This document shows, one piece after another, positions 1 through 64,000 of a DNA stretch of 64,000 nt. The position numbers were made by a program, and so were the translations under genes. The DNA comes from Bdellovibrio sp. (GTDB lineage Bacteria; Bdellovibrionota; Bacteriovoracia; Bacteriovoracales; Bacteriovoracaceae). The notes beneath the pieces are model-generated. The model worked only from the letters and a program-made list of their open reading frames with translations, ran no database searches and had not been told where the DNA came from. Numbering within the stretch: the stretch's first letter is position 1; each line of letters starts with the position of its first letter. Where the stretch lies: positions 1 to 64,000 of the forward strand of contig JACPIU010000012.1 in the NCBI GenBank assembly GCA_016187935.1, in the 5' to 3' direction.

Positions 1-154
1 GTGCCGCATAGCTCCGGGTACCTGGCACCTTCGTCTTCTTGCTTGAGCAAAAGTCTTGCCAATTTTAACCTTCGGGAATTAGAAGGAAGGTGTCGCCCTG
101 GCCCCTCGATTGGGTGATAATCACTTGAAGAAAAAGAGACCAGGTGGTGGCATT

Positions 155-1114
155 GTGGCCCGATTCAGATTTTTTATGATGTTCTTGTTATTTGTTTTTT
201 CTGTCATTTGTGGGGTGGTATGGGGTAATCCCCAGGATTGTGATTATCGCGCTATGAGCAGTTGGTCGATTCCTTCTGAGCTTAAAGAGACCAGTGGCGT
301 GGCCTATGACCAAGAACGTACTTGGTTGTACCAGGTCAACGATTCCGGCAACGAGGCGGCCATTTGGAAAACGGATATCCAGGGAAACAAATTACACAAA
401 ATTTCGCTTGAGGGTATTAAGAATATTGATTTCGAAGACGTGAGCATAGGAAATTGCGGAGTTCTGGGCGATGACAAGTGTTTTTTTGTCGCTGATATTG
501 GCGATAATCGGCAATCGCGCCGAGATGAAAAAATTCATACCATTCACATTTTTGACCTGAAGAGCATGAGTACAGCTTCATCCATAAGACCGATGAGCAG
601 CATTTCCCTTCTTTATCCCGATCGCATTCACAATGCCGAATCGTTTGCCGTTTATCCACATCGTCCGCACGCCTTTCTTTTGACCAAGGACTACGAGGGA
701 ATATTTTTTAAGACGATAACGCCGGCCAAGCTATTTAGGATTGATTTAAACCTCGTCTCCTCTGGGAAGCCGAAGATGCTGACAGAAGTGGGAACTCTTG
801 ATATTGGAACACTTGCCGGCAGTGACAGTGCTTTGCCAACCGCTATGGAATTTTCTCCTGATGGAGAGTGGTTGTACATTCTCACTTATAAAAATGTGGT
901 GGTGATTAAAAATACCGGATGGGCCACTCTCGCGGCACCTTTTCCTGTCACTTGGGAGCGCGGCAAGAATTTTTTTGTGATTGCAATTGAAGAACAAAAA
1001 CAAATGGAGGCCCTGGCCTTTATTTCTCATGATCAATTTGTGGTAACGTCAGAAGGGCGTAATGAAAGGGCGGTTATATATAATTGCCGTCCACCGGCCC
1101 TTCGCCCCCAATAG
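155..1114 (+). CDS. Secreted beta-propeller-like protein (hypothetical)
   Basis: A Sec signal peptide (FRFFMMFLLFVFSVICGVVWG) precedes a mature part rich in beta-strand. Visible motifs are NDSGN, a DFEDV sequence and VADIGDN, a combination I associate with a family of exported beta-propeller proteins of unknown function. Near the end are SPDGEWLYILTY and EALAF, typical of propeller blades. I chose the GTG at 155 because AGGTGG lies 7 bases upstream and the signal peptide then begins at once; an in-frame TTG at 110 is possible but its purine-rich stretch is too far away. The gene end overlaps the convergent downstream gene by 41 bp. Export to the periplasm or outside is likely; substrate and activity are unknown. 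Confidence 0.75.
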   Translation: MARFRFFMMFLLFVFSVICGVVWGNPQDCDYRAMSSWSIPSELKETSGVAYDQERTWLYQVNDSGNEAAIWKTDIQGNKLHKISLEGIKNIDFEDVSIGNCGVLGDDKCFFVADIGDNRQSRRDEKIHTIHIFDLKSMSTASSIRPMSSISLLYPDRIHNAESFAVYPHRPHAFLLTKDYEGIFFKTITPAKLFRIDLNLVSSGKPKMLTEVGTLDIGTLAGSDSALPTAMEFSPDGEWLYILTYKNVVVIKNTGWATLAAPFPVTWERGKNFFVIAIEEQKQMEALAFISHDQFVVTSEGRNERAVIYNCRPPALRPQ

Positions 1115-2498
1115 TCTTCAGCATTTTTTTAAAATTTTGTTGTGGATATCTTTCTTGCGCCTCTCTTAGAAAAATTTTCAGTGAATAGTTGTCCTGGAAA
1201 ATAAAATTCTCCACGAAATCATGGGCCAAAATGAAAAGCATGCTCAAAGGGCTCATCTTGGTGAAATTTATTTTATTGGGGAATCCGCTGCCATCAGGAC
1301 GTTCATGGTGTTGCAAAATAATATCAGCGGTGTCATGCGGGGCCTCTTTAAAATGTTGAGCAACCAAACGGGAACATTCCTCGGGATGATTAAGAAAAAG
1401 TTCCTGATCTTTGTCGGAGAGAGTCAGTCTTTGGGAATTGAATTCCGCTAATGTCCTAATCTTGGCCAGATGTGGACGGGCCGCCAGCGTGATATCGTGG
1501 AGGATAGAGGCAAAGACCAGTTTGTCTTTGGTTCCCTGTGAGTACCAGCCCAATTTATGTGCCCAGGCACTTGAAATAAAGCACAAGAGAATCATATGCT
1601 CGGGCAGAAAACGTTCCGAGGAACGCAGGCCAGAGAGATGTTTGAGGAGCTTGATGGAATTGGGTTTTTTCTGCAGATAACTCAATGTCTTTTCAACCGC
1701 ATTTTCAATCTGTTGCTGAAACTCACCGTCAATAATAATTTCATCTTGAAAACGCATGATTTTTTGTTCGAAGCGTTTATCAAGCGGATCATCCTCCGAA
1801 CGCACGACAAACTTAAACCCGGCATATGTTGCAAAGATGGATCGCTGGGCATCAATTTGGGGCAGGATCTCCTTTAGGATATCTTTTTCAATGTAGACAT
1901 GGGAGAGACCTTTGGATTTATAAATCGCAATTTCATCTTTGGCGAGAATGCTTCCGCGGCGAAAAAGAGAACTATAGTGCCCGGTTGCTTGGTCCTTCAT
2001 AAACACATCTTTCTCAAGACCATCGACAAAACTGAGAGTTTCAATTTCTATTTTGATATAATGGTCATCAGATTGGGGAATATTGAGGCCTAAATCCTTC
2101 ACCATAATCTGGCTGAAATTTCTTAGAAAATTGTCTTTAGAGTAGAAGTGAATATAGGGTAAACGGGCCAGTTTATGATCTGCGGTTTCTTTTTCGCTTG
2201 AGGTTATGATCACGACAGTGATTTTGGGTAAACTTTTGTGTACTTTTTCTAAAATATCATTGAAGTTATAATCATTCTTTTCCAAGGTGACGATAATGGC
2301 CTTAACTTCCTTCAGATGGGTATTTAAAAAAGAGAGGGCCTCGGAAGTGGTTTTATAAAGATGAACGGTATTGTTGCAAGAAAGGTCAAAGGAAACTTTA
2401 ACCACCCGCTGAAGCTGAGGGTCCGCAATTACAATCAAGAGGTCATCGCCAGGAGTCAGGGTGGGACTCTGGTTGTTTTGATTTTCAGAAAGGTCCAT
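1074..2498 (-). CDS. Pseudo-receiver / HD-GYP-like signalling protein (paralogue 1)
   Basis: The 474-residue protein has three parts. An N-terminal receiver-like domain (about residues 18-130) lacks the usual phosphoacceptor Asp at the end of strand 3 (AIIVTLEKND). A middle domain follows (about 145-215). The C-terminal HD-GYP-like domain carries LHDITL, NHPEE and HHERPDGSGFP. HD-GYP enzymes hydrolyse cyclic di-GMP; here the HD is retained, but the usual HDIGK is HDITL and GYP is GFP, so activity is uncertain. Two paralogues lie at 27633-28997 and 29970-31334. Its start is close to the divergent gene at about 2547, so both probably share a promoter region. It could be a c-di-GMP phosphodiesterase or a catalytically dead sensor. 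Confidence 0.8.
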   Translation of the reverse strand: MDLSENQNNQSPTLTPGDDLLIVIADPQLQRVVKVSFDLSCNNTVHLYKTTSEALSFLNTHLKEVKAIIVTLEKNDYNFNDILEKVHKSLPKITVVIITSSEKETADHKLARLPYIHFYSKDNFLRNFSQIMVKDLGLNIPQSDDHYIKIEIETLSFVDGLEKDVFMKDQATGHYSSLFRRGSILAKDEIAIYKSKGLSHVYIEKDILKEILPQIDAQRSIFATYAGFKFVVRSEDDPLDKRFEQKIMRFQDEIIIDGEFQQQIENAVEKTLSYLQKKPNSIKLLKHLSGLRSSERFLPEHMILLCFISSAWAHKLGWYSQGTKDKLVFASILHDITLAARPHLAKIRTLAEFNSQRLTLSDKDQELFLNHPEECSRLVAQHFKEAPHDTADIILQHHERPDGSGFPNKINFTKMSPLSMLFILAHDFVENFIFQDNYSLKIFLREAQERYPQQNFKKMLKTIGGEGPVDGNYI

Positions 2499-2546
2499 AG
2501 AATATTATTCTATCAGGCCTTGAGCTTTTGGCCAGGTTTTGTGGCC

Positions 2547-3986
2547 ATGTTTCTTACGACATGGAGCTGTCAAACTTGGTCCGGCGAGTCTTCGTCCCAT
2601 CATTCTGCAAGCCAATGTTTTTATACACCTTGGTTAGAATTGGACAAACACCTTTCCAAGCGATCCTGTGAGTTAAAAACATTGATGTTTTGGCCGCAGT
2701 TCTATCTTCGGACTCTTTCACCCCAGTATTATGAAGAGAAGGTGTACGCATTGGCCGATAAGGCCCAGGGCCGTTTGATGAATATGGATTTAGAGGATGT
2801 TTTTGATCTATTACCTGAGAAGGCCCCCATCAATCACGCCCATCTGTGTTTGCAAGGTGATCGCAAAGTATCTCAAGACTTTCAAGTGCATTTTAGTTCA
2901 TATCAAAAGCAGCATGATCGGCCAAATGATTTTGGAGATTTTATATTTTATTTTGGACTGCAAGCGGAGAACACTGCGCGCAAGCAATATTTTCCCAATC
3001 TTCATTTGGCGGCACATGTTGGACCACATTCACGCCAAGCACTTCATCGTGTTTGGCGTTCACACTTTGCAATTCTGTCACAAATGGATGGAGTACAAAT
3101 CTTACAAAGGTTAAGGGAAGATTTTCCATCCACTATGGCGATGCTTGAACGCTACCTGTTGATCTCTTTTGACGTATCTTCTGAAGTCAAGAGTGCTGTA
3201 CGGAAGACATTTATTCTTGCTGCACAATGCAAGCTTAAATCTTGGCATTCTGAATTTCCCTTGCTCGAAAAATATTTGTGGCGTTTGAGTGATGTGATTT
3301 GGGGCAAAGTGAATCTGATGGACCAGAGCGGAAAAGAATGGGGACAGATCGAGGTAGATACAGAGTCACTGACTTTTCGCGCCAAATTTTCACTCGGAGT
3401 TGAAGGCCTTTTTCCATTGGCCGAAGAGAAGATCAAACCTTGGAGAATCGGTGAAGATTCTTTTGACGGTTCCCTCTTGACCGATTTCGCCATCAAAGTA
3501 CAAGGGGTAAAACCTTTTATTCGAGGGCATAGAATCCCATTTAGTTATCGTCCGCTTCAGAATATGGATCAAATCGTCTTTGTGGGAGGCGAAAAACCTG
3601 AAGTCAAAGTTGAGTCTAATGTATTAACTTTTCTCCCCGTGGCCTTTGCCAAAGTTTTTATGGGGTTGGAGGCCGATATTTATCGTTTCTTCATGGAATT
3701 AGGCCAATCCAGAGATGGTGGCAAAGGGCAATTGGCGGTCACGCTCACGGAAGTGGCATCTGACAATTTATCCTCTTGCGCCTTACTTTCCGTAGACGGA
3801 AACAGCAAAATCTCTAATAATCTCTTCATTAAGTTGGGTTTCCAAATGCTGGCCTATCGACTTGTTCCTGATCTTGAAACCAAGAATGAATGGCGTCGAT
3901 GGTGGTCTCAGTTACTCAATTTGGTTATTCACGATATTCATACTTTTAGTACTTTATGTGAGGGAAAAGCGCATGCAGAAAATTGA
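2547..3986 (+). CDS. Hypothetical protein, coupled to an SRPBCC gene
   Basis: I do not recognise this protein of about 480 residues. The reading frame is open from further upstream (2361), but everything before 2499 lies antisense to the divergent gene. I therefore place the start at the ATG at 2547 (weak AGG 10 bases upstream); GTG 2541 or TTG 2520 are possible. With the TTG start, the hydrophobic N-terminus FYQALSFWPGFVAMFLTTWSC could be a poor signal or lipoprotein peptide. The rest looks globular and mixed, with no recognisable catalytic motif. Its last 14 bases overlap the next gene, which indicates translational coupling and a shared role with the SRPBCC protein. Confidence 0.65.
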   Translation: MFLTTWSCQTWSGESSSHHSASQCFYTPWLELDKHLSKRSCELKTLMFWPQFYLRTLSPQYYEEKVYALADKAQGRLMNMDLEDVFDLLPEKAPINHAHLCLQGDRKVSQDFQVHFSSYQKQHDRPNDFGDFIFYFGLQAENTARKQYFPNLHLAAHVGPHSRQALHRVWRSHFAILSQMDGVQILQRLREDFPSTMAMLERYLLISFDVSSEVKSAVRKTFILAAQCKLKSWHSEFPLLEKYLWRLSDVIWGKVNLMDQSGKEWGQIEVDTESLTFRAKFSLGVEGLFPLAEEKIKPWRIGEDSFDGSLLTDFAIKVQGVKPFIRGHRIPFSYRPLQNMDQIVFVGGEKPEVKVESNVLTFLPVAFAKVFMGLEADIYRFFMELGQSRDGGKGQLAVTLTEVASDNLSSCALLSVDGNSKISNNLFIKLGFQMLAYRLVPDLETKNEWRRWWSQLLNLVIHDIHTFSTLCEGKAHAEN

Positions 3987-4464
3987 ATTTTTGAGCCATG
4001 TACCAGTGTCTATTGAAGTTGTTAAGGAGAATTTCAGCGAAGAGCTGTTTAAATATTTATTGCCGCCGCTTTTTTCTCTAAAGGTCGTGCGTTTTGAAGG
4101 AGTGGCGAAAGGCGCGAAGTATGAATTTGATTTTGTCGGGAAATTACTTCCCATCCAGTTGCCTCGACCATTTTCCACAAAATGGAGTGGCGAAATCGTT
4201 GATGCCGGAGAAGTGCAGGGTGGCTTTTATTTTGTGGATGAAGCTGACGATCTCCCTTTTCCTTTAAAAAGTTGGCGCCATCTCCACCGTATTTTGCCCA
4301 ATCCCCAAAAGGGCGGTATCGATATTTTGGATATGGTGGAATACAGTTGCCATTCCCCCTTTTTTGAATATTCCCTCTATCCAAGTTTTTTTTCGTTATT
4401 TGTTTTTAGAAAACAAAGATACGCCGCTTTTTTTAGAAAAAATTTAAAATTCAGCGCAGAGTGA
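3973..4464 (+). CDS. SRPBCC-fold ligand-binding-like protein
   Basis: This protein of 163 residues starts at ATG 3973, preceded by AGGGAAAAG at good spacing inside the end of the upstream gene. The layout is that of the SRPBCC (START-like) superfamily, resembling the extra N-terminal domain of some YfcH-type proteins: HVPVSIEVV at the start, LLPPLFSLKVVRFEG, a Trp-containing strand, FVDEADDLPFP-x-KSWRHLHRI and a C-terminal helix with FSLFVFRKQRYAAFF. Such domains bind hydrophobic ligands in a deep cavity; no ligand can be inferred. The last 21 bases overlap the convergent gene at 4444. Confidence 0.7.
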   Translation: MQKIEFLSHVPVSIEVVKENFSEELFKYLLPPLFSLKVVRFEGVAKGAKYEFDFVGKLLPIQLPRPFSTKWSGEIVDAGEVQGGFYFVDEADDLPFPLKSWRHLHRILPNPQKGGIDILDMVEYSCHSPFFEYSLYPSFFSLFVFRKQRYAAFFRKNLKFSAE

Positions 4465-5217
4465 AACTTCTTTAACGGGGATTTTTTTATCGGCATGATG
4501 AAGGGTATGACTATTGCTGTAACGGATTTGGTTCAGTCCCGTAAATCTTCCTTTGAGAATGAAAGAGTGAACTCTGCTTTTTGAAGTGAGGCGGACGGTT
4601 GGTCGCTCCTGTTTCGAGGCATAGCTAACTTCTCTCGCAGACCCAGACATAAATTCTTCCGGACGTTCTTTGGAAAAAATTAAATTGAAGGGACCATTCC
4701 CTAAAAGCTCAAATCTGATTTGAAGATCAGCTTTGAGTCGGTTGGCCTTCATGATGACGGCCTGGGCCGGTCTTAAATCTTTTTTCACCTTCATGAGCAT
4801 GTCGTAGAATTTTTCATAACTGGTACTACCCTTGGTTACGCTGGCCTTGGAAGTTTGACCTTCTTGAATGATGTAAATTTTCTTCAAAGATTGGCGTTCT
4901 TGGATGAGATTTAAGACGTCATTTTTGGGGTCAGCCCCCTGCTCTTTGATGGCCTCCAATCCAAGTGCGGTAAGGGTTTCCTTCATGCTGACATCAATTT
5001 TGCCGATGAAAGTTCCGGCAATGGATGGGCAAAAGACACCTTCCCCAGAGGTTTCCCAATGCACATCATTATCGGCATCAATTTCAAAGCGGGAAAACTG
5101 TTTTTCGCCTTCGGCGGAGAGACCATCTTCAAGGAAAACAATGCTGGTGTCCGTGGGGCCCCCGGCCCAAGCGCTGGCGCTCATAAGAAAGGTGATCATC
5201 ACTAGAAAAATGGTCAA
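4444..5217 (-). CDS. Secreted hypothetical protein, TTG start
   Basis: The protein of 257 residues has a clear Sec signal peptide (TIFLVMITFLMSASAWAGG) with an AWA-G cleavage site. The start is a TTG at 5217, supported by GGAGG 7 bases upstream, which lies in the last codons of the upstream gene (its stop is 5220-5222), so the two are translationally coupled. The mature part is beta-rich and contains two Cys residues (VFCPS near residue 62 and SLCAEF at the C-terminus) that could form a disulphide. I do not recognise a family. Its coupling to the exported HExxHxxGxxD protein upstream suggests an accessory or inhibitor-like role, but this is conjecture. Confidence 0.7.
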   Translation of the reverse strand: MTIFLVMITFLMSASAWAGGPTDTSIVFLEDGLSAEGEKQFSRFEIDADNDVHWETSGEGVFCPSIAGTFIGKIDVSMKETLTALGLEAIKEQGADPKNDVLNLIQERQSLKKIYIIQEGQTSKASVTKGSTSYEKFYDMLMKVKKDLRPAQAVIMKANRLKADLQIRFELLGNGPFNLIFSKERPEEFMSGSAREVSYASKQERPTVRLTSKSRVHSFILKGRFTGLNQIRYSNSHTLHHADKKIPVKEVSLCAEF

Positions 5218-5219
5218 GC

Positions 5220-7340
5220 TTATTCCTCCTCAAAACATCGCAAAGGCGATAATATCCGATCGAGGTGGCGAGGATAAATGCGTCCCTGCGCATGTCCAGC
5301 ATTTCGCATAATCGAATCGTGTTCCCCAATATGCCCGTAGGGCCTTTTTTCATCTTGATACTCATCTGGCAGTCCCAGAGCATGGAGAACCTCATGACGA
5401 ACAGTGAGAGGAGAGTCAGTTACGCTATAGTTTCTGGAATTGGCCCGATTCAGCTCTGCAGGATTGCTCAGACGGCGACGGGCGATTTCAGCACGGCAAT
5501 TTTCCACAGTCCGAGGAACCTCAATGGTCCAACTCGTCAGACAATTTTTCATATTGATCTGTTCCACCTTGTTACAATTTCCCTTATCGTCGTTGTCTCC
5601 GGCGATATCGGAATTAAAACAGCGATGAATGGTAACTTTGGGTTCAGGCACATCGTCGTCCGAGGCATGGGTTTGAAAAGTAACGTTAAATTTTACTCCG
5701 GGATTTCGTTGCAGGCCCGGATCAATGGGAGTGGGGCAAGGGACAATACGTGAGTGATTTATACTTTGCCAAAGAGTTGCATTGGGGGTTTGTCCAGTGG
5801 AACAGTTTAAAAAACCATTGACATCGGCCCGCCAAACGTTGGTCAATCTTTCCAAACAATCCAACACTCCATCATGATTTTGATCGGGACAGTTGTTCTC
5901 CAGCTCCGGCCCAAGGACTAAATTGACCTTGAGATTGACTTCAATCGGCGATGAACCTGTGGGCCTGGCGATGCTCATTCTCTGTGGTGTTCCATAGGGC
6001 CAGTCAATAACACTCATCTGATTGATGGACACCGGTCGCGTTCCGGGAAGAGGCCCTCCGCTGACACCACTGCAGTTATGGGGTAATCGCAGATGTGGCA
6101 TTGCACCGGCTTCACATAAGGCGGCTTGGGCCAGGGCCCGTTCAGGTTTAGTCATATCGACTAAGGCCTGACGAATGACGGCAGGGTAACTGAAGGCCAG
6201 GGCCTGAAGGTTGCGGGAAAACTTTTGTGAATTGGTGAGGCCTGGGGGATTGCCGTTTCTCTCCGGTTCCGAATAGGAACAGAGATTGTTGATTTGCGCT
6301 TGCGTGCGGGTTTCTAATTCTTCCGCCGCATATTTCATTCCATTCACTAACCTCAGATAAGTCTGACCCATCGGGGTATTGGGGGAAGCCCCTTGTCCCT
6401 CACTCAAGGCCCGGTCAAAACGCCGTTCAAGCTCAAGGTAATCATTATGAGAATAACCATTCACGGCTTCCTCGGTAATCGAACGCCCGTAACCATAGGA
6501 TCGCTCAATCATCTTACCCAGTTCGCGTTGATCTTTAAGATCAGTTGAGAGATTGGGAAAATTTCGATTTTTATTTTTCATCGTCGACATCCCAATCATC
6601 TTATAGACTTGGCTTTCAATGGCCGAAAATCGAGGGGCTTCAAGTCCCCATGATGACCACAACACGGGATATTGATTGGCCAATCTTTTTTGTTGATAAT
6701 TAATGCTGGAGCAGTTGGCGGAGTTATGCTTAGTGTGGGTAGAGTCATTACAGTGAAATGCTTCACTGGCCATTTTAAGGCGCATCATCCAGAGAAGTCC
6801 ATGGGCCACGTTCTTGGGATCAACACTTTCTTTTACGGCATCAAGGCGACTACGGAAATTCCAATTCCGCGCCCCATGCGTAGGACTCAAGAGATTGGCC
6901 TGGATCATTCTCCAGGTTGGGGAGTCCTGCGAGATACAAGCAGGTCGGGTAATTTTCAGTGGGATTTGTTTGGAAACCGAAGCCACTCGCAAGGACAGGT
7001 ATTCCATAGTCTGTTCTTGGAAGCGGGAAATGGCCTGTAATTTCATCGTTTCGCGAAGCAGATTTTCAGTGGCAACCTCAGGTCTAATTTCGGCCCCTCC
7101 ACAATGGGTGCTTATGCGCTCTCTTTGTGAACTGGAATCGCAGTTAAATTCGGTTGCCGTCGAGGCCTGGGCCTCACTTTCACTTCTCTGGGGAGCGGAC
7201 AGATATCCATAGCCTCCGAATCCATCGACTATGTTGCTTTGATTAACGCTGGGGGGAATATGTGCCAGAGCGGTGGTTGACAACACGGTCATCCGGGATG
7301 CGATAAGGGCCAAGAATAAATATGTGCACCAACATTTCAT
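5220..7340 (-). CDS. Secreted metzincin-like zinc metalloprotease
   Basis: The C-terminal region carries HEVLHALGLPDEY, an HExxHxxGxxD zinc-binding site (about residues 649-659 of 706), followed by HDSIMRNAG, which resembles the Met-turn of metzincins. This supports an exported zinc endopeptidase. I chose the ATG at 7340 (MKCWCTYLFLALIASRM) because AAAGG lies just upstream and a signal peptide follows; the frame is open to 7442 but that runs into the upstream PilZ gene. The long central part is Cys-containing with DQNHDGVLDC, a possible Ca-binding loop. Gene order PilZ, protease, small secreted protein is tight (17 and 2 bp gaps). Substrate unknown; a role in attacking other cells or in envelope remodelling is inference. 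Confidence 0.78.
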   Translation of the reverse strand: MKCWCTYLFLALIASRMTVLSTTALAHIPPSVNQSNIVDGFGGYGYLSAPQRSESEAQASTATEFNCDSSSQRERISTHCGGAEIRPEVATENLLRETMKLQAISRFQEQTMEYLSLRVASVSKQIPLKITRPACISQDSPTWRMIQANLLSPTHGARNWNFRSRLDAVKESVDPKNVAHGLLWMMRLKMASEAFHCNDSTHTKHNSANCSSINYQQKRLANQYPVLWSSWGLEAPRFSAIESQVYKMIGMSTMKNKNRNFPNLSTDLKDQRELGKMIERSYGYGRSITEEAVNGYSHNDYLELERRFDRALSEGQGASPNTPMGQTYLRLVNGMKYAAEELETRTQAQINNLCSYSEPERNGNPPGLTNSQKFSRNLQALAFSYPAVIRQALVDMTKPERALAQAALCEAGAMPHLRLPHNCSGVSGGPLPGTRPVSINQMSVIDWPYGTPQRMSIARPTGSSPIEVNLKVNLVLGPELENNCPDQNHDGVLDCLERLTNVWRADVNGFLNCSTGQTPNATLWQSINHSRIVPCPTPIDPGLQRNPGVKFNVTFQTHASDDDVPEPKVTIHRCFNSDIAGDNDDKGNCNKVEQINMKNCLTSWTIEVPRTVENCRAEIARRRLSNPAELNRANSRNYSVTDSPLTVRHEVLHALGLPDEYQDEKRPYGHIGEHDSIMRNAGHAQGRIYPRHLDRILSPLRCFEEE

Positions 7341-7357
7341 AAAAACCTTTGAGGCCC

Positions 7358-8077
7358 TTATGCGATTTCCTTGTGCCGCGAATTTTCGATCATTCCCATA
7401 ATAGTTTGCTTGATATTGGAAGGGATGGCCTGGACGTTCCAAACAAAGCGTAAAGCATGATTGATCATTTCATCGGGTAAATCCTGAACTTTGATATGGA
7501 TACTCTCTCCAGGATTACAGTTCTCATCCTCAATCAGAAAACCATATTCGATCTGGCCTTGCTGGTCTATTTTGATAGTGTTGCCCATCAGTGTGATATC
7601 GACTTGAGTAATCTTTTCATTTTTTTCAATATAGCTAAGATCAAAGGAATTGCTGCTACCGACATATTTATGAAATTCTCCCTCAACATGAGCATAAGTG
7701 ATCGGAGAGTCAACTTTGACCAATTGTTCGGCGGCGATCTCATTAATAAAAAAATTTTCCACTAACTCACGAAATCGTCCATCGGCATTCTCGATGCGAC
7801 AGCCTACCGCCGCATCCAGATGTCGGACATTGAGAACGAGAGGAATGACCTGGTTATCGAGGGTAATTTCAACCTGAAGTTTTTGATCCAGCTCAAAGGT
7901 ATAGTTCGGCTCATTAATCTCAAAGGCCAGACCGTATGACGATAAATTGATTAAGCGACATTTAAGTTCACGATCCTCGCCCAGTTTGATTTTGAACTGC
8001 ACATTATGTAATCCCGACAAAGTAAAACGTTCCGGGCGTTCAACCAGAGTGCGAGTACTGTCTGTTTTAGGTGGCAT
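7358..8077 (-). CDS. PilZ-domain protein
   Basis: The N-terminal 110 residues look like a PilZ domain: an Arg-containing segment ERPERF near residue 15, then NLSSYGLAFEI (the NxSxxG motif) about 30 residues later and a C-terminal strand with VGCRIEN. PilZ domains bind cyclic di-GMP, which fits with the three HD-GYP-like proteins in this window. The R and NxSxxG elements are present, so binding is plausible. The second half (about 115-239) is unrecognised. The start ATG at 8077 has GTGAGGG upstream. It is the first gene of a likely three-gene operon with the metalloprotease and the TTG-start secreted protein, which hints at c-di-GMP-linked control of that pair. Confidence 0.75.
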   Translation of the reverse strand: MPPKTDSTRTLVERPERFTLSGLHNVQFKIKLGEDRELKCRLINLSSYGLAFEINEPNYTFELDQKLQVEITLDNQVIPLVLNVRHLDAAVGCRIENADGRFRELVENFFINEIAAEQLVKVDSPITYAHVEGEFHKYVGSSNSFDLSYIEKNEKITQVDITLMGNTIKIDQQGQIEYGFLIEDENCNPGESIHIKVQDLPDEMINHALRFVWNVQAIPSNIKQTIMGMIENSRHKEIA

Positions 8078-8136
8078 GGTCCCTCACAAGGTTTCATGAT
8101 TTTCAGATTGAAGACATTCAGAACCTTTTCGGCAAT

Positions 8137-8691
8137 CTAGAGACTTTGCTTTAGGCAATGCAAGGCTTTTCGGGTACTTAGCTCTTGTTTTTTACAATCG
8201 TCCCAGATCGTTTGCGATTTGGTCAGACATGCCTCAAACTTGTCTTTTTCATTCAAGGTGATGCGGGCCGAGCAATGAAATCGCATCTTTTGATCGGCAA
8301 TAATCTCACTTTCAGGATCTGCGTCTGGGGTCTGCTCCACAAGTGGAATGGCCTCCGGAGTGGCCACCAGGGGAGAGGGAGATGACAACGGAGTCGGGGT
8401 GATAATGGAAGGTTGCTCCACGATTGTTTGTTCTATCTCGACCTCTTGTTTCGGCAGGGGCTTTGGTGTTACCCGTCGCTCGGTGCTTCGGCGGCCGTTT
8501 TTGAGATACTGATCCCAATCTCGGGCACGCATTTCTTGGTAACGTTGAAGTACCTCATTCTTTTCAATTTCTGAAGTGTCAATTTCAGACGGCCTGGCCA
8601 CAGACTCGGACATAGTCGCAGCAGGTATTTGTGGAGTCGAACAAGAAGAAAGCAATCCGCTGAGGATCGTTCCAAGTAATATTTTCAGCAT
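8137..8691 (-). CDS. Lipoprotein, hypothetical
   Basis: A lipoprotein signal is visible (MLKILLGTILSGLLSSC), with the lipid-modified Cys at residue 17. A Pro/Glu-rich low-complexity linker (about 70-130) follows, and then a C-terminal helical segment with four Cys residues (FHCSARIT, FEACLTK, WDDCKK, LHCLKQ), probably two disulphides. No family recognised. It starts 9 bp after the stop of the gene encoding the Cys-cluster protein and has no obvious ribosome binding site, so it may depend on translation of that gene. Confidence 0.65.
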   Translation of the reverse strand: MLKILLGTILSGLLSSCSTPQIPAATMSESVARPSEIDTSEIEKNEVLQRYQEMRARDWDQYLKNGRRSTERRVTPKPLPKQEVEIEQTIVEQPSIITPTPLSSPSPLVATPEAIPLVEQTPDADPESEIIADQKMRFHCSARITLNEKDKFEACLTKSQTIWDDCKKQELSTRKALHCLKQSL

Positions 8692-8700
8692 GCTGTGATT

Positions 8701-9324
8701 TTACACTTGGTGCAGTTTGTTTGTCACAACTTGGGCAATGTACTGACGGAACTGCGAGATAATGCTGTCATTGATGCGGTCAATATAATCTGGATGAGTT
8801 GGAATGAGGTCGTAGAGAATTCGTTCCAATCCGGAGTGAATGGTTTGAACCTCGAGGTACAACTTCACAAAATACTCAAGATTGGCCTTATGCCAGTGAA
8901 CGAGCAGGGGAGTCAGGTCGCTATGTCCTTCGCAGCTTGAGCAACCGGAGCATTCACCATCATGCATAATATAATTCATATGATTTTGGGTATGAATATT
9001 AACCAGTTGGTCGCGATCGCTTTGCCCATCTGCAAATTTATCCAGAAGTCGAATGGCCACATCGGGATGCTGCTTTAAAGTGAGAAACAACTCCTCGTAA
9101 ATGGTCGTATACAGGGCGGTAAAAATGATGTCTTCCATCAGATATTCCATCAATTTCCGCGGTGTCTCGGCAGTTTTTTCAACTTTAGCTAGCGCCACCA
9201 AAGCTTGATTGTAGGCGTAGTTTGTGGTCCCTTCGAAGGAATGGAAAAAATGCACAAAACTATTGAGGGTTTCCTCGTCTTGATAGATTTGGCGCTTGTT
9301 AACTTTGTCTTTTTCGATTGTCAT
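8701..9324 (-). CDS. Helical protein with CxxCxxCxxH cluster (hypothetical)
   Basis: The cytoplasmic-looking protein of 207 residues is predicted mostly helical. It carries a striking cluster ECSGCSSCEGH at about residues 124-134 (Cys 125, 128, 131 and His 134), with further His residues at about 111, 115 and 121, so a metal or iron-sulphur site is plausible. There is no signal peptide. The start ATG at 9324 has GGATGAGG upstream. I do not recognise a family. The gene stands first in a short operon with the downstream lipoprotein gene. Confidence 0.7.
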   Translation of the reverse strand: MTIEKDKVNKRQIYQDEETLNSFVHFFHSFEGTTNYAYNQALVALAKVEKTAETPRKLMEYLMEDIIFTALYTTIYEELFLTLKQHPDVAIRLLDKFADGQSDRDQLVNIHTQNHMNYIMHDGECSGCSSCEGHSDLTPLLVHWHKANLEYFVKLYLEVQTIHSGLERILYDLIPTHPDYIDRINDSIISQFRQYIAQVVTNKLHQV

Positions 9325-9352
9325 AGGTGGACCTCATCCTTAAGGGCCTAAA

Positions 9353-9367
9353 TTAGCTTTATGCTAA
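9353..9367 (-). promoter_or_regulatory. Inverted repeat in the 5' leader of the Cys-cluster gene
   Basis: TTAGC, five bases, GCTAA: a perfect 5-bp inverted repeat about 30 bp upstream of the start of the minus-strand gene at 9324. It could be an operator or a small hairpin in the leader. No clear sigma-70 promoter was seen beside it. Confidence 0.3.
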
Positions 9368-9465
9368 CATGCAGGGCCAATGCTGTCAGAACGATTGCAA
9401 AAGGGGAAGGGCTTGCCTAGCCGAGCATTGTAGTCGGAAAATAATGGTCCATTGTCTTCACGTGC

Positions 9466-9492
9466 AAAAAAAAAGGGGGCCTTACACCCCCC
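9466..9492 (-). terminator. Rho-independent terminator, minus strand
   Basis: Read on the minus strand, GGGGGG, a loop TGTAAGG and CCCCC are followed directly by nine T residues. This is a textbook intrinsic terminator and one of very few in the window. It would end transcription coming from the non-coding region to its right (9500-9900), so that RNA is a separate unit and does not read into the gene at 9324. Confidence 0.8.
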
Positions 9493-9629
9493 TGCGCCGA
9501 ACATCATTTCTAAGAAATTTGTTTGGCGATAAGCATTTTATTCAAATAATTTCGGCCTAAGGCCGACAAAAAAACCACAGTCAATGGAAGATCATCCCTG
9601 ATAACGAATAAATTTTAAAAGAGGCGTCA

Positions 9630-9701
9630 CTAACGTCCTGGAGGTGCACCTAAGAAGAATTCGTGGATGGGAAAACTCCTCATCACACGTAAATCAATCA
9701 T
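9630..9701 (-). CDS. Short ORF (23 aa) ending in FFLGAPPGR
   Basis: ATG at 9701 is preceded by AGGGAG at 6-base spacing, the best ribosome binding site in the region. The 23-codon frame encodes a peptide beginning MIDLRV and ending FFLGAPPGR, then TAG directly followed by TGA. The Pro-Pro-Gly triplet is a strong EF-P-dependent ribosome pausing motif, and APP resembles arrest motifs in known stalling peptides. A palindrome AGGTGCACCT lies in the GAPP codons (9641-9650). It could be a stalling leader peptide, a small functional peptide, or chance; no homologue is known to me. Confidence 0.4.
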   Translation of the reverse strand: MIDLRVMRSFPIHEFFLGAPPGR

Positions 9702-10046
9702 TAGCAGCTCCCTGGTTAAAGTAAAAAAAACTTAAAAACACATAAACAAAACAAACATATACGACTAGGGGCCACGCACGCTTACAGTCCAAATAGCAAA
9801 ATCAGCCCCACGCGGCATATACAAAAAACAAAACGAGAAGCAAACAGAATCAAGCAAATATTAAATAATCTCACTCGCCGCTCTGTGATTATGGCATAGT
9901 TCATTTTTTTACCGATGAAAAAAAAAACGGGGGTTCAAAATATTTTTAACTTATGGATTTTCTGTGAGAGGCTTTCGCAAGTTTGGTTTTTTGTGTAAAA
10001 GTTAGACGGTCAAAATGTCGTGATTCCTGACACAAAAAACAAAAGT

Positions 10047-10071
10047 GGGCACTTTTTAAAAAAAATGTCCC
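10047..10071. promoter_or_regulatory. Imperfect inverted repeat upstream of the two-component operon
   Basis: GGGCACTTTTT and AAAAATGTCCC form an imperfect inverted repeat about 55-80 bp before the histidine kinase start. It might be a regulator-binding site, for example for the OmpR-type regulator encoded downstream. A further small hairpin (GAAGT, AGG, ACTTC at 10096-10108) sits next to the start region. Confidence 0.3.
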
Positions 10072-10124
10072 GATATTGGCAAGAAAATGACAAAAGAAGT
10101 AGGACTTCTTGATAGGTTGAAAAC

Positions 10125-11714
10125 ATGAGAGCGTATGTTGCCCTAATAGGAGTGGCAGTTTTAATGGCCTTTTTGGCCGGGGGGACGCTGCTCCTCATGC
10201 GAAATAATGAGAGACTGGTGTCCAGTCAGGATATGGCCGCCATCTCCCAATTGAAGTTGGCCTTCCAAAGGGAAGTGGGGCCAATATCAATTATTAATAT
10301 TTCTTCCTATTACTACACCAACCATCACTTTAAATTGACCTCTCCCATTTATGCCTTGTCGGAATTTGACCGAACTGATCCCAGTTTTTATGCCCATCCG
10401 GGCGACTGTTTCAAGGGCGTCCCTGAATTACAAGGTCTGTTTGGTCATCGCAAATTGGTTTTATGGGAAGAATTTCGCTGCGGAATGCGTCCCCATCTGC
10501 CATCGGAGTTCTTTGAGGAACCACCTTTCTTGCACCCCTCTGGGATCAGCTTTATGTACTTGGCCTATTTAACCGGAAGGTCCCAATATCGGGAGATGAA
10601 TTGGATTATTGATCGATTACCACTCTTTCATGTGCGTGAATTAAAAAATATTACCGAGCTTAAGGGGCGGCTTCGAGGAGTGTTTTTGATTTTATCAGAG
10701 TTAAGTGAAGAGGAATTGGAATCAGTGGCGCGGGGCCAAGGTTCTGTTTTAACCGGTAAATATTTATTGGCAAGGTTGATCTACAAACACGCCCAAGGAA
10801 TTCTGGAATATAGAGTTTATGATCGTGCCGATCTCGATCAATTTTTAAGTGAAGCGGATTATACTTTGAGCAAATATAATAACAAGAGACTTTGTTTTTT
10901 CCGTGATGAAGAATTATGCTGGTCTCCCAATTCCAAAAAAATCCTTGAAAGGCTGAATATTTCCCAAATTTTTATTTTCATCGGTTGCCTTTTTTTGATG
11001 GTCGTGGCACTGGTTGGTTTGCGTAATCGCTTACGCGATGATCGTTCCGAGGAGGAGAGTAAACGTTTGGCCCTTCAGACTTTAACTCACGAATTGCGCA
11101 CTCCGATCACTTCTTTGGTGCTGGAAAGTGAAAATGTGTCACGAGATCTTGAACAACTTCCTGCAGATATGCAGGATTCATTTTTACGTATGAGCAGTGA
11201 AATTCATCGGCTCCAGCGTTTGACCGAGGCCTCACGACAATATCTCAATGTGGGAAGGAAAAAAGGAAAAGTTCAATTAAATCCCGTGCAAATCCCTTCG
11301 ATTAACGAATTTTTAATGGATGTCACTCGTTCCTTTTTAGACAAGGGCTTGATCTTTAAAAACACCATTGAAGACAGACCGTTTGTCATGGATTCATACT
11401 GGCCATCTATCGTATTAAAGAATTTATTGGAAAATGCTTTTACTCATGGCGTTCCTCCGGTTGAAATGCTGGTGGAATTTTCTTCCGGTAAATTGATTGT
11501 TTCCGTTAAGGATCAGGGGGATGGAGCAGCGTTAAATGGGCTTAAAATTGGTCAGGAATTTCAAAAAGGCCAAAAAAGTTCCGGCACAGGGCTTGGACTA
11601 TCCATTGTAAAACGTGCCATTCTTGCTATGGGAGGAGAGTTAAAATATAGCAAAAGGCCCACCACCTTTAGCGTGATCTTGAAAGAATTAAAAATTTCTA
11701 CACAAGGAGTTTAA
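10125..11714 (+). CDS. Membrane sensor histidine kinase
   Basis: The protein of 529 residues has TM1 (about 5-25), a large sensor region (about 28-278) outside the membrane with four Cys residues (95, 119, 257 and 265) and TM2 (about 281-299). The kinase core follows: H-box LTHELRTP with His 322, N-box NLLENAFTHG, DQGDG and GTGLGLSIV ATP-lid motifs. It autophosphorylates and passes phosphate to the regulator encoded 1 bp downstream. The sensor region, with FLHPSGISFMYLAY, reminds me of the DUF3404 type of VxrA-like kinases that respond to envelope stress, but I hold this lightly. The ligand is unknown. Confidence 0.9.
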   Translation: MRAYVALIGVAVLMAFLAGGTLLLMRNNERLVSSQDMAAISQLKLAFQREVGPISIINISSYYYTNHHFKLTSPIYALSEFDRTDPSFYAHPGDCFKGVPELQGLFGHRKLVLWEEFRCGMRPHLPSEFFEEPPFLHPSGISFMYLAYLTGRSQYREMNWIIDRLPLFHVRELKNITELKGRLRGVFLILSELSEEELESVARGQGSVLTGKYLLARLIYKHAQGILEYRVYDRADLDQFLSEADYTLSKYNNKRLCFFRDEELCWSPNSKKILERLNISQIFIFIGCLFLMVVALVGLRNRLRDDRSEEESKRLALQTLTHELRTPITSLVLESENVSRDLEQLPADMQDSFLRMSSEIHRLQRLTEASRQYLNVGRKKGKVQLNPVQIPSINEFLMDVTRSFLDKGLIFKNTIEDRPFVMDSYWPSIVLKNLLENAFTHGVPPVEMLVEFSSGKLIVSVKDQGDGAALNGLKIGQEFQKGQKSSGTGLGLSIVKRAILAMGGELKYSKRPTTFSVILKELKISTQGV

Positions 11715-11715
11715 T

Positions 11716-12390
11716 ATGGCAAAAATATTGTTGGTTGAAGATGATGCCAATCTTGGAGCTTCCCTAGAAAAATATTTGCGCGGCGAGGGGCAAGTCGTTT
11801 TATGGGCCAAAAATCTTCAGGCCGCACGTGAGATGCAAAAAGAGTCCCCTACATTAATTATTTTGGATTGGATGTTGCCAGATGGACAGGGAATAGATTT
11901 TTTAAGAGAAAAACAGGCCCGTCATGATCCGACTCCGGTGATTATGCTGACGGCAAAAACTGATTTGGTCGATAGAGTTTTAGGGCTTGAATCGGGTGCC
12001 AATGACTATGTCACGAAACCTTTTGAACCTCGTGAGCTTTTGGCCCGTATTCGGGTGCAAGAAAGAAATTCCCAAGGACGGCCCAAAGAAGCCCCTGCGG
12101 CCAAAATAATAGAAATCAATGGTATTCAAGTTGATTTATTACGCCATGAGGTTTCTTTTCAGGGCAAATTGGTGGAACTAACTAAAATGGAATTTGAATT
12201 GCTCCGTCTTTTGATGGAAAATCCTAATCGCGCTTTTGGGCGAGAGGAGCTTCTCAACAAAGTTTGGGGTTATGAAAATTATCCCACCACTCGAACAGTT
12301 GACACTCATGTTCTGCAACTTAGGCAGAAATTTTATGATGATTTAATCGAAACAGTGCGGGGGATCGGTTATCGCTTACGTTCTCTGTGA
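11716..12390 (+). CDS. OmpR/PhoB-family response regulator
   Basis: The protein of 224 residues has a receiver domain with EDD (8-10), phosphoacceptor Asp 51 (LIILDWMLP) and Lys 101 (DYVTKPFEP), followed by a winged-helix DNA-binding domain containing ELTKMEFELLRLL and a C-terminal VRGIGYRL hairpin. The start follows AAGGAG within the kinase gene end, so kinase and regulator are co-translated. Likely targets include its own operon and perhaps the secreted repeat protein downstream. Confidence 0.93.
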   Translation: MAKILLVEDDANLGASLEKYLRGEGQVVLWAKNLQAAREMQKESPTLIILDWMLPDGQGIDFLREKQARHDPTPVIMLTAKTDLVDRVLGLESGANDYVTKPFEPRELLARIRVQERNSQGRPKEAPAAKIIEINGIQVDLLRHEVSFQGKLVELTKMEFELLRLLMENPNRAFGREELLNKVWGYENYPTTRTVDTHVLQLRQKFYDDLIETVRGIGYRLRSL

Positions 12391-12406
12391 AAAAAAGGAT
12401 TAACTA

Positions 12407-12457
12407 ATGACAAAAAGTTGTCCCACGGCCGACACAGAGATGGTGAGCAAGGAGTAG
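12407..12457 (+). CDS. Possible leader peptide (16 aa)
   Basis: A 16-codon ORF, beginning MTKSCPTAD, has AAAGGA at 7-base spacing and ends about 30 bases before the first arm of the leader structure at 12488-12616. Position and ribosome binding site fit a leader peptide, but the peptide has no run of regulatory codons and may be chance. Confidence 0.3.
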   Translation: MTKSCPTADTEMVSKE

Positions 12458-12487
12458 AGTGGTTTCATTAGATGGATTCTAATCAAA

Positions 12488-12616
12488 TGAGACCTCGGGA
12501 TAGAGCAATTTGGTTTAAATATTTGATTATTATAGTGCAGTCATTCTCCCATGATAGTGCATAACCGATCTTCCCACACTCCTACAAAATCATCCCGAGG
12601 TCTCAATTTTGAGACC
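12488..12616 (+). promoter_or_regulatory. Leader with two mutually exclusive hairpins
   Basis: A 14-base arm at 12488-12501 (TGAGACCTCGGGAT) is perfectly complementary to 12592-12605. The second arm overlaps GGTCTCAA (12599-12606), which can instead pair with TTGAGACC (12609-12616). The two helices cannot coexist, the arrangement seen in attenuators and some riboswitches. The short hairpin is followed by only a weak T-run (GTTTATT), so it may terminate poorly, or simply end the upstream two-component operon. The segment between the arms contains two copies of ATAGTGCA. Confidence 0.45.
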
Positions 12617-12668
12617 GTTTATTCCGATGCTAATTGTAGAATTTAACGAAAAATGTGAGTAAAACGGT

Positions 12669-13757
12669 TTGGCCTTCAAACTTAAAATCATTCAAAAGTC
12701 CATTGTTACAAGTGCTGGCATAGTGCTGATTTTCAGTTACGTGGAACTGAGTTTGGTTGTTATGGCCCAGACTCCTGAACCCACTGCCCCGGCTTCAGGA
12801 AGTTCTTCCATGATGGGAGTGAAAGTTGAGGATTCCGAAGATTTGAGTGATGAAGCCAAGGCCGAGCTGCATGATACGAGCGGCACACTTTCTGAAACCA
12901 CATCCACTCAGCAGCAATCCCTAACAGCGGAAGAAAAACCTGATATTGTCATCATTCCGCCTCCGACGCTGCAGGAGCGAGCGCGCCTTGAACGTGAAGA
13001 AATTGAGATGGAGAAGGCCAGAAGAATGTTGTCGAAAACGGGTAAATCGATGAAACGGAAAGAGGCAGGTCAAATTGGTCAGACGACTCAAGATGATAAT
13101 GTGGGGGCTTCAGAAGGCGGAGGAGGAGGCGATGGTGGGATGGGGGTCGATGAAGTTGATAAGATTTCCATCACAAAACCACCTTGTCTTGAAGATCAGG
13201 CGAAAATGGTCATGGCCGAAGTGCAGATGGCCAAACAGAAGGGCCAAGGGCCTGGCCAAGGCGGTGGATCGGGCGCGGGATCGGGCAGTGGTACGGGTGA
13301 TGAGACGGGAGCCAATGTTTCATATCATCAGACAGTTAAACAAGTCTGCAAGAGTAAGAATATGTACGAATGTATGGCGCAAGAGGCCCAGGCAAGAGCG
13401 CTACGTGAGAGTCACGATTCCGACCAGACGGAAGGAAATGGTGGGGATGCAGGTACCTTTGAGGGAAGCAGCGGAGAGGATGAAGTTAAGTATAAACGCC
13501 CACCGGTGCGTTTTAAAACACAGCAAGAGTTAGAGGCCGAGGCCCAGAAAATTTTGCGCGAAAACGATGGGCCTAGGGTTGGGGAACACATTACAGAAAG
13601 TGATCAAGTCGAACCCCGTCCTTCGGTAACCATGACCAAGCCTACAATTGAAGAAAATGCTCGCCAAATTCAAAGTGAAATTGAAGCTGAGAAACAATCG
13701 CGGAAAACCGGGAGTGGTGGTGAAGTTATTCCCCCTCCCACCAAAGATCTCGAATGA
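12669..13757 (+). CDS. Secreted low-complexity repeat protein (hypothetical)
   Basis: The protein of 362 residues begins with a TTG at 12669 (GTGAG about 9 bases upstream) and a signal peptide ending near VVMAQT. The mature part alternates Gly/Ser-rich linkers with five short helical units that look related: residues about 95-120, 167-190, 222-250, 280-303 and 322-346. Each has a PP or KP turn followed by a charged helix (for example KPPCLEDQAKM and KPTIEENARQI). The third unit contains two Cys. No family is recognised. It follows the leader structure at 12488-12616, and the two-component operon lies upstream on the same strand. A spacer or surface-attached fibrous role is possible. Confidence 0.6.
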   Translation: MAFKLKIIQKSIVTSAGIVLIFSYVELSLVVMAQTPEPTAPASGSSSMMGVKVEDSEDLSDEAKAELHDTSGTLSETTSTQQQSLTAEEKPDIVIIPPPTLQERARLEREEIEMEKARRMLSKTGKSMKRKEAGQIGQTTQDDNVGASEGGGGGDGGMGVDEVDKISITKPPCLEDQAKMVMAEVQMAKQKGQGPGQGGGSGAGSGSGTGDETGANVSYHQTVKQVCKSKNMYECMAQEAQARALRESHDSDQTEGNGGDAGTFEGSSGEDEVKYKRPPVRFKTQQELEAEAQKILRENDGPRVGEHITESDQVEPRPSVTMTKPTIEENARQIQSEIEAEKQSRKTGSGGEVIPPPTKDLE

Positions 13758-13759
13758 AT

Positions 13760-14794
13760 TCATGGGGCTTCGCTAGAATAATCCCGACTTGCCAGTTGTC
13801 CGCAGGCGGCAGCGATATCACTTCCCCTAGCGACACGTTCCATAACCCGGACTCCTAAGTCCACCAATGATTTTTTGAACAGATCAACCGCTTCTTCGCT
13901 TGGACGCTCAAAAGACAAGCCTGTCACAGCATTGTAGGGGATGAGATTGACAATGGATTTCATATTTCGGCACCAATCCGCCAGGGCCAAGGCGTGACGT
14001 TCACTATGATTCATATCCTTGAGAATTAAATACTCCAAGGTAATAAACTGTCGAGGGAGGAGGGACATGCTTTTGAGAACCTGTTGAATTTCAGGTAATG
14101 GATAACGGGTTTCGATAGGGATCAATTGGCGTCTTTCTTCTTCGAAAGGTGAATGAAGTGAGAAGGCCAGGTTGACGCGAGGAAGTTCATGAAAACGTCT
14201 GAGTCCCGGAAGGTATCCCACCGTCGAGAGTGTGATTTGGCGTGAACCTAAGTCCAAGGCCCAGGGATGGGTGAGAATTTCGAGGGCCCGTTTGACTTGT
14301 TCAAAATTGTGAAGTGGTTCACCTTGTCCCATAAAGACAATGTTGGGACAGGGAGCTTCCATCGAATTTTCATGCCAAATAAGGTTGCGCAGGTGCAAAT
14401 ACATGCCGACAATCTCGTAGGCTTCCAGGTTTCGCCCAAGACCGGCCATGCCGGTGCGACAAAAGGTACAGCCCATGGCGCAGCCCACCTGGGTTGAAAG
14501 ACAGACAGTGAGCTTACGGTGATAATTCAGAATGACGGATTCAACTTTTAATCCATCTTCAGTGGCAAAGAGAATTTTCTGAGTGCCATCTGTTGAGAGA
14601 TGCCGCTCGATGATGGAAGGCAGAGATTTCGGTAATTTTTCCAAATCGTTCAACAGCCGGGGAAAAAGCGCGGGACTTTGTTTTTTATACGCCCAGGCCA
14701 TCATACTTCTGACCTGATTGGGACTATGATCGTGTTTCACCAGCCAGCGGGATAATTCCTCGGGAAGTAATTGGTATAAGTGATCGGTGATCAT
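13760..14794 (-). CDS. rlmN: 23S rRNA / tRNA adenine-C2 methyltransferase
   Basis: The 344-residue radical SAM enzyme methylates C2 of A2503 in 23S rRNA (and A37 in some tRNAs in E. coli). The cluster-binding CxxxCxxC is at 105, 109 and 112 (GCAMGCTFC). The two catalytic Cys of the RlmN family are at about 98 (TVCLSTQVG) and 331 (AAACGQLA). GQGEPL and STVG motifs are also present. Length and motifs fit RlmN better than Cfr, which is mostly plasmid-borne. The start overlaps the upstream EEP gene by 4 bp (ATGA). Confidence 0.93.
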   Translation of the reverse strand: MITDHLYQLLPEELSRWLVKHDHSPNQVRSMMAWAYKKQSPALFPRLLNDLEKLPKSLPSIIERHLSTDGTQKILFATEDGLKVESVILNYHRKLTVCLSTQVGCAMGCTFCRTGMAGLGRNLEAYEIVGMYLHLRNLIWHENSMEAPCPNIVFMGQGEPLHNFEQVKRALEILTHPWALDLGSRQITLSTVGYLPGLRRFHELPRVNLAFSLHSPFEEERRQLIPIETRYPLPEIQQVLKSMSLLPRQFITLEYLILKDMNHSERHALALADWCRNMKSIVNLIPYNAVTGLSFERPSEEAVDLFKKSLVDLGVRVMERVARGSDIAAACGQLASRDYSSEAP

Positions 14795-16002
14795 TTGTGT
14801 GTGGGGAGTTCAAAACTGGCCCATAGAGGATAGTGGTCACTACTATTTTTGCATTCTAAATAATCCGCATTGACGAAGGCCCGCCTGGCCTGATTTTGGC
14901 CATTAATCATGACTTCAGACATTCCGTTTGGAGCTGTGTCCGTGGGTGATTGGGGAAAAGTTAAATTGGCTTCAGGGTGGTAGATTCCCCCTTCGATTTT
15001 GGTCAGATTGGATGAGAGGAAGATAAAATCCAAGAGCAGTCGCGTGGGATTGCTGCGCACCCCATCCCCGTCATTGGTATAGTCAGGATGGGGCATCCAT
15101 AAAGTCCATTTTTTTGCCAGACGTGATAACACCTGGGCCCCAAGCTGTTTGGGGTCGGTACTACTCAATCCCACATTAAAATCGCCTACGGCCACGGCGT
15201 AGGAACCTTTCCTTAAGGGAGAAATTTCCGGGAGAGTGACGGAAATATCGGTTTCACCGGTCAGATACCATTCTAAAAAACGTAGCTGATCGGCATTGCG
15301 CTGAAAATTGGGTGTGGCCATATTTCCGAAATGGTATGAGGGTACAGTGTGAAGCAGGATCAGGTGCAGTTCTTGCCCCTCAATGTCGAGGACAACATCA
15401 GTGAAGTTTTTGTCAAAAAGGGCCATGTCGGACGGGAAAGGGGTTCCATTAGGTTGTTTGAAACTGCTCAGATCAAGATTTTTGTTGAAGTCTTTCCATT
15501 TGAGATCATGAATTTCAATAATTCTTTTTTGGGGGAAGCGAAAGAGGGCCCCTGTGGAATATTGAGCGGGAAAGCTGCCAAAGTTCACTTGATCGGCCAA
15601 GGCCTGAGATTCGGGCGTGTTGGGATTGGTGGCGTAGGTTCCATCCGGCCGTTTTCGGGCAAGGGCACCAGTATTGGCAGGGTAGAAAATATCCTTGAAC
15701 TCCGCCTTTCCCATGAGAGTGGCAAAAAGGCGCATATTTTCACCGCGCGATTGATAGTTGGGAGAAGGAACGCCAGGAAGATCAAATTGCAACTCGTTTA
15801 CGGATAAAATGTCAAAGTTCCACTTTTTAATAATATTTTTAACTGAGGTGAGCTGGAGACCTACGGGATTACTGCGTAATTTGGTGCTGTCGAGTTCTTT
15901 GATATTGTAATGAACCAGGGTGATCATTTTGGCCTCGATATGGTGGAAGGGAACAAGCGCTAAATTGGCCAGGGCCAGGATCATCCATAGACGGTTACGC
16001 AT
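14791..16002 (-). CDS. Exported endonuclease/exonuclease/phosphatase (EEP) family protein
   Basis: The start ATG at 16002 has AGGAGATC at good spacing and is followed by a signal peptide (RLWMILALANLALVP). The mature protein shows the DNase I-like EEP fold: VHYNIKEL, then LSVNELQFD (catalytic Glu), GDFNVG (Asp/Asn), LLLDFIF and a C-terminal SSDHYPLWASFEL (catalytic His). The fold hydrolyses phosphodiesters or phospholipids; an exported form could be a nuclease or sphingomyelinase-like enzyme. The upstream frame extension to 16164 overlaps the divergent speA start and is rejected. It is translationally coupled to rlmN. Confidence 0.8.
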   Translation of the reverse strand: MRNRLWMILALANLALVPFHHIEAKMITLVHYNIKELDSTKLRSNPVGLQLTSVKNIIKKWNFDILSVNELQFDLPGVPSPNYQSRGENMRLFATLMGKAEFKDIFYPANTGALARKRPDGTYATNPNTPESQALADQVNFGSFPAQYSTGALFRFPQKRIIEIHDLKWKDFNKNLDLSSFKQPNGTPFPSDMALFDKNFTDVVLDIEGQELHLILLHTVPSYHFGNMATPNFQRNADQLRFLEWYLTGETDISVTLPEISPLRKGSYAVAVGDFNVGLSSTDPKQLGAQVLSRLAKKWTLWMPHPDYTNDGDGVRSNPTRLLLDFIFLSSNLTKIEGGIYHPEANLTFPQSPTDTAPNGMSEVMINGQNQARRAFVNADYLECKNSSDHYPLWASFELPTHK

Positions 16003-16100
16003 GGCCGATCTCCTTTTTCTAAAAAATATTGTTGATGCTTTTACCCATTTTGCTGTAATGATTATGCCAAGTAACTTCAAGAGTAAAGGGGTGCAATACC

Positions 16101-18077
16101 ATGGAAAATGGGGTTGGAACCGGAGTATCGACCAATGTATCCAATGATGTCCAAAAATGGACAAGAGAAGAGGCCGATTCAGTTTATGGCCATTCCCGTT
16201 GGGGTGAAGGTTTCTTTGATATCAATGACAAGGGTCATTTGGTGGTTCTACCCAATAAGAATTCCAAAGAGATTCAGATTGATGTTTACGAAGTTATTGA
16301 GGAAATGAAAGCTCAAAAGCTGGCCTTCCCGGCGGTTATCCGTTTTCACGATATTTTGCGTTCCCAGGTAAAAAACTTAAATCGTGCCTTCCGCGAAGTC
16401 ATCGAAGAGGCGGAATATGAGGGGCGCTATATCGGAGTCTATCCCATCAAGGTAAATCAGCTGCGTGAAGTGGTGGAAGAGGTTGTTGATGCCGGTTCAC
16501 CCTATGATTTTGGTCTCGAGGCCGGTTCTAAGCCTGAGTTGTTGGCGGTTATGGCCCTCAATACCAATCAACAGGCATTAACTATTTTAAATGGTTACAA
16601 AGATGAAGATTATATGCGGCTGGCCCTGCTCGGTCGGCAATTAGACCGAAGCATGATTGTGGTGATTGAGAAAACCAGTGAGTTGCATACACTCCTTCGT
16701 CTTTCTAAAGAAATGGGGGTCAGACCTTTGATCGGCATTCGAGGTAAAATGGCCATTAAAGGCTTTGGAAAATGGGAGAATTCTTCGGGCGACCGGGCCA
16801 AATTTGGGCTTACCATGGCGGAGATCATTAATGTTGTGAATACTCTCAAGGCCGAAGGACTAAGTGACTGTCTCAAGCTTTTTCATTTTCATATTGGCAG
16901 CCAGATTTCCAATATTCGTGCGGTTAAAGATGCTGTGACAGAAGGAGTTCGAATTTACAGCGAATTGTATAAGATGGGGATTCCTTTTGAATATTTCGAT
17001 GTAGGGGGCGGTTTAGGAGTGGATTATGACGGCAGTAATTCCACCAGCATTTCCTCCAAAAATTATAGTATGACTGAATATGCTTCCGATATCGTTTATG
17101 GTGTGAAACAGGTTTGCGATCTTGCCGGTGTACCTCATCCCAACATAGTTTCAGAAAGCGGACGTGCCATTACCGCCCACCATAGCTGTGTCATCACTAA
17201 TGTTATTGGTAAAATCGATCCGGCCAATGTGTCTTTTTCGACACGCAAAGTGACCGGCGAGCATGTCCTGGTTACCAACATGCGTGATTTGGATGAATAT
17301 TTGACCGAAAAAAATATGCAAGAAGTTTGGAATGATGCCAGTAAGCTAAAAGATGATTGCTTGAATGCTTTTCAACTGGGAGTTCTGGGCCTCGAGGAAC
17401 GTGCCAAGGTGGAAACACTTTATTGGCAAATTGCCAAAAAAATCTATTTGCTGGCCAAAGATAAAGAACAGATTCCGGAAATTTTTAGCTCTCTGTTTGA
17501 CCTGATTTCTTCTCAATATCTGTGCAATTTTTCGGTTTTCCAATCTGCCGCAGATTCCTGGGCCATCCGTCAGCTCTTGCCGGTTATGCCTGTGCATCGC
17601 TTGGATGAGCGGCCGGTCTCTTCCAGCGCTTTGGCAGACATTACTTGCGACAGTGACGGTAAAATTGACCAGTTCATTGGTGCCGATGGGATTTGCAAAA
17701 CTCTGCCGCTGCACGATTTAAAAGATGGTGAAGATTATTACTTGGGTATTTTCATGACAGGGGCCTATCAGGATGTCATGGGTGACATGCACAATCTCTT
17801 CGGCCGCTTAAATGAGGTGCACGTTTTCGCAGACGACGATGACCCGACTGATTTTTACATCGAGGAAACAATTCGCGGCGGCTCTTCCCGCCAGGTTCTC
17901 TCCACGATGCAATACAACCCGGATTTTATGGCCGCCACGGTGAAAAGATACATTGATGGTCAAGTAAAGCGTGGGAAAGTGACACCACGCCAAGGCGTCA
18001 AATTGGTGGATTTCTACGAGGAATGCCTCGATAGTTATACCTATCTTTCCATGCAATATAATCGACAGAATCCCTAG
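16101..18077 (+). CDS. speA: Biosynthetic arginine decarboxylase
   Basis: The 658-residue PLP enzyme of the fold-III SpeA family converts arginine to agmatine, the first step of putrescine synthesis. The PLP-binding Lys is about residue 117 (YIGVYPIKVNQL). FHFHIGSQISN, DVGGGLGVDYDG and SESGRAITAHH are typical active-site segments. The length matches E. coli SpeA (658 residues). GGGG lies upstream of the ATG. No agmatinase or agmatine deiminase gene follows in the window. Confidence 0.95.
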   Translation: MENGVGTGVSTNVSNDVQKWTREEADSVYGHSRWGEGFFDINDKGHLVVLPNKNSKEIQIDVYEVIEEMKAQKLAFPAVIRFHDILRSQVKNLNRAFREVIEEAEYEGRYIGVYPIKVNQLREVVEEVVDAGSPYDFGLEAGSKPELLAVMALNTNQQALTILNGYKDEDYMRLALLGRQLDRSMIVVIEKTSELHTLLRLSKEMGVRPLIGIRGKMAIKGFGKWENSSGDRAKFGLTMAEIINVVNTLKAEGLSDCLKLFHFHIGSQISNIRAVKDAVTEGVRIYSELYKMGIPFEYFDVGGGLGVDYDGSNSTSISSKNYSMTEYASDIVYGVKQVCDLAGVPHPNIVSESGRAITAHHSCVITNVIGKIDPANVSFSTRKVTGEHVLVTNMRDLDEYLTEKNMQEVWNDASKLKDDCLNAFQLGVLGLEERAKVETLYWQIAKKIYLLAKDKEQIPEIFSSLFDLISSQYLCNFSVFQSAADSWAIRQLLPVMPVHRLDERPVSSSALADITCDSDGKIDQFIGADGICKTLPLHDLKDGEDYYLGIFMTGAYQDVMGDMHNLFGRLNEVHVFADDDDPTDFYIEETIRGGSSRQVLSTMQYNPDFMAATVKRYIDGQVKRGKVTPRQGVKLVDFYEECLDSYTYLSMQYNRQNP

Positions 18078-18150
18078 GGCGTGGTTGGCCGACGTTCGAC
18101 GCCTGTGACGTGCAAGAAGGCACTATAGTTTCTTGGCCTTAATTCCATAA

Positions 18151-18396
18151 TCAAATCGTATCTAATTCGCGCACGAGCCTAAGACTTACTACCGGATCGT
18201 CTTCTTCATTTTCATCCTTGTTTTGCTGATGGAGTTGCTTATCGATCATATTTCGCCAATCTTCCAGAAATTTGGCGCGCTCATCATGGCCGGCCGTTTC
18301 TGTTGCATCGGTGGAGGCCTCGTGTTTAGTCTCCATTTCCGGAAAGCTTACCGCGGGGTGATCCAATGGCTGGTAGGCGCGAATATTGAAGGCCAT
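18151..18396 (-). CDS. Small hypothetical protein
   Basis: An 81-residue acidic, hydrophilic protein starts MAFNIRAYQPLDHP. AAGGAG lies 7 bases before the ATG at 18396, which makes it more likely than the longer frame to 18522. There is no signal peptide or membrane segment. The middle contains a Glu/Lys-rich predicted helix. Not recognised. Confidence 0.55.
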   Translation of the reverse strand: MAFNIRAYQPLDHPAVSFPEMETKHEASTDATETAGHDERAKFLEDWRNMIDKQLHQQNKDENEEDDPVVSLRLVRELDTI

Positions 18397-18437
18397 CACC
18401 ATTCTCCTTAAATAATGAGAGTTAATTTTTAGGTAAG

Positions 18438-18448
18438 GTACATTGTAC
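18438..18448. promoter_or_regulatory. Short palindrome in a divergent promoter region
   Basis: GTACATTGTAC (5-1-5) lies between the divergent genes starting at 18396 (minus) and 18586 (plus). Position and symmetry suit an operator, but the site is short and could be chance. Confidence 0.3.
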
Positions 18449-18585
18449 GGGAACACCCCTTTTGAATGGAAATAATGGGCCAAGCTCTTAAAATGTCGAA
18501 AGGTAGGTTTTGCAGCCATCAAGGAAATGCGGCAAGATATAGAGGCATCTCGGCCATGCCTTCAAATTTTCAAGGAGTTGCTTTC

Positions 18586-20448
18586 ATGATACCCCAACAA
18601 CACAGCTCAGATCATTATATGCATATGCGTCCCCTGACTTCTGATGATTGGCATAAATTCGTTCGACCAGGTTCACGCATTTTCATCGGATCAAATGCCG
18701 CCTGTCCAGATACACTGATTCAACATTATTTGACTCATGCTTCGGAAATTATCGACATTGAAATGGTTCACATCCTGACAATTGGTCAAGGCCAATGGAC
18801 TTTACCTAAATATAAAGATCGAATTCGGGTTAATGCTCTTTTTTTAGATCAAAATAGTCGAAGCTCAGTCAATCAGGGGCTCGCCGATTATACACCATGT
18901 TTTCTTTCCGAAATTCCCGGACTGTTTTTACAGGGGGTTTTACCTCTCGACGTCGCGCTGGTTTCCGTCACGCCACCGGATGATAATGGCTATTGTTCTT
19001 TCGGCGTTTCGGTGGACATCGTTTCAGCTGCCTGTCGGGCCGCGCCGGTGGTTATTGCCCAGATCAATCCTAAAATGCCACGCACTCTTGGCCAGAGTTT
19101 TATTCATGTTTCCGAAATTGATGCTTACTTGGAAGTCGATGAGGATATTCCTGTGGTGGCAAATGGTGAGATGGACAATGTCACAATAAAAATCGGCCAG
19201 TATGTCGCCTCTCTTATTGACGATGGGGCCACACTGCAGATGGGAATTGGAAAAATTCCGGATGCCGTTCTTGCCAATCTCACCAACCATCGCAATTTGG
19301 GTGTGCATACGGAAATGTTCAGCGATGGCATCCTGCCTCTTATAAAATCCGGCGTTATCAACAATTCTAAAAAAATAATTCACCGAGGGAAAACTATTAC
19401 TTCTTTTTGTATGGGGTCACAAAAACTTTACGATTTTATTCACAATAATCCTCATGTTGAGTTCCATCCGAGTGAATATGTTAATCGGCCTGTCGTTATC
19501 GCTAAAAATAAAAATGTTATTGCCATCAACAGTGCTATCGAAGTCGATCTTACCGGCCAGGTGGCCTCTGATTCGATGGGAAGACGTTTTTATAGTGGAA
19601 TAGGAGGCCAAGTGGATTTTATCCGAGGTGCCGCGATGAGTGAAGGGGGCCGTCCCATCATCGCCTTGCCTTCCACAGCTAAAGACGGACAGGTTTCAAA
19701 AATTGTGACGTCTTTGGCCGCTGGGGCAGGAGTGGTTACTTCACGTGGAGATGTCCATTATGTTGTAACCGAATATGGAATTGCCACACTCCGTGGCCGC
19801 AGCATTCGAGAGCGCGCCCTCGAACTCATTCAAATTGCGCACCCCAAATTTAGGGAAGATCTTCTCAGACAAGTCCGAGATTACGGTTGGCTTCCTCCTT
19901 ACCACAAACACGGCCCGGCCATAGTTAAAGAACTGGGTTCGGTGGAAATTATGAAACTTCAATTGAAAGATGGGAAAGAATACATCTTGCGGCCGCTTAA
20001 AAGTTCGGATGATCGACGTTTGCAGGAGTTCTTTTATTCCCACACAAAAGAAACACTTTGGCAGAGATATAGAAATATTCCCAAGCATATGACTCGAGAG
20101 TACGCTCATCAGCTTGTCAATGTGGATCAGATAAAAGACCTTGCCCTTTGTATAATCGAGCGGCAGGGACCACGAGAAGTTATTTATGCTGTTGGCCGTT
20201 ATTATCTTGATGGAGAAAGGAAATCCGCTCAGGTTGGTCTGGTGGTGAGTGAACTTAAGCGTGGATTGGGGATGGCGCATGGGCTTATAAAAGCGATGAT
20301 TGATATCGCTAGCAAGAGAGGTGTAAGAGAGATGACGGGGATGGTTTTGGCCAGTAACCTCGTCATGATTCGAGTTTTTGAAAAACATGGATTTACACAA
20401 TATCCAACCTCTGACCCCTCGGAAGTGGAAATGAAACGTTCCTTATAG
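18586..20448 (+). CDS. Acetyl-CoA hydrolase/transferase fused to GNAT acetyltransferase
   Basis: The 620-residue protein begins at ATG 18586, with AAGGAG 8 bases upstream; a longer frame to 18466 exists. Residues about 15-445 form an acetyl-CoA hydrolase/transferase with the catalytic Glu at about 243 (GVHTEMFSDG) and VTEYGIATLRG. Residues about 470-620 form a GNAT domain (YILRPLKSSDD to MVLASNLVMIRVFEKHGF). This two-domain architecture is known. The first part transfers or hydrolyses CoA thioesters. The GNAT part may acetylate a protein or a small molecule, and might sense acetyl-CoA status. Confidence 0.88.
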   Translation: MIPQQHSSDHYMHMRPLTSDDWHKFVRPGSRIFIGSNAACPDTLIQHYLTHASEIIDIEMVHILTIGQGQWTLPKYKDRIRVNALFLDQNSRSSVNQGLADYTPCFLSEIPGLFLQGVLPLDVALVSVTPPDDNGYCSFGVSVDIVSAACRAAPVVIAQINPKMPRTLGQSFIHVSEIDAYLEVDEDIPVVANGEMDNVTIKIGQYVASLIDDGATLQMGIGKIPDAVLANLTNHRNLGVHTEMFSDGILPLIKSGVINNSKKIIHRGKTITSFCMGSQKLYDFIHNNPHVEFHPSEYVNRPVVIAKNKNVIAINSAIEVDLTGQVASDSMGRRFYSGIGGQVDFIRGAAMSEGGRPIIALPSTAKDGQVSKIVTSLAAGAGVVTSRGDVHYVVTEYGIATLRGRSIRERALELIQIAHPKFREDLLRQVRDYGWLPPYHKHGPAIVKELGSVEIMKLQLKDGKEYILRPLKSSDDRRLQEFFYSHTKETLWQRYRNIPKHMTREYAHQLVNVDQIKDLALCIIERQGPREVIYAVGRYYLDGERKSAQVGLVVSELKRGLGMAHGLIKAMIDIASKRGVREMTGMVLASNLVMIRVFEKHGFTQYPTSDPSEVEMKRSL

Positions 20449-20458
20449 GTGTAGCGAA

Positions 20459-21904
20459 TCATTCTACGGATAAGGTGATGTATCTTGAAAGTTGACCATG
20501 CTTTATCAAAAGCAGGATGCCATTTTTTTGGGCCGGTTTGGAAATCGCGGCATTAAAATCTTCAATGTTGGCGATCTTTTTTCTGTTGACCTCTACAATC
20601 AAATCGCCTCTTTGGATTTCGGCCATCGCCGCAATGGAGAATGGATTGACTTCTATCACTACAACGCCTTCTTCATAAGGAATACCAGAGCTTTTTGCCG
20701 TGGCCTTGTCAAACGTTTGTACTTTAAATCCGTATGTTTCATAAAATGAACTTGTTGGTTTTGCGGGCGGCCCTTTCTTTTCCGGCAGTTTTCCAATTTT
20801 AACTTTTATCTTTTCTTCACGGCCGTTTCGGATAACGACAATTTCTTTAGAATCGCCCGGTTTCATTTGTGACACTGCGTTTCGGAAGGTCCCGACATCT
20901 ATGACAGGTTTGCCATCCAGTGAAATGATGACGTCGCCGCGTTTGAGACCGGCCTTGTCTGCTGGCGAACTTGCCGTGACATCGGAAACAAGTATCCCTT
21001 GTTTATTCTTTAGTTTAAAAGATTTGACTAAATCATCGGTTAGTTCTTGCACCATAACTCCGAGGTATCCTCGCGTGACACTCCCATGGCGAAGAAGCTG
21101 ATCCTTAATATTTACCACCATATTTGATGGAATGGCGAAACCCACTCCCATATATCCGCCTGTGCCACTGATAATGGCCGTATTCATGGCAATAACTTGC
21201 GCATCCAAGTTAACCAACGGACCACCTGAATTACCGGGATTAATAGCGGCGTCTGTTTGGATAAAATTTTCATACTCTGCGATTCCGACGCTACTTCTCC
21301 CTTTCGCCGATACAACTCCTGCTGTGAGTGTATGCGATAGACCAAAAGGATTTCCGATGGCAATCACCCATTCACCGACTTCGAGCTTGTCAGAATCGCC
21401 AAAGACGACGGAAGGATAATTGCTGCCTTGAATTTTTATCACGGCAATATCTGAATAGGGGTCATTGCCGATGAGCTTTGCCGGCAATTCCCTTCCATCC
21501 AAAAGTGTCACGGAGACTTGCTCCGCATCACCCACCACGTGACTATTTGTGAGAATAATCCCATCGCTTGAAATAATAAATCCAGACCCCTGACCAATTA
21601 CTTTTTCCTCCCTACCCGGAAAATTGCGATCAAGAAAAGGGCCATGAAAAAATTTTTCCAAGAGATTATCGCCGAACGGAAAACCATTTCTTCCAAAAGG
21701 TGATGGCAATCCTGTCCATGGTGAAACGGGTAAGGTCTTTTCCACTCTTATGTTTACCACTGAAGGTGATATTTTCTTTGCTACCGAAGTGAATGCCTTA
21801 CCAATCAATTTCGCTTGCTGCAATCCTTCTTCTTCAGAAGCTTGACCATGGAATGAAGTTAAAATTAAAGAAAAGGAGAGTAGTAAATTTAAAAAAAATT
21901 TCAT
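20459..21904 (-). CDS. Periplasmic HtrA/DegP-like serine protease
   Basis: The signal peptide ends near HGQAS. The trypsin-like domain has His 122 (TNSHVVG), Asp 152 (PYSDIAVI) and Ser 226 (PGNSGGP), and two PDZ domains follow (about 275-365 and 385-480). These are features of DegP/DegQ, which degrade and refold misfolded envelope proteins in the periplasm. The length is within the usual range. The gene ends 10 bp from the convergent acetyl-CoA hydrolase gene. Confidence 0.93.
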   Translation of the reverse strand: MKFFLNLLLSFSLILTSFHGQASEEEGLQQAKLIGKAFTSVAKKISPSVVNIRVEKTLPVSPWTGLPSPFGRNGFPFGDNLLEKFFHGPFLDRNFPGREEKVIGQGSGFIISSDGIILTNSHVVGDAEQVSVTLLDGRELPAKLIGNDPYSDIAVIKIQGSNYPSVVFGDSDKLEVGEWVIAIGNPFGLSHTLTAGVVSAKGRSSVGIAEYENFIQTDAAINPGNSGGPLVNLDAQVIAMNTAIISGTGGYMGVGFAIPSNMVVNIKDQLLRHGSVTRGYLGVMVQELTDDLVKSFKLKNKQGILVSDVTASSPADKAGLKRGDVIISLDGKPVIDVGTFRNAVSQMKPGDSKEIVVIRNGREEKIKVKIGKLPEKKGPPAKPTSSFYETYGFKVQTFDKATAKSSGIPYEEGVVVIEVNPFSIAAMAEIQRGDLIVEVNRKKIANIEDFNAAISKPAQKNGILLLIKHGQLSRYITLSVE

Positions 21905-21965
21905 AAATGATGCTTATAATTTAAGCCCACGCAGAACAAAGATGTAACGATTTAAGCTGCAAAAG

Positions 21966-23336
21966 CTAGTGATGTGCCTCAGCGGAAGAGATGACTGGGA
22001 CTTTATCAAGAGCGCCTCTGGTTTGGCGAAGGGCGCGCTTCCAAGATAGGATAAGTCCCAGGGCAAGAGTTGAAAGTCCAATTGTGAGACCCAGCCATAA
22101 TCCTTGCGCCTTCATGCTATAGCGAAAGGCCAACTGGTAACCGAGAGGAAGTCCGATCAACCAATGGCACAACAAGCACATGATGAGCGGTGCTCGCGCA
22201 ATACCCAATCCTCGCAATGACCCCCATAGAGTAATTTGCAGGCCATCGGGAATTTGAAAAAGTCCGACATAAAAGAGAAGGGAACTCGCTACTGCGATCA
22301 GTTGAAGGTCCTGTGTATAGAGTCCTACGATATGAGTAGGAAATAGAAAGTATGTTGTAGCGGTTAACATCATAAACACCACGCTAATTGCCGCACAGGT
22401 GAAGCTATTGTAAAAGATGCCTTCAAAATCTCCTTCGCCTTTTGAATGGGCGACTTTGACCGAAGCAGCGCTGGAAAGTGCTAGCGGTAACATAAAAGTT
22501 AGGGAGGCTAAAGTTAAGACGAGGTTGTGGGCGGCAGAAAAAATAGTTTCCATCTTTCCAATGAGCAGAGTCACCGTACAAAAAACTAATACTTCGGTTA
22601 ATACACCGAGCCCAAGGGGGGAGCCAAGCTTGAAGATGGCCTTGATGGATTTCTTATCCACCGTGAAGAGAAATTTTTTGTTAAGACCAAAGATTTTTAC
22701 GACATATAAAAAAACCACTATCGCCATGAGAAGACGAGTCAGAAATGTGGCCAAGGCCAATCCTTTCACTCCCATGGGAGGGATAGGTCCTTTTCCAAAC
22801 ATAAACAAAAAATTCAGCGCTAAATTGAGAAAATTAAAAAAAAGAATGCTGACATTGGCAAAAATGTTATGCCCGTGCGCTTGTAAATACTCCTTTGATG
22901 CTTGAAAGAGAAAAGCAAAAACGATCGAGGGAGCACAGAGAGTGAGATAATCGCGGACATAGGGAAGAAGGTCTGGATTCAATCCAATAACATTATAAAA
23001 ATTCAGCATCAAAACGGTGACAGGCCAAACGACCAGGCCTAAACATAATGCCGATAGAATGGCCGCAGGAAAAAAATGATGGCCCTCAATTCCTTTGCCC
23101 TTATCATGGGCGGAAAGCGGGCCGACGGCATTGAGTGCGCCAATGCCAAACATAAAGGCCGGTGACATAAGCCCACTCGAAAGGCCGAGCGCTGCCAAGG
23201 CCTCATTGGAATGGTGGCCGGCGACAAAAACATCGGCGACTCCGAAAAGCATTTGTCCAATTTGCCCGGCCACAATCGGCAGTGCAAAAATAAGATTTTT
23301 CTTCGCGAAGGAAAAAAACTTTTCTCGATTAAGCAT
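21966..23336 (-). CDS. MATE-family multidrug exporter (NorM-like)
   Basis: The protein of 456 residues has about 12 hydrophobic segments in two halves (starting AKKNLIFALPIVAGQIGQMLFG and near GSPLGLGVLTEVLVF), as in MATE Na+- or H+-coupled exporters. AGQIGQMLFGVADVFVAG fits the first helix of NorM proteins, whose substrates are cationic drugs. The start has GAGATAATT upstream. Divergent from the acyl-CoA thioesterase gene. Confidence 0.88.
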   Translation of the reverse strand: MLNREKFFSFAKKNLIFALPIVAGQIGQMLFGVADVFVAGHHSNEALAALGLSSGLMSPAFMFGIGALNAVGPLSAHDKGKGIEGHHFFPAAILSALCLGLVVWPVTVLMLNFYNVIGLNPDLLPYVRDYLTLCAPSIVFAFLFQASKEYLQAHGHNIFANVSILFFNFLNLALNFLFMFGKGPIPPMGVKGLALATFLTRLLMAIVVFLYVVKIFGLNKKFLFTVDKKSIKAIFKLGSPLGLGVLTEVLVFCTVTLLIGKMETIFSAAHNLVLTLASLTFMLPLALSSAASVKVAHSKGEGDFEGIFYNSFTCAAISVVFMMLTATTYFLFPTHIVGLYTQDLQLIAVASSLLFYVGLFQIPDGLQITLWGSLRGLGIARAPLIMCLLCHWLIGLPLGYQLAFRYSMKAQGLWLGLTIGLSTLALGLILSWKRALRQTRGALDKVPVISSAEAHH

Positions 23337-23399
23337 AATTATCTCAAGAGTTCATGCTATCATATTTTTTTAATTGTATGTTGATGTTAAGGAGATATT

Positions 23400-23828
23400 G
23401 TGGCGACAAAAACAAAAAAAGGGCGAAGCGACTCGTCAACCGCTCCCAAGGGTGAATTGGGTACGCGAACCCTTGCCATGCCTGGTGACACCAATCCCAA
23501 TGGCGATATCTTTGGTGGATGGGTATTGTCGCAGATGGATATTGCTGGTGGCATTATCACCAAAAAATTGGCCGGTTCAAAAACCGTCACGGTTGCCGTC
23601 GATGCCATGACTTTTCACTTACCGGTGCTTGTGGGTGATGTGTTGGGGTGTTACGTCGAAGTGATTAAAATAGGCCGAACGAGCATTACCGTAAAGGTTG
23701 AGGCATGGGCGGATAGGGAGTTTTCCAGCTCGCGGGTGAAAGTCACCGAAGGTTTGTTTACTTATGTTGCTATTGATGCTACTCGCCGGCCAATAAGTAT
23801 CAAACAAAGGGCCAATCACAGACCGTAA
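23400..23828 (+). CDS. Acyl-CoA thioesterase (YciA-like hotdog fold)
   Basis: This protein of 142 residues has a GTG start preceded by TAAGGAG. Hotdog-fold thioesterase features are MPGDTNPNGDIFGGWVLSQMD (the catalytic Asn/Asp stretch of the YciA group), FHLPVLVGDVL and a central strand with VTVKVEAWA. It hydrolyses acyl-CoA thioesters. Its last 13 bases overlap the convergent VWA gene. Confidence 0.88.
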   Translation: MATKTKKGRSDSSTAPKGELGTRTLAMPGDTNPNGDIFGGWVLSQMDIAGGIITKKLAGSKTVTVAVDAMTFHLPVLVGDVLGCYVEVIKIGRTSITVKVEAWADREFSSSRVKVTEGLFTYVAIDATRRPISIKQRANHRP

Positions 23829-24544
23829 AAGAAACCACCATTTTGCTGAGCAAGATTGAAAAGAAATTGGAATTTTGGATCGTTGGGCTCGTCAAGGAAT
23901 TTTCGGCCGATGCCCAGTCCACTGATTTGTATTCCATGATTGAGTAATTGAACCATTTTCAAAATCCCGCCGATATCATCGGCCGCATAAGTCATTCCGA
24001 CCGTTGGAGCTCCGTCTGTTAGCAGAACAATGTCTGTGAGTTCGGGATAGTGTGTGAGCGCGAAGGTAAGGGCCTCACGCGTGGGGGTGGGGCCGCGAGG
24101 TTCGATTTGATATAACATTTTAAAAATTTGTGTTTTGATCTGGGGGGTGAACTTTTTCAGTTCTCCAAAGAGGGGATTGTAGGTTTCCACCATAGACCCA
24201 GGATAGTGGATGAGGTCAATTTGATATTCGTCCGAAAGGGACGTAAGGAAAAATTTGAGCCCGGCCTTGACTTGCCCTATACGTTCTTCTTTTTCCATAC
24301 TTCCACTTGTATCCAAAATGAAAACCACCTTTTTGCCTTTGAATTTGAATCCTAAGTTCGCGGGAATGACTTCACCTTTACTGCTTTCCACTGAAGACAT
24401 ATTGGTGGCCGCAAGATTGTTTTGTTGGAAGTTTTGTTGTGCTTTCGGCACGGCGATGTAGAGAATCATCATGGCGCCGAGCGCTCCTGAAAGGAGGTCT
24501 AACATAGATAAGGAAATTGTGGCAATTTCACGCTTCCGGGACAT
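23816..24544 (-). CDS. Membrane-anchored VWA protein with ExbD-like N-terminus
   Basis: The N-terminal sequence SLSMLDLLSGALGAMMILYIAV is a membrane helix with an Asp near its start, as in ExbD/TolR/MotB proton-channel helices. A VWA domain follows with an intact MIDAS (DTSGS, then TPTREA and TDGAPT). It is paired with the MotA/TolQ/ExbB-like gene immediately upstream; the genes overlap by 17 bp. The start ATG at 24544 has AGG 8 bases before it; an in-frame GTG at 24553 is possible. I infer an ion-driven motor whose moving subunit carries a metal-dependent adhesion or binding domain. Function unknown. Confidence 0.8.
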   Translation of the reverse strand: MSRKREIATISLSMLDLLSGALGAMMILYIAVPKAQQNFQQNNLAATNMSSVESSKGEVIPANLGFKFKGKKVVFILDTSGSMEKEERIGQVKAGLKFFLTSLSDEYQIDLIHYPGSMVETYNPLFGELKKFTPQIKTQIFKMLYQIEPRGPTPTREALTFALTHYPELTDIVLLTDGAPTVGMTYAADDIGGILKMVQLLNHGIQISGLGIGRKFLDEPNDPKFQFLFNLAQQNGGFFYGL

Positions 24545-25328
24545 GAGAAGCACCTAAACGTGGCACCAGATGAGAAAAGAGAAGGTCTTTGGTTTCCGCG
24601 TGGTAGAGATCAGTCAATTCTTCCAATTCTTGCATATGCCACATCAGGATAAGCCCCAAGACCAGGGCAATAAGAGTCGTATCGAAGGCCGTTCCCAGGC
24701 CGGTTGCAATTCTTTCCATATTTCCCGTATGGGCAATCATCATGGCATCCGAGAGACCTATAACGGTCCCGATGAATCCAAGCGATGGGATAGCAAAATT
24801 TAAATAGCGGATAATATTTTGGGCACTGAAGGCCTTCTCTTTGTAAATTTCAATTTGGACATTGATCACTTCCATGACTTCAGAAACAGAAGGTTGCAAT
24901 TTATATTTATGACAGGCCTTTTTTATCAAGTCGGAAAGAAGCGATTTTCCATTTTGTTTTTCAAAATTCATTGTCAGAGTTTCAATGTTGCGCAATTCAG
25001 TTTGCGTGAGTGATTTTTCTGATTTACTCAAAATATGCAAAAGCGGAGTCGCCTGCGCCATGTCGAATTCTTTTTTAAAATAGATTGTCTCCATGATGGC
25101 CCAAAAGAATGCAAAAAAAGTAAAAAATTGTATGTATCCTCCCGCCATAAATCTTCCACCGAGCATGACACAAGCGCGTGTGATAAAATGTAATGATTCA
25201 TAACCGCTGGTAAACTTAACACCCAAAATGGCACAAAGGCCGATGACCCCGGCAATTAAGAGTGCACTGGTAGCGCGTTTCCACCGACCCCATTGGTGAT
25301 CTCGTGAGAGAAAGGTTTGCTGATGCAT
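24528..25328 (-). CDS. MotA/TolQ/ExbB-like proton channel protein
   Basis: The protein of 266 residues has TM helices near 20-40, about 60-80, and a C-terminal pair at about 170-225. The last pair contains SLGFIGTVIGLSDAM and GLGTAFDTTLIALVLGLIL, which match the MotA/TolQ/ExbB signature. Partner of the VWA protein encoded downstream. In this family five such subunits surround two ExbD-like helices and use ion flow to rotate them. No ribosome binding site is obvious. Confidence 0.85.
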   Translation of the reverse strand: MHQQTFLSRDHQWGRWKRATSALLIAGVIGLCAILGVKFTSGYESLHFITRACVMLGGRFMAGGYIQFFTFFAFFWAIMETIYFKKEFDMAQATPLLHILSKSEKSLTQTELRNIETLTMNFEKQNGKSLLSDLIKKACHKYKLQPSVSEVMEVINVQIEIYKEKAFSAQNIIRYLNFAIPSLGFIGTVIGLSDAMMIAHTGNMERIATGLGTAFDTTLIALVLGLILMWHMQELEELTDLYHAETKDLLFSHLVPRLGASHVPEA

Positions 25329-25346
25329 GCAAATGTTTTCGGCAGA

Positions 25347-25949
25347 TTAAGCCGAGAGCATAAGTAGAGTGAAAAAATCAGACATAACATCAAGATACTT
25401 CGAGACAGTGTAGAGAGAAGTGGAATCCAATCTTTGATCTTCCGGCCAATGGATGAAAAGGCAGGGGGTTGGTAGATTTTTTTGCTCCAGATTGAAGAGA
25501 GTTTTATAGTAGATAAAATTGCACAAGTACCGCCCCGGATTCGAAGACAGTTGTACGGGATGGCCCAGGCGGTTCAGATTTTCACATAAGAGGGATAATT
25601 GTGACGGTGCAAATGATGAATTGAGGAAGGCATTGGCATTTGGGCAAATGGTGTGATTTTGGAGGATGATACCTTGGGTGTCTGGACGTGAAGAATCGAT
25701 TTGATTGTAGGCCATTGTCTCAAGCGAAATGGAACTTCGTCCGGTGGCCAAACCATTGAGTACAATGAGCTGGTAATTTTCGAGAGAACCCAGCATTTCC
25801 TCTGCTCTTTGGTAATCAACCGGCAGGATTTTTGAATATATTTGGTAATCTCCCAAAGTTTTGGACTGTAGCTGATTGGCCAATTCTTCCGTGGGATTAG
25901 TTGAATAATCGAGAAAAGATGTAAAACCAGTAAACAAGCACGTCTTCAT
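25347..25949 (-). CDS. pcp: Pyroglutamyl peptidase I-like protein
   Basis: The 200-residue protein resembles pyrrolidone-carboxylate peptidase, which removes N-terminal pyroglutamate from peptides. The catalytic triad is visible: Glu 77 (ISLETMAYN), Cys 143 (GRYLCN) and His 167 (CLFIHWPED). These positions match the canonical Glu/Cys/His spacing. TGFTSF near the start replaces the usual TGFEPF, and the sequence is divergent, so specificity may differ. Separate from, but close to, the MotA-like gene downstream (19-bp gap). Confidence 0.82.
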   Translation of the reverse strand: MKTCLFTGFTSFLDYSTNPTEELANQLQSKTLGDYQIYSKILPVDYQRAEEMLGSLENYQLIVLNGLATGRSSISLETMAYNQIDSSRPDTQGIILQNHTICPNANAFLNSSFAPSQLSLLCENLNRLGHPVQLSSNPGRYLCNFIYYKTLFNLEQKNLPTPCLFIHWPEDQRLDSTSLYTVSKYLDVMSDFFTLLMLSA

Positions 25950-26019
25950 AGGATAAAATTATTCTAATTGATTTTTACACGCACGCTATGAAAACTTAGT
26001 TTAACAGAGAGGGGTCGCC

Positions 26020-26772
26020 ATGCTTGAAGGAAACGAAGTCACTGCAACGGACACTGAATATGCCATTGTGGCAAGGGGGGTTCATAAATTCTATGGCACT
26101 ACCGAGGCCCTTGCCGGTCTTGATTTACAGGTGAAGGGCAATTCAATCTTTACGCTCTTGGGGCCCAATGGCGCAGGTAAAACGACTTTTCTAAAAACTA
26201 TTCTTGGACTGGTGCATTTCCAAAGGGGTGACATCCGTATTTTTGGCAAACTAACCTCAGAACTTGAGTCACGCGCTCAAGTTGGCTATCTCCCCGAACG
26301 CTTTTATTTTTACCCTTACTATACAGTGCTTGATACTATTGCTTTTTTTATGGCCTTGAATGGGGTGCAGAAAAAAAATAATAGTGAAATGATCGAAAAA
26401 ACTTTGGAAATGGTGGGAATGAGTACGCTTAGTAAAAGGCGTCTATCCACTTTATCCAAAGGTCAATTACAAAGAGTGGGGGTGGCTTCGCTTCTGGTCG
26501 GCCAAAAAAAATTATTGCTTCTTGATGAGCCTTTTTCAGGCCTTGATCCGCTTGGAACCAAAGATTTTAAAGACCTCATATTAAAGCTGAAGGCGACAGA
26601 AGGTAAAACCATCTTTATTAATTCACATGGGCTGTCTGAAATGGAGAAAATTGCAGATGATTTTGCCATTATCGACAAAGGAAAGTGTTTGGCCATGAAT
26701 TCCATGAAGTCTTTGCTTCCCGGTGTGACCTTGGAAGATTTTTTCACCAATATTATTCGCGGGAAAAATTAA
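26020..26772 (+). CDS. ABC transporter ATP-binding protein
   Basis: The protein of 250 residues has Walker A GPNGAGKTT (48-56), signature LSKGQLQRV and Walker B LLLLDEPFSGLDP, followed by the H-loop NSHGLSEME. It energises the permease encoded 19 bp downstream. ABC-2 exporters of this type move drugs, lipids or peptides; the substrate is not evident. GAGAGGGG precedes the start. Confidence 0.92.
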   Translation: MLEGNEVTATDTEYAIVARGVHKFYGTTEALAGLDLQVKGNSIFTLLGPNGAGKTTFLKTILGLVHFQRGDIRIFGKLTSELESRAQVGYLPERFYFYPYYTVLDTIAFFMALNGVQKKNNSEMIEKTLEMVGMSTLSKRRLSTLSKGQLQRVGVASLLVGQKKLLLLDEPFSGLDPLGTKDFKDLILKLKATEGKTIFINSHGLSEMEKIADDFAIIDKGKCLAMNSMKSLLPGVTLEDFFTNIIRGKN

Positions 26773-26791
26773 TTTAATAGGGAGAGAGTTT

Positions 26792-27616
26792 ATGCAATTT
26801 ACAGTGCAACCTTCAGTCTTATATGCTCTTTATACCAATACAATAAAAAAAGAAATCCGCAGTAAAACGCTTCTTTTCGTATTTCTCCTCAACATAGGAT
26901 TAATTTTTGTGGTCAATTCTGGCATTGATCTCATCATTAAATCAGTAGAGGAACAAAATCTGATGAATCTTTCCAGTCAGAAGGCGGTGGTCTTCTATTT
27001 TCTCATCAATATATGGTGTACTGTTCTTTCCATAATTTTTGGTGTTGATTGTATCAAATCAGACTTGGAAAGTGGCGTAGCTTCAGTGCTTATGGCCCAA
27101 CCTTTACGCCGTTGGTGGTATTTACTTATGCGTATTCTAGGTGCTGGAACCATCGTTTTTGGTCACTACCTTGTCTCAATTTTATTGGCCGGGCTGATAT
27201 TTTACATTTCAGATGGAACAAATCAGTTAACTGTCCAGATCATTTGGGCCTTATTTGCCACTTTACTACTTAATATTGCTGTCATCACACTGAGTGCTTT
27301 GATTTCATTATCCTTGAACAAGCTTGTGGCGTTTATACTCGCCATGGTGGTGTGTACAATTATCAGTGTGGCCAATCAGGCCTTTGCGACTGATGATCTG
27401 CTTTATCACATAAAAAATTTAGGGCTTGCTAAAAGTATTGGACTGTTGGCCCATTATCTTTTTCCGCGCATTGGATTGTGGTCATCTTACGCCGGAAACT
27501 TGGTTACCGGAAAAACAGCTGTGATAAATTATGCTTGGGAGTTACCGCATTATGGGATCACATTGATCGGATTATTTATACTTTTGTCTTTTTTATTTTC
27601 GCGAAAGGAACTCTAA
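26792..27616 (+). CDS. ABC-2-type transporter permease
   Basis: The protein of 274 residues has six predicted membrane segments, including KTLLFVFLLNIGLIFVV near the N-terminus and a C-terminal YGITLIGLFILLSFLF, and no catalytic motif. It starts after AGGGAGAGAG. It is the partner of the ATPase upstream and is followed 16 bp later by the degenerate HD-GYP gene. Confidence 0.85.
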   Translation: MQFTVQPSVLYALYTNTIKKEIRSKTLLFVFLLNIGLIFVVNSGIDLIIKSVEEQNLMNLSSQKAVVFYFLINIWCTVLSIIFGVDCIKSDLESGVASVLMAQPLRRWWYLLMRILGAGTIVFGHYLVSILLAGLIFYISDGTNQLTVQIIWALFATLLLNIAVITLSALISLSLNKLVAFILAMVVCTIISVANQAFATDDLLYHIKNLGLAKSIGLLAHYLFPRIGLWSSYAGNLVTGKTAVINYAWELPHYGITLIGLFILLSFLFSRKEL

Positions 27617-27632
27617 GCGTTTTGAGCTGATT

Positions 27633-28997
27633 ATGTTTAAAATTTTACTGGTCGAAACAAACGCAGCTGTCATTGATGCTCTGGTTAAGCATTTTGATGA
27701 GCAATTAAAAGCACAAGTTTGCGTGGTCGCCAATTTAGACGAGGCCAAAAATTATTTGGTTGAGAACCTCGGTAAGGGGACGCCTAATCTTATTGTGGTT
27801 CGTGCTCTTTTAGATGATATTCAGGTTGCTCATGGTTTGCTCAATTTTTTGTACGAACAGGTGAATCGTCCACCTGTTATCACTTTGGGCAATGTGGAAT
27901 TTTCCGGTCTACAATTTACTTGCTTACCAGATCATTTTAAAATCAGTGAATTTTCCAAGACTGTCACCAAGTCCCTCAATATTTCGCGCAAAGAGTTGGA
28001 AGCTCTCCATCGTCCGCCCTACACGGGTATAAGTATTAAAAATTTTTATGGGATGGAGAAGTGTCAATGTGATGTGTTCATTCGTATTACCAAAAAGAAT
28101 TGTGAAGACCAGTACGTCAAGCGCTTACATACCGGGGATAACTTTGATACGCCTACGTTGCAAAAGTATGAATCCATGGGTTTGCAGGAATTTTATGTCA
28201 GAAGTGATGATTTGGACTTAGTATTATCGGCCTTTGAACAAAAGGCCCTGACCCAACTTGATGACAAAAGTGTGGTCGCCGATTTAGTTCAGATCGGGGC
28301 TAAACAATTTGAAGTTGGTCAAGACTTACTTATAAAACTGGGAGTTTCGGATACCACAATGAAGATTGTGGATACAAACATTAAGGCCATGTCCAATGTG
28401 CTCGTCAGTGGCGCAGTGGGTGTTCAAAACTTTGGAGAGTTATTGAGGGCCCTTCTGGCAGAGAAGAGCGGCTACAATTATAAGCACAGTTTCTTGCTGG
28501 CCTTGCTTTGTTCTCATCTTATTCCAAAGATGGAATGGGGAAGAAATGACCAGATGAAATCGAATGTGGAAAAAATGATCTACGTTTCATTCATGCACGA
28601 TATCCATTTGCAGGATGAAAAACTGGTCCGTATTCATGATAAATTATCATTGGAAATGGCAAACTTGAGTCCTAAAGAAAAAGAGTTAGTTGAGTACCAC
28701 GCCAATAAGGTGAGTACTTTGGCGCAAAGTATGCCTCGAATTCCCGCAGGCGTTGATGTTATTTTGAGACAACATCACGGAACCACTAATGGTGTGGGAT
28801 TTGCAGAAGGCGCCAGCAGTGCTCTCTCCGGCTTGGCCATTTTATTTATTGTTGTCGAACATTTTACCCATATGCTCCTCGATTTTCAGACCTTGAAACT
28901 AGGTCCCAAGGCCATTTTGAAAAAAATGGAGCGTGATTTTACTCTCTCACACTATCGAAAGGTTATTGATGCCATGTCAGAGATGTTAAAAGGATAG
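27633..28997 (+). CDS. Degenerate HD-GYP-like signalling protein (paralogue 2)
   Basis: The protein of 454 residues has the same three-part plan as the proteins at 1074-2498 and 29970-31334: a receiver-like N-terminus without an obvious acceptor Asp, a middle domain with QCDVFIRI and FYVRSDDL, and an HD-GYP-like C-terminus. Here the active-site segments are the most altered: MHDIHL keeps His-Asp, but the HHE and GYP motifs have become HHGTTNGVGF and the following helix is FIVVEHFTHM. It is therefore probably inactive as a phosphodiesterase and may act as a binding or signalling partner. It forms a likely operon with the ABC transporter and the CBS protein. Confidence 0.8.
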   Translation: MFKILLVETNAAVIDALVKHFDEQLKAQVCVVANLDEAKNYLVENLGKGTPNLIVVRALLDDIQVAHGLLNFLYEQVNRPPVITLGNVEFSGLQFTCLPDHFKISEFSKTVTKSLNISRKELEALHRPPYTGISIKNFYGMEKCQCDVFIRITKKNCEDQYVKRLHTGDNFDTPTLQKYESMGLQEFYVRSDDLDLVLSAFEQKALTQLDDKSVVADLVQIGAKQFEVGQDLLIKLGVSDTTMKIVDTNIKAMSNVLVSGAVGVQNFGELLRALLAEKSGYNYKHSFLLALLCSHLIPKMEWGRNDQMKSNVEKMIYVSFMHDIHLQDEKLVRIHDKLSLEMANLSPKEKELVEYHANKVSTLAQSMPRIPAGVDVILRQHHGTTNGVGFAEGASSALSGLAILFIVVEHFTHMLLDFQTLKLGPKAILKKMERDFTLSHYRKVIDAMSEMLKG

Positions 28998-29015
28998 GAA
29001 ACCCGAGATAATTCT

Positions 29016-29969
29016 ATGAGTGAAATATTCACCAGAGATGCTTTTGCTAAACCTCTTGAAGTCATGAAACCGATTCAGGCCTGTTGCCTTCAAGACAATG
29101 CTTCAGTGGCCGATGCTTTAGGGCTTATACTCGAAAAAAAAATCGGTTCGATTTTGGTGATAGACCAGAATCGAAAACTGTCCGGCATTTTTACCGATCG
29201 CGATCTTATGCTTAGAGTAGGAAATACTTCAGAGGCATTGGAAAAACTTCCTTTGAAAAACGTGATGACTAACTCACCTCTGATATTATCTTTGAAGACC
29301 CCCATCAGTAAGGCCTTTGAAATAGTTGTCAAAAAACATATCAGGCACATGCCTGTTTTTTTGGATGAATCACAATCGGTTGAATCTTTGGCGATGATTT
29401 CCGCTCGTGACATATTAAGATTTATTGTTGAGTGTTTTCCTGAATCGGTTGCATCGCATGGAACCACGACGGCCGATGAAGTTTTGATAAATGACGCCCA
29501 TGACGATTCATTTTTAGAGGAATTGCAGCAGGCAGGAAGTCAGTATTTGACGGGAAATGTGTTTTCCTTGCCCCTGGCAAAAGTTATTAGCAGCCCACCG
29601 CTTTTTGTGCCGCCTTCCACTTCTCTTGATGTCGTCTATGAGCGGCTGGTAAAAGAAAAAACCGAAACCGTCTTAGTTGTAGAATATGACACTCAACTGA
29701 TAGGGATTTTAACCGAACGAGATTTTGTGACACGAGTGATTGGAAAAAAGCTATGGGGGCAGAGAGTTCCCATAAGTCAGGTTATGAGCCAAAAACCAAA
29801 GACCCTGATGCCAAGGCATAAAATCGCCCATGGGATTAATAATATGTTTAAGTATGGGCATCGTCATATTGTATTGGTGGATGAGGAGAAATATCCCGTC
29901 GGATCAGTTTCGGTACTTGAAATTTTACATTTTCTCTACCATCGAATTTATACCAAATCTGAAGTGTGA
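29016..29969 (+). CDS. Four-CBS-domain protein
   Basis: The protein of 317 residues consists of two CBS pairs: about residues 12-135 (LEVMKPIQACCLQDNASV, GIFTDRDLMLRV) and about 182-310 (LAKVISSPPLFVPP, GILTERDFVTRV). CBS pairs bind adenosine nucleotides or cyclic dinucleotides and act as sensors. There is no attached enzyme domain. Placement after the HD-GYP-like gene suggests a joint nucleotide-sensing role. The stop codon abuts the stop of the convergent gene with no spacing. Confidence 0.85.
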   Translation: MSEIFTRDAFAKPLEVMKPIQACCLQDNASVADALGLILEKKIGSILVIDQNRKLSGIFTDRDLMLRVGNTSEALEKLPLKNVMTNSPLILSLKTPISKAFEIVVKKHIRHMPVFLDESQSVESLAMISARDILRFIVECFPESVASHGTTTADEVLINDAHDDSFLEELQQAGSQYLTGNVFSLPLAKVISSPPLFVPPSTSLDVVYERLVKEKTETVLVVEYDTQLIGILTERDFVTRVIGKKLWGQRVPISQVMSQKPKTLMPRHKIAHGINNMFKYGHRHIVLVDEEKYPVGSVSVLEILHFLYHRIYTKSEV

Positions 29970-31334
29970 TCAGGCAGGTTTTGTGCTATTGGGATGCAGA
30001 TTGGAAAAAGCATCCAAGACAGATTTAAAACTCCCCAAAGAAAAGCGTTTGGCCAAATCTTCAAAAATCTTATCTTGTCGATCTGGATCGAAATCAATCT
30101 CAAGATTATTTTGAACAAAAGTATGCGCGACTATGAAAATACATGAGAGAAGAGAAAGTTTCGAATGATGAAGTCCGTTGGGAAAGCCATTCCCTTCTGG
30201 GGTTTCGTGATGCTGAAGAACAATGCTGGCAACTTCGGGGGAAATAAAATCGATTCCAGTGAGGAGTAACGAGGTTTCCATGGGATGGCCAAGAAAGGCC
30301 TTTTTCTCTTGTGGCGAATATGTCTGTAACCTGGGGTCATGAGAAATTTCAATTTTGCACAACTCAGGATCATTGAGCTTAAGATCATGCAGCATAGCTG
30401 CCATGACTAATTTTTTTACCTTATCTTCAGTGTTCCAGTGCATATGTTTGAGTATTTCACAGCAGACGATGCTGGTCAGAAAACTATGGTCATAGATGTA
30501 ATCAAGGCGTTGTTGCATATTTTTAAGAAGAACGTTCAGGTCTTGCTGCTGATAGGCCAAATTGACAATCTCATCCACACTTTTTTCCGCAAGGTCCGCA
30601 ATTTCCCGTGTAATCCCAATTTCAAGAATCATCTCTTTTAAAATAGCATGAGTATTGCGAAGGCATTTTTGCAGGTCGGCTTCAGACATCTTTTCGTTTT
30701 GGAAGGTGAGAAAAGGTGTTTTATGAATGGTCACCTGAAAATGTTCGAAATCATCATTGCGAATATAAAAATGAGAAACTTTTTTTTCGCGATATTTCTC
30801 GATGTCACTATGATCATAGGTACTTCCGGCATTAATGATTTTGACGTATTTATGATTGGAAAGTTTGACGTAAACGTTGCAATGGGCCTTGCTGAATCTT
30901 AAAAAATGGATTAACCGAACCTTTTGAAAAGCTGGAATGACTCTCTGACCGTAGGATGGTGAGAGAGATTTTAGCATGGTTTCGCGAAAATCTGCCGGGG
31001 TGATGGGAAGTTGAATAAAATCATTTTTAGGATTTTGGGATTTAAATCCTTCCATCCCGGCAAAGGCATTCAGGGGATTCTCGCTCATGAGAATGAAGGC
31101 CGCACGAGCATCCTTTTGTACTGATCTATCAAAAAGCTCATAGACAGGAATGGAGGGGGGAGCAACTACGAGAATGAGATCAAAGGGAGCGTTGTGATCA
31201 ATTTTTTCGCACGCTCCGAGAGGGCCCGACAATTGAGAGGCCACTTCAACTTCGACGTCGTTGAGAATATTTTCTAGGTAAACTGTTTGTACCTGGCGAC
31301 GTTTATCATCTGGATCAAAATAAAAAATCCGCAT
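29970..31334 (-). CDS. HD-GYP-like signalling protein (paralogue 3)
   Basis: The protein of 454 residues shares its layout with the two paralogues in the window. The HD-GYP part has LHDLKL, LGHPMET and HHETPEGNGFP. The HHE and a GFP version of the motif remain, but the HDIGK Gly-Lys is lost and the usual Asp in the later metal-binding segment is replaced (FIVAHTF). The N-terminal receiver-like domain ends strand 3 in FDLILVVAPP without an acceptor Asp. No clear ribosome binding site is seen; TATAAT lies at 31342-31347, so a leaderless transcript is possible. Confidence 0.8.
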   Translation of the reverse strand: MRIFYFDPDDKRRQVQTVYLENILNDVEVEVASQLSGPLGACEKIDHNAPFDLILVVAPPSIPVYELFDRSVQKDARAAFILMSENPLNAFAGMEGFKSQNPKNDFIQLPITPADFRETMLKSLSPSYGQRVIPAFQKVRLIHFLRFSKAHCNVYVKLSNHKYVKIINAGSTYDHSDIEKYREKKVSHFYIRNDDFEHFQVTIHKTPFLTFQNEKMSEADLQKCLRNTHAILKEMILEIGITREIADLAEKSVDEIVNLAYQQQDLNVLLKNMQQRLDYIYDHSFLTSIVCCEILKHMHWNTEDKVKKLVMAAMLHDLKLNDPELCKIEISHDPRLQTYSPQEKKAFLGHPMETSLLLTGIDFISPEVASIVLQHHETPEGNGFPNGLHHSKLSLLSCIFIVAHTFVQNNLEIDFDPDRQDKIFEDLAKRFSLGSFKSVLDAFSNLHPNSTKPA

Positions 31335-31341
31335 TGCAATA

Positions 31342-31347
31342 ATTATA
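31342..31347 (-). promoter_or_regulatory. Possible -10 element giving a leaderless mRNA
   Basis: TATAAT on the minus strand lies 7 bases before the ATG at 31334, in the last codons of the aminotransferase gene. A start site at that distance would fall on or beside the ATG. No convincing -35 element accompanies it. Confidence 0.25.
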
Positions 31348-32497
31348 AACGTGATTTTAGATTCTGGAGAGCCTTTTCAAGGGTTTCAGCCTTTTTTGCG
31401 AAGCAAAAGCGAATATATTCTTGTCCTTCTTGCGATTTTAAATAAAAAACGGATGGAGGGATGGCGGCAACTTTTTTCCTCTCAATTAATTCCATGCAAT
31501 GACCTACATCATGGAGTTGTGTTAGCTGCCCAATTGGGGCCACAGTAAAGTATGTACCTTTGGGAATGATGGGGAGGTAGCTGGCCTCTATTAGGCCCTG
31601 GCAAAAAAAATCACGTTTTTCTTGATATAAACGACGAAATGTCGGGAGGTATTCATCAAGTCGCTGCAATGCCTGATTAACCCCCCATTGCATAGGTGTA
31701 CAAACTGAAAAAGTATTAAATTGGTGGATCATTCTTATATGATGTGAAATGGCCCCACAGGCCAAGATCCAACCTATTTTCCAACCAGTCACGCCAAAAG
31801 TTTTACCCGCACTAGAGATAGTTACTGTCCGTTCAATGGCCTTCATGAGGGTGGCGATTGGCAAATGCGCCACCCCATCAAAAGTCAAAAACTCGTAAAC
31901 TTCATCAGACAAAATATACGCATCATATTGTTCCGCCAAATGGATAATTGTCTCCAGTTCTTCTCGGGTAAAGACTTTACCAGTGGGATTGTGGGGATTG
32001 TTGAGGATAATTAATTTGGTTTTATCGCTAAAGGCCTGGGTTAATTCTTCAATGCGCCAGCGAAATTCTTTGCGATATAAGGTTACAGGAATGATCTTGG
32101 CCCGGGCCAAGTTAAGCGTCGCCACGTAAGAATCATAAAAGGGTTCAAGCACGATCACTTCATCTGCAGGATTAACTAAGGCCATAATGGTGCAAAAGAT
32201 GGCCTCTGTGGCGCCATTGGTGATCGTGATTTCATCCATGGGGTCAAATTCCAGACCATAAATTTTTTTATATGTCTGGGCCAGTGTTTTCCGCAGTTCT
32301 ACAATCCCATGAGTGGGGGCGTATTGATTGTGACCACTTTTCATGGCCTCAGTGACTAAATCCATCAACCACGGTGGCCCATCAAAATCAGGAAAACCTT
32401 GAGAAAGATTTATGGCGGCATTTTTTTGCGCCATCTTTGTCATGGTAGCAAAAATAGATTCCTTAAAGTTAAGGATAGAAAAATTAGGTGTTTTCAT
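31343..32497 (-). CDS. PLP-dependent aminotransferase (YbdL / kynurenine aminotransferase-like)
   Basis: The 384-residue class I aminotransferase has NLSQGFPDFDGP near the N-terminus, NNPHNPTGKVF, SDEVYEFLTFDG and the PLP-Lys in SSAGKTFGVTGWKIGW. These segments match the YbdL/CCBL group, which transaminates methionine or glutamine with 2-oxo acids. The first 14 bases of coding sequence overlap the end of the upstream membrane-protein gene. Confidence 0.88.
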   Translation of the reverse strand: MKTPNFSILNFKESIFATMTKMAQKNAAINLSQGFPDFDGPPWLMDLVTEAMKSGHNQYAPTHGIVELRKTLAQTYKKIYGLEFDPMDEITITNGATEAIFCTIMALVNPADEVIVLEPFYDSYVATLNLARAKIIPVTLYRKEFRWRIEELTQAFSDKTKLIILNNPHNPTGKVFTREELETIIHLAEQYDAYILSDEVYEFLTFDGVAHLPIATLMKAIERTVTISSAGKTFGVTGWKIGWILACGAISHHIRMIHQFNTFSVCTPMQWGVNQALQRLDEYLPTFRRLYQEKRDFFCQGLIEASYLPIIPKGTYFTVAPIGQLTQLHDVGHCMELIERKKVAAIPPSVFYLKSQEGQEYIRFCFAKKAETLEKALQNLKSRL

Positions 32498-34187
32498 TTG
32501 GCTTAGTTATCGCCTGATCTAAACTTTTTGTAAAGTAAACGCTGAAAAGACGGTCAGCGGAGTTGGTAAACAACTTGAATTCATTTCGATCCACCGACTT
32601 CTGGCCATAAAAAGTTTTTAGGAAGGCATTGGCCACTATCGGCCATTCTTTTTGAAAGATACCAGATGGGATGTCGGGATAGATGACGAAAGGAGGGCAA
32701 AAGGGTTTTTCGGTAATAAGAAAGGCCTGATTGGCTTCCGCCAATAATTGATAAGCTTCGACGACGAAGCTTTTGCTATCCAGTTTTTGTGCCAAAAGAT
32801 TTTTCCATTTCTTTTTAAAATTCTGGCCGCTAAGAACCTGAGATGATTCTCTTTCTTGAGACTGGGACGATCTTTTTTCAAAGAGTTTGGCCAGAAATAA
32901 AATCAGGATAAGCATAGCAATTTTAAAGAGCAGATTTTTATATCGCTCCCAACTTTTTTTAACTTGAATTTCCTTTTTATTTGTCGGGAGAGAGACATTT
33001 TTTGAAGAAGTATTTCCCCGTGAGATCTGATTTGGTTCTGCCGAATTAAGCTCGGAAGGAAGGGCCCCGTGCTCGACTTCATTGGCCAGCTGTTGGGCAT
33101 GTGATTGAAGCTCTGTAATCGTTTTTTGCAGACTGTCAGAAGAAATTTGCGTCTGCTCCAGCTCTTCAGTCAAATTTTGAAGTTCCCGGGATAACTGATC
33201 AGGTGGAATTGACTTCTGATCTATTTTTCTAATCAGGTCTTGGGCCTGCGATTGGAGTTTTGTGAATTGCTGCCATTGTTCACTCGTATCCGATGAGGAT
33301 TCCCCTGAAATTTGTTGTGGCATTGATAATGATGAAGAGAGCTGTTGCAGCGATTGCTTGGTTGGACCATAGCTCACGGGGAGAGAAGGAGTTGAAAGGC
33401 CATCTTTCTGCATAAAACGATTAAGTTTGTGATACGTCTTGTTGAGGGACTGAAATAGATTCTCCGGAACCATGGACCCCATCAGCAATAAGCATAACCA
33501 CCATAGGGCACAAAATTTCAGACTGTAACTCCAGCTTGTGGCCCATAATGCTTTCCCGAAATTTTCACGCTCTTCTTGCAAAATGTGAAAGGAGAGCGCC
33601 ATGTAAACAGGAATGGCGGTGGCAATCAAGGTCGTCGGTGCTTTCGTGAGTATGATCACGCCGCACCAATTGGCAAACATCACAAGTTGGAATTGACCTT
33701 TTTGCCAGATCCTAAAAAAGATCCAGAGTGTCGTTAAACAGAGTATTCCACTACTGAAGATATTAAGTGGAGAGATAACGGAACTTTGTTGCGCTAACTT
33801 GTGGAGGAAAAAAAAGTGTATGGCAGTCAAAAGGAAACAGAAGATAATCCGTTTCAAATGCAGATTCGGCGAGGCGAGAATAATATATCGCTCATCTGGA
33901 GTTACCGGCCTGTCGCGATCCCCGTGACTCCGAGAGGTTGGCGCGGAATAACTTTCAATTTCTTCTCCCAGAAAAAGAAAGGGATGTGTGGTGGAATCAG
34001 ATAATACTTGTAACTGCTTGGAAGACTCCTGGAGGATTCTCTCTTTGAGATAGGTGGCAGCAGCAAAAAGAAAAAAATTAAAAGTTACCATGATTGCAAA
34101 ATCTGCCAGCGTGGACACTGATGCTATGGCCATGCCTAGTGCCATAAAAAGGACTTTGGACTGTTTATTTCCTTCCTTATCTTGCAT
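32484..34187 (-). CDS. Membrane protein of a MoxR/DUF58 operon, DUF4129-like C-terminus
   Basis: The protein of about 567 residues has several TM helices (about 15-45, 115-135, 145-165, 170-200, 225-250) and a long soluble helix-rich segment with Gln/Ser-rich coiled coil (about 275-390). A further TM helix (LLFKIAMLILILFLAKLF) follows, then a C-terminal domain with VVEAYQLLAEANQAF and FQKEWPIVANAFLKTFYGQ, which looks like DUF4129. I chose ATG 34187 because AGGGAGG lies upstream. It overlaps the DUF58 gene by 11 bp. MoxR/DUF58/DUF4129 clusters occur widely and are thought to act on envelope protein maturation, but the mechanism is unclear. Confidence 0.72.
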   Translation of the reverse strand: MQDKEGNKQSKVLFMALGMAIASVSTLADFAIMVTFNFFLFAAATYLKERILQESSKQLQVLSDSTTHPFLFLGEEIESYSAPTSRSHGDRDRPVTPDERYIILASPNLHLKRIIFCFLLTAIHFFFLHKLAQQSSVISPLNIFSSGILCLTTLWIFFRIWQKGQFQLVMFANWCGVIILTKAPTTLIATAIPVYMALSFHILQEERENFGKALWATSWSYSLKFCALWWLCLLLMGSMVPENLFQSLNKTYHKLNRFMQKDGLSTPSLPVSYGPTKQSLQQLSSSLSMPQQISGESSSDTSEQWQQFTKLQSQAQDLIRKIDQKSIPPDQLSRELQNLTEELEQTQISSDSLQKTITELQSHAQQLANEVEHGALPSELNSAEPNQISRGNTSSKNVSLPTNKKEIQVKKSWERYKNLLFKIAMLILILFLAKLFEKRSSQSQERESSQVLSGQNFKKKWKNLLAQKLDSKSFVVEAYQLLAEANQAFLITEKPFCPPFVIYPDIPSGIFQKEWPIVANAFLKTFYGQKSVDRNEFKLFTNSADRLFSVYFTKSLDQAITKPNENT

Positions 34188-35565
34188 TCGGCCCTCCCTG
34201 AGGCACTTCATTTCTAATGGACAGGAAAGAAAATTCTTTGTTTGCGGGCAATGTCAGAACCAGCAAGTTGAAAGGGTATTTGGCCTTATCAGTCACTAAT
34301 TGTTTGAGATTTTTATTGGAAATTTCCACCAAGGCCTTCATGGCAGGATGGCCAGTTTCTAGATATTCGGCCCATAGAACTGTCATAGCGTCGATCAAAA
34401 CAAGCGTTGGACGACTTTCAAGGCGAAAAGAAAGATGAGATAGGAGCGTGATATTTTCGTAAAAAATTTTGGAATGAATGTAAGGCGTGAGATAATAAAG
34501 GGCATCCCCTGCATTGATAAGAGGCGACGCTTTTTTTAATATCGGGATCTTTTTTGCATCAATCAATCCGAGTCTGGGGAGAATTAACTCCATTTGATTA
34601 AAAAATGTTTGCCCTCGCCCCGGACCTATTATGCCGTGTTGGGTAATGCCCATTACCGAGTTGGAAGTGTGAAGTTGTTGTGAGGCAAGGGCCATAGCAT
34701 AATCTTTGAGAATTTCCCAGGTACTTTGAGTTCCACGTCCAAAATGCAGGGTTTGATCCAGATCAAGAATTATTTTGACGTTGCAATTAACACATTTTTC
34801 ATATTCATTGGTATGCAGTTTGCGCAGCTTCGCCGATTTCTTCCAATTGATATGTTTGTAGGAATCTCCAAAACGGTATTCTCGGACGGCCCTAAAAATT
34901 TGAGAGTCGCCACGCTTAACCACTTCTTCTGGCCCGGGATAAAATGAGTACACGTCAGGATTTAAAAGTTGACGGCGCATTCGTTCGATCTTGGGATAGA
35001 CTGTCATATATTCAGTATGATCGATTGCCGTCTGCATCTGCATAATGCCGAGTTGATCAGAGAATTTCAATTCCAGCTGGTAAAAACGGTGTATTCCCAT
35101 GCCATTATTCAATTCAATCGTTTGTTTTTGAGGTGCCAGTTTTTGGCCTAAAGAAGTGTAAAAAGTGAGATTGATATTTCTATTACCCGTGAATCTATCA
35201 TGCACATGCAAATTGATTTCTTTTTGCCCAAAAGGAGCGAACAGTAAATAAGTTACATGCGTCGTTTCTTTTTCGCGACCGGATTTATTAAATTGTCTTT
35301 TGAGACGGAAATCGTGAGTCGAAATTTTTATTTTATAATATAAATACGCCAAAAGAATCAGGATGGAGATAAATAAAGCGCCTCTTTCAATGCTGTGGAG
35401 GAGAAAAGAGCTTAAAAGAATTATCAATGCCAAACAACAGAGAATGGCAAATGAGGAAAATCTGACCCCGTCGTAGTATAGCGTTCTGTCAGAGTCATAT
35501 CCAAATCGCAGAGCTTTATTTAATTTTATTAGCTCAGGCCATAAAGGTGTGAATTTCAGATTCAT
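34177..35565 (-). CDS. DUF58-domain membrane protein
   Basis: The protein of 462 residues has two TM helices near the N-terminus (about 33-75) and a DUF58 domain with VREYRFGDSYKHINWKKSAK and LHTNEYEK, the family signature. DUF58 proteins are related to VWA domains and are usually encoded beside MoxR ATPases; here the MoxR gene is 6 bp upstream. Function in the envelope is unknown. Confidence 0.85.
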   Translation of the reverse strand: MNLKFTPLWPELIKLNKALRFGYDSDRTLYYDGVRFSSFAILCCLALIILLSSFLLHSIERGALFISILILLAYLYYKIKISTHDFRLKRQFNKSGREKETTHVTYLLFAPFGQKEINLHVHDRFTGNRNINLTFYTSLGQKLAPQKQTIELNNGMGIHRFYQLELKFSDQLGIMQMQTAIDHTEYMTVYPKIERMRRQLLNPDVYSFYPGPEEVVKRGDSQIFRAVREYRFGDSYKHINWKKSAKLRKLHTNEYEKCVNCNVKIILDLDQTLHFGRGTQSTWEILKDYAMALASQQLHTSNSVMGITQHGIIGPGRGQTFFNQMELILPRLGLIDAKKIPILKKASPLINAGDALYYLTPYIHSKIFYENITLLSHLSFRLESRPTLVLIDAMTVLWAEYLETGHPAMKALVEISNKNLKQLVTDKAKYPFNLLVLTLPANKEFSFLSIRNEVPQGGPNAR

Positions 35566-35571
35566 ATACGA

Positions 35572-36510
35572 TCACCTGGCCGTGGCCCTGACTTTTTTCA
35601 GACACTCATCAATGATTTCTTCGTTTTGGATTCCTTCAAAGCGTGCCTCAGGCCGTAACATTAATCTGTGCCCCAGCACGACAGGTGCTAATTCATAGAC
35701 AAATTCAGGGCGGACAAAATCTTCTCCTGCAAGATAGGCCCAAACCATTGAGAGACGCAAAAGCTGTAGGCCTGATCTTGGACTAGGTCCCAGTGCAAGT
35801 TTGGGATGTTTTCGCAGCATTGTGAGAAGGCCGATTAAATATTGGGCCAAAGCGGGAGCGACCTGAATGCGTCCGATCTCCTGTTGAACAGATTCCAATT
35901 CTTTTGAACTTACGATTTTGTCGATTTGCTCCAACGGATCAGCGGCCGTTCGAGAAAGTAGCATTTTCATTTCGTTATCCCGATCCGGGGGGCCCAATGC
36001 TAAGCGTACCCAGAAACGATCAAGGGCCGCTTCAGGGAGAGGAAAAGTTCCCTGCTGTTCGATAGGATTCTGAGTCGCAATGACAAAAAAGAGCGGCGGC
36101 AGACCTGCCGTGATCCCTTCGGCCGTAATCTGCCGTTCTGCCATGGCCTCAAGCAAGGCACTTTGTGCCCGTGGTGTGGCCCGATTCAATTCATCGCCCA
36201 AGAAGAGTGTCGTAAAGAGCGGGCCTTTTCGAAAGACAAAGCGTTTGTTGGACTCATCGTAAAACGAATGCCCGGTCAAGTCGGATGGAAGAAGATCAGG
36301 CGTGAACTGCACCCGTGTAAAGGGCACATCCACCGATTTTGAAAAGGCCCGTACCATCATGGTCTTTCCGGTTCCCGGTACATCTTCGAGAAGAACATGG
36401 CCACCCGCTAGCCAAGTTGCCAGCACCGTGATGATTTGCTCATCTTTTCCCACGATCACTTTGGCAACATTGCCATGAATCGCCCTGGCGATTTTGTTTT
36501 GTAAATCCAT
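35572..36510 (-). CDS. MoxR-family AAA+ ATPase
   Basis: The protein of 312 residues has Walker A (DVPGTGKTMMV), Walker B (FLGDELNRATPR), IATQNPIEQQGTFPLPEAALDRFWV (sensor 1 and arginine-finger region) and a C-terminal GPSPRSGLQLLR. MoxR ATPases act as chaperones that remodel or metallate VWA-type partners; the DUF58 partner follows. First gene of the operon. No strong ribosome binding site. Confidence 0.92.
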   Translation of the reverse strand: MDLQNKIARAIHGNVAKVIVGKDEQIITVLATWLAGGHVLLEDVPGTGKTMMVRAFSKSVDVPFTRVQFTPDLLPSDLTGHSFYDESNKRFVFRKGPLFTTLFLGDELNRATPRAQSALLEAMAERQITAEGITAGLPPLFFVIATQNPIEQQGTFPLPEAALDRFWVRLALGPPDRDNEMKMLLSRTAADPLEQIDKIVSSKELESVQQEIGRIQVAPALAQYLIGLLTMLRKHPKLALGPSPRSGLQLLRLSMVWAYLAGEDFVRPEFVYELAPVVLGHRLMLRPEARFEGIQNEEIIDECLKKVRATAR

Positions 36511-36572
36511 AAGTATTTGAATACTTTTCGGAAGAAAGTTCGCAGGAGTCGAGACTTTTTTAGGTGAGTGTA

Positions 36573-38018
36573 TTACTCAGGGACAACGCACGAGAGGATG
36601 AATGATCGCTGCTGTTTCTTTTTGAACATGTCCAGCGACCAGAAGCGAAATCTCTGGGAGACTTTTAGCTCCATTCTTTGGGTGTCATATTCAATGTCGC
36701 TGATTTCACGGGCCTTATGTCGATAGCTGAGAATTCCCGTGCGTTGATTCATCTTGTACTCGGTAGTAGATAAATCCAGTCTAACTTCCTGGTCATTTCT
36801 TCGATCATCGTACTCCTCAAGCCGGCCAACCACTTTAATGGTGGTTTGTTTGTTAGCATCGGTTTTGCTGAGAACACATAGATGGGCAAGCTCAGTGGTG
36901 TACTTGTAGGCGCTGGACGTTTGGCCGTTAACCACTTTTTGACAACTGGCCAGCGATTTGAAATTTGTTCCTTTCATGAAAGTCAGGCAGGGATTTTCCT
37001 TCGGGGCCGTGATGATAGGAATGTCGCCAGTGTTAATCGGAACTGGCGCACCACCGATCTGATTGAGATTCCAATCAAATGGCAAATAGGTAAGATTATC
37101 ATAGGTTCGAAGGATCCCGTATAACTGCATAAATGGTGCTATACCACCAACTTTTTCTTGCTCGAAAATGCCCTTATTCCATTTGAACATTTGATTGAGA
37201 TTGGTAATCTTGTTGACATGGTCATTGGATACCATCGTCGTGAGTCGCATACTCAGGCGAGTGATCTCATTTAATTGTTCTTCCAGCTTTTTTTCACGAT
37301 ATGCTTCATCTAACAAGACAGCACAGGTTTGACATCCTTTCGCCAGGGCAAAAATTACGCGAGAATCCTTGGTGTTCGGAATACTTGGCGGTGAGATCTC
37401 CAAAATACGATTTTCCAATTGTTCAAAGCTTAAGAGATTACCTGCGACTTTGAGCAGATCCTTTTGTTTAAAAATAGTATTTTGATCAAAATCAAGACGT
37501 CCACGGATGTCACGAATGGATTCAATTTTTTTGCCATTTTTCATCAAATTGCGCACGATTATTTGGATAATGTTGAAATTATAGGCATTAATCAAAAAGG
37601 CCTTTTTATAGCTTTCGCTTTTTCCCTCAAGAGCACTTGGATTTTCTATTTTAAGACGAATGGCTTCCACCATTTTCATATATTTTGAATCCAGCTTACT
37701 GCGCAGTTGGTGCAATCCCTCGTAGTTCACTTTCGTAATAAAACTGTGACCGTCTTCAACTTTTACGCCCAGTTTATAAAAACGATCCAGGAGATCATCC
37801 ATGTTTTGCGCCATGATTAAGCGATCTTCGGGATTGTTATTGTCGATCACGCTGGTATCATCGTTGGTATTATTAGAATCGTAGGTGAGATTGGGAAGTT
37901 TGGTGTCAGTTTGAATGGGAGTGATATCGCCATAATCTGCTGATTTTTTGCCGCAAGCCCCTAGTGTTATAAACATGCATGTGACCGAGACAACCGTCGT
38001 GATTCTGCCAAATTTCAT
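36573..38018 (-). CDS. DUF547-domain lipoprotein
   Basis: The protein of 481 residues has a lipoprotein signal (VTCMFITLGACG, lipid Cys about residue 22). DUF547 is visible in the middle: AFLINAYNFNIIQIIVRNL and VIFALAKGCQTCAVLLDEAY. The C-terminal half is beta-rich, with CLTF and CVLSK Cys pairs, and is unrecognised. The ATG at 38018 has GGAG 8 bases upstream and is preferred over the ATG 6 bases earlier. DUF547 function is unknown; members are often secreted. Confidence 0.8.
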   Translation of the reverse strand: MKFGRITTVVSVTCMFITLGACGKKSADYGDITPIQTDTKLPNLTYDSNNTNDDTSVIDNNNPEDRLIMAQNMDDLLDRFYKLGVKVEDGHSFITKVNYEGLHQLRSKLDSKYMKMVEAIRLKIENPSALEGKSESYKKAFLINAYNFNIIQIIVRNLMKNGKKIESIRDIRGRLDFDQNTIFKQKDLLKVAGNLLSFEQLENRILEISPPSIPNTKDSRVIFALAKGCQTCAVLLDEAYREKKLEEQLNEITRLSMRLTTMVSNDHVNKITNLNQMFKWNKGIFEQEKVGGIAPFMQLYGILRTYDNLTYLPFDWNLNQIGGAPVPINTGDIPIITAPKENPCLTFMKGTNFKSLASCQKVVNGQTSSAYKYTTELAHLCVLSKTDANKQTTIKVVGRLEEYDDRRNDQEVRLDLSTTEYKMNQRTGILSYRHKAREISDIEYDTQRMELKVSQRFRFWSLDMFKKKQQRSFILSCVVPE

Positions 38019-38134
38019 CGTCATTTCTCCGCGCTGAAAAATGAGTAATTATGGCAGATTTGTCAGAGAGAGGTAGGGATAAGGAACTTTTTACATATGG
38101 GCCAAAAGCCGCCGACGATGATTGCCTCCCGGTT

Positions 38135-38569
38135 TTAGATGTTTTTTTGGGCCTGGCATCGTCCCGCCTTTCCTCGATCATATGTATAGATAAGAAAAGG
38201 CGATTGATCCGATGACCAATTTTCAAGCGTTTGAGTGTAGTGACCGGCCCCACCAAGGCACATCATGGCCAACTGGCCACAGAGAAATTTATCCGTCACT
38301 TCGCAATTTTTTAAGAGATGAGATTGGTCTTTAGTTTGGATAACCAGGTCTAGGACAAAAGTCATTTCACCTTTTTGCTCGATCCTGGGTTGGGTAAACG
38401 AACCTCGATACTGAATGCCTTCAATGCTGGGTACGAGACGGTGTTTCTTAAAATATTGAAGGGCCTCTTCAAAACGAGTTTTTTCAGATTCTGAATGTTG
38501 TGCCCGTAAAAGTCCAAAAGACAGTGGCGCTACAAGGATGATGAATATTATCAGGGCAACCATCTGCAT
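38135..38569 (-). CDS. Small exported or anchored protein at the end of the gliding cluster
   Basis: The protein of 144 residues has an N-terminal hydrophobic segment (MVALIIFIILVAPLSFGLL), a signal peptide or anchor. The mature part has four Cys residues (KNCEV, FLCGQ, MMCLGG, AGRCQ), probably disulphide-bonded. ATG at 38569 has GAGG 7 bases upstream. It follows the GltG-like gene by about 50 bp and is last of the cluster. Not recognised. Confidence 0.65.
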   Translation of the reverse strand: MQMVALIIFIILVAPLSFGLLRAQHSESEKTRFEEALQYFKKHRLVPSIEGIQYRGSFTQPRIEQKGEMTFVLDLVIQTKDQSHLLKNCEVTDKFLCGQLAMMCLGGAGHYTQTLENWSSDQSPFLIYTYDRGKAGRCQAQKNI

Positions 38570-38620
38570 ACGAATACCTCATTGAACTTCTCGGTATTGG
38601 ATGCAGAAACTTGAGCGTTT

Positions 38621-40525
38621 CTATAGTTTACCTTTTTCTGCAAAGAAATTAAGGGGTTGACGGACATCGACGACCCCTCCGCCTTTAGGCTTGGGGAAGT
38701 CGATGAGTTTAAGCACATGGGCCATGCAATCGCGCCCGTTTTTAGAGAAGCGGGCATCGTGGGCCTTGATGTTTGTCGTCCCCACTTTTCCGTTCTCGTC
38801 AATCCTAAAGAGCAGATCGACGACACCCTTAATATCCTCACTATTTTGTGCCAATTCCTGCTGATAACAGTGCCTAAATTGCGGCAAATATTCTTGTAAA
38901 ATTTTGCGTAAAAGATCCGGGTCCATGGACCCCAGGACGACAGTTTTTGGTTCGACATAAAGAAGATCGCTGCCATTTTTATTCGATAGACCCTTGGTGC
39001 CGGAACTACCTTTGGCGGTACCAAAAGCATCGCTGCCAAAATTCCCAATTTCTGCCGATGCTTTGCCAAGTGCCGTGCTGGTGCTGGCACTGCCTCCTGG
39101 GTTGTGATTAATAGCATTTCCACTGCTGGTCCCCTTTATATCCGCTGCCACGTTAGATTTTGAATTGAGAAATGAGCTAAGCCCTCCGCTGATTTCTAAT
39201 TTATAAGTCGGAACGGGTGATTGGGCCTTTTCTTTGCCTGATTGGGTCTGCTTCTCCTTGATCATGGGTTTAGTCTGGGCCACGTTGGCTTCCTTGGGAC
39301 GTCCATCCTTACTCATAGAATTTTCAGGTTTTGCCTGCTCTGTACTTTTGTTTCCTTGATGAGTGCTGACGTTGCTGTTTTGGGCAATCATTTGGGCCTC
39401 AGCAGGTTTCATCGCGCGTTTATAGACCACCGCAATTTTTTCTTCCACCACTTGCTCGGGAGGGCGCACTAAAAGCATGAGTAACGAGAGACCTATGCCT
39501 ATTCCAAAAAACTTGGCGGCCTGTTTTTTGAAGTGTGTATCACGTCCAAAAAATGGAGGGGGACTGACCTTGTCAGGATTTGGGGTCAAACGGATAAAAA
39601 TCTGCACTGTCTTTTTAGAATAGACTACCAGATCGTTACTGCAGAGTTTGAAATCCTCCGCAGCGGTGCTTGTGCCTTTAATAATTTTAAAATCGTGGTC
39701 CTTCACCTGGTGCAGAATCACTTCACCGCTTTTGACATGAGCAAGCAGAATGTCATCAGAATATTCGTCAATTGTTCCCGGGACCAGATATTGCTGACCT
39801 TTTTTCTTGTTACTTAAAATGAGTTTTCCAACGTTCAGTGGGAAATAATCAATTGAAAGAATACAATGAGAACTAACGACAGTGACTTCAATGGCACTGT
39901 TTTGACATTTTTTGAAAATATTTAAAATATTTTTATCTTCTGTCGTGACACCATCGTTGGCCTCGATAAAGAAATCTCTAATATTGAGTGGATTTTCGAT
40001 GGTGGGAATTTCACCCGCTGGTCGATAGGAAGATTCATCGAAGACGATATCGGCATATTCTCCATCAATAATTTGCAGACCCTGCAGAGGGATCAGCTCG
40101 AGCGGTTTTTGTTCCACCACAGACTGGTTAAAAACTTGAACAAGACCGGCATCTTGATCCAGTGGATGTTGCCCGATAGTTTCCTCAATATAAAACTCAA
40201 CCATCCCAAACTGGAGACGATCCCCGCTTTGGAAGTGACCATTGGAAGTTTTTACTCCAGAGATATAGCTTCCATTGTGAGAGTTGAGGTCGATCAGTCC
40301 CCCTATGGTTTCTTGTGCTGGGCCCATCTCCAAAATAATGATGGCATGGTAGAAACTGATTGACGGATCTTCCAGCCGGATATCAGCTTGAGGGGAACTA
40401 CCGATTAAAAGTTTTTTCTTGTTGAAAACAAATTCATGCACGGCCTTGCCATCTTTGTAAGACACGCCCCTAAGGATCACATGGCCTTTCTTTTCCAGTG
40501 CCGCATTTTTCGAATGCAATAACAT
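38621..40525 (-). CDS. FHA and TonB-like (AgmX/PglI C-terminal) protein, GltG-like
   Basis: The start is ATG 40525, 5 bp after the upstream stop, with AAAGGACAG before it. An FHA domain lies at about residues 10-115 (LIGSSPQADIRLEDPSIS, NSHNGSYISG). FHA domains bind phosphothreonine. A second region (about 215-315) may be another FHA or linker. A TM helix follows at about 333-355 (FGIGIGLSLLMLLV), then a long Gly/Ser/Lys-rich periplasmic linker, and at the C-terminus a TonB-like AgmX/PglI domain (LPQFRHCYQQEL, GRDCMAHVLKLIDFPKP). This architecture is that of GltG in the Myxococcus Glt motility complex, which links the inner motor to the periplasm. Confidence 0.82.
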   Translation of the reverse strand: MLLHSKNAALEKKGHVILRGVSYKDGKAVHEFVFNKKKLLIGSSPQADIRLEDPSISFYHAIIILEMGPAQETIGGLIDLNSHNGSYISGVKTSNGHFQSGDRLQFGMVEFYIEETIGQHPLDQDAGLVQVFNQSVVEQKPLELIPLQGLQIIDGEYADIVFDESSYRPAGEIPTIENPLNIRDFFIEANDGVTTEDKNILNIFKKCQNSAIEVTVVSSHCILSIDYFPLNVGKLILSNKKKGQQYLVPGTIDEYSDDILLAHVKSGEVILHQVKDHDFKIIKGTSTAAEDFKLCSNDLVVYSKKTVQIFIRLTPNPDKVSPPPFFGRDTHFKKQAAKFFGIGIGLSLLMLLVRPPEQVVEEKIAVVYKRAMKPAEAQMIAQNSNVSTHQGNKSTEQAKPENSMSKDGRPKEANVAQTKPMIKEKQTQSGKEKAQSPVPTYKLEISGGLSSFLNSKSNVAADIKGTSSGNAINHNPGGSASTSTALGKASAEIGNFGSDAFGTAKGSSGTKGLSNKNGSDLLYVEPKTVVLGSMDPDLLRKILQEYLPQFRHCYQQELAQNSEDIKGVVDLLFRIDENGKVGTTNIKAHDARFSKNGRDCMAHVLKLIDFPKPKGGGVVDVRQPLNFFAEKGKL

Positions 40526-40530
40526 AAAAA

Positions 40531-41160
40531 CTACTGTCCTTTGACCAAGTGATGGAGCATTTTCCATTCGGGATCTAGAGTAAGCTCTTTGGGGGCCTCT
40601 GAGATTATCCCTTCCGCCAAAGCAAACTGTCCTTGTCGCACATAGAGACTGCACAAATTAAAGATAGGGGAAAGGAGTGTTGCTCTTTTCTTGGCCTCCA
40701 AGAAATGCGCGATGGCATCTTTGTGATTATTTTTTTTCCATAAGAGTACTCCCATATTATTAAAGACTCGGGCCTCTTCTTGTTTATCTTTGGCCTTGCT
40801 TAAGGCAATTTTGAAAAAGTAGTAGGCCCGATCAAAATCCATTTTTTGAACAGAGCAATTCCCTAGCGTTAGCCAGTAGGAACTTTTCATCTCCTGATCT
40901 TTATAGATAGCTTGCAGTTTATTAAGCCCTGTTTCCGTATCACCCATCCGGCAATCAATTCCAGCACCCTCAGTCTTGGCCGCAGGCATTTGCTTCTGAA
41001 GGGCACTTAAGCGTTCTTGGCCGAAGCGATCCTTGGATTCTTTTGCAAGTTTATCATCGCTGGGATTTTCGATACTCCGGGTATGAGTTTGAGACTGATG
41101 GGCGCAGCTCATGGTAAACAATGCGGACATCAATATGAGTATGCAGACTTTTGTTTTCAT
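40531..41160 (-). CDS. TPR lipoprotein, GltE/AglT-like
   Basis: The protein of 209 residues has a lipoprotein signal (CILILMSALFTMSC, lipid Cys at 19) and TPR-like helical pairs (SYWLTLGNCSVQKMDFDRAYYFF, ARVFNNMGVLLWKKNNHKDAI, SPIFNLCSLYVRQGQFALAE). Its position between the large TPR protein and the FHA protein fits the GltE-like lipoprotein of gliding clusters. It would sit in the outer or inner membrane leaflet facing the periplasm. Confidence 0.75.
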   Translation of the reverse strand: MKTKVCILILMSALFTMSCAHQSQTHTRSIENPSDDKLAKESKDRFGQERLSALQKQMPAAKTEGAGIDCRMGDTETGLNKLQAIYKDQEMKSSYWLTLGNCSVQKMDFDRAYYFFKIALSKAKDKQEEARVFNNMGVLLWKKNNHKDAIAHFLEAKKRATLLSPIFNLCSLYVRQGQFALAEGIISEAPKELTLDPEWKMLHHLVKGQ

Positions 41161-41165
41161 AGTTA

Positions 41166-43964
41166 TTAATCCATCAATACAGTTAACTCCGGCATTGGTG
41201 ATGCTGGTGCTCTGGAATGTTCAACGGCATTGTTAAGGTTTCCGGAAAAAAACTGTGCGGTCCTCAGTTTTTTAAATGATTTGAAATATGATTGCCCTTT
41301 CTCCTCAATCTTGCGGGATAAGTTTTTCATTTCTTTCTGAAAAACTTGTTGGAATTCGACGGGAGCACTTCCTGGATTCAAGGATGCGATTTTGACAGCA
41401 CTGATTGAATAGATCATGCCAAGATGATACGTCAGATAAGGTGCGTAATAAGGGTTATTATTTTTTAAAAAATCTTCGATCTTATTGGTTAACTCTTTGA
41501 GTTTTCCCAGTCCTTCAGATAAATGGCGATTAAACGAGTCTTGGTTGAAGGGACTCAGATATTGTTCCAGCTCCAACTTCCAGGGAGTCTTGAGTTCGGC
41601 ATATAATTTTTCAAACTGAGTGTGTTGGGTCAATGCCTGGCGATAATGCGCCACTGTCTCGGGAGATGAAGTAAGCGAAACTAGACTCTCTTCCAATACC
41701 ATGAAGGCCATTGTTCCTAGTGCGCTTTTTTCTGGGAAAACCTCAATATACATATTCAAAACGTAGTCGAGAATTTCACCTTTCTGCTTCATTGATGACA
41801 AATGTCGATGCTGCCCTAATTTTTTAACAAACTGTAAGTATTCCTGCCGATAGTTGAGGTAGCGATAGGTGTTAAGAATGAGCATATTGGCCTTTTCACT
41901 ATATTCGTTTGTTGCCAATGTTTCTGCCGCCTGAAAATGGCGTAGCGCCATGTTCCACTCGATCATTCCCAAGGTCATTTCCTGAAGTAGGTTCTTATGA
42001 TCTGGATTTTTGGAAGTTATTTTTAAAATTCCTTCACCAAGCTGAAGGGCCTGGGTGAAAAACTGTCCATAGGCGAAAAGAAAGGCCATTTTTTGAAATT
42101 TTGGCAGATAGTTGCTGTATTCTTTCTGTGGCATGAGCGTGAGTGAAGTCATGGCAGATTGTGATGCCTCTTCTCCTTCCATCTTATTCAAATAAATCAA
42201 TGAGGCATTGTAGGCGGCCTTGGCCCGAACAATCGTCGGAAAGGTCTCTTGGCCAGCGAGATGGTTAAGACCATTGGTGGCTTGCTCAAGTTTATTTTGC
42301 TTTTCCAGCACTATAAATTGATCGAATAATATATTCCCCAAAATGCCTTTGGCCTTTTCTGTCTCATCCAAGGCAAATGAGAAGGGGGGCTTGGTCATGA
42401 GTGCGATCAGACGATTGATCTCGGTAACATTTTTAAGCTTGATGTAGTGATCTAGGATGGATAGAAATTGTTTCTTGTGAATATCGAGGTCTTTGGGAAA
42501 GTTGAGTTGGTAACTATTGAGAAGTTTTTCCGCTTCGCTAACCCGCTTATCTTCCACATATAGGGCGAACAATTCCCGATAGGCCCAGGGCGCTTTCTCT
42601 TCTTTCGGATAAAAGGCCAGCATCTTGGCATAACCTAAATATGCCATTCTCCGCCATTCTTTTTTGGGAAAACTGTCTTCGCTGATAGCGGCAAAAAAAG
42701 AATTTAATATTTTCTTTAACAATTCTAAGTCTGGCGCTGTTTCAGATTGAAGTTGGACGGCCTTTTCGTAATATTGTGCTGAACGCCCAAAGCGTTTTAA
42801 GACAAAGAGCGTTTCCCCCGAATAATAGGTATAGGCGCTGGCATCCTTGGGAGAAACTTCGGCAATCATTTTAAAATATTCAAGAACACGTGCAAGCTGT
42901 ATCTCATTTATTTTCTTGTCGTGATGAAAATGTTTGCTTAGTTCCATCTGATATTGCCCGGCAAGGGATTTGGTCTTTTCCACATACCCATCTTTTAATT
43001 CGATCGGAAGGAGGGCCGATTTTTGTAAACTGCAAAATGCCTTGGCCGATTCGAAAAATAAATCCTCCTTTTTAAAACTGCGATAGACATCTAATTCCTT
43101 CAGCCGAATTTGGGCGAGCTTGGCAGGATCACGCTCTTTTTTCAGGGCCTCTCTTAAGGCACTCCATGCTTCAGGAAATTGGCCGTGGTCTGCCGCAGAA
43201 TGTGCCAACTTTAAGAGATAGGTTGTGGAATCGGCCACTTCCTTGATCAAAAATTGCACGCCTTCCAGACCTCGATTGGCCATAACGTAAAAAACTGTCA
43301 TGGCGGTGAGGACCTGGTCTGATACGGAAATATAGGAAAGACCACTGCCGGTCTTTGATTTGCCCAAGTTAAAGGCGATAATGAGATTATTAATGGCGGT
43401 ATCATAATTCTTGGTTTTGAGATGGCACCAGGCCAGATTGTAGTAATGTTTGGCCAGCCATTCATCTTTCTCATTTTTTACAACATCGCGATAGATCAGG
43501 GTTGCCTTTTTGAAATCTTTTTCATTGTAATAATACTCGGCCAAGCCGACGCGTATTGAATGCGCCAATTGGGATGCGGGTGAGACATATTGAAGTGCTT
43601 TTCGAAAATAGGATTCTGCCATCCTATCTTGGATGATCTTAAGTCCAAAGGATTTTACCTGCTGATAAATTTTAAGTGATTCGGTGAAATAACTTTCTTT
43701 ACTTCGCTTGCTCCGCTCTTCCATCCTCGCGTTGAGGAATGTGGCATTTTCCTCTTCTTTAATGAGCCCTAAGCGCTCAGAGTGAAGATGGAATAGGCGA
43801 TACTCGAGGTCAGGACCGCGATTTCCACCCAAAGTTTCGATGGTTTTAATTTCCTCATTAACCAATTGGTATAATTGCTGCCAGCGAGCGTTCTGGGTCT
43901 CAGCGGCGAGAACGCCATCCACCAGTAAGGTGAATATGAAAAAGAGGAGTCTATTGATTTTCAT
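41166..43964 (-). CDS. Large exported TPR-repeat protein, GltD-like
   Basis: The 932-residue protein has a signal peptide (MKINRLLFFIFTLLVDGVLA) and the rest is almost wholly helical repeats of TPR type, for example HYYNLAWCHLKTKNYDTAI, AYTYYSGETLFVLKRFGRSAQYYEKA and AYNASLIYLNKMEGEEAS. Its size and its place between the ExbD-like genes and a TPR lipoprotein fit the GltD/AgnA type of protein. It starts 4 bp (ATGA overlap) inside the preceding ExbD gene. The role inferred is a periplasmic scaffold. Confidence 0.78.
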   Translation of the reverse strand: MKINRLLFFIFTLLVDGVLAAETQNARWQQLYQLVNEEIKTIETLGGNRGPDLEYRLFHLHSERLGLIKEEENATFLNARMEERSKRSKESYFTESLKIYQQVKSFGLKIIQDRMAESYFRKALQYVSPASQLAHSIRVGLAEYYYNEKDFKKATLIYRDVVKNEKDEWLAKHYYNLAWCHLKTKNYDTAINNLIIAFNLGKSKTGSGLSYISVSDQVLTAMTVFYVMANRGLEGVQFLIKEVADSTTYLLKLAHSAADHGQFPEAWSALREALKKERDPAKLAQIRLKELDVYRSFKKEDLFFESAKAFCSLQKSALLPIELKDGYVEKTKSLAGQYQMELSKHFHHDKKINEIQLARVLEYFKMIAEVSPKDASAYTYYSGETLFVLKRFGRSAQYYEKAVQLQSETAPDLELLKKILNSFFAAISEDSFPKKEWRRMAYLGYAKMLAFYPKEEKAPWAYRELFALYVEDKRVSEAEKLLNSYQLNFPKDLDIHKKQFLSILDHYIKLKNVTEINRLIALMTKPPFSFALDETEKAKGILGNILFDQFIVLEKQNKLEQATNGLNHLAGQETFPTIVRAKAAYNASLIYLNKMEGEEASQSAMTSLTLMPQKEYSNYLPKFQKMAFLFAYGQFFTQALQLGEGILKITSKNPDHKNLLQEMTLGMIEWNMALRHFQAAETLATNEYSEKANMLILNTYRYLNYRQEYLQFVKKLGQHRHLSSMKQKGEILDYVLNMYIEVFPEKSALGTMAFMVLEESLVSLTSSPETVAHYRQALTQHTQFEKLYAELKTPWKLELEQYLSPFNQDSFNRHLSEGLGKLKELTNKIEDFLKNNNPYYAPYLTYHLGMIYSISAVKIASLNPGSAPVEFQQVFQKEMKNLSRKIEEKGQSYFKSFKKLRTAQFFSGNLNNAVEHSRAPASPMPELTVLMD

Positions 43965-44467
43965 TGGCCCTTCCCCTGCACAATGAATTTAAATTTACTA
44001 TGACCACTACTGGCGGCGAGATGCAGGACATTGCCGACAACTTCGTAGGGAAGATCTTTATCGAACAGTAAATTAATTTTTAGAGGTACGGGTTTGGAAT
44101 CCGGTTGAGAGGCGGGGTGACGTGCCGCCATCTCTTTGCGTTGATGTTCGGCTTCTACCGTCAATAATTTTTCCAGGTCAGAACCGCCTTTTCCGGTGAC
44201 ATCCAATTGTGTAACGAGTTTATTATTAAAAAACAATTCTCGCTTTTTATTGACTTGAAGAACCAGGGCATACGAACCTAAATCCTGGCTTTGCGCCGTA
44301 GGCAGAGTCACACCTTGTGCGACATCAAGTTTTAAATCAGTGGCATTATAGCTGCGTAACAGAAACACTAAGAGAATGGTCAGAATATCCAAAAGAGAAG
44401 TGATATCCAACTCAGTTGGTTCTTTTTTTCGACGACGCAATTTGATTTTCTTGGCAAAACTGCTCAT
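43961..44467 (-). CDS. ExbD/TolR-family protein (AglQ/AglS-like), second copy
   Basis: The protein of 168 residues has one TM helix with the conserved Asp (ELDITSLLDILTILLVFLL) and a periplasmic beta-alpha domain. ExbD/TolR subunits transmit the proton-driven motion of the TolQ-like ring. A Lys/Arg-rich N-terminus precedes the helix. The start lies 1 bp after the stop of the upstream ExbD gene. Together with its twin and the TolQ-like gene it fits the AglRQS motor. Confidence 0.85.
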   Translation of the reverse strand: MSSFAKKIKLRRRKKEPTELDITSLLDILTILLVFLLRSYNATDLKLDVAQGVTLPTAQSQDLGSYALVLQVNKKRELFFNNKLVTQLDVTGKGGSDLEKLLTVEAEHQRKEMAARHPASQPDSKPVPLKINLLFDKDLPYEVVGNVLHLAASSGHSKFKFIVQGKGQ

Positions 44468-44468
44468 A

Positions 44469-44978
44469 TTACATCACTGTTTCAAAAATTATTTGAGGAA
44501 AGAGCGCTCTGGTTTTAATAATTTCTCCTTTAGTATTAGTTCCGGTGATCTCACCCATTTCTTTAGCGACGGAGCGAATTGAATCCATAATGACCACCAG
44601 CTTGCCATAAGGCAGATTTCTCGCTGGTTTTAAAATGACCGAGTCCTCGTCAATATTGCTGGCCTTTAATTCAGAGAGAATCTTGTGTAGTTCGATCAAT
44701 TGATGATCATTCTCCAAAGTAACTTTTTTGTATGAGCGGCCATCCAGACCGATTTTGACGTTTATGGAATCATTGGCAATTTCCAGAACCAGATTGAGAG
44801 GTTCCTTTTTGTGTTTGGAATCTTCGAATGTGGCAACGACCGGTGCATCACCTTGTATTTCGTGAATATCGACAAATTGGGCCGATAAAAGCAAAAAGAA
44901 GATAAAAATGAAAACCGAATCCATAATGGGAACCAGATTCAGTTTGGGCACGGCCATTTTTTTCCTCAATGCACGCAT
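44469..44978 (-). CDS. ExbD/TolR-family protein (AglQ/AglS-like), first copy
   Basis: The protein of 169 residues has a membrane helix with a conserved Asp (LVPIMDSVFIFIFFLLLSA) and a periplasmic domain ending AKEMGEITGTNTKGEI. It is paired with the downstream ExbD protein, which differs in sequence, so the motor probably has two kinds of stator partner, as AglQ and AglS do in Myxococcus. It is 19 bp from the TolQ-like gene. Confidence 0.85.
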   Translation of the reverse strand: MRALRKKMAVPKLNLVPIMDSVFIFIFFLLLSAQFVDIHEIQGDAPVVATFEDSKHKKEPLNLVLEIANDSINVKIGLDGRSYKKVTLENDHQLIELHKILSELKASNIDEDSVILKPARNLPYGKLVVIMDSIRSVAKEMGEITGTNTKGEIIKTRALFPQIIFETVM

Positions 44979-44997
44979 AATTTTCTCCTCTCTGGCA

Positions 44998-45747
44998 TCA
45001 GGCGGCGGAGCTTGTTTCTGACTTCGTCTCAGGAGTAACAGGGGCGGCAGGTTGCGCTTGAGTTTGAGCTTGAGCTTGAGGAAGATGCTTTTTCGTACCC
45101 AGCAGGTCCACCAGCTTAGACGAGAATTCGTCGACTTCTGCTTGTATCTTTTCCGCTTTCGATGTCAATGTTTGATGGGCCACGAGCAGTGTGATGGCAG
45201 ATAAAAGCCCCAAGGCCGTGGTGTTCATCGCCACCGAAATACCAATGGCCAATAATTTTGCTTTGCTGGCCGGATCAGCATTGGCCACAGCGCCAAAAGA
45301 CTGGATCAGACCTTGAATAGTGCCAAGTAAACCAAAGAGGGTAGAAATATTTGAACACAAGGCCAATTGTCCCATGCGTTTTTCCAGCTTCGGCGATACT
45401 TCCAAAATACTGGACTCGACGGCATCTTGAATTTGTTCTTTGTTTTGATTGGCCCGTTTCAAGCCACTTTTTAAGACATAGGCCAGGAGTGATTTGGAGT
45501 TAGAGCAGGCCTGAATCGCTTTTTGCACCTCATTCATCAGAACGTTGCGTTTCACCATGTCCATAAGTGAAGGGCCATCCACGTCCCATGCATAGAAGGC
45601 CTTGAATCTTTCCACCACAATCACCAGGCCTAAAATCCATATGGCCAAAATGACGTACATGAAAATTCCACCATCATTGAAAAAAGCAATGACTTCAAAG
45701 AAAAAGTTGGGTTGTGATGCAACTGGTGCAACAGTTTCTGGGCCCAT
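44998..45747 (-). CDS. TolQ/ExbB/MotA-family motor protein, AglR-like
   Basis: The start is ATG 45747, with GGAGG 8 bases upstream, rather than the ATG 15 bases earlier. The protein of 249 residues has three TM segments (about 22-45, and the pair NISTLFGLLGTIQGLIQSFGAV and ISVAMNTTALGLLSAITLLVA) with the family signature. The C-terminal tail is Gln/Ala-rich (QAQAQTQAQ) and probably disordered. It would form the proton channel of the gliding-type motor with the two ExbD proteins. Confidence 0.9.
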   Translation of the reverse strand: MGPETVAPVASQPNFFFEVIAFFNDGGIFMYVILAIWILGLVIVVERFKAFYAWDVDGPSLMDMVKRNVLMNEVQKAIQACSNSKSLLAYVLKSGLKRANQNKEQIQDAVESSILEVSPKLEKRMGQLALCSNISTLFGLLGTIQGLIQSFGAVANADPASKAKLLAIGISVAMNTTALGLLSAITLLVAHQTLTSKAEKIQAEVDEFSSKLVDLLGTKKHLPQAQAQTQAQPAAPVTPETKSETSSAA

Positions 45748-45836
45748 AACATTATCCTCCATATCTGAACATATTTATCGGTTAAATTTACAGCTAACTT
45801 GAGCAAAACAATTCAGTATAAAGGAGGGTATGCATC

Positions 45837-46097
45837 CTAGCGTAAATCAAGAATATCACGGCGCATTTCCCCGTCAAAGTTGGCCCTAATGAAGAGTTTA
45901 CGATCCATCAGATGGGCACCTTGTTCTTTTACCGAAAGATCACCAGGAGCGACTAAGTTACCCTGGACTTCAAGATCGCCTAAGTCAAAATGCTCATATT
46001 TTTTATATTGATAATTAATTTTTACCGGTCTCGTCGCTTCTGCGGCCACGGCGATGCTGATCTGGCAGAAAAAAAGAACTATGACCAATAATCTCAT
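45837..46097 (-). CDS. Small exported protein in the gliding-type cluster
   Basis: The protein of 86 residues has a signal peptide (MRLLVIVLFFCQISIAVAAEA) and a beta-rich mature part (VKINYQYKKYEHFDLGDLEVQGNL). Its ATG overlaps the end of the GltC-like gene by 4 bp. I do not recognise it; given the position it may be a periplasmic accessory part of the motor. Confidence 0.65.
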   Translation of the reverse strand: MRLLVIVLFFCQISIAVAAEATRPVKINYQYKKYEHFDLGDLEVQGNLVAPGDLSVKEQGAHLMDRKLFIRANFDGEMRRDILDLR

Positions 46098-47545
46098 GGA
46101 TGGACCCCTGAGTTAAATGTTGTACGGGTTTGTAATGTTTCACAGTTGCTTTTGAGACCGAAGGAATAGTCACCTAATTCATCTGCCCAAAATTCGCCAA
46201 TAAACTCGTAATAATGTTGATCACTACGGCGTTTTACATGTCTAAGTTCGCCGCGGGCGCGATCGGCCACTAATTTTTCACCTTTATAAATGAGATCTCT
46301 TTTTTTACTGAGAATATCGAGTTTAATATTAAACATTTCATAACTCATACGATGGATTTCATTGACGAAATTTACCATGCGTTCCATGACATAAAAGTTC
46401 ATTTTCTTTTTTATGTGACTGATCATGCCCATGATTTCGTAAGTGACGTCTTTTTTCATGGGATGCTCCGGCCATTTAAGCACTGACTGTAGTTCTTCTT
46501 CCGCACGTCGAAGAGTAATCAAATCCAGATTGAATTTAACCTCTTTTCTGATTTGAATCGCCAATCCTGCCACGTATGGTCCAACTTTTTCACGTTCACT
46601 GCGTTCTTCAAACACCAAATTAAGAAAGAAATCGAGAGTATCTTTGTTTTCCTTGATAACTTTTTCCAGTGCTTCACTTTTTGGTTTGTAATTTTGATAG
46701 TAATTTTCAATAACCATCAATGAGTCATCATAGAGACACAGGCGGTGGTATGAGATGGCCTTTATGTACTCAGCTTCGGGGAAAAAATAACTTTCTAAAA
46801 GGGGAGAACCATAAGTTGCCACCAATCCAAGTGCACGATTGTAATCATTGAGTTTAAAACTGTTCCATGCTCGCTCAAGCAGAACATAAGGCCAACGGTA
46901 ACTCTGTTTATGAATCTTTTCGTAGGCATAAGTCGCATCGTCATGCTTGCTTTTGGCATAGGCCTGTCTTGCCAGATGAATAAGACAATTTTCCCGAATG
47001 AGTTCGTAATAGCGGCGTAATTTCTCATGCGAAGCATTTTGGGCCATCTTGCCAGCCGCTTGGGAGCAGGCCTGATAGGCCTGGGATATTTGATCTTCAT
47101 CTTTCCCCAGGAAGTAGAGAGATGGGGCGATGACCATTTGGGCCTCGGGATAAAAACGGCCATGAGGGGAGGTAACTTTTAAGATATCAATGGCGGCGCG
47201 ATAATTTTTTTCATGAAAGCGACGCAGGCCCAAGACTAAGGCCATGGTCGCGCCGGAGGTCTTCATCATCACTTCATCGGGTAAGTCACTAAGTGATTCA
47301 ATGCCCGCTTTTGTGGCAATAGTCTCAAGCGCCTCTTCAAAAATGCTGGAATGCTCACCCTGACTCAAGATATGTCTTTTGGCAAAAATTGATGCCACAA
47401 AGAAATGCTCCGAGTTCATCATTTCATAAGCAATCCATTCTTGTTTCTGTGGCTTGTTCGACAAATAGAGATCGAAGGCCTTGCCAAGCTCGGCCTGGGA
47501 CCGCAAGCTGAACAATAAACAGATAACCAGGCAAAGTTTAATCAC
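46094..47545 (-). CDS. Exported TPR-like protein, GltC-like
   Basis: The start is GTG 47545, with AAAGGAG 5 bases upstream, and a signal peptide (IKLCLVICLLFSLRSQAEL). The frame is open upstream but that part overlaps the outer-membrane barrel gene. The 483-residue protein is helical, with TPR-like pairs (RRFHEKNYRAAIDIL, YVLLERAWNSFKLNDYNRAL, KAISYHRLCLYDDSL) and a C-terminal EFWADELGDYSFGLKSNC segment that I associate with GltC-type proteins of gliding clusters. It ends 4 bp inside the next gene. Confidence 0.75.
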   Translation of the reverse strand: MIKLCLVICLLFSLRSQAELGKAFDLYLSNKPQKQEWIAYEMMNSEHFFVASIFAKRHILSQGEHSSIFEEALETIATKAGIESLSDLPDEVMMKTSGATMALVLGLRRFHEKNYRAAIDILKVTSPHGRFYPEAQMVIAPSLYFLGKDEDQISQAYQACSQAAGKMAQNASHEKLRRYYELIRENCLIHLARQAYAKSKHDDATYAYEKIHKQSYRWPYVLLERAWNSFKLNDYNRALGLVATYGSPLLESYFFPEAEYIKAISYHRLCLYDDSLMVIENYYQNYKPKSEALEKVIKENKDTLDFFLNLVFEERSEREKVGPYVAGLAIQIRKEVKFNLDLITLRRAEEELQSVLKWPEHPMKKDVTYEIMGMISHIKKKMNFYVMERMVNFVNEIHRMSYEMFNIKLDILSKKRDLIYKGEKLVADRARGELRHVKRRSDQHYYEFIGEFWADELGDYSFGLKSNCETLQTRTTFNSGVHP

Positions 47546-47561
47546 ACGCACTCCTTTCTCA

Positions 47562-48248
47562 TCAAAATGAATAACCAATGCCCAAAATAACGTCAGTATT
47601 GGTATTGAGTTTCTTTGGCCGGCCAGGAATCGGTCCTTTGGCCTTGAAGTAAGTATTTTGCAATTCGATAGCAAGGTGCCAATTGCGTGTGGCGTGAAAT
47701 TTAACTCCAGTTTTGGCCAGAGCTCCAACAAACTCTTCATCATTGAAGGCATTGGAGTTTGGGTTGGCCGCACTGTCGGCATTACTATTGGCCGTGATGC
47801 TGAGGGCGCCTAGGCCGAAGTACCAGTCGAAGTAGAAAATCTTATTGAAAGTGTTAATTTTACCGTAAAAAGGCGCCCATATGACCGCCCCACCATATGT
47901 TTGCTCTATGGTGCGCATAAAGGGAACAACGCCGTTAATGCGTTGAAGATTTTCATAGGTCGTGTTGTTTTTATTGTTGTAATCCGTAAATGAAAGTTCG
48001 AACGCCCATTCTTCATGAAAGAAGTAACCGGAGCGAAATTGATAACCAGAGGTGTCCTGATAGTCGGAACTCACACCTTTTAGCAAGGAAAAGTCTCCAT
48101 AGATGGAGCCTTTCTTCACGTATTCCTTATTCTGCAGGACGTAAACTTTTTTATCTTGATCAAGCCATCTAAAGTCGTAGAGGTCTCGCTCAGATGAGCG
48201 AGACCCTACGGCGAAAAAGAAAGAGCAGACGAGAATGAGAAACTTCAT
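47562..48248 (-). CDS. Outer-membrane beta-barrel protein
   Basis: The protein of 228 residues has a signal peptide (MKFLILVCSFFFAVGS) and alternating amphipathic strands typical of an 8-stranded barrel (GYQFRSGYFFHEEWAFELSFTDY, FYFDWYFGLGAL, NWHLAIELQNTYF), ending in Phe (ILGIGYSF), the usual outer-membrane insertion signal. Such barrels accompany Glt complexes in Myxococcota and Bdellovibrionota. It is 16 bp from the GltC-like gene. Confidence 0.82.
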   Translation of the reverse strand: MKFLILVCSFFFAVGSRSSERDLYDFRWLDQDKKVYVLQNKEYVKKGSIYGDFSLLKGVSSDYQDTSGYQFRSGYFFHEEWAFELSFTDYNNKNNTTYENLQRINGVVPFMRTIEQTYGGAVIWAPFYGKINTFNKIFYFDWYFGLGALSITANSNADSAANPNSNAFNDEEFVGALAKTGVKFHATRNWHLAIELQNTYFKAKGPIPGRPKKLNTNTDVILGIGYSF

Positions 48249-48259
48249 GGATTTACTCC

Positions 48260-49486
48260 CTACTGACAGACCTGGTAATTAATTTCAATCTGGGCGCCAG
48301 GTGCAGGAACATAATCACTCTCGAATTTCACTAATCGAGCAGTGCTATCAAAAGACCAACCTTGATTTTGAACGCTTCCATTGACCGAGACGTTGAGTGA
48401 ACCACTGATTGGGTTTTTGGAAGTGGCGAAATTTTCTAAGAGGTCTAGAATGCTATCGCCCATGTTGGTCAAAATCTGGAAGAAATCCTCATGGATACTA
48501 CTGACGATGCCTGCTGTTTGATTTGAAATGTCCATGTAGCGATTGCCGATTGTTTCCCACTGATTGCCGATGAGTTCGGTTGTTACAATCGAGTAGGCGC
48601 GAACACCAGCAACGGTTCCCTTGAAGCCTTTGATACCAGCAAGAAGGGCATTAATACTTTCAGGTGATTGATCTTCTTCATCAGAGATATAGACGATGAC
48701 GAGATTGGCATCTGAACGGAGAAAGGTGTTGCCATTGATGGCAAGGAAAGTAAGGGAGGAGTGTAATCCTTGCTCAATTCCACTGCCCCCTGTGCCTACT
48801 TTGATGAAGGTTTTGAAGTCGTTTTTGAAAGCGGCTTCATCAGCGAGGGCATCAGCTGAAGTCAGGATTCTCCCCACTAAGCGACCATCACGTGCCGCTC
48901 TGCTGGCATCTGTTGTGGTGATGGCCATGCGGAAGTCTATACCTTTTGTGAGAAAACCATTAATGAAAGCATCAAAGTTGCGTGCCAAAGCATCTTGCTC
49001 ATTACCCATAGATCCTGAGTTGTCCACCACCCATAAGATGTCTACTTTACCGACTTGCTCGGCGTTTTGGGTGTAATGGTCAACTGTTGCAGATGGGGTA
49101 CATGCAATTCCACTGCCCGATTCAGAAGAACCTGATCCTGAAGGATCGCTACCGATCTGATCTCCTTGATCTCCTGAGGAATCAGGGCCTGACTCATCTG
49201 AATTTGAATCAGAATTAGCGAGAGAGCTGCCGAGAGAGTTGCCAAGGGAATTGCCAAGAGAATCGGAAGAACCCGATCCAGACTCAGCGTTGGCCAGAAC
49301 GGCCTTGTCTTCTTCAGTGTAATCAGAGTCTTCAAAATCCTGAGCAGACTTTCCAAGTGGTTCAAGATACTCCTTCTCATAGAACTCTTCTTGATTACAT
49401 CCTGTAAGTCCTAAAGTACCAACCAAAACCAGTAACGGAATGAAGCTGTTCCTTACGGAAGACTTCATGCAATCCAAAAAAACCAT
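48260..49486 (-). CDS. VWA-domain lipoprotein
   Basis: The lipoprotein signal is FIPLLVLVGTLGLTGC. The start ATG at 49486 has AAGGA 7 bases upstream. After a Ser/Asp/Gly-rich linker (about 65-125) comes a VWA domain with an intact MIDAS (VVDNSGSM), then a C-terminal beta domain. VWA domains bind ligands through a metal ion. It precedes the beta-barrel by 11 bp and is probably the first gene of the gliding-type cluster; it may be surface-exposed and contact a substrate. Confidence 0.8.
   Translation of the reverse strand: MVFLDCMKSSVRNSFIPLLVLVGTLGLTGCNQEEFYEKEYLEPLGKSAQDFEDSDYTEEDKAVLANAESGSGSSDSLGNSLGNSLGSSLANSDSNSDESGPDSSGDQGDQIGSDPSGSGSSESGSGIACTPSATVDHYTQNAEQVGKVDILWVVDNSGSMGNEQDALARNFDAFINGFLTKGIDFRMAITTTDASRAARDGRLVGRILTSADALADEAAFKNDFKTFIKVGTGGSGIEQGLHSSLTFLAINGNTFLRSDANLVIVYISDEEDQSPESINALLAGIKGFKGTVAGVRAYSIVTTELIGNQWETIGNRYMDISNQTAGIVSSIHEDFFQILTNMGDSILDLLENFATSKNPISGSLNVSVNGSVQNQGWSFDSTARLVKFESDYVPAPGAQIEINYQVCQ
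49219..49266 (-). repeat. Four imperfect 12-bp tandem repeats inside the VWA lipoprotein gene
   Basis: The units CGAGAGAGCTGC, CGAGAGAGTTGC, CAAGGGAATTGC and CAAGAGAATCGG lie in tandem (plus-strand sequence) and code for SLGN/SLGS-type repeats in the linker. Because the unit is a multiple of three, copy-number change would alter linker length without a frameshift. Confidence 0.7.
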
Positions 49487-49904
49487 GGCCGTGTCCTTTT
49501 TGGGACGGCATACCAAGCGTCTAAGTGATAAGGTAAGAAAACCTTACTTTAGAGCGAAACTCTAAAGCACACTTAAACAATCATGGGAGTCCGGTGTTTT
49601 TCAGATTATTGATTTGTGCTTACATGCTACACGAGCGTACGTCCTACATCACATCTGAAAAGACAAAACGAGTAGCGACATCCTAATACACCAGCTATTT
49701 TGAGGCAAATTGTGATGGCCAATTTCATCTGATTTCAGAATGGTCACGCAGGGTTAAGGTTGTTTTTTCTTTCTCGATAAATTTGCTGGGATTCTACAGG
49801 TTGAGTTCAAAAAGTGCCTCGGAAAATTGCCATATGGCCTTTTTGCACCATCCGGAAGATGAAAAAAATTGCCCTTTCCTCATGGCCCTTCTATTCTTTT
49901 TCCT
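49487..49904. other. Intergenic region between the gliding-type cluster and the S9 protease
   Basis: About 420 bp without a convincing gene. It separates divergent transcription units, so promoters for both must lie here, though I cannot assign them. Two adjacent hairpins are present near the minus-strand side: GTAAG/CTTAC (49533-49547) and CTTTAGAG/CTCTAAAG with loop CGAAA (49547-49567). They share one base and could be leader structures of the VWA lipoprotein mRNA. Confidence 0.5.
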
Positions 49905-52040
49905 ATGAAAAATTACCTAATCTTCCAAGGCCTGCTTATGACCACCCTGCTTTTTCACGCTTGTTCCCACTTAACGGGCGAACCTAAAGGACTTAAGGAA
50001 TCTCATGATCCTTATTTATGGCTCGAAGATATTTATTCAGAAACTTCCCTGAATTGGGCGCGCAAGCATAATGAGAAAACTCTGGGAATTTTGACCGAAA
50101 ATCCTATCTTCAGGAAATTCGAACCGCAGATTCGTGAAATTCTCACCGCCAAAGATAGGATACCTTTTCCCCAGCATCAATCCGGATATGTTTACAATTT
50201 TTGGCAAGATGCTGAGCATGTCAAAGGTCTCTGGCGGCGCACTCCCATGGCCGACTATGCTCTTCCTCATCCCAAGTGGGAAATTCTTCTAGACATTGAT
50301 GCTCTTTCCAAAAGGGAGAATGAGAGTTGGGTTTTTCAAGGTGCCGACTGCCTTCCCCCACAGGGGAAGTTATGCTTAGTCAGACTCTCGCGTGGGGGCA
50401 AGGATGCCGCCATCATTCGGGAATTTGATTTAGAACGCAAGCTCTTTGTGGATGATGGATTCTTGCTGCCGGAAGCTAAAACTGATATCGCTTGGATTGA
50501 TAGCAACACACTTCTGGTTGCGACTGATTTTGGCCCCGGCACGCTGACAGATTCCGGCTATCCTCGCATTATTAAGAGATGGCACCGAGGTACTCCGCTT
50601 AAAGACGCTGAAACTCTGATGGAGGTGTCGGCGAATGACATGAGTATTTCGGCCTGGACTTCCCATCGCCCTGAGGGAAACCTGTCCTTTGTTTCACGAA
50701 GAAAATCGTTTTACGAAGGTGAAAATTTTCTTCTTACCTCTGACACAACTCTGGCTAAATTGCCTTTCCCTGATAGTGCTAATTTTGAAGGGGTGTTTCA
50801 GGGGCATATTTTTGCAGTCCTGCGTTTTCCGTGGAAACTTAAAAGTAAAACCATTCCTGAGGGTTCCTTGGTTTCAATACCTCTAAACCGTTTGGCAGAG
50901 TTCGATGATGCTCTGGAAGTTGTCTACTCTCCCGGTGAACGTGCATCCATACAATATGTCAACATGACCAAAAATTTTATTCTGATTGATACACTCGATA
51001 ATGTAAAAGGCCGTTTGGTGAAGATCAAGAAGGACAAAAAAGGATGGGCGGAGGAAATTCTCCCTTTTCCCGATAATGGGGAGATCGGTGTTGTCAGTAT
51101 TGATGCATTTGATGATCTCTTTTTTGTTCAGTTTCAAAGTTTTCTCGTTCCCACCTCGCTTTATTTGGGAAATCTCGATTCGGCACCAGGCCCTCGTATG
51201 ATCCGACAACTTCCGGTTCGTTTTGATTCGCGTAAAATGGTTACAGAACAGAGAGAGACAGTCAGTCGTGATGGCACCAAGGTGCCGTATTTTATTGTGC
51301 ATAAAGAAGACATTAAATTAGATGGTACCAATCCGACTTTGCTCTATGGCTATGGTGGTTTTGAAATAGGATTGACGCCTTCATATCTTGGTACTGCTGG
51401 AAAGGTATGGCTGGAAAATGGGGGCATTTACGTCGTGGCCAATATTCGCGGTGGTGGTGAATTTGGTCCCAAGTGGCATCAGTCCGCGCTTAAGGAAAAT
51501 CGTCAACGCGCTTATGATGATTTCATCAGCGTTGCCGAAGATCTGATAAAGCATAAATTCACATCGCCTCGACATCTCGGTATTCAAGGGGGCAGCAACG
51601 GTGGACTTCTGGTTGGTGCGGTTTTTGTGCAACGACCGGATATCTTTAATGCCGTCATCTGCCAGGTGCCGCTCTTGGATATGCTTCGCTATCATTACCT
51701 GTTGGCAGGGGCGAGTTGGACGGCCGAATATGGCAATCCTGATGATCCGGCAGATACGCAGGCCCTTGCAGCGATTCGTCGGTATTCCCCCTATCAGAAT
51801 GTCAAACGGGAAGTGAAATACCCGCGTATTTTCTTTTATACCTCTACCCGTGATGATCGAGTGCATCCGGGACATGCGCGTAAAATGGTGGCCAGGATGG
51901 AAGAATTCGGACACGACGTGATCTACTACGAAAATATCGAGGGAGGACACGGTGGATCTGCCGATCTCGATCAACTGATCAGAAGAATTTCCATGGATTA
52001 CACCTACTTATTTATGCAGCTTGGTAGTAAAATTAAATAA
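49905..52040 (+). CDS. Prolyl oligopeptidase family (S9A) protein
   Basis: The protein of about 711 residues has a hydrophobic N-terminus (KNYLIFQGLLMTTLLFHAC) that may be a signal or weak lipoprotein peptide. ATG 49905 is my choice; TTG 49869 is possible with GGAAG upstream. A beta-propeller (about 50-390) is followed by an alpha/beta-hydrolase domain with GGSNGGLL (catalytic Ser), then TRDDRVHP (Asp) and EGGHGG (His). S9A enzymes cleave after Pro or basic residues in short peptides. Export would suggest peptide nutrition in the periplasm. Confidence 0.87.
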   Translation: MKNYLIFQGLLMTTLLFHACSHLTGEPKGLKESHDPYLWLEDIYSETSLNWARKHNEKTLGILTENPIFRKFEPQIREILTAKDRIPFPQHQSGYVYNFWQDAEHVKGLWRRTPMADYALPHPKWEILLDIDALSKRENESWVFQGADCLPPQGKLCLVRLSRGGKDAAIIREFDLERKLFVDDGFLLPEAKTDIAWIDSNTLLVATDFGPGTLTDSGYPRIIKRWHRGTPLKDAETLMEVSANDMSISAWTSHRPEGNLSFVSRRKSFYEGENFLLTSDTTLAKLPFPDSANFEGVFQGHIFAVLRFPWKLKSKTIPEGSLVSIPLNRLAEFDDALEVVYSPGERASIQYVNMTKNFILIDTLDNVKGRLVKIKKDKKGWAEEILPFPDNGEIGVVSIDAFDDLFFVQFQSFLVPTSLYLGNLDSAPGPRMIRQLPVRFDSRKMVTEQRETVSRDGTKVPYFIVHKEDIKLDGTNPTLLYGYGGFEIGLTPSYLGTAGKVWLENGGIYVVANIRGGGEFGPKWHQSALKENRQRAYDDFISVAEDLIKHKFTSPRHLGIQGGSNGGLLVGAVFVQRPDIFNAVICQVPLLDMLRYHYLLAGASWTAEYGNPDDPADTQALAAIRRYSPYQNVKREVKYPRIFFYTSTRDDRVHPGHARKMVARMEEFGHDVIYYENIEGGHGGSADLDQLIRRISMDYTYLFMQLGSKIK

Positions 52041-52104
52041 TTATCATGGCATTATGCTTTTTGAGGTTATTGGCCGATAAGACTAGCTGGGATGGCATTA
52101 ATCT

Positions 52105-53742
52105 ATGCGTATTTTTGTGCTTCTTGGGCTTCTTTTCGCCCTATCGGCCTTGGGCGATAGTTTGGATGAACGTATTCGTTCCGCCATTTTTGACAACAAT
52201 ATCCCTCGATTAAGAACTCTTTTGAGCGGAGTGGACTTAAGTGAGCGCGGCGCCGTGTACATGCAGGACGCCGTTTTTTTTCGCCGCTCGAACACCCTTC
52301 GAGTCTTAGTTGAAAATGGTGCCAATCTTGAATCTAGGGACAGTGCCGGGCGTACACCGCTGATGGATGCGGTCGAGGGGCTTGATGTAGATATGGCAAC
52401 GGTCAGGGTCTTAGTGGAGGCCGGGGCCGATGTGAATGCCGTGGCCCTGAACGGAGGGGATGTGCTCTCCCGGGCCAGCAAAAATGGTTCTGCCGCCTTG
52501 ATTCGCTATCTCATGGATCATGGCGCGGTCATTCGTCCGCCGGAGTGTACCGGGGGCATGAATCCCATTATGGCAGCTTCCGCAGGTGGGAACTTGGCCT
52601 TCTTGGAGCGGGCAGTTCTGGAGGTGCGACGTTTTATTAACAGACGTGGAACTAACAACCAAACGGCGCTGATGTTGGCAGCGAAAGAGGGTAAATACTC
52701 CACATATAAATTTCTTTTGCAGCAGGGAGCGGATTGGAATCTCACCGATGAAGAGGGCAATAATCTTTTAATGCTCGCGATTGATGGTGGAGATATTCGC
52801 ATCGTTCGTGATCTTCTCGATAAAGGAATCAATGTCAATCACCTAAGCAATCACCGCAACAATCCTCTGTCACGCGCCATTTGGAAGAATAATCCCGCAA
52901 TCATCAAATTGCTCATGCAAAAAGGCGCCGATGCCTCGATACCAACAGGGCCTTTTGGCAAACTTCCCATCGTGGATGCCATGGGATCTTTTACCAGAAA
53001 GGCCTTTGATGAACTGGTGAAATATTTAAATCAAGATCAGTTATGGCAGGGTTTTGAAGCTGTCACCACGGGCGTGTTTCGTGAACGTCACAACTGGGAT
53101 GAACTGGTCAAGCGCATTGATGCCACTCCCGAACGAAGGAATCGCATCATGTCCGAGGCCGGTGGTTTTGGTGATGTGAAAACCATTAAGAAATTAAAGG
53201 CCCTGGGCGTGGATCTCAATGTCACAGATGGGCGAACAGGTGAAACCGCGCTGATGAAGGCCATGAAGCGCGAGCAGAATCAAGTCGGCCAATATCTCCT
53301 GCAGAATGGTGCCAGCTTTGATGGTCGAAATGTCGAGGGTGATAATGCCCTGCTTATTGCCGCGGCCTCTGGTAATGCCGCTGGTGCGCGCATGCTTGTT
53401 CGTGCCGGGATGGATGTGGATGTTCACGATATGAATGGCAACACGCCACTCATTCGGGCGGTGGTAAAAGGTGATTCGCGAACAGTGCAAACGCTGATGC
53501 AAGTGGGAGCAAGTCTGAGTAGTCCGGGAAGAGCAGGGCAGACTGCTCTTTATCACGCTCTCGCCAATAAACGAGTGGATGTCGCCCGGGCACTCTTGGA
53601 GGCCTGCGCTCCTTTGACAGGCATTGACAGTGGCAATACCGCACCAGAAGAGTTGGCCAATCGCGGTACTTTTGGGCGTTCAGAATCGGCCACCTTATTG
53701 CGTTTATTGCAACAACGTCGAAATAATCCTCGTTGTCATTGA
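52105..53742 (+). CDS. Exported ankyrin-repeat protein
   Basis: The protein of 545 residues has a signal peptide (MRIFVLLGLLFALSALG) and about a dozen ankyrin units with the usual consensus, for example SAGRTPLMDAV, LLDKGINVNHLSNHRNNPLSRAI, DGRTGETALMKAM, EGDNALLIAAASGNAAGA and MNGNTPLIRAV. Ankyrin repeats mediate protein binding. Exported bacterial examples may act in the periplasm or outside. The partner is unknown. Confidence 0.88.
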   Translation: MRIFVLLGLLFALSALGDSLDERIRSAIFDNNIPRLRTLLSGVDLSERGAVYMQDAVFFRRSNTLRVLVENGANLESRDSAGRTPLMDAVEGLDVDMATVRVLVEAGADVNAVALNGGDVLSRASKNGSAALIRYLMDHGAVIRPPECTGGMNPIMAASAGGNLAFLERAVLEVRRFINRRGTNNQTALMLAAKEGKYSTYKFLLQQGADWNLTDEEGNNLLMLAIDGGDIRIVRDLLDKGINVNHLSNHRNNPLSRAIWKNNPAIIKLLMQKGADASIPTGPFGKLPIVDAMGSFTRKAFDELVKYLNQDQLWQGFEAVTTGVFRERHNWDELVKRIDATPERRNRIMSEAGGFGDVKTIKKLKALGVDLNVTDGRTGETALMKAMKREQNQVGQYLLQNGASFDGRNVEGDNALLIAAASGNAAGARMLVRAGMDVDVHDMNGNTPLIRAVVKGDSRTVQTLMQVGASLSSPGRAGQTALYHALANKRVDVARALLEACAPLTGIDSGNTAPEELANRGTFGRSESATLLRLLQQRRNNPRCH

Positions 53743-53809
53743 CATCTGGATTCCTATCTCAAATCATTATAGTCAAGCTTAATTTGAATTCGACCAAAGG
53801 GGTACAGAA

Positions 53810-54268
53810 ATGGGAAGAATGATGGTGTGTTTATTTGTCTTTTGCAATTTCTCGCTTGCCTTGGCAGGTGCAAATTATAGTGATCTGGCCCACGATTATT
53901 ATCGCTTTAAAGCAGTAAAATCGACTCCCGTAGACCCTTGCACACCTCGCACCAGTTGTTTTAAAACGGCCTGTGATCTCATCGATCGCTTTGAGTGCGA
54001 TGATATGAATGAACAGGAAAATATTAGGAACGCCTGTCGTGGCGTGTGGGGCGGAGAATGCATTAGCGTTGCCTCCCAACTTCTGGGACGCTTGGAATTT
54101 GATGATAACGAAGAAATGGTGCAACTGGTGACCTCTTGTCGCGGCGTCTACGATTTGGAATGTGTACGCTACTCTTGTGGCCGGCTTGGGCGATTGGGGT
54201 GTGATGATTTGGAAGAAGTCCTTCAGGTCAACAGGAGCTGTGCTTCGGCCTATCCCTACTATAACTAA
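53810..54268 (+). CDS. Secreted Cys-rich repeat protein
   Basis: The protein of 152 residues has a signal peptide ending near LALAGA. The mature part contains three related units of about 30 residues, each ending in a Leu/Arg-Asp pattern. They are CDLIDRFECDDMNEQENIRN, CISVASQLLGRLEFDDNEEM and CVRYSCGRLGRLGCDDLEEV, joined by CRGVW or CRGVY. The Cys pattern suggests intra-repeat disulphides. No family recognised; the downstream FecR-type gene starts directly after its stop. Confidence 0.7.
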   Translation: MGRMMVCLFVFCNFSLALAGANYSDLAHDYYRFKAVKSTPVDPCTPRTSCFKTACDLIDRFECDDMNEQENIRNACRGVWGGECISVASQLLGRLEFDDNEEMVQLVTSCRGVYDLECVRYSCGRLGRLGCDDLEEVLQVNRSCASAYPYYN

Positions 54269-56356
54269 ATGCTTAGAATATTTTTTATCTCTTTTTGGGT
54301 TTCGGCGTTATCCCTTTATCCCATTTTGGGATATGGCAAAGCAGAAATTGTTCTCTTAAAAGGCAAAGCGGTTCTGCTTGATAAAAAGGGGAGCAAAAAA
54401 CTGCTTCAACAAGGGGACGTCTTTGACAATGACGGTCTCATTGCCACCGATAAGAAAAGTTTATTGCGGCTTAAGTTGGATGATGGATCTGTTTTGTCTT
54501 TGGGACCGGAATCCAAAATGACTCTGGGCCAAGTGATTGCGGGTAAGCCAAAGGTAATCGAATTGCTGGCGGGAAAATTACGGGCGACTGTTAATGAAAA
54601 AACACCCCTTCCTAGTGAAGGGCATAAAATGTACATCAAAACGCGCACGGCCGCGCTTGGCGTGCGCGGTACGGATTTTCTCATTGTTCACAATCCCAAA
54701 AATCATGTCACTTCGACCGTCACATTTAAGGGAGATGTCAATCTCTTTAAGAAGCGCGATGAAGATGTGCATGAATCTTTGCGCGAAGAAATGGATCGCA
54801 GGAAATCTATCCCTAACATTGATCAAGAAAAAGATTTGGTTAATTTGGAAGATGATCTCCGTCACCACACCGCCACCGGAGTGGCACCCGGCCAATTAAG
54901 TGGCGCTTACCCGAGCTATGAGAAGGCGGCCGCGCCGGTAAAACTCTCTCCCACCCAATTTGCACTTTTGGCCCAGAATTCACACCTGGAAATGGGGGCC
55001 AAGGGCAAGATCTTAAAAGGCAGTAAAAATAAAAAAAATCCTGGGCCCACCAATGACTCCTTGGTTCCAGTACCTCCAGGTGATGAGGCGGTTCCCGAAG
55101 ATCAAAAGGATTTTGATAAAAAAAATGCCGATGGCATACGCGCAGGTGGGGTTTTAGATTTAGAGACGGGTTTTTATCTGGCACCTCCCGCAGATGCAAC
55201 CTTTGATGCTAAAACCAAGACTTATGAAATGCCGGCAGAGTTTGGGGGGGTGAATGCCATCACAGGTGAGTATGTTCCCCCGGAAGGTCTCAAGCTTGAT
55301 CCTCTCCATGGGCTGGTGCCACTCCTTGGTATGGGACCTGATTACAAGGAGCGCGATGTCGCCAAAACGATTGCCAAGTTCAAAAACTTAAATGGCAGTT
55401 TTAACGATCGCGTTTATAAGGCCTTGCGTTTGTTTAAAGAATTGAGCCGTTTTGATTTGTATTCCTATTTAAACTATCGCTTCACCACCAATGCCATGGA
55501 AAATTATTATGGTGAATGGCGCGCCATCACCAATGCTCCTACCATGATTTGGGATTGGAAAATTCAAGGTGGCTTCCAGCTTTACCATAGTCCCACCTGG
55601 CTGCATTATCCCAAAGGCCATTTCTACTCCGTCTATCACGAGCGCGATGTGGCCGAAATTAAACGCAATGACATGATGGAGATGATGCTGGGATGGGAAT
55701 CCCACTACAAGCATTACCTGTTTAAAAAGAAGGCCCGACTGGTTTTTGATTTTCAATTTAAAACCGAGTACCTCGACTACAAAAAACGTCAGCAATATGA
55801 TTATTACACGGAAGATTCCGGCCTGAAAATTTCTGAGCGTTTTCAATTCAACCGCAAGCATTTAAGTGAAGTCTATTATCAGATTCGTGCCTTCCAAGGA
55901 TATAACAAACCTGACCATGGCAATATTCACAACGGCGGTTTTACCCATCGCTTTTTCATGGGGCGAATTTTCGATCTGCAAGTGAATTATGAACACTCCG
56001 TGCGAAAGGAACAATGGACCAGCAATCGTTATAAAATTGATCGTGTGGGAGGCCAGCTTATTTTGCTTGATCTCGTGCCAAAGACCGAGGTCACCGGAGG
56101 ATATACTTGGGAGTGGCACTATTATCAATATGCACCGGATACTCTACCCCAGCGCGCAGTTGATCCCAATCGCCTGAATGAAAGCATGAAAGATGGGTTC
56201 TTTTACCGGGCCAATCTGTTTTTGAACTATCGCCTGGGGGAATTCTGGAAATTAAATGGGTTATACGAATTCTCTCGTCAGCGTACCAGTGCAGGAAGCT
56301 TCAATAAGGCCTTTATCCAACAGACTTGGGGGGGCGGCCTGGTCATGTATTTCTAG
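54269..56356 (+). CDS. FecR-domain protein with C-terminal beta-barrel-like region
   Basis: The protein of 695 residues has a signal peptide, a FecR-like domain (about 25-165: VLLKGKAVLLDKKG, LRLKLDDGSVLSLGPESKMTL, RTAALGVRGTDFLI) and a disordered linker. A beta-rich C-terminal half (about 410-695) has repeated aromatic strands and ends GGGLVMYF, which looks like an outer-membrane barrel. FecR-like domains usually sense ligands or bind partners. The fusion to a barrel is unusual to me. Its ATG follows the preceding stop immediately. Confidence 0.72.
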   Translation: MLRIFFISFWVSALSLYPILGYGKAEIVLLKGKAVLLDKKGSKKLLQQGDVFDNDGLIATDKKSLLRLKLDDGSVLSLGPESKMTLGQVIAGKPKVIELLAGKLRATVNEKTPLPSEGHKMYIKTRTAALGVRGTDFLIVHNPKNHVTSTVTFKGDVNLFKKRDEDVHESLREEMDRRKSIPNIDQEKDLVNLEDDLRHHTATGVAPGQLSGAYPSYEKAAAPVKLSPTQFALLAQNSHLEMGAKGKILKGSKNKKNPGPTNDSLVPVPPGDEAVPEDQKDFDKKNADGIRAGGVLDLETGFYLAPPADATFDAKTKTYEMPAEFGGVNAITGEYVPPEGLKLDPLHGLVPLLGMGPDYKERDVAKTIAKFKNLNGSFNDRVYKALRLFKELSRFDLYSYLNYRFTTNAMENYYGEWRAITNAPTMIWDWKIQGGFQLYHSPTWLHYPKGHFYSVYHERDVAEIKRNDMMEMMLGWESHYKHYLFKKKARLVFDFQFKTEYLDYKKRQQYDYYTEDSGLKISERFQFNRKHLSEVYYQIRAFQGYNKPDHGNIHNGGFTHRFFMGRIFDLQVNYEHSVRKEQWTSNRYKIDRVGGQLILLDLVPKTEVTGGYTWEWHYYQYAPDTLPQRAVDPNRLNESMKDGFFYRANLFLNYRLGEFWKLNGLYEFSRQRTSAGSFNKAFIQQTWGGGLVMYF

Positions 56357-56396
56357 ACTGTTTTACTTCCCAGCTTGTTTTGTCGATAAGCTATAA

Positions 56397-57608
56397 ATGA
56401 AATGGTTAAAGCTTTTGTTTTTGATCTTTGGAATTGCCTTAGGGCAGATTCAGGCCAATGAGGTGTTGGAAGAATTTCGTCGCTTATATGCTCCAGATAT
56501 CCAAGAATACGGTGTCGTGATGCAGTCTATGGAGCGGATGGAGGGCGAGTTAGTTCTGGCCAACGAAACCTATGCGCATGAGCAGTGTGATTCAATTCAT
56601 TTTCGAGATACCTCTGAATGTAAGAAGGCCAAAGCCGACGTCCAAAGGCGTTCAGCGCTCATCGCCGCCAAACGGCGTCGTCTTGCTAAATTGAAAATCA
56701 AGCTCAAGGATTATTTGGATTATACCCAGGGAATCTTGCAAAATAGCAAAAATCGTTTGGAAGCAAACGGGGTTTCATCATCGCAGATTTCTGGCACCTT
56801 AACATGTTTGCAAACTTTAGGCGGCCTCGCCTGGGTCCCGGAAATCAATAAACTTTATACCCAAGGTATGGCGATTCTGGGGCGATATAATCGACAGCTC
56901 TATTTGGATCATCTCCGTTCTCTTCCGGGTTTTTCTCGTGATGAATGTGCTCGACAAGATCAGGTGGAGTGTTGGCATCAAGAGGGCGGGATTTACTATT
57001 ATGTGGCGCGCGGGCATATTCAAATCAGCGAGGGGTGTTTAACCAGACAAGCGGCCGGGGGCCGATTAGATTGGAGCACTTTTCCCTCGAATCCACTCGA
57101 TTATTTAGAGGCCGCCAGGCAAGTAGCGCAAACAGTTGCTCCGAGGAAAGGGTGCTATAGAGGAATTAATCGGGAAAAGGCCGAAAGTTTGGCCCTCTAT
57201 TTTGAAACAAAACATCCCCGTATTCAGTGTACGCCTGAATCGCGCTCTGAAAGAGAAACCTCTGATGGAGGAGAGCGTTGTGCCTATACCCACTCTGGTA
57301 GTCTGGATTTATATTTGACTGCACCTAACTTGTGTGGCGGTCTGGCGCGAACCCTTTTTCACGAGTCCATGCATGCCGAAGGGAGTATCGATAACCTGCA
57401 AACGCACCATCATAATAATTCCGCTTGTCGCTCTTACGATGCCATTTATCACTGCTCTTATCTGTGTTTCCCGGAAAATCCTAGACCTCATTTTTTTCAT
57501 CGCAGTGGATGTGAGAGCTGTGTATCCGAGGAGAGGGTGGACACACTTTGCCGTGGGCTGCCTGATCGTTTTGACCTTAGTTTTCAAACATGTGGCTGGG
57601 GGCATTAA
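56397..57608 (+). CDS. Secreted Cys-rich HExxHxxGxxD protein
   Basis: The protein of 403 residues has a signal peptide (MKWLKLLFLIFGIALGQIQA), an N-terminal coiled-coil-like region (about 30-125) and a Cys-rich C-terminal part. The segment TLFHESMHAEGSIDN contains HExxHxxGxxD, a zinc metalloprotease motif of the metzincin pattern with Asp as third ligand. The same pattern occurs in the protein at 5220-7340, but overall similarity is low. Many Cys near the motif suggest an extracytoplasmic disulphide-rich enzyme. Its stop overlaps the next start by 1 bp. Confidence 0.72.
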   Translation: MKWLKLLFLIFGIALGQIQANEVLEEFRRLYAPDIQEYGVVMQSMERMEGELVLANETYAHEQCDSIHFRDTSECKKAKADVQRRSALIAAKRRRLAKLKIKLKDYLDYTQGILQNSKNRLEANGVSSSQISGTLTCLQTLGGLAWVPEINKLYTQGMAILGRYNRQLYLDHLRSLPGFSRDECARQDQVECWHQEGGIYYYVARGHIQISEGCLTRQAAGGRLDWSTFPSNPLDYLEAARQVAQTVAPRKGCYRGINREKAESLALYFETKHPRIQCTPESRSERETSDGGERCAYTHSGSLDLYLTAPNLCGGLARTLFHESMHAEGSIDNLQTHHHNNSACRSYDAIYHCSYLCFPENPRPHFFHRSGCESCVSEERVDTLCRGLPDRFDLSFQTCGWGH

Positions 57609-58048
57609 TGAGAGGACTGAATAGCATAATAATTGGCATGTTATTTTCATCCTGCTTGGTTGTGGGAGCAAGTGAGGTTAAGAAAGTTTACGCACCATCA
57701 GGTGAATTGATCGCTTACGATCGTGACAGTAATGGAGATGGAAAAATCGATCTCAAATATAAAAAAATCAATCCAGGCCCTGATGGACAAGAACTTTTTG
57801 ATTATGATCGAGATGGGGATGGTATTTTTGAAGAGCGGCGTGAGCGTGAATATTTCCAAGGCCGTCTTTCGCGTGAGGTGGCCAGCTTAGGCAGAAGCGG
57901 GCCACATAATCGACCCAATGAACGTCACACCAGCACCTTCTTGCACAGTAAAAATAAAATCTCAGTATCGATTGAAAAGGATGCCGATCGAGATGGGAAC
58001 TTTGAGAGTTCCCATCTTCTGCTTAAAGACGATCTACCATCTCACTAG
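57608..58048 (+). CDS. Exported protein with EF-hand-like Asp-rich repeats
   Basis: The protein of 146 residues starts at ATG 57608 (GGGGG upstream) and has a hydrophobic signal segment (LNSIIIGMLFSSCLVVGAS) with a possible lipidation Cys. Three Asp-rich Ca-binding-like loops follow: DRDSNGDGKID, DYDRDGDGIFEE and DADRDGNFE. Such loops bind calcium in EF-hand and thrombospondin type 3 repeats. It is coupled to the HExxHxxGxxD gene; a calcium-dependent partner is possible. Its end overlaps the convergent lipoprotein gene by 4 bp. Confidence 0.75.
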   Translation: MRGLNSIIIGMLFSSCLVVGASEVKKVYAPSGELIAYDRDSNGDGKIDLKYKKINPGPDGQELFDYDRDGDGIFEERREREYFQGRLSREVASLGRSGPHNRPNERHTSTFLHSKNKISVSIEKDADRDGNFESSHLLLKDDLPSH

Positions 58049-58764
58049 GGAATATGATAATCCATCAATTCCATTTCTTTTATCGAGAGGGTGGTTTTTC
58101 CGGCAAAAATACCGGGAATTTGCATAATCGCTTTGGCCTGAAGACGGATTTTGAGTTCTCGCGTGAGCCAGTTTTCAAAGAATGTTTCCACTGTTTTATC
58201 ACCGACAGTGACCGTGGATTTGATTTTTACATATTGGGTGTCAAAGGTGCCTGCGATAACCGTGATGAATTCATTTTTCTCTGCCAGTATTTGACCACCG
58301 ACCTGAGTGCCGCTGGGAAGCGGAAGACCGTTGTTACCCAGTTTATTGCAGATATCTAAGAATTTACTTTTTTCATCCACCTTAATTTTTGTTGAAGAGG
58401 AATTTCCGGGAAAAGTGGTTCTAAAGGTGACTCGTTTTGTGATGGTATCGCTGTTGGCATCGACGATCTCCACTTTTTCTTCAGCAGACATCACCAGTGT
58501 TGTTTTGCCGTCGATAACCGTTTTATCATCCAGGCGATGTTGCTTCATCAATCCTTTCGGTTGATTTTTTAATTCCTCTTGCCACAGGCCCTCACAGGTG
58601 AGCCCACCAAAACATCCCGCTGTACCGCTGACACAAGAGAATGCGCCACCACCTCCGTCACCACCGCCACTGGGTGCTGCGCCAACATTGTTATCTGACT
58701 TACAGCCAACAGTAGCGAGTACAGAAATGAGAATAAAAAGCAAACAAGGATTGAGATTACGCAT
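58045..58764 (-). CDS. Lipoprotein, hypothetical
   Basis: The protein of 239 residues has a lipoprotein signal (FILISVLATVGC) and starts at ATG 58764, with AAGGAGG 5 bases upstream. A Gly-rich linker precedes a beta-rich domain. Three further Cys near the N-terminus (FSCVSGTAGCFGGLTCEGLW) may form a disulphide-linked knob. No family is recognised. Confidence 0.65.
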   Translation of the reverse strand: MRNLNPCLLFILISVLATVGCKSDNNVGAAPSGGGDGGGGAFSCVSGTAGCFGGLTCEGLWQEELKNQPKGLMKQHRLDDKTVIDGKTTLVMSAEEKVEIVDANSDTITKRVTFRTTFPGNSSSTKIKVDEKSKFLDICNKLGNNGLPLPSGTQVGGQILAEKNEFITVIAGTFDTQYVKIKSTVTVGDKTVETFFENWLTRELKIRLQAKAIMQIPGIFAGKTTLSIKEMELMDYHIP

Positions 58765-58891
58765 AAAGACCTCCTTCATCGGCCCAAATTTATGCTCAAC
58801 CATCGAACATCTGTACACAAAAAGTCAACGAATGGGTAAATCTTTAAACTGGAATGTGTGTCAATGGTGCCAAAATTGCACCACTAGTGGA

Positions 58892-59788
58892 CTAGTAATG
58901 CCAGGGAAATTTAGTGAAATCTTTCGGCCGTTTTTCCAAGAAGGCCTGGCGTCCTTCCTGTGCTTCATCGGTTCCGTAGGCCAGTCGTGTGGCCTCACCG
59001 GCGAAGATTTGTTGGCCCACCAATCCATCATCCAGGAGATTAAAGCCGAACTTGAGCATGCGCATGGCCGTGGGACTTTTTGAATTGATGGCCTGTCCCC
59101 ACTCAAGGGCGATATTTTCAAGATCTTGATGAGGGACGGCCAAGTTCACCATACCCATTTCAAAGGCCTCGTCGGCGCTGTAGTTGCGACCGAGGAAGAA
59201 AATTTCGCGGGCACGTTTCTGGCCCACCTGGCGGGCCAGATAGGCCGAGCCATAACCAGAATCAAAACTGGCGACGTCTGGGTCAGTTTGTTTGAAAATA
59301 GCATGTTCTTTACTTGCCAGAGTCAGATCACAGACCACATGCAGACTATGCCCACCGCCGACCGCCCAACCGTTTACTACCGCGATGACAACTTTGGGCA
59401 TGAAGCGAATCAAACGCTGAACTTCCAGGATATGCAGCCTTCCCAGTTGGGAAGGAGGTTGGTCTTTCTCATTAACATTCTCGTATTTGTAACCATCTTT
59501 CCCACGAATACGCTGATCTCCGCCCGAACAGAAGGCCCAAACGCCATCCTTAGGCGATGGCCCATTGCCGGTGATTAAAACCGTCCCGACATCGCTCCAC
59601 TGGCGGGCGTGATCTAAGGCCAAATAAAGTTCATCCACCGTTTTCGGGCGAAAAGCATTTCTGACTTCAGGACGATTGAAGGCCACCCGAACTGTTCCCT
59701 GGTTGCGGGCGCGATGATAGGTGATATCGCTAAAATCAAATCCGGGGACCTCATCCCATAATGAAGCATCAAAAATACTGGAAACCAT
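58892..59788 (-). CDS. menB: 1,4-dihydroxy-2-naphthoyl-CoA synthase
   Basis: The protein of 298 residues is a crotonase-fold enzyme catalysing ring closure of o-succinylbenzoyl-CoA in menaquinone synthesis. MenB features are FNRPEVRNAF, AFCSGGDQRIRGKDGY (oxyanion-hole and MenB-specific loop), GWAVGGGHSLHVVCDLTLAS and a C-terminal FTKFPWHY. The start ATG at 59788 has AAAGGAG upstream; a longer frame to 59875 has no such support. No other men gene lies nearby. Confidence 0.93.
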   Translation of the reverse strand: MVSSIFDASLWDEVPGFDFSDITYHRARNQGTVRVAFNRPEVRNAFRPKTVDELYLALDHARQWSDVGTVLITGNGPSPKDGVWAFCSGGDQRIRGKDGYKYENVNEKDQPPSQLGRLHILEVQRLIRFMPKVVIAVVNGWAVGGGHSLHVVCDLTLASKEHAIFKQTDPDVASFDSGYGSAYLARQVGQKRAREIFFLGRNYSADEAFEMGMVNLAVPHQDLENIALEWGQAINSKSPTAMRMLKFGFNLLDDGLVGQQIFAGEATRLAYGTDEAQEGRQAFLEKRPKDFTKFPWHY

Positions 59789-59961
59789 GGACACTCCTTT
59801 GAAATAAGCAGGCCAACATAAGGCCATCCGATGGGGAACGTCAATGAATCCGGATTCCATTGACACAATTGCCATGGGCCTGATAGGGATGAATGTCTAA
59901 CCTGGAAAAAGCTCTTGTCGAGGGTTTGTTGATTAGCGATAGAGAAAGGACGTGAGAGTAT

Positions 59962-60711
59962 ATGGGCAAAGTCAAAAAACATCATTGTGAAGGTCGTAAT
60001 GATATGAAATTAGAAAAACCCTTTAATAATTTCTTAGGCCGTGAAATGGCCAAGGCGGAAGACCCGATTGGCCATTTGGACGAGCGTTTAATCGATATAA
60101 GAAAGCGTACTCTTGAAATGTATGAGGCCCATAAGTTAATGGCTTCGGGATACAAAACAGTGCTGGAGGCCCTGAAAATGGCCTATCCGGCCTTTGATTT
60201 GAATGATCCCAACATTGTTGATTCCCATCACCGCATGGCCAGGGCGCTGCTGGAGATGTGCTCTGGATTGGGGGCGACAAACTGTGAAACCGTCAATGCC
60301 ACTTTCCCTAGCGAGAAATATAATGAAGTCATCTTGTTAAAGAACATCGATTTTACAAGTTTATGCGCTCATCATTTCATTCCTTTCACTGGCGTGGCCC
60401 ATGTCGCCTATTTGCCCGATGTCACTCATCAAGAGGGGAGAGTGGTGGGGCTTTCCAAGTTGGCCCGGATCGTGGATGTCCATGCGCAAAGGCCGCAATT
60501 GCAAGAGAGAATGTGTTACAACATTATGGAAGCGTTGAAGAGTGAGTTGAAACCGGCCGGTGTTATGGTGGTGGTGCAAGCGGCCCACGGTTGCTTGACC
60601 TGTCGGGGTGTTCGCAAGGCCAATGCAGTCATGCTAACCTCAGCGCTGGATGGTAAGTTTAAGGAAGACCCGAAATTGCGGCAAGAATTTTTAGCGCTTA
60701 TTCACCCTTAA
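59962..60711 (+). CDS. folE: GTP cyclohydrolase I
   Basis: The protein of 249 residues converts GTP to dihydroneopterin triphosphate. Zn ligands are visible as Cys 135 and His 138 (SLCAHHF) and Cys 211 (HGCLTCRG); VGLSKLARIVD and QERMCYNIMEAL are family segments. It is the first step for folate, and for queuosine together with the downstream queD-like gene (18-bp gap). An ATG at 60004 is an alternative start. Confidence 0.94.
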   Translation: MGKVKKHHCEGRNDMKLEKPFNNFLGREMAKAEDPIGHLDERLIDIRKRTLEMYEAHKLMASGYKTVLEALKMAYPAFDLNDPNIVDSHHRMARALLEMCSGLGATNCETVNATFPSEKYNEVILLKNIDFTSLCAHHFIPFTGVAHVAYLPDVTHQEGRVVGLSKLARIVDVHAQRPQLQERMCYNIMEALKSELKPAGVMVVVQAAHGCLTCRGVRKANAVMLTSALDGKFKEDPKLRQEFLALIHP

Positions 60712-60728
60712 CGAAGGTTCGTATTGTC

Positions 60729-61196
60729 ATGGAAAGTTGTTCGCGGAAAATACATTTTTGCTACGGCCACCGGGTGATGCATCATGAATCTAAATGTGCC
60801 ACGCTGCATGGGCATAATGGTGTCCTGTGGGTTCATGCCACTCCGATTAAGGGACTGGATTCTCTGGGGCGGGTGATAGATTTTTCCGTGTTAAAATCCA
60901 AGATCGGCGCGTGGGTGGAAGAAAACTGGGATCACACTATGATCCTGTTTAAAGATGACCACAAAACAATAGAGTTAGTGCGCCAAGCTCCGGCCTATAA
61001 AAAACCTTTTATTTTTGAATTCAACCCGACCGCCGAAAATCTGGCCAAATATCTTCTGTGGGAAGTCTGCCCCAAAGTGCTCGCAGGGAAGGGAGTGATA
61101 GTTCATAAAGTAACTTTCTATGAAACAGAAAATTGTCTGGCCGAACAGTCGCTTATTCCCGATTCCCCGGAAGTTATGAAACTTTACGGATATTGA
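60729..61196 (+). CDS. queD: 6-carboxytetrahydropterin synthase / PTPS family
   Basis: The protein of 155 residues has Zn-binding His residues in CYGHRVMHHES (His 14) and TLHGHNG (His 27 and His 29), with catalytic Cys 23 (SKCATLHGH). This is the PTPS/QueD pattern. QueD turns dihydroneopterin triphosphate into 6-carboxytetrahydropterin, an early step of 7-deazaguanine (queuosine) synthesis. The folE neighbour supports this; a folate or biopterin-type role is possible. The rest of the pathway lies outside the window. Confidence 0.88.
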   Translation: MESCSRKIHFCYGHRVMHHESKCATLHGHNGVLWVHATPIKGLDSLGRVIDFSVLKSKIGAWVEENWDHTMILFKDDHKTIELVRQAPAYKKPFIFEFNPTAENLAKYLLWEVCPKVLAGKGVIVHKVTFYETENCLAEQSLIPDSPEVMKLYGY

Positions 61197-61204
61197 ACTT
61201 GGTC

Positions 61205-61684
61205 TTATTTGATGAAGGATTTGGAAACGAGGGGGCCGCGAACACACTCAAATTGGTGGGGATTAATCGGCGTTTTATCTTTTTCATTTAATCCGTGCGC
61301 GATTAAGACAAAGACTTTGCCATCGCGAATTTTCATCATCACACGACGATTTTTTAAATCCCCCGGACTTTGCCAATAAGTTCGCATATTGCTATCACCG
61401 CTAAGCAGGAGTTCATAAATCAATTCATCTTTTTTTGTCACAAATTGGCTTACAAAATAATCGATGCGCTTGGAATTTGGATCATCCCAGATTCCGAGAA
61501 TATGGGGGGCAAAAGCATAGACATAGGCCTTACCCTTCTGTGTTTCACATTCTAAAACATACCCCACCAGGTCTTGTAACATTTTTGGATTAGTATTTTC
61601 AGTCGATGTATTATCTGTCGATGATGGATCTTTACACCCAAAAAGGAGTGCAAGTATCAGGGCCATACTGGCCAAGAGTTGCAT
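61205..61684 (-). CDS. Lipoprotein, hypothetical
   Basis: The protein of 159 residues has a lipoprotein signal (MQLLASMALILALLFGC, lipid Cys at 17) and AAGGATAATT before the start. A short Ser/Thr/Asn linker precedes a beta-rich domain (VGYVLECETQKGKAYVYAF, VMMKIRDGKVFVLIAHG). No family is recognised. Located 17 bp downstream of another small envelope protein gene. Confidence 0.65.
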   Translation of the reverse strand: MQLLASMALILALLFGCKDPSSTDNTSTENTNPKMLQDLVGYVLECETQKGKAYVYAFAPHILGIWDDPNSKRIDYFVSQFVTKKDELIYELLLSGDSNMRTYWQSPGDLKNRRVMMKIRDGKVFVLIAHGLNEKDKTPINPHQFECVRGPLVSKSFIK

Positions 61685-61701
61685 AATTATCCTTTGCTAT
61701 T

Positions 61702-62223
61702 TTAGAGCCCTTTTTCGCGCATGGCCTGTTGGCAGGCCTCTTGGACCTTGGGAGTGACTTTTGGGCGCTTGGCGCACTCGCGATAAAAGCGCGCCACTTC
61801 CTCTTCATGAGCGGGTTGGGCACGGGCTATCTTATCCATCTCTTTAATGATTGCCAGGGCGGTGGTTTCATCTTCTGCCAATTCGTCTAAAGCGGTGGTG
61901 ATAAAATCCTTGAAATCTTCTTTTGAGACGGGTTCGCCATAATCTTCTTCGTCGCTCTCTTCTTCGATACTTTCGCTTGCTGATCCCTCGGCATTTTTCT
62001 GGCCTTCAATTCTTGGTGCAGTGGTCTGTCCCTCAGGAGTGGAATTTTCGACTGTGCCTGGGTTGGAGGTTGGAGAAGTGCTTTCAGATACTGGTGATTT
62101 TTTCTCACTACTGGTAGTATCAACCCCTTCAGCGTTTTCGCTGCTTGGGTTGTTGCTAAAAACATACCATGCAATTAAACCACCTAAAATCAAGGCCACA
62201 CCTACAATCCCATACTTCATCAT
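61702..62223 (-). CDS. Membrane-anchored acidic hypothetical protein
   Basis: The protein of 173 residues has an N-terminal TM helix (YGIVGVALILGGLIAWYVF), a Ser/Thr/Pro/Glu-rich linker (about 25-100) and a C-terminal helical domain with two Cys (YRECAKRPK, VQEACQQAM). AGGA lies 7 bases upstream. Probably periplasmic; not recognised. Confidence 0.65.
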   Translation of the reverse strand: MMKYGIVGVALILGGLIAWYVFSNNPSSENAEGVDTTSSEKKSPVSESTSPTSNPGTVENSTPEGQTTAPRIEGQKNAEGSASESIEEESDEEDYGEPVSKEDFKDFITTALDELAEDETTALAIIKEMDKIARAQPAHEEEVARFYRECAKRPKVTPKVQEACQQAMREKGL

Positions 62224-62307
62224 TGGTTTATCCTAAGTTCATACTTATAAGTATTTAGAAGTTAAGGGCATTTTACACTAATTAGGGCGCCAGGTGTAGC
62301 TTGGCCC

Positions 62308-62335
62308 TTGTAGATTTTTTTTGGCTTGCTATAAT
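62308..62335 (+). promoter_or_regulatory. Probable sigma-70 promoter
   Basis: TTGTAG (62308-62313), a 16-bp spacer and TATAAT (62330-62335) form a good housekeeping-type promoter about 63 bp before the start at 62398. It is the best such promoter I found. Confidence 0.5.
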
Positions 62336-62397
62336 GCATATAGTCACTCGGCTTTTCTTACCACTAACAAGAATTAACCTTTCCTTCGAGGCCCAAA

Positions 62398-62880
62398 GTG
62401 CTGAAAAAAAGAAATTTTATCAACCTTTGGAATTTTAAGACGCGCAAATTCGCTCTCAAGCTGGAAGGAACAGTGGAAACATTGCCGAAATCCCCCGAAC
62501 GTTTAGAAGTCTTATTTGCCGGGCTCAAGACCTTAGTGCAACAGAATTTTTCTTTTTCCTTGCTGGATCAGTATCCAAAACTTTTGGAGGCCACTCTCGA
62601 AGCCGGAGTGGAACTCATGCGCATGGGAAGTCGGGGAACATCCCAATATTTTTGGCTGGGGATTTTTTTTGATGCCAAATGGCCGGAAAGAAAGCGAGAA
62701 GTAGATTTTTACCAACTTCTACTCAACATCATGAAGCGAATTAAAGAAAGAGTCTGGATCTGGGGCCGGCGTTTGAAACTAAAACTGGCCAGGCTTTTGT
62801 GGCATCACGGGCCGGCGGATTTTTTGTTTTATCGAAAATTTATTCTAATTGAGGTAAGTGACAGCGGGCTATCTTCGTAG
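62398..62880 (+). CDS. Hypothetical protein
   Basis: The protein of 160 residues has a GTG start with GAGG upstream. It is basic and mostly helical, with a Trp/Lys/Arg-rich C-terminal half (RIKERVWIWGRRLKLKLARLLWHH). No signal peptide; not recognised. It ends 12 bp inside the convergent DTW gene. Confidence 0.6.
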   Translation: MLKKRNFINLWNFKTRKFALKLEGTVETLPKSPERLEVLFAGLKTLVQQNFSFSLLDQYPKLLEATLEAGVELMRMGSRGTSQYFWLGIFFDAKWPERKREVDFYQLLLNIMKRIKERVWIWGRRLKLKLARLLWHHGPADFLFYRKFILIEVSDSGLSS

Positions 62881-63546
62881 ACCGGGTGGACCGGCAGTTG
62901 ATTTCTTCCATGGAATTTTCCCCCGTTCTTTGAGGTTCTGTTCCACCATAATGGTGAAATTTTTAAACAGCGGAGCTGTTTTTTCCTCACCTTCGATCAC
63001 ACTGAGGGCGTGGGCCATGGCCTCGAAGGTGGACATGCCGTCGGCAAAATGCTCACGCCGTAATTTATATTGTGAGGGAGGCATGTTGCGAAGAGAAAAG
63101 CAGGGAATAGTTTTCAAAATTTTTTCCCGATCAATAACTTTGCGCGCTTGCCTCCAGCTTCCGTCGGGCAAAATTAACTGAATGGGCCGCTTTAATTCCA
63201 AAATGGCATCCTTGCTAAGCGGTTGAGAATCCTCCAGAGGAAAAAGATAAAGAGGGGTATACCCCGAGCGAAAAATGGTGCTGACATCCAGGCGTTTGTC
63301 CAGATCCGGCAGCCCACGCACATGCACGCGCGCCATAGGCATACTGAGCGGGGCCAGATTGGCGGAGTTGCTGGTCAAGGCCAGCTCCTTATAATGCATA
63401 ATAATGTCGACGGCCGTTTCGGTTTGAACAGTTTCTAAAGCGGCACAAAAACAAAACTCAAGATTGACTTTGCAGCGTGGACACTTATTGGCAATATTGC
63501 GCAATTTCATCTCCCAGTTTGAATAAGCAGTGTAAAATATCCGCAT
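62869..63546 (-). CDS. DTW-domain tRNA-uridine aminocarboxypropyltransferase-like protein
   Basis: The protein of 225 residues has a zinc-binding Cys cluster (KCPRCKVNLEFCFC), the DTW-type motif DGSWRQARKV and MSTFEAMAHAL. DTW enzymes add the acp group from S-adenosylmethionine to uridine in tRNA (TapT/TuaA type). ATG 63510 is an alternative start. It overlaps the end of the upstream lnt gene by 62 bp, or 26 bp with the shorter start, so both are translated together. Confidence 0.85.
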   Translation of the reverse strand: MRIFYTAYSNWEMKLRNIANKCPRCKVNLEFCFCAALETVQTETAVDIIMHYKELALTSNSANLAPLSMPMARVHVRGLPDLDKRLDVSTIFRSGYTPLYLFPLEDSQPLSKDAILELKRPIQLILPDGSWRQARKVIDREKILKTIPCFSLRNMPPSQYKLRREHFADGMSTFEAMAHALSVIEGEEKTAPLFKNFTIMVEQNLKERGKIPWKKSTAGPPGLRR

Positions 63547-64000
63547 TGTTATGGAAATACCGTCTCCTCAAATACCTTCTCAGGATTGCGGAGCATCCTA
63601 TGTAAATAGCGAACAATAAAAAAGTCGCTCCCTGGCCCAAAAATCGGTAAATGGTTGTTTTGGCAATTATTGGTGTTTGTACCACAATATCAATGGCCTT
63701 TTTTTCATTGAAAGGTAAACGCGGCCCATAGGTCCCATCCGATTCGATGATACCTGTTATGCCTGTTGTGGCAACTCTAATAAACGGAACACCATTTTCA
63801 AGCGCGGGCCACCTTAAAGCAAAAAAGTTTTGCCAGGGTTGCATGGTATTCCCAAACCAAGAATCATTGGCCATGTTCACAAGAAAATGAACGTTTTCAG
63901 GGAGGGCATTGAGATGATTCCTGATTAAATGGAAAAACAAGGACTCAAAGCAAATGACTGTCGCAAATTTTGTCCCATTGTCGAGTTCAAATAAAGCCGT
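63485..64000 (-). CDS. lnt: Apolipoprotein N-acyltransferase, 3' part (runs off window)
   Basis: Only the C-terminal 171 residues are in the window; the 5' end lies beyond 64000. VICFESLFF contains the catalytic Cys region of Lnt, and NMANDSWFGNTMQPWQ and VPFIRVATTGITGIIES match the C-terminal nitrilase fold. A membrane helix (FLLFAIYIGCSAI) follows. Lnt adds the third acyl chain to lipoproteins at the inner membrane, which fits the many lipoproteins in the window. Confidence 0.88.
   Translation of the reverse strand, partial: TALFELDNGTKFATVICFESLFFHLIRNHLNALPENVHFLVNMANDSWFGNTMQPWQNFFALRWPALENGVPFIRVATTGITGIIESDGTYGPRLPFNEKKAIDIVVQTPIIAKTTIYRFLGQGATFLLFAIYIGCSAILRRYLRRRYFHNNADILHCLFKLGDEIAQYCQ

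Follow-up and report, generated by a model that had tools for sequence, protein, structure and literature searches.

A probable peptide-coding small RNA gene, restricted to one genus, beside a predicted VxrA-like sensor kinase gene in little-known relatives of predatory bacteria

Peptide-coding small RNA genes are a known class that includes VcdRP, AzuCR, and SgrS/SgrT, all of which act by base-pairing, in the case of VcdRP (which has an ORF of 29 aa) with Hfq (PMC8672173). Such genes often escape annotation, and descriptions from Bdellovibrionota are scarce. In this broad bacterial group, attack-phase small RNAs of Bdellovibrio bacteriovorus, merRNA among them, are reported to be non-coding (PMC3627812). 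Another small RNA, VadR of Vibrio cholerae, is activated by VxrB, according to the portion of PMC7695739 drawn on here.

Here we describe a unit from the little-known relatives of these predatory bacteria, located in a window of 64,000 nt (i.e. the whole stretch of DNA analysed). Likened by layout and not by sequence, it resembles VcdRP, AzuCR, and SgrS/SgrT in being a small, free-standing RNA that has a promoter and terminator to itself (here predicted), a short ORF, and further conserved sequence (PMC8672173), but differs from them in that no Hfq was found. It shares with merRNA and the attack-phase small RNAs (PMC3627812) a lineage-restricted distribution within the same broad group, but it carries an ORF and gives no match to a c-di-GMP riboswitch in the Rfam search. 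As with VadR, a small RNA goes together with a VxrAB-type two-component system, here by adjoining the VxrA-like kinase genes; unlike VadR, for which the same portion of PMC7695739 describes no coding role, this unit lacks a response-regulator box at its promoter. Our preferred reading, to which we give a probability of roughly 0.7 (dual-function and plain peptide-mRNA forms taken together), is that the unit is a stand-alone, conserved, genus-restricted gene for a peptide-coding small RNA. The class is known; what is new is a lineage-specific example without known relatives.

The unit occupies the minus strand of an 800-bp gap (9325–10124) between the gene of a 207-aa protein (8701–9324, minus strand) and a kinase gene (10125–11714, plus strand). 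The earlier note had proposed a self-contained, undescribed RNA here, and every feature it claimed in the gap (ORF with its Shine-Dalgarno [SD] sequence, hairpin at 9552–9566, 5' stem, terminator) is located on the minus strand. In the mechanism we propose, RNA polymerase would start near 9880, just after a sequence that fits an extended -10 promoter (TGCCATAATCACA, 9884–9896), and stop at the terminator (9465–9493), giving an RNA of ∼415 nt. This predicted promoter is an island identical in all three genomes compared (below) amid weakly conserved DNA; a -35 consensus was not found there. The RNA would then bear an SD and a 23-codon ORF, preceded by a U-rich unstructured leader (9717–9755, U-rich in 3 of 3 genomes despite differing sequence) and followed by ∼137 nt of 3' region in which two hairpins are conserved, as are unpaired stretches. 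It is most likely translated into a micropeptide, while the conserved 3' region could have a second role, either in stability or in regulation at the RNA level, by analogy with dual-function small RNAs that encode a peptide.

Among the relatives searched, strong DNA matches come only from G001 and G002, the remaining two genomes of the genus, where the unit is flanked by the same two genes in the same position and order. Identities (window–G002, window–G001, and G002–G001, in that order) are 90, 80, and 77% for the SD and ORF and 78, 82, and 81% for the 3' region with the terminator, compared with 78, 70, and 71% for the kinase gene, 85, 76, and 78% for the 207-aa gene, 53, 30, and 47% for the 5' leader, and 61, 38, and 43% for the DNA between the terminator and the 207-aa gene. 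The SD-to-terminator core (77–90%) is thus about as conserved as the neighboring protein genes, or better, while the flanking non-coding DNA (30–61%) is far less so. That G001 and G002 both carry this core in the corresponding position makes the unit more than a chance arrangement. The promoter island, SD, ORF, 3' hairpin, and terminator are all kept in the three species and Rfam holds no match, so the proposal of a self-contained undescribed RNA is supported. The 17-bp 5' stem named in the same proposal fares less well: it is present in the window (9756–9821; 16 main pairs with mismatches, -22.9 kcal/mol for 9752–9825, z = -1.65, a fold equaled by 11 of 200 shuffles and weak alone) and shared with G002 (z = -2.4), but absent in G001 (z = +1.0). 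Because one species of the three lacks it, we take the conserved core to begin at the SD.

The ORF (9701–9630) has AGGGAG six bases ahead of its ATG (9708–9713; AAGGAG in G001), and the SD, length, and frame are kept in all three genomes. The window's peptide, MIDLRVMRSFPIHEFFLGAPPGR, and those of the two sister genomes, MIVLRVMRSFPIHEFFLGAPPGR and MKIDRAMRSFPIHEFCVGAPPGR, share the pattern M-x3-R-x-MRSFPIHEF-x2-GAPPGR, and the PPG motif is retained in 3 of 3 genomes while a proline codon shifts synonymously from CCT to CCC. Over the whole ORF, amino-acid changes are fewer than chance would give (P = 0.008, three sequences). Specifically, codons 5–23 show 3 such changes against 7.0 expected when the observed numbers of changes are placed at random (P = 0.006); this segment was picked after viewing the alignment, a choice on which the whole-ORF value does not depend. 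Neither of the remaining forward frames in the region shows protein-level constraint (P = 0.64 and 0.36). These comparisons, of three sequences only, support protein-level selection on the last 19 codons. The unit, on few sequences, thus has two traits of a peptide-coding small RNA: a short ORF with an SD that appears to be selected as protein, and its own (predicted) promoter together with an intrinsic terminator.

Downstream of the ORF, a small GC hairpin (UCGGCCUUAGGCCGA, 9552–9566, z = -3.1) has a counterpart at the equivalent place in 3 of 3 genomes, its closing pair being altered on both sides in one of them. A second hairpin (CGCCAAACA..UGUUCGGCG, 9495–9528, z = -3.3), which is an addition to those listed in the earlier note, directly precedes the terminator and shows in G002 one compensatory change from A-U to G-C and one change from G-C to G-U. 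The segment of SD and ORF folds with z-scores of -2.1, -1.6, and -2.5 in the three genomes. Taken whole, the 3' region is not more stably folded than shuffled sequence, and the unpaired stretches conserved within it may therefore count for more than its structure. Covariation and selection tests alike draw on three genomes of one genus and are hence thin.

We next consider how much of this RNA matters beyond the peptide. A plain mRNA, in which only the 23-aa product counts and the remainder is ordinary UTR, is a possible though somewhat unlikely alternative. It would account for the good SD, the U-rich leader, and the protein-level selection, and it agrees with the finding of neither Hfq nor ProQ to serve a base-pairing RNA: Hfq (PF17209) has no match in 59 family genomes and ProQ none in the window's genome, with control genomes positive in both searches. 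CsrA is present in the genome. Against such an mRNA, the 3' region is conserved like the ORF, unpaired stretches included, which exceeds what a UTR usually needs. A second function of the peptide-coding RNA is plausible. The unit has clear boundaries, an apparently selected peptide, a conserved non-coding half, and an adjacent predicted envelope-stress sensor, and as the lineage yielded no Hfq in the search, it would allow a test of whether this protein is dispensable for dual-function small RNAs.

The boundaries bear on a different alternative. The terminator has an 8-pair stem (9473–9493, -13.9 kcal/mol) followed by a T run and is found in 3 of 3 genomes with a changed stem; between 8500 and 10800 there are 7 terminator-like sites versus 2.2 expected, 3 of the 7 being variants of this one. 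From its position ahead of the next gene, it had been argued that the unit is not simply a long 5' UTR. This does not follow, as attenuators share such a layout. What argues for a self-contained unit is the separate promoter predicted behind the terminator, CTGACA-17-TAGCAT (9361–9389, minus strand), which matches the consensus, lies in a region conserved in all three genomes, and would serve the 207-aa gene. A leader-peptide attenuator, in which a ribosome on the PPG-ending ORF decides between termination at 9465–9493 and read-through into the 207-aa gene, would explain why ORF, terminator, and gene follow one another on one strand and why PPG, a ribosome-pausing motif, is kept in every genome. 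However, with a conserved promoter of its own predicted for that gene, the terminator would not lie in the sole transcript leading to it. In addition, ORF and terminator are 137 nt apart, the folds show no prominent alternative pairing that could act as an antiterminator, and the spacer from terminator to gene is poorly conserved and varies from 139 to 222 nt among the three genomes. We regard attenuation of the 207-aa gene as improbable, and a peptide-coding small RNA gene as the likelier reading.

Equally improbable is a non-coding regulatory RNA whose ORF is an accident, kept merely through the RNA hairpin it contains (CGUG..CACG, 9662–9689): the pairs of this hairpin are indeed invariant and its substitutions confined to two unpaired bases, but the SD, both ends of the ORF (start and stop), and the frame are retained as well, and beyond the hairpin the differences favor synonymous changes in the ORF frame only.

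The reading as a peptide-coding small RNA gene is thus carried by a place and order shared among three species, the identity of the core, frame-specific selection, the predicted promoters, the compensatory change, and the lack of a known family. Weighing against it are the number of genomes (three), a 3' region that folds like shuffles, the negative searches for Hfq and ProQ, and the missing box at the small RNA promoter.

Searches for relatives elsewhere agree with a narrow distribution. Rfam covariance models give no match at the gathering threshold within the window, and the sub-threshold matches in the gap were rejected as chance-like; no tmRNA was found either. Phages, plasmids, and IMG/VR contain no match to the unit. 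In GTDB r220, a degenerate peptide pattern, which would miss more diverged peptides, matches only the two sister genomes. The earlier note had proposed a covariance search across Bdellovibrionota, and a model of the SD-to-terminator core, run on 125 family and 291 phylum genomes, scores ∼300 bits in its three source genomes and at most 26 bits elsewhere. The weak matches to this model beyond the genus that were inspected are terminators of other genes or coding-like DNA. The weak hits that the peptide gave in further genomes of the family were rejected on inspection, being random sequence or unrelated, except that those in L034, L036, and L038 were rejected on E-values of 0.2–0.6, the sequence inspected there not being centred on the match. 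Genus-restricted is the best reading for this putative peptide-coding small RNA gene, which on present evidence is a sound but lineage-restricted one.

The divergent neighbor encodes a kinase with HisKA, HATPase_c, and DUF3404 domains, whose best NCBIfam match is VxrA (9.5e-50, far below the equivalog cut-off), and is followed by the gene of an OmpR/PhoB-type regulator; searching PDB with the sequence of the kinase's sensor returned no match. By these similarities, it is a predicted VxrA-like sensor kinase of a VxrAB-like envelope-stress two-component system. Across the family (L078–L100), TTGACA repeats 11 bp apart are seen ∼50–80 bp ahead of the kinase start codons. Specifically, 18 of 23 orthologue upstream regions, several of them from close relatives and hence not 23 independent cases, have repeats with a start-to-start spacing of 11 and at most 3 mismatches. 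Mean best mismatches are 2.2 at this spacing, compared with 3.7–4.3 at other spacings and 4.4 in shuffles. The repeats fit the VxrB motif of Vibrio, given as TTGACAAAA-N2-TTGAC in the portion of PMC7695739 drawn on here, and are a probable autoregulation site. In the window, the corresponding probable response-regulator box is TTGGCAAGAAAATGACA (10076–10092, plus strand) at the kinase promoter, which is outside the RNA and kept in the three genomes. Taken alone, the likeness of 10076–10091 to the VxrB motif is no better than chance across the window, so the box is credible only through the family-wide 11-bp spacing. Its second half-site may coincide with a -35 element.

This box is the sole good conserved one and is ∼200 bp away from where the small RNA would start. 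No good regulator box was found at the small RNA promoter, where an RNA activated in the manner of VadR would have response-regulator sites, which leaves regulation of the small RNA by this protein unsupported. The RNA may, on weak support, be part of the adjoining VxrAB-like circuit. As a long shot, the PPG-ending micropeptide could control its own ribosome or the VxrA-like kinase while the 3' half acts as an Hfq-free regulatory RNA, the two forming a genus-specific envelope-stress arm. Between the kinase and small RNA promoters, a palindrome (AAAGTGGGCACTTT, 10042–10055) is perfectly conserved in 3 of 3 genomes; as a regulon site it gains no support, with 3 places in the genome versus 2 for a control pattern.

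On the other side of the unit, the 207-aa protein has a CxxC-rich centre and belongs to an uncharacterised family, with no match in Pfam or NCBIfam and homologues in 47 of the 125 family genomes. In two other genera (L126 and L128), three genes lie between the kinase and the homologue of this protein, named by eye as exonuclease-like, membrane protein, and aldo/keto-reductase-like. The window's genus lacks these genes at that point, and the small RNA thus occupies the part of the locus in which this genus departs from the other two.
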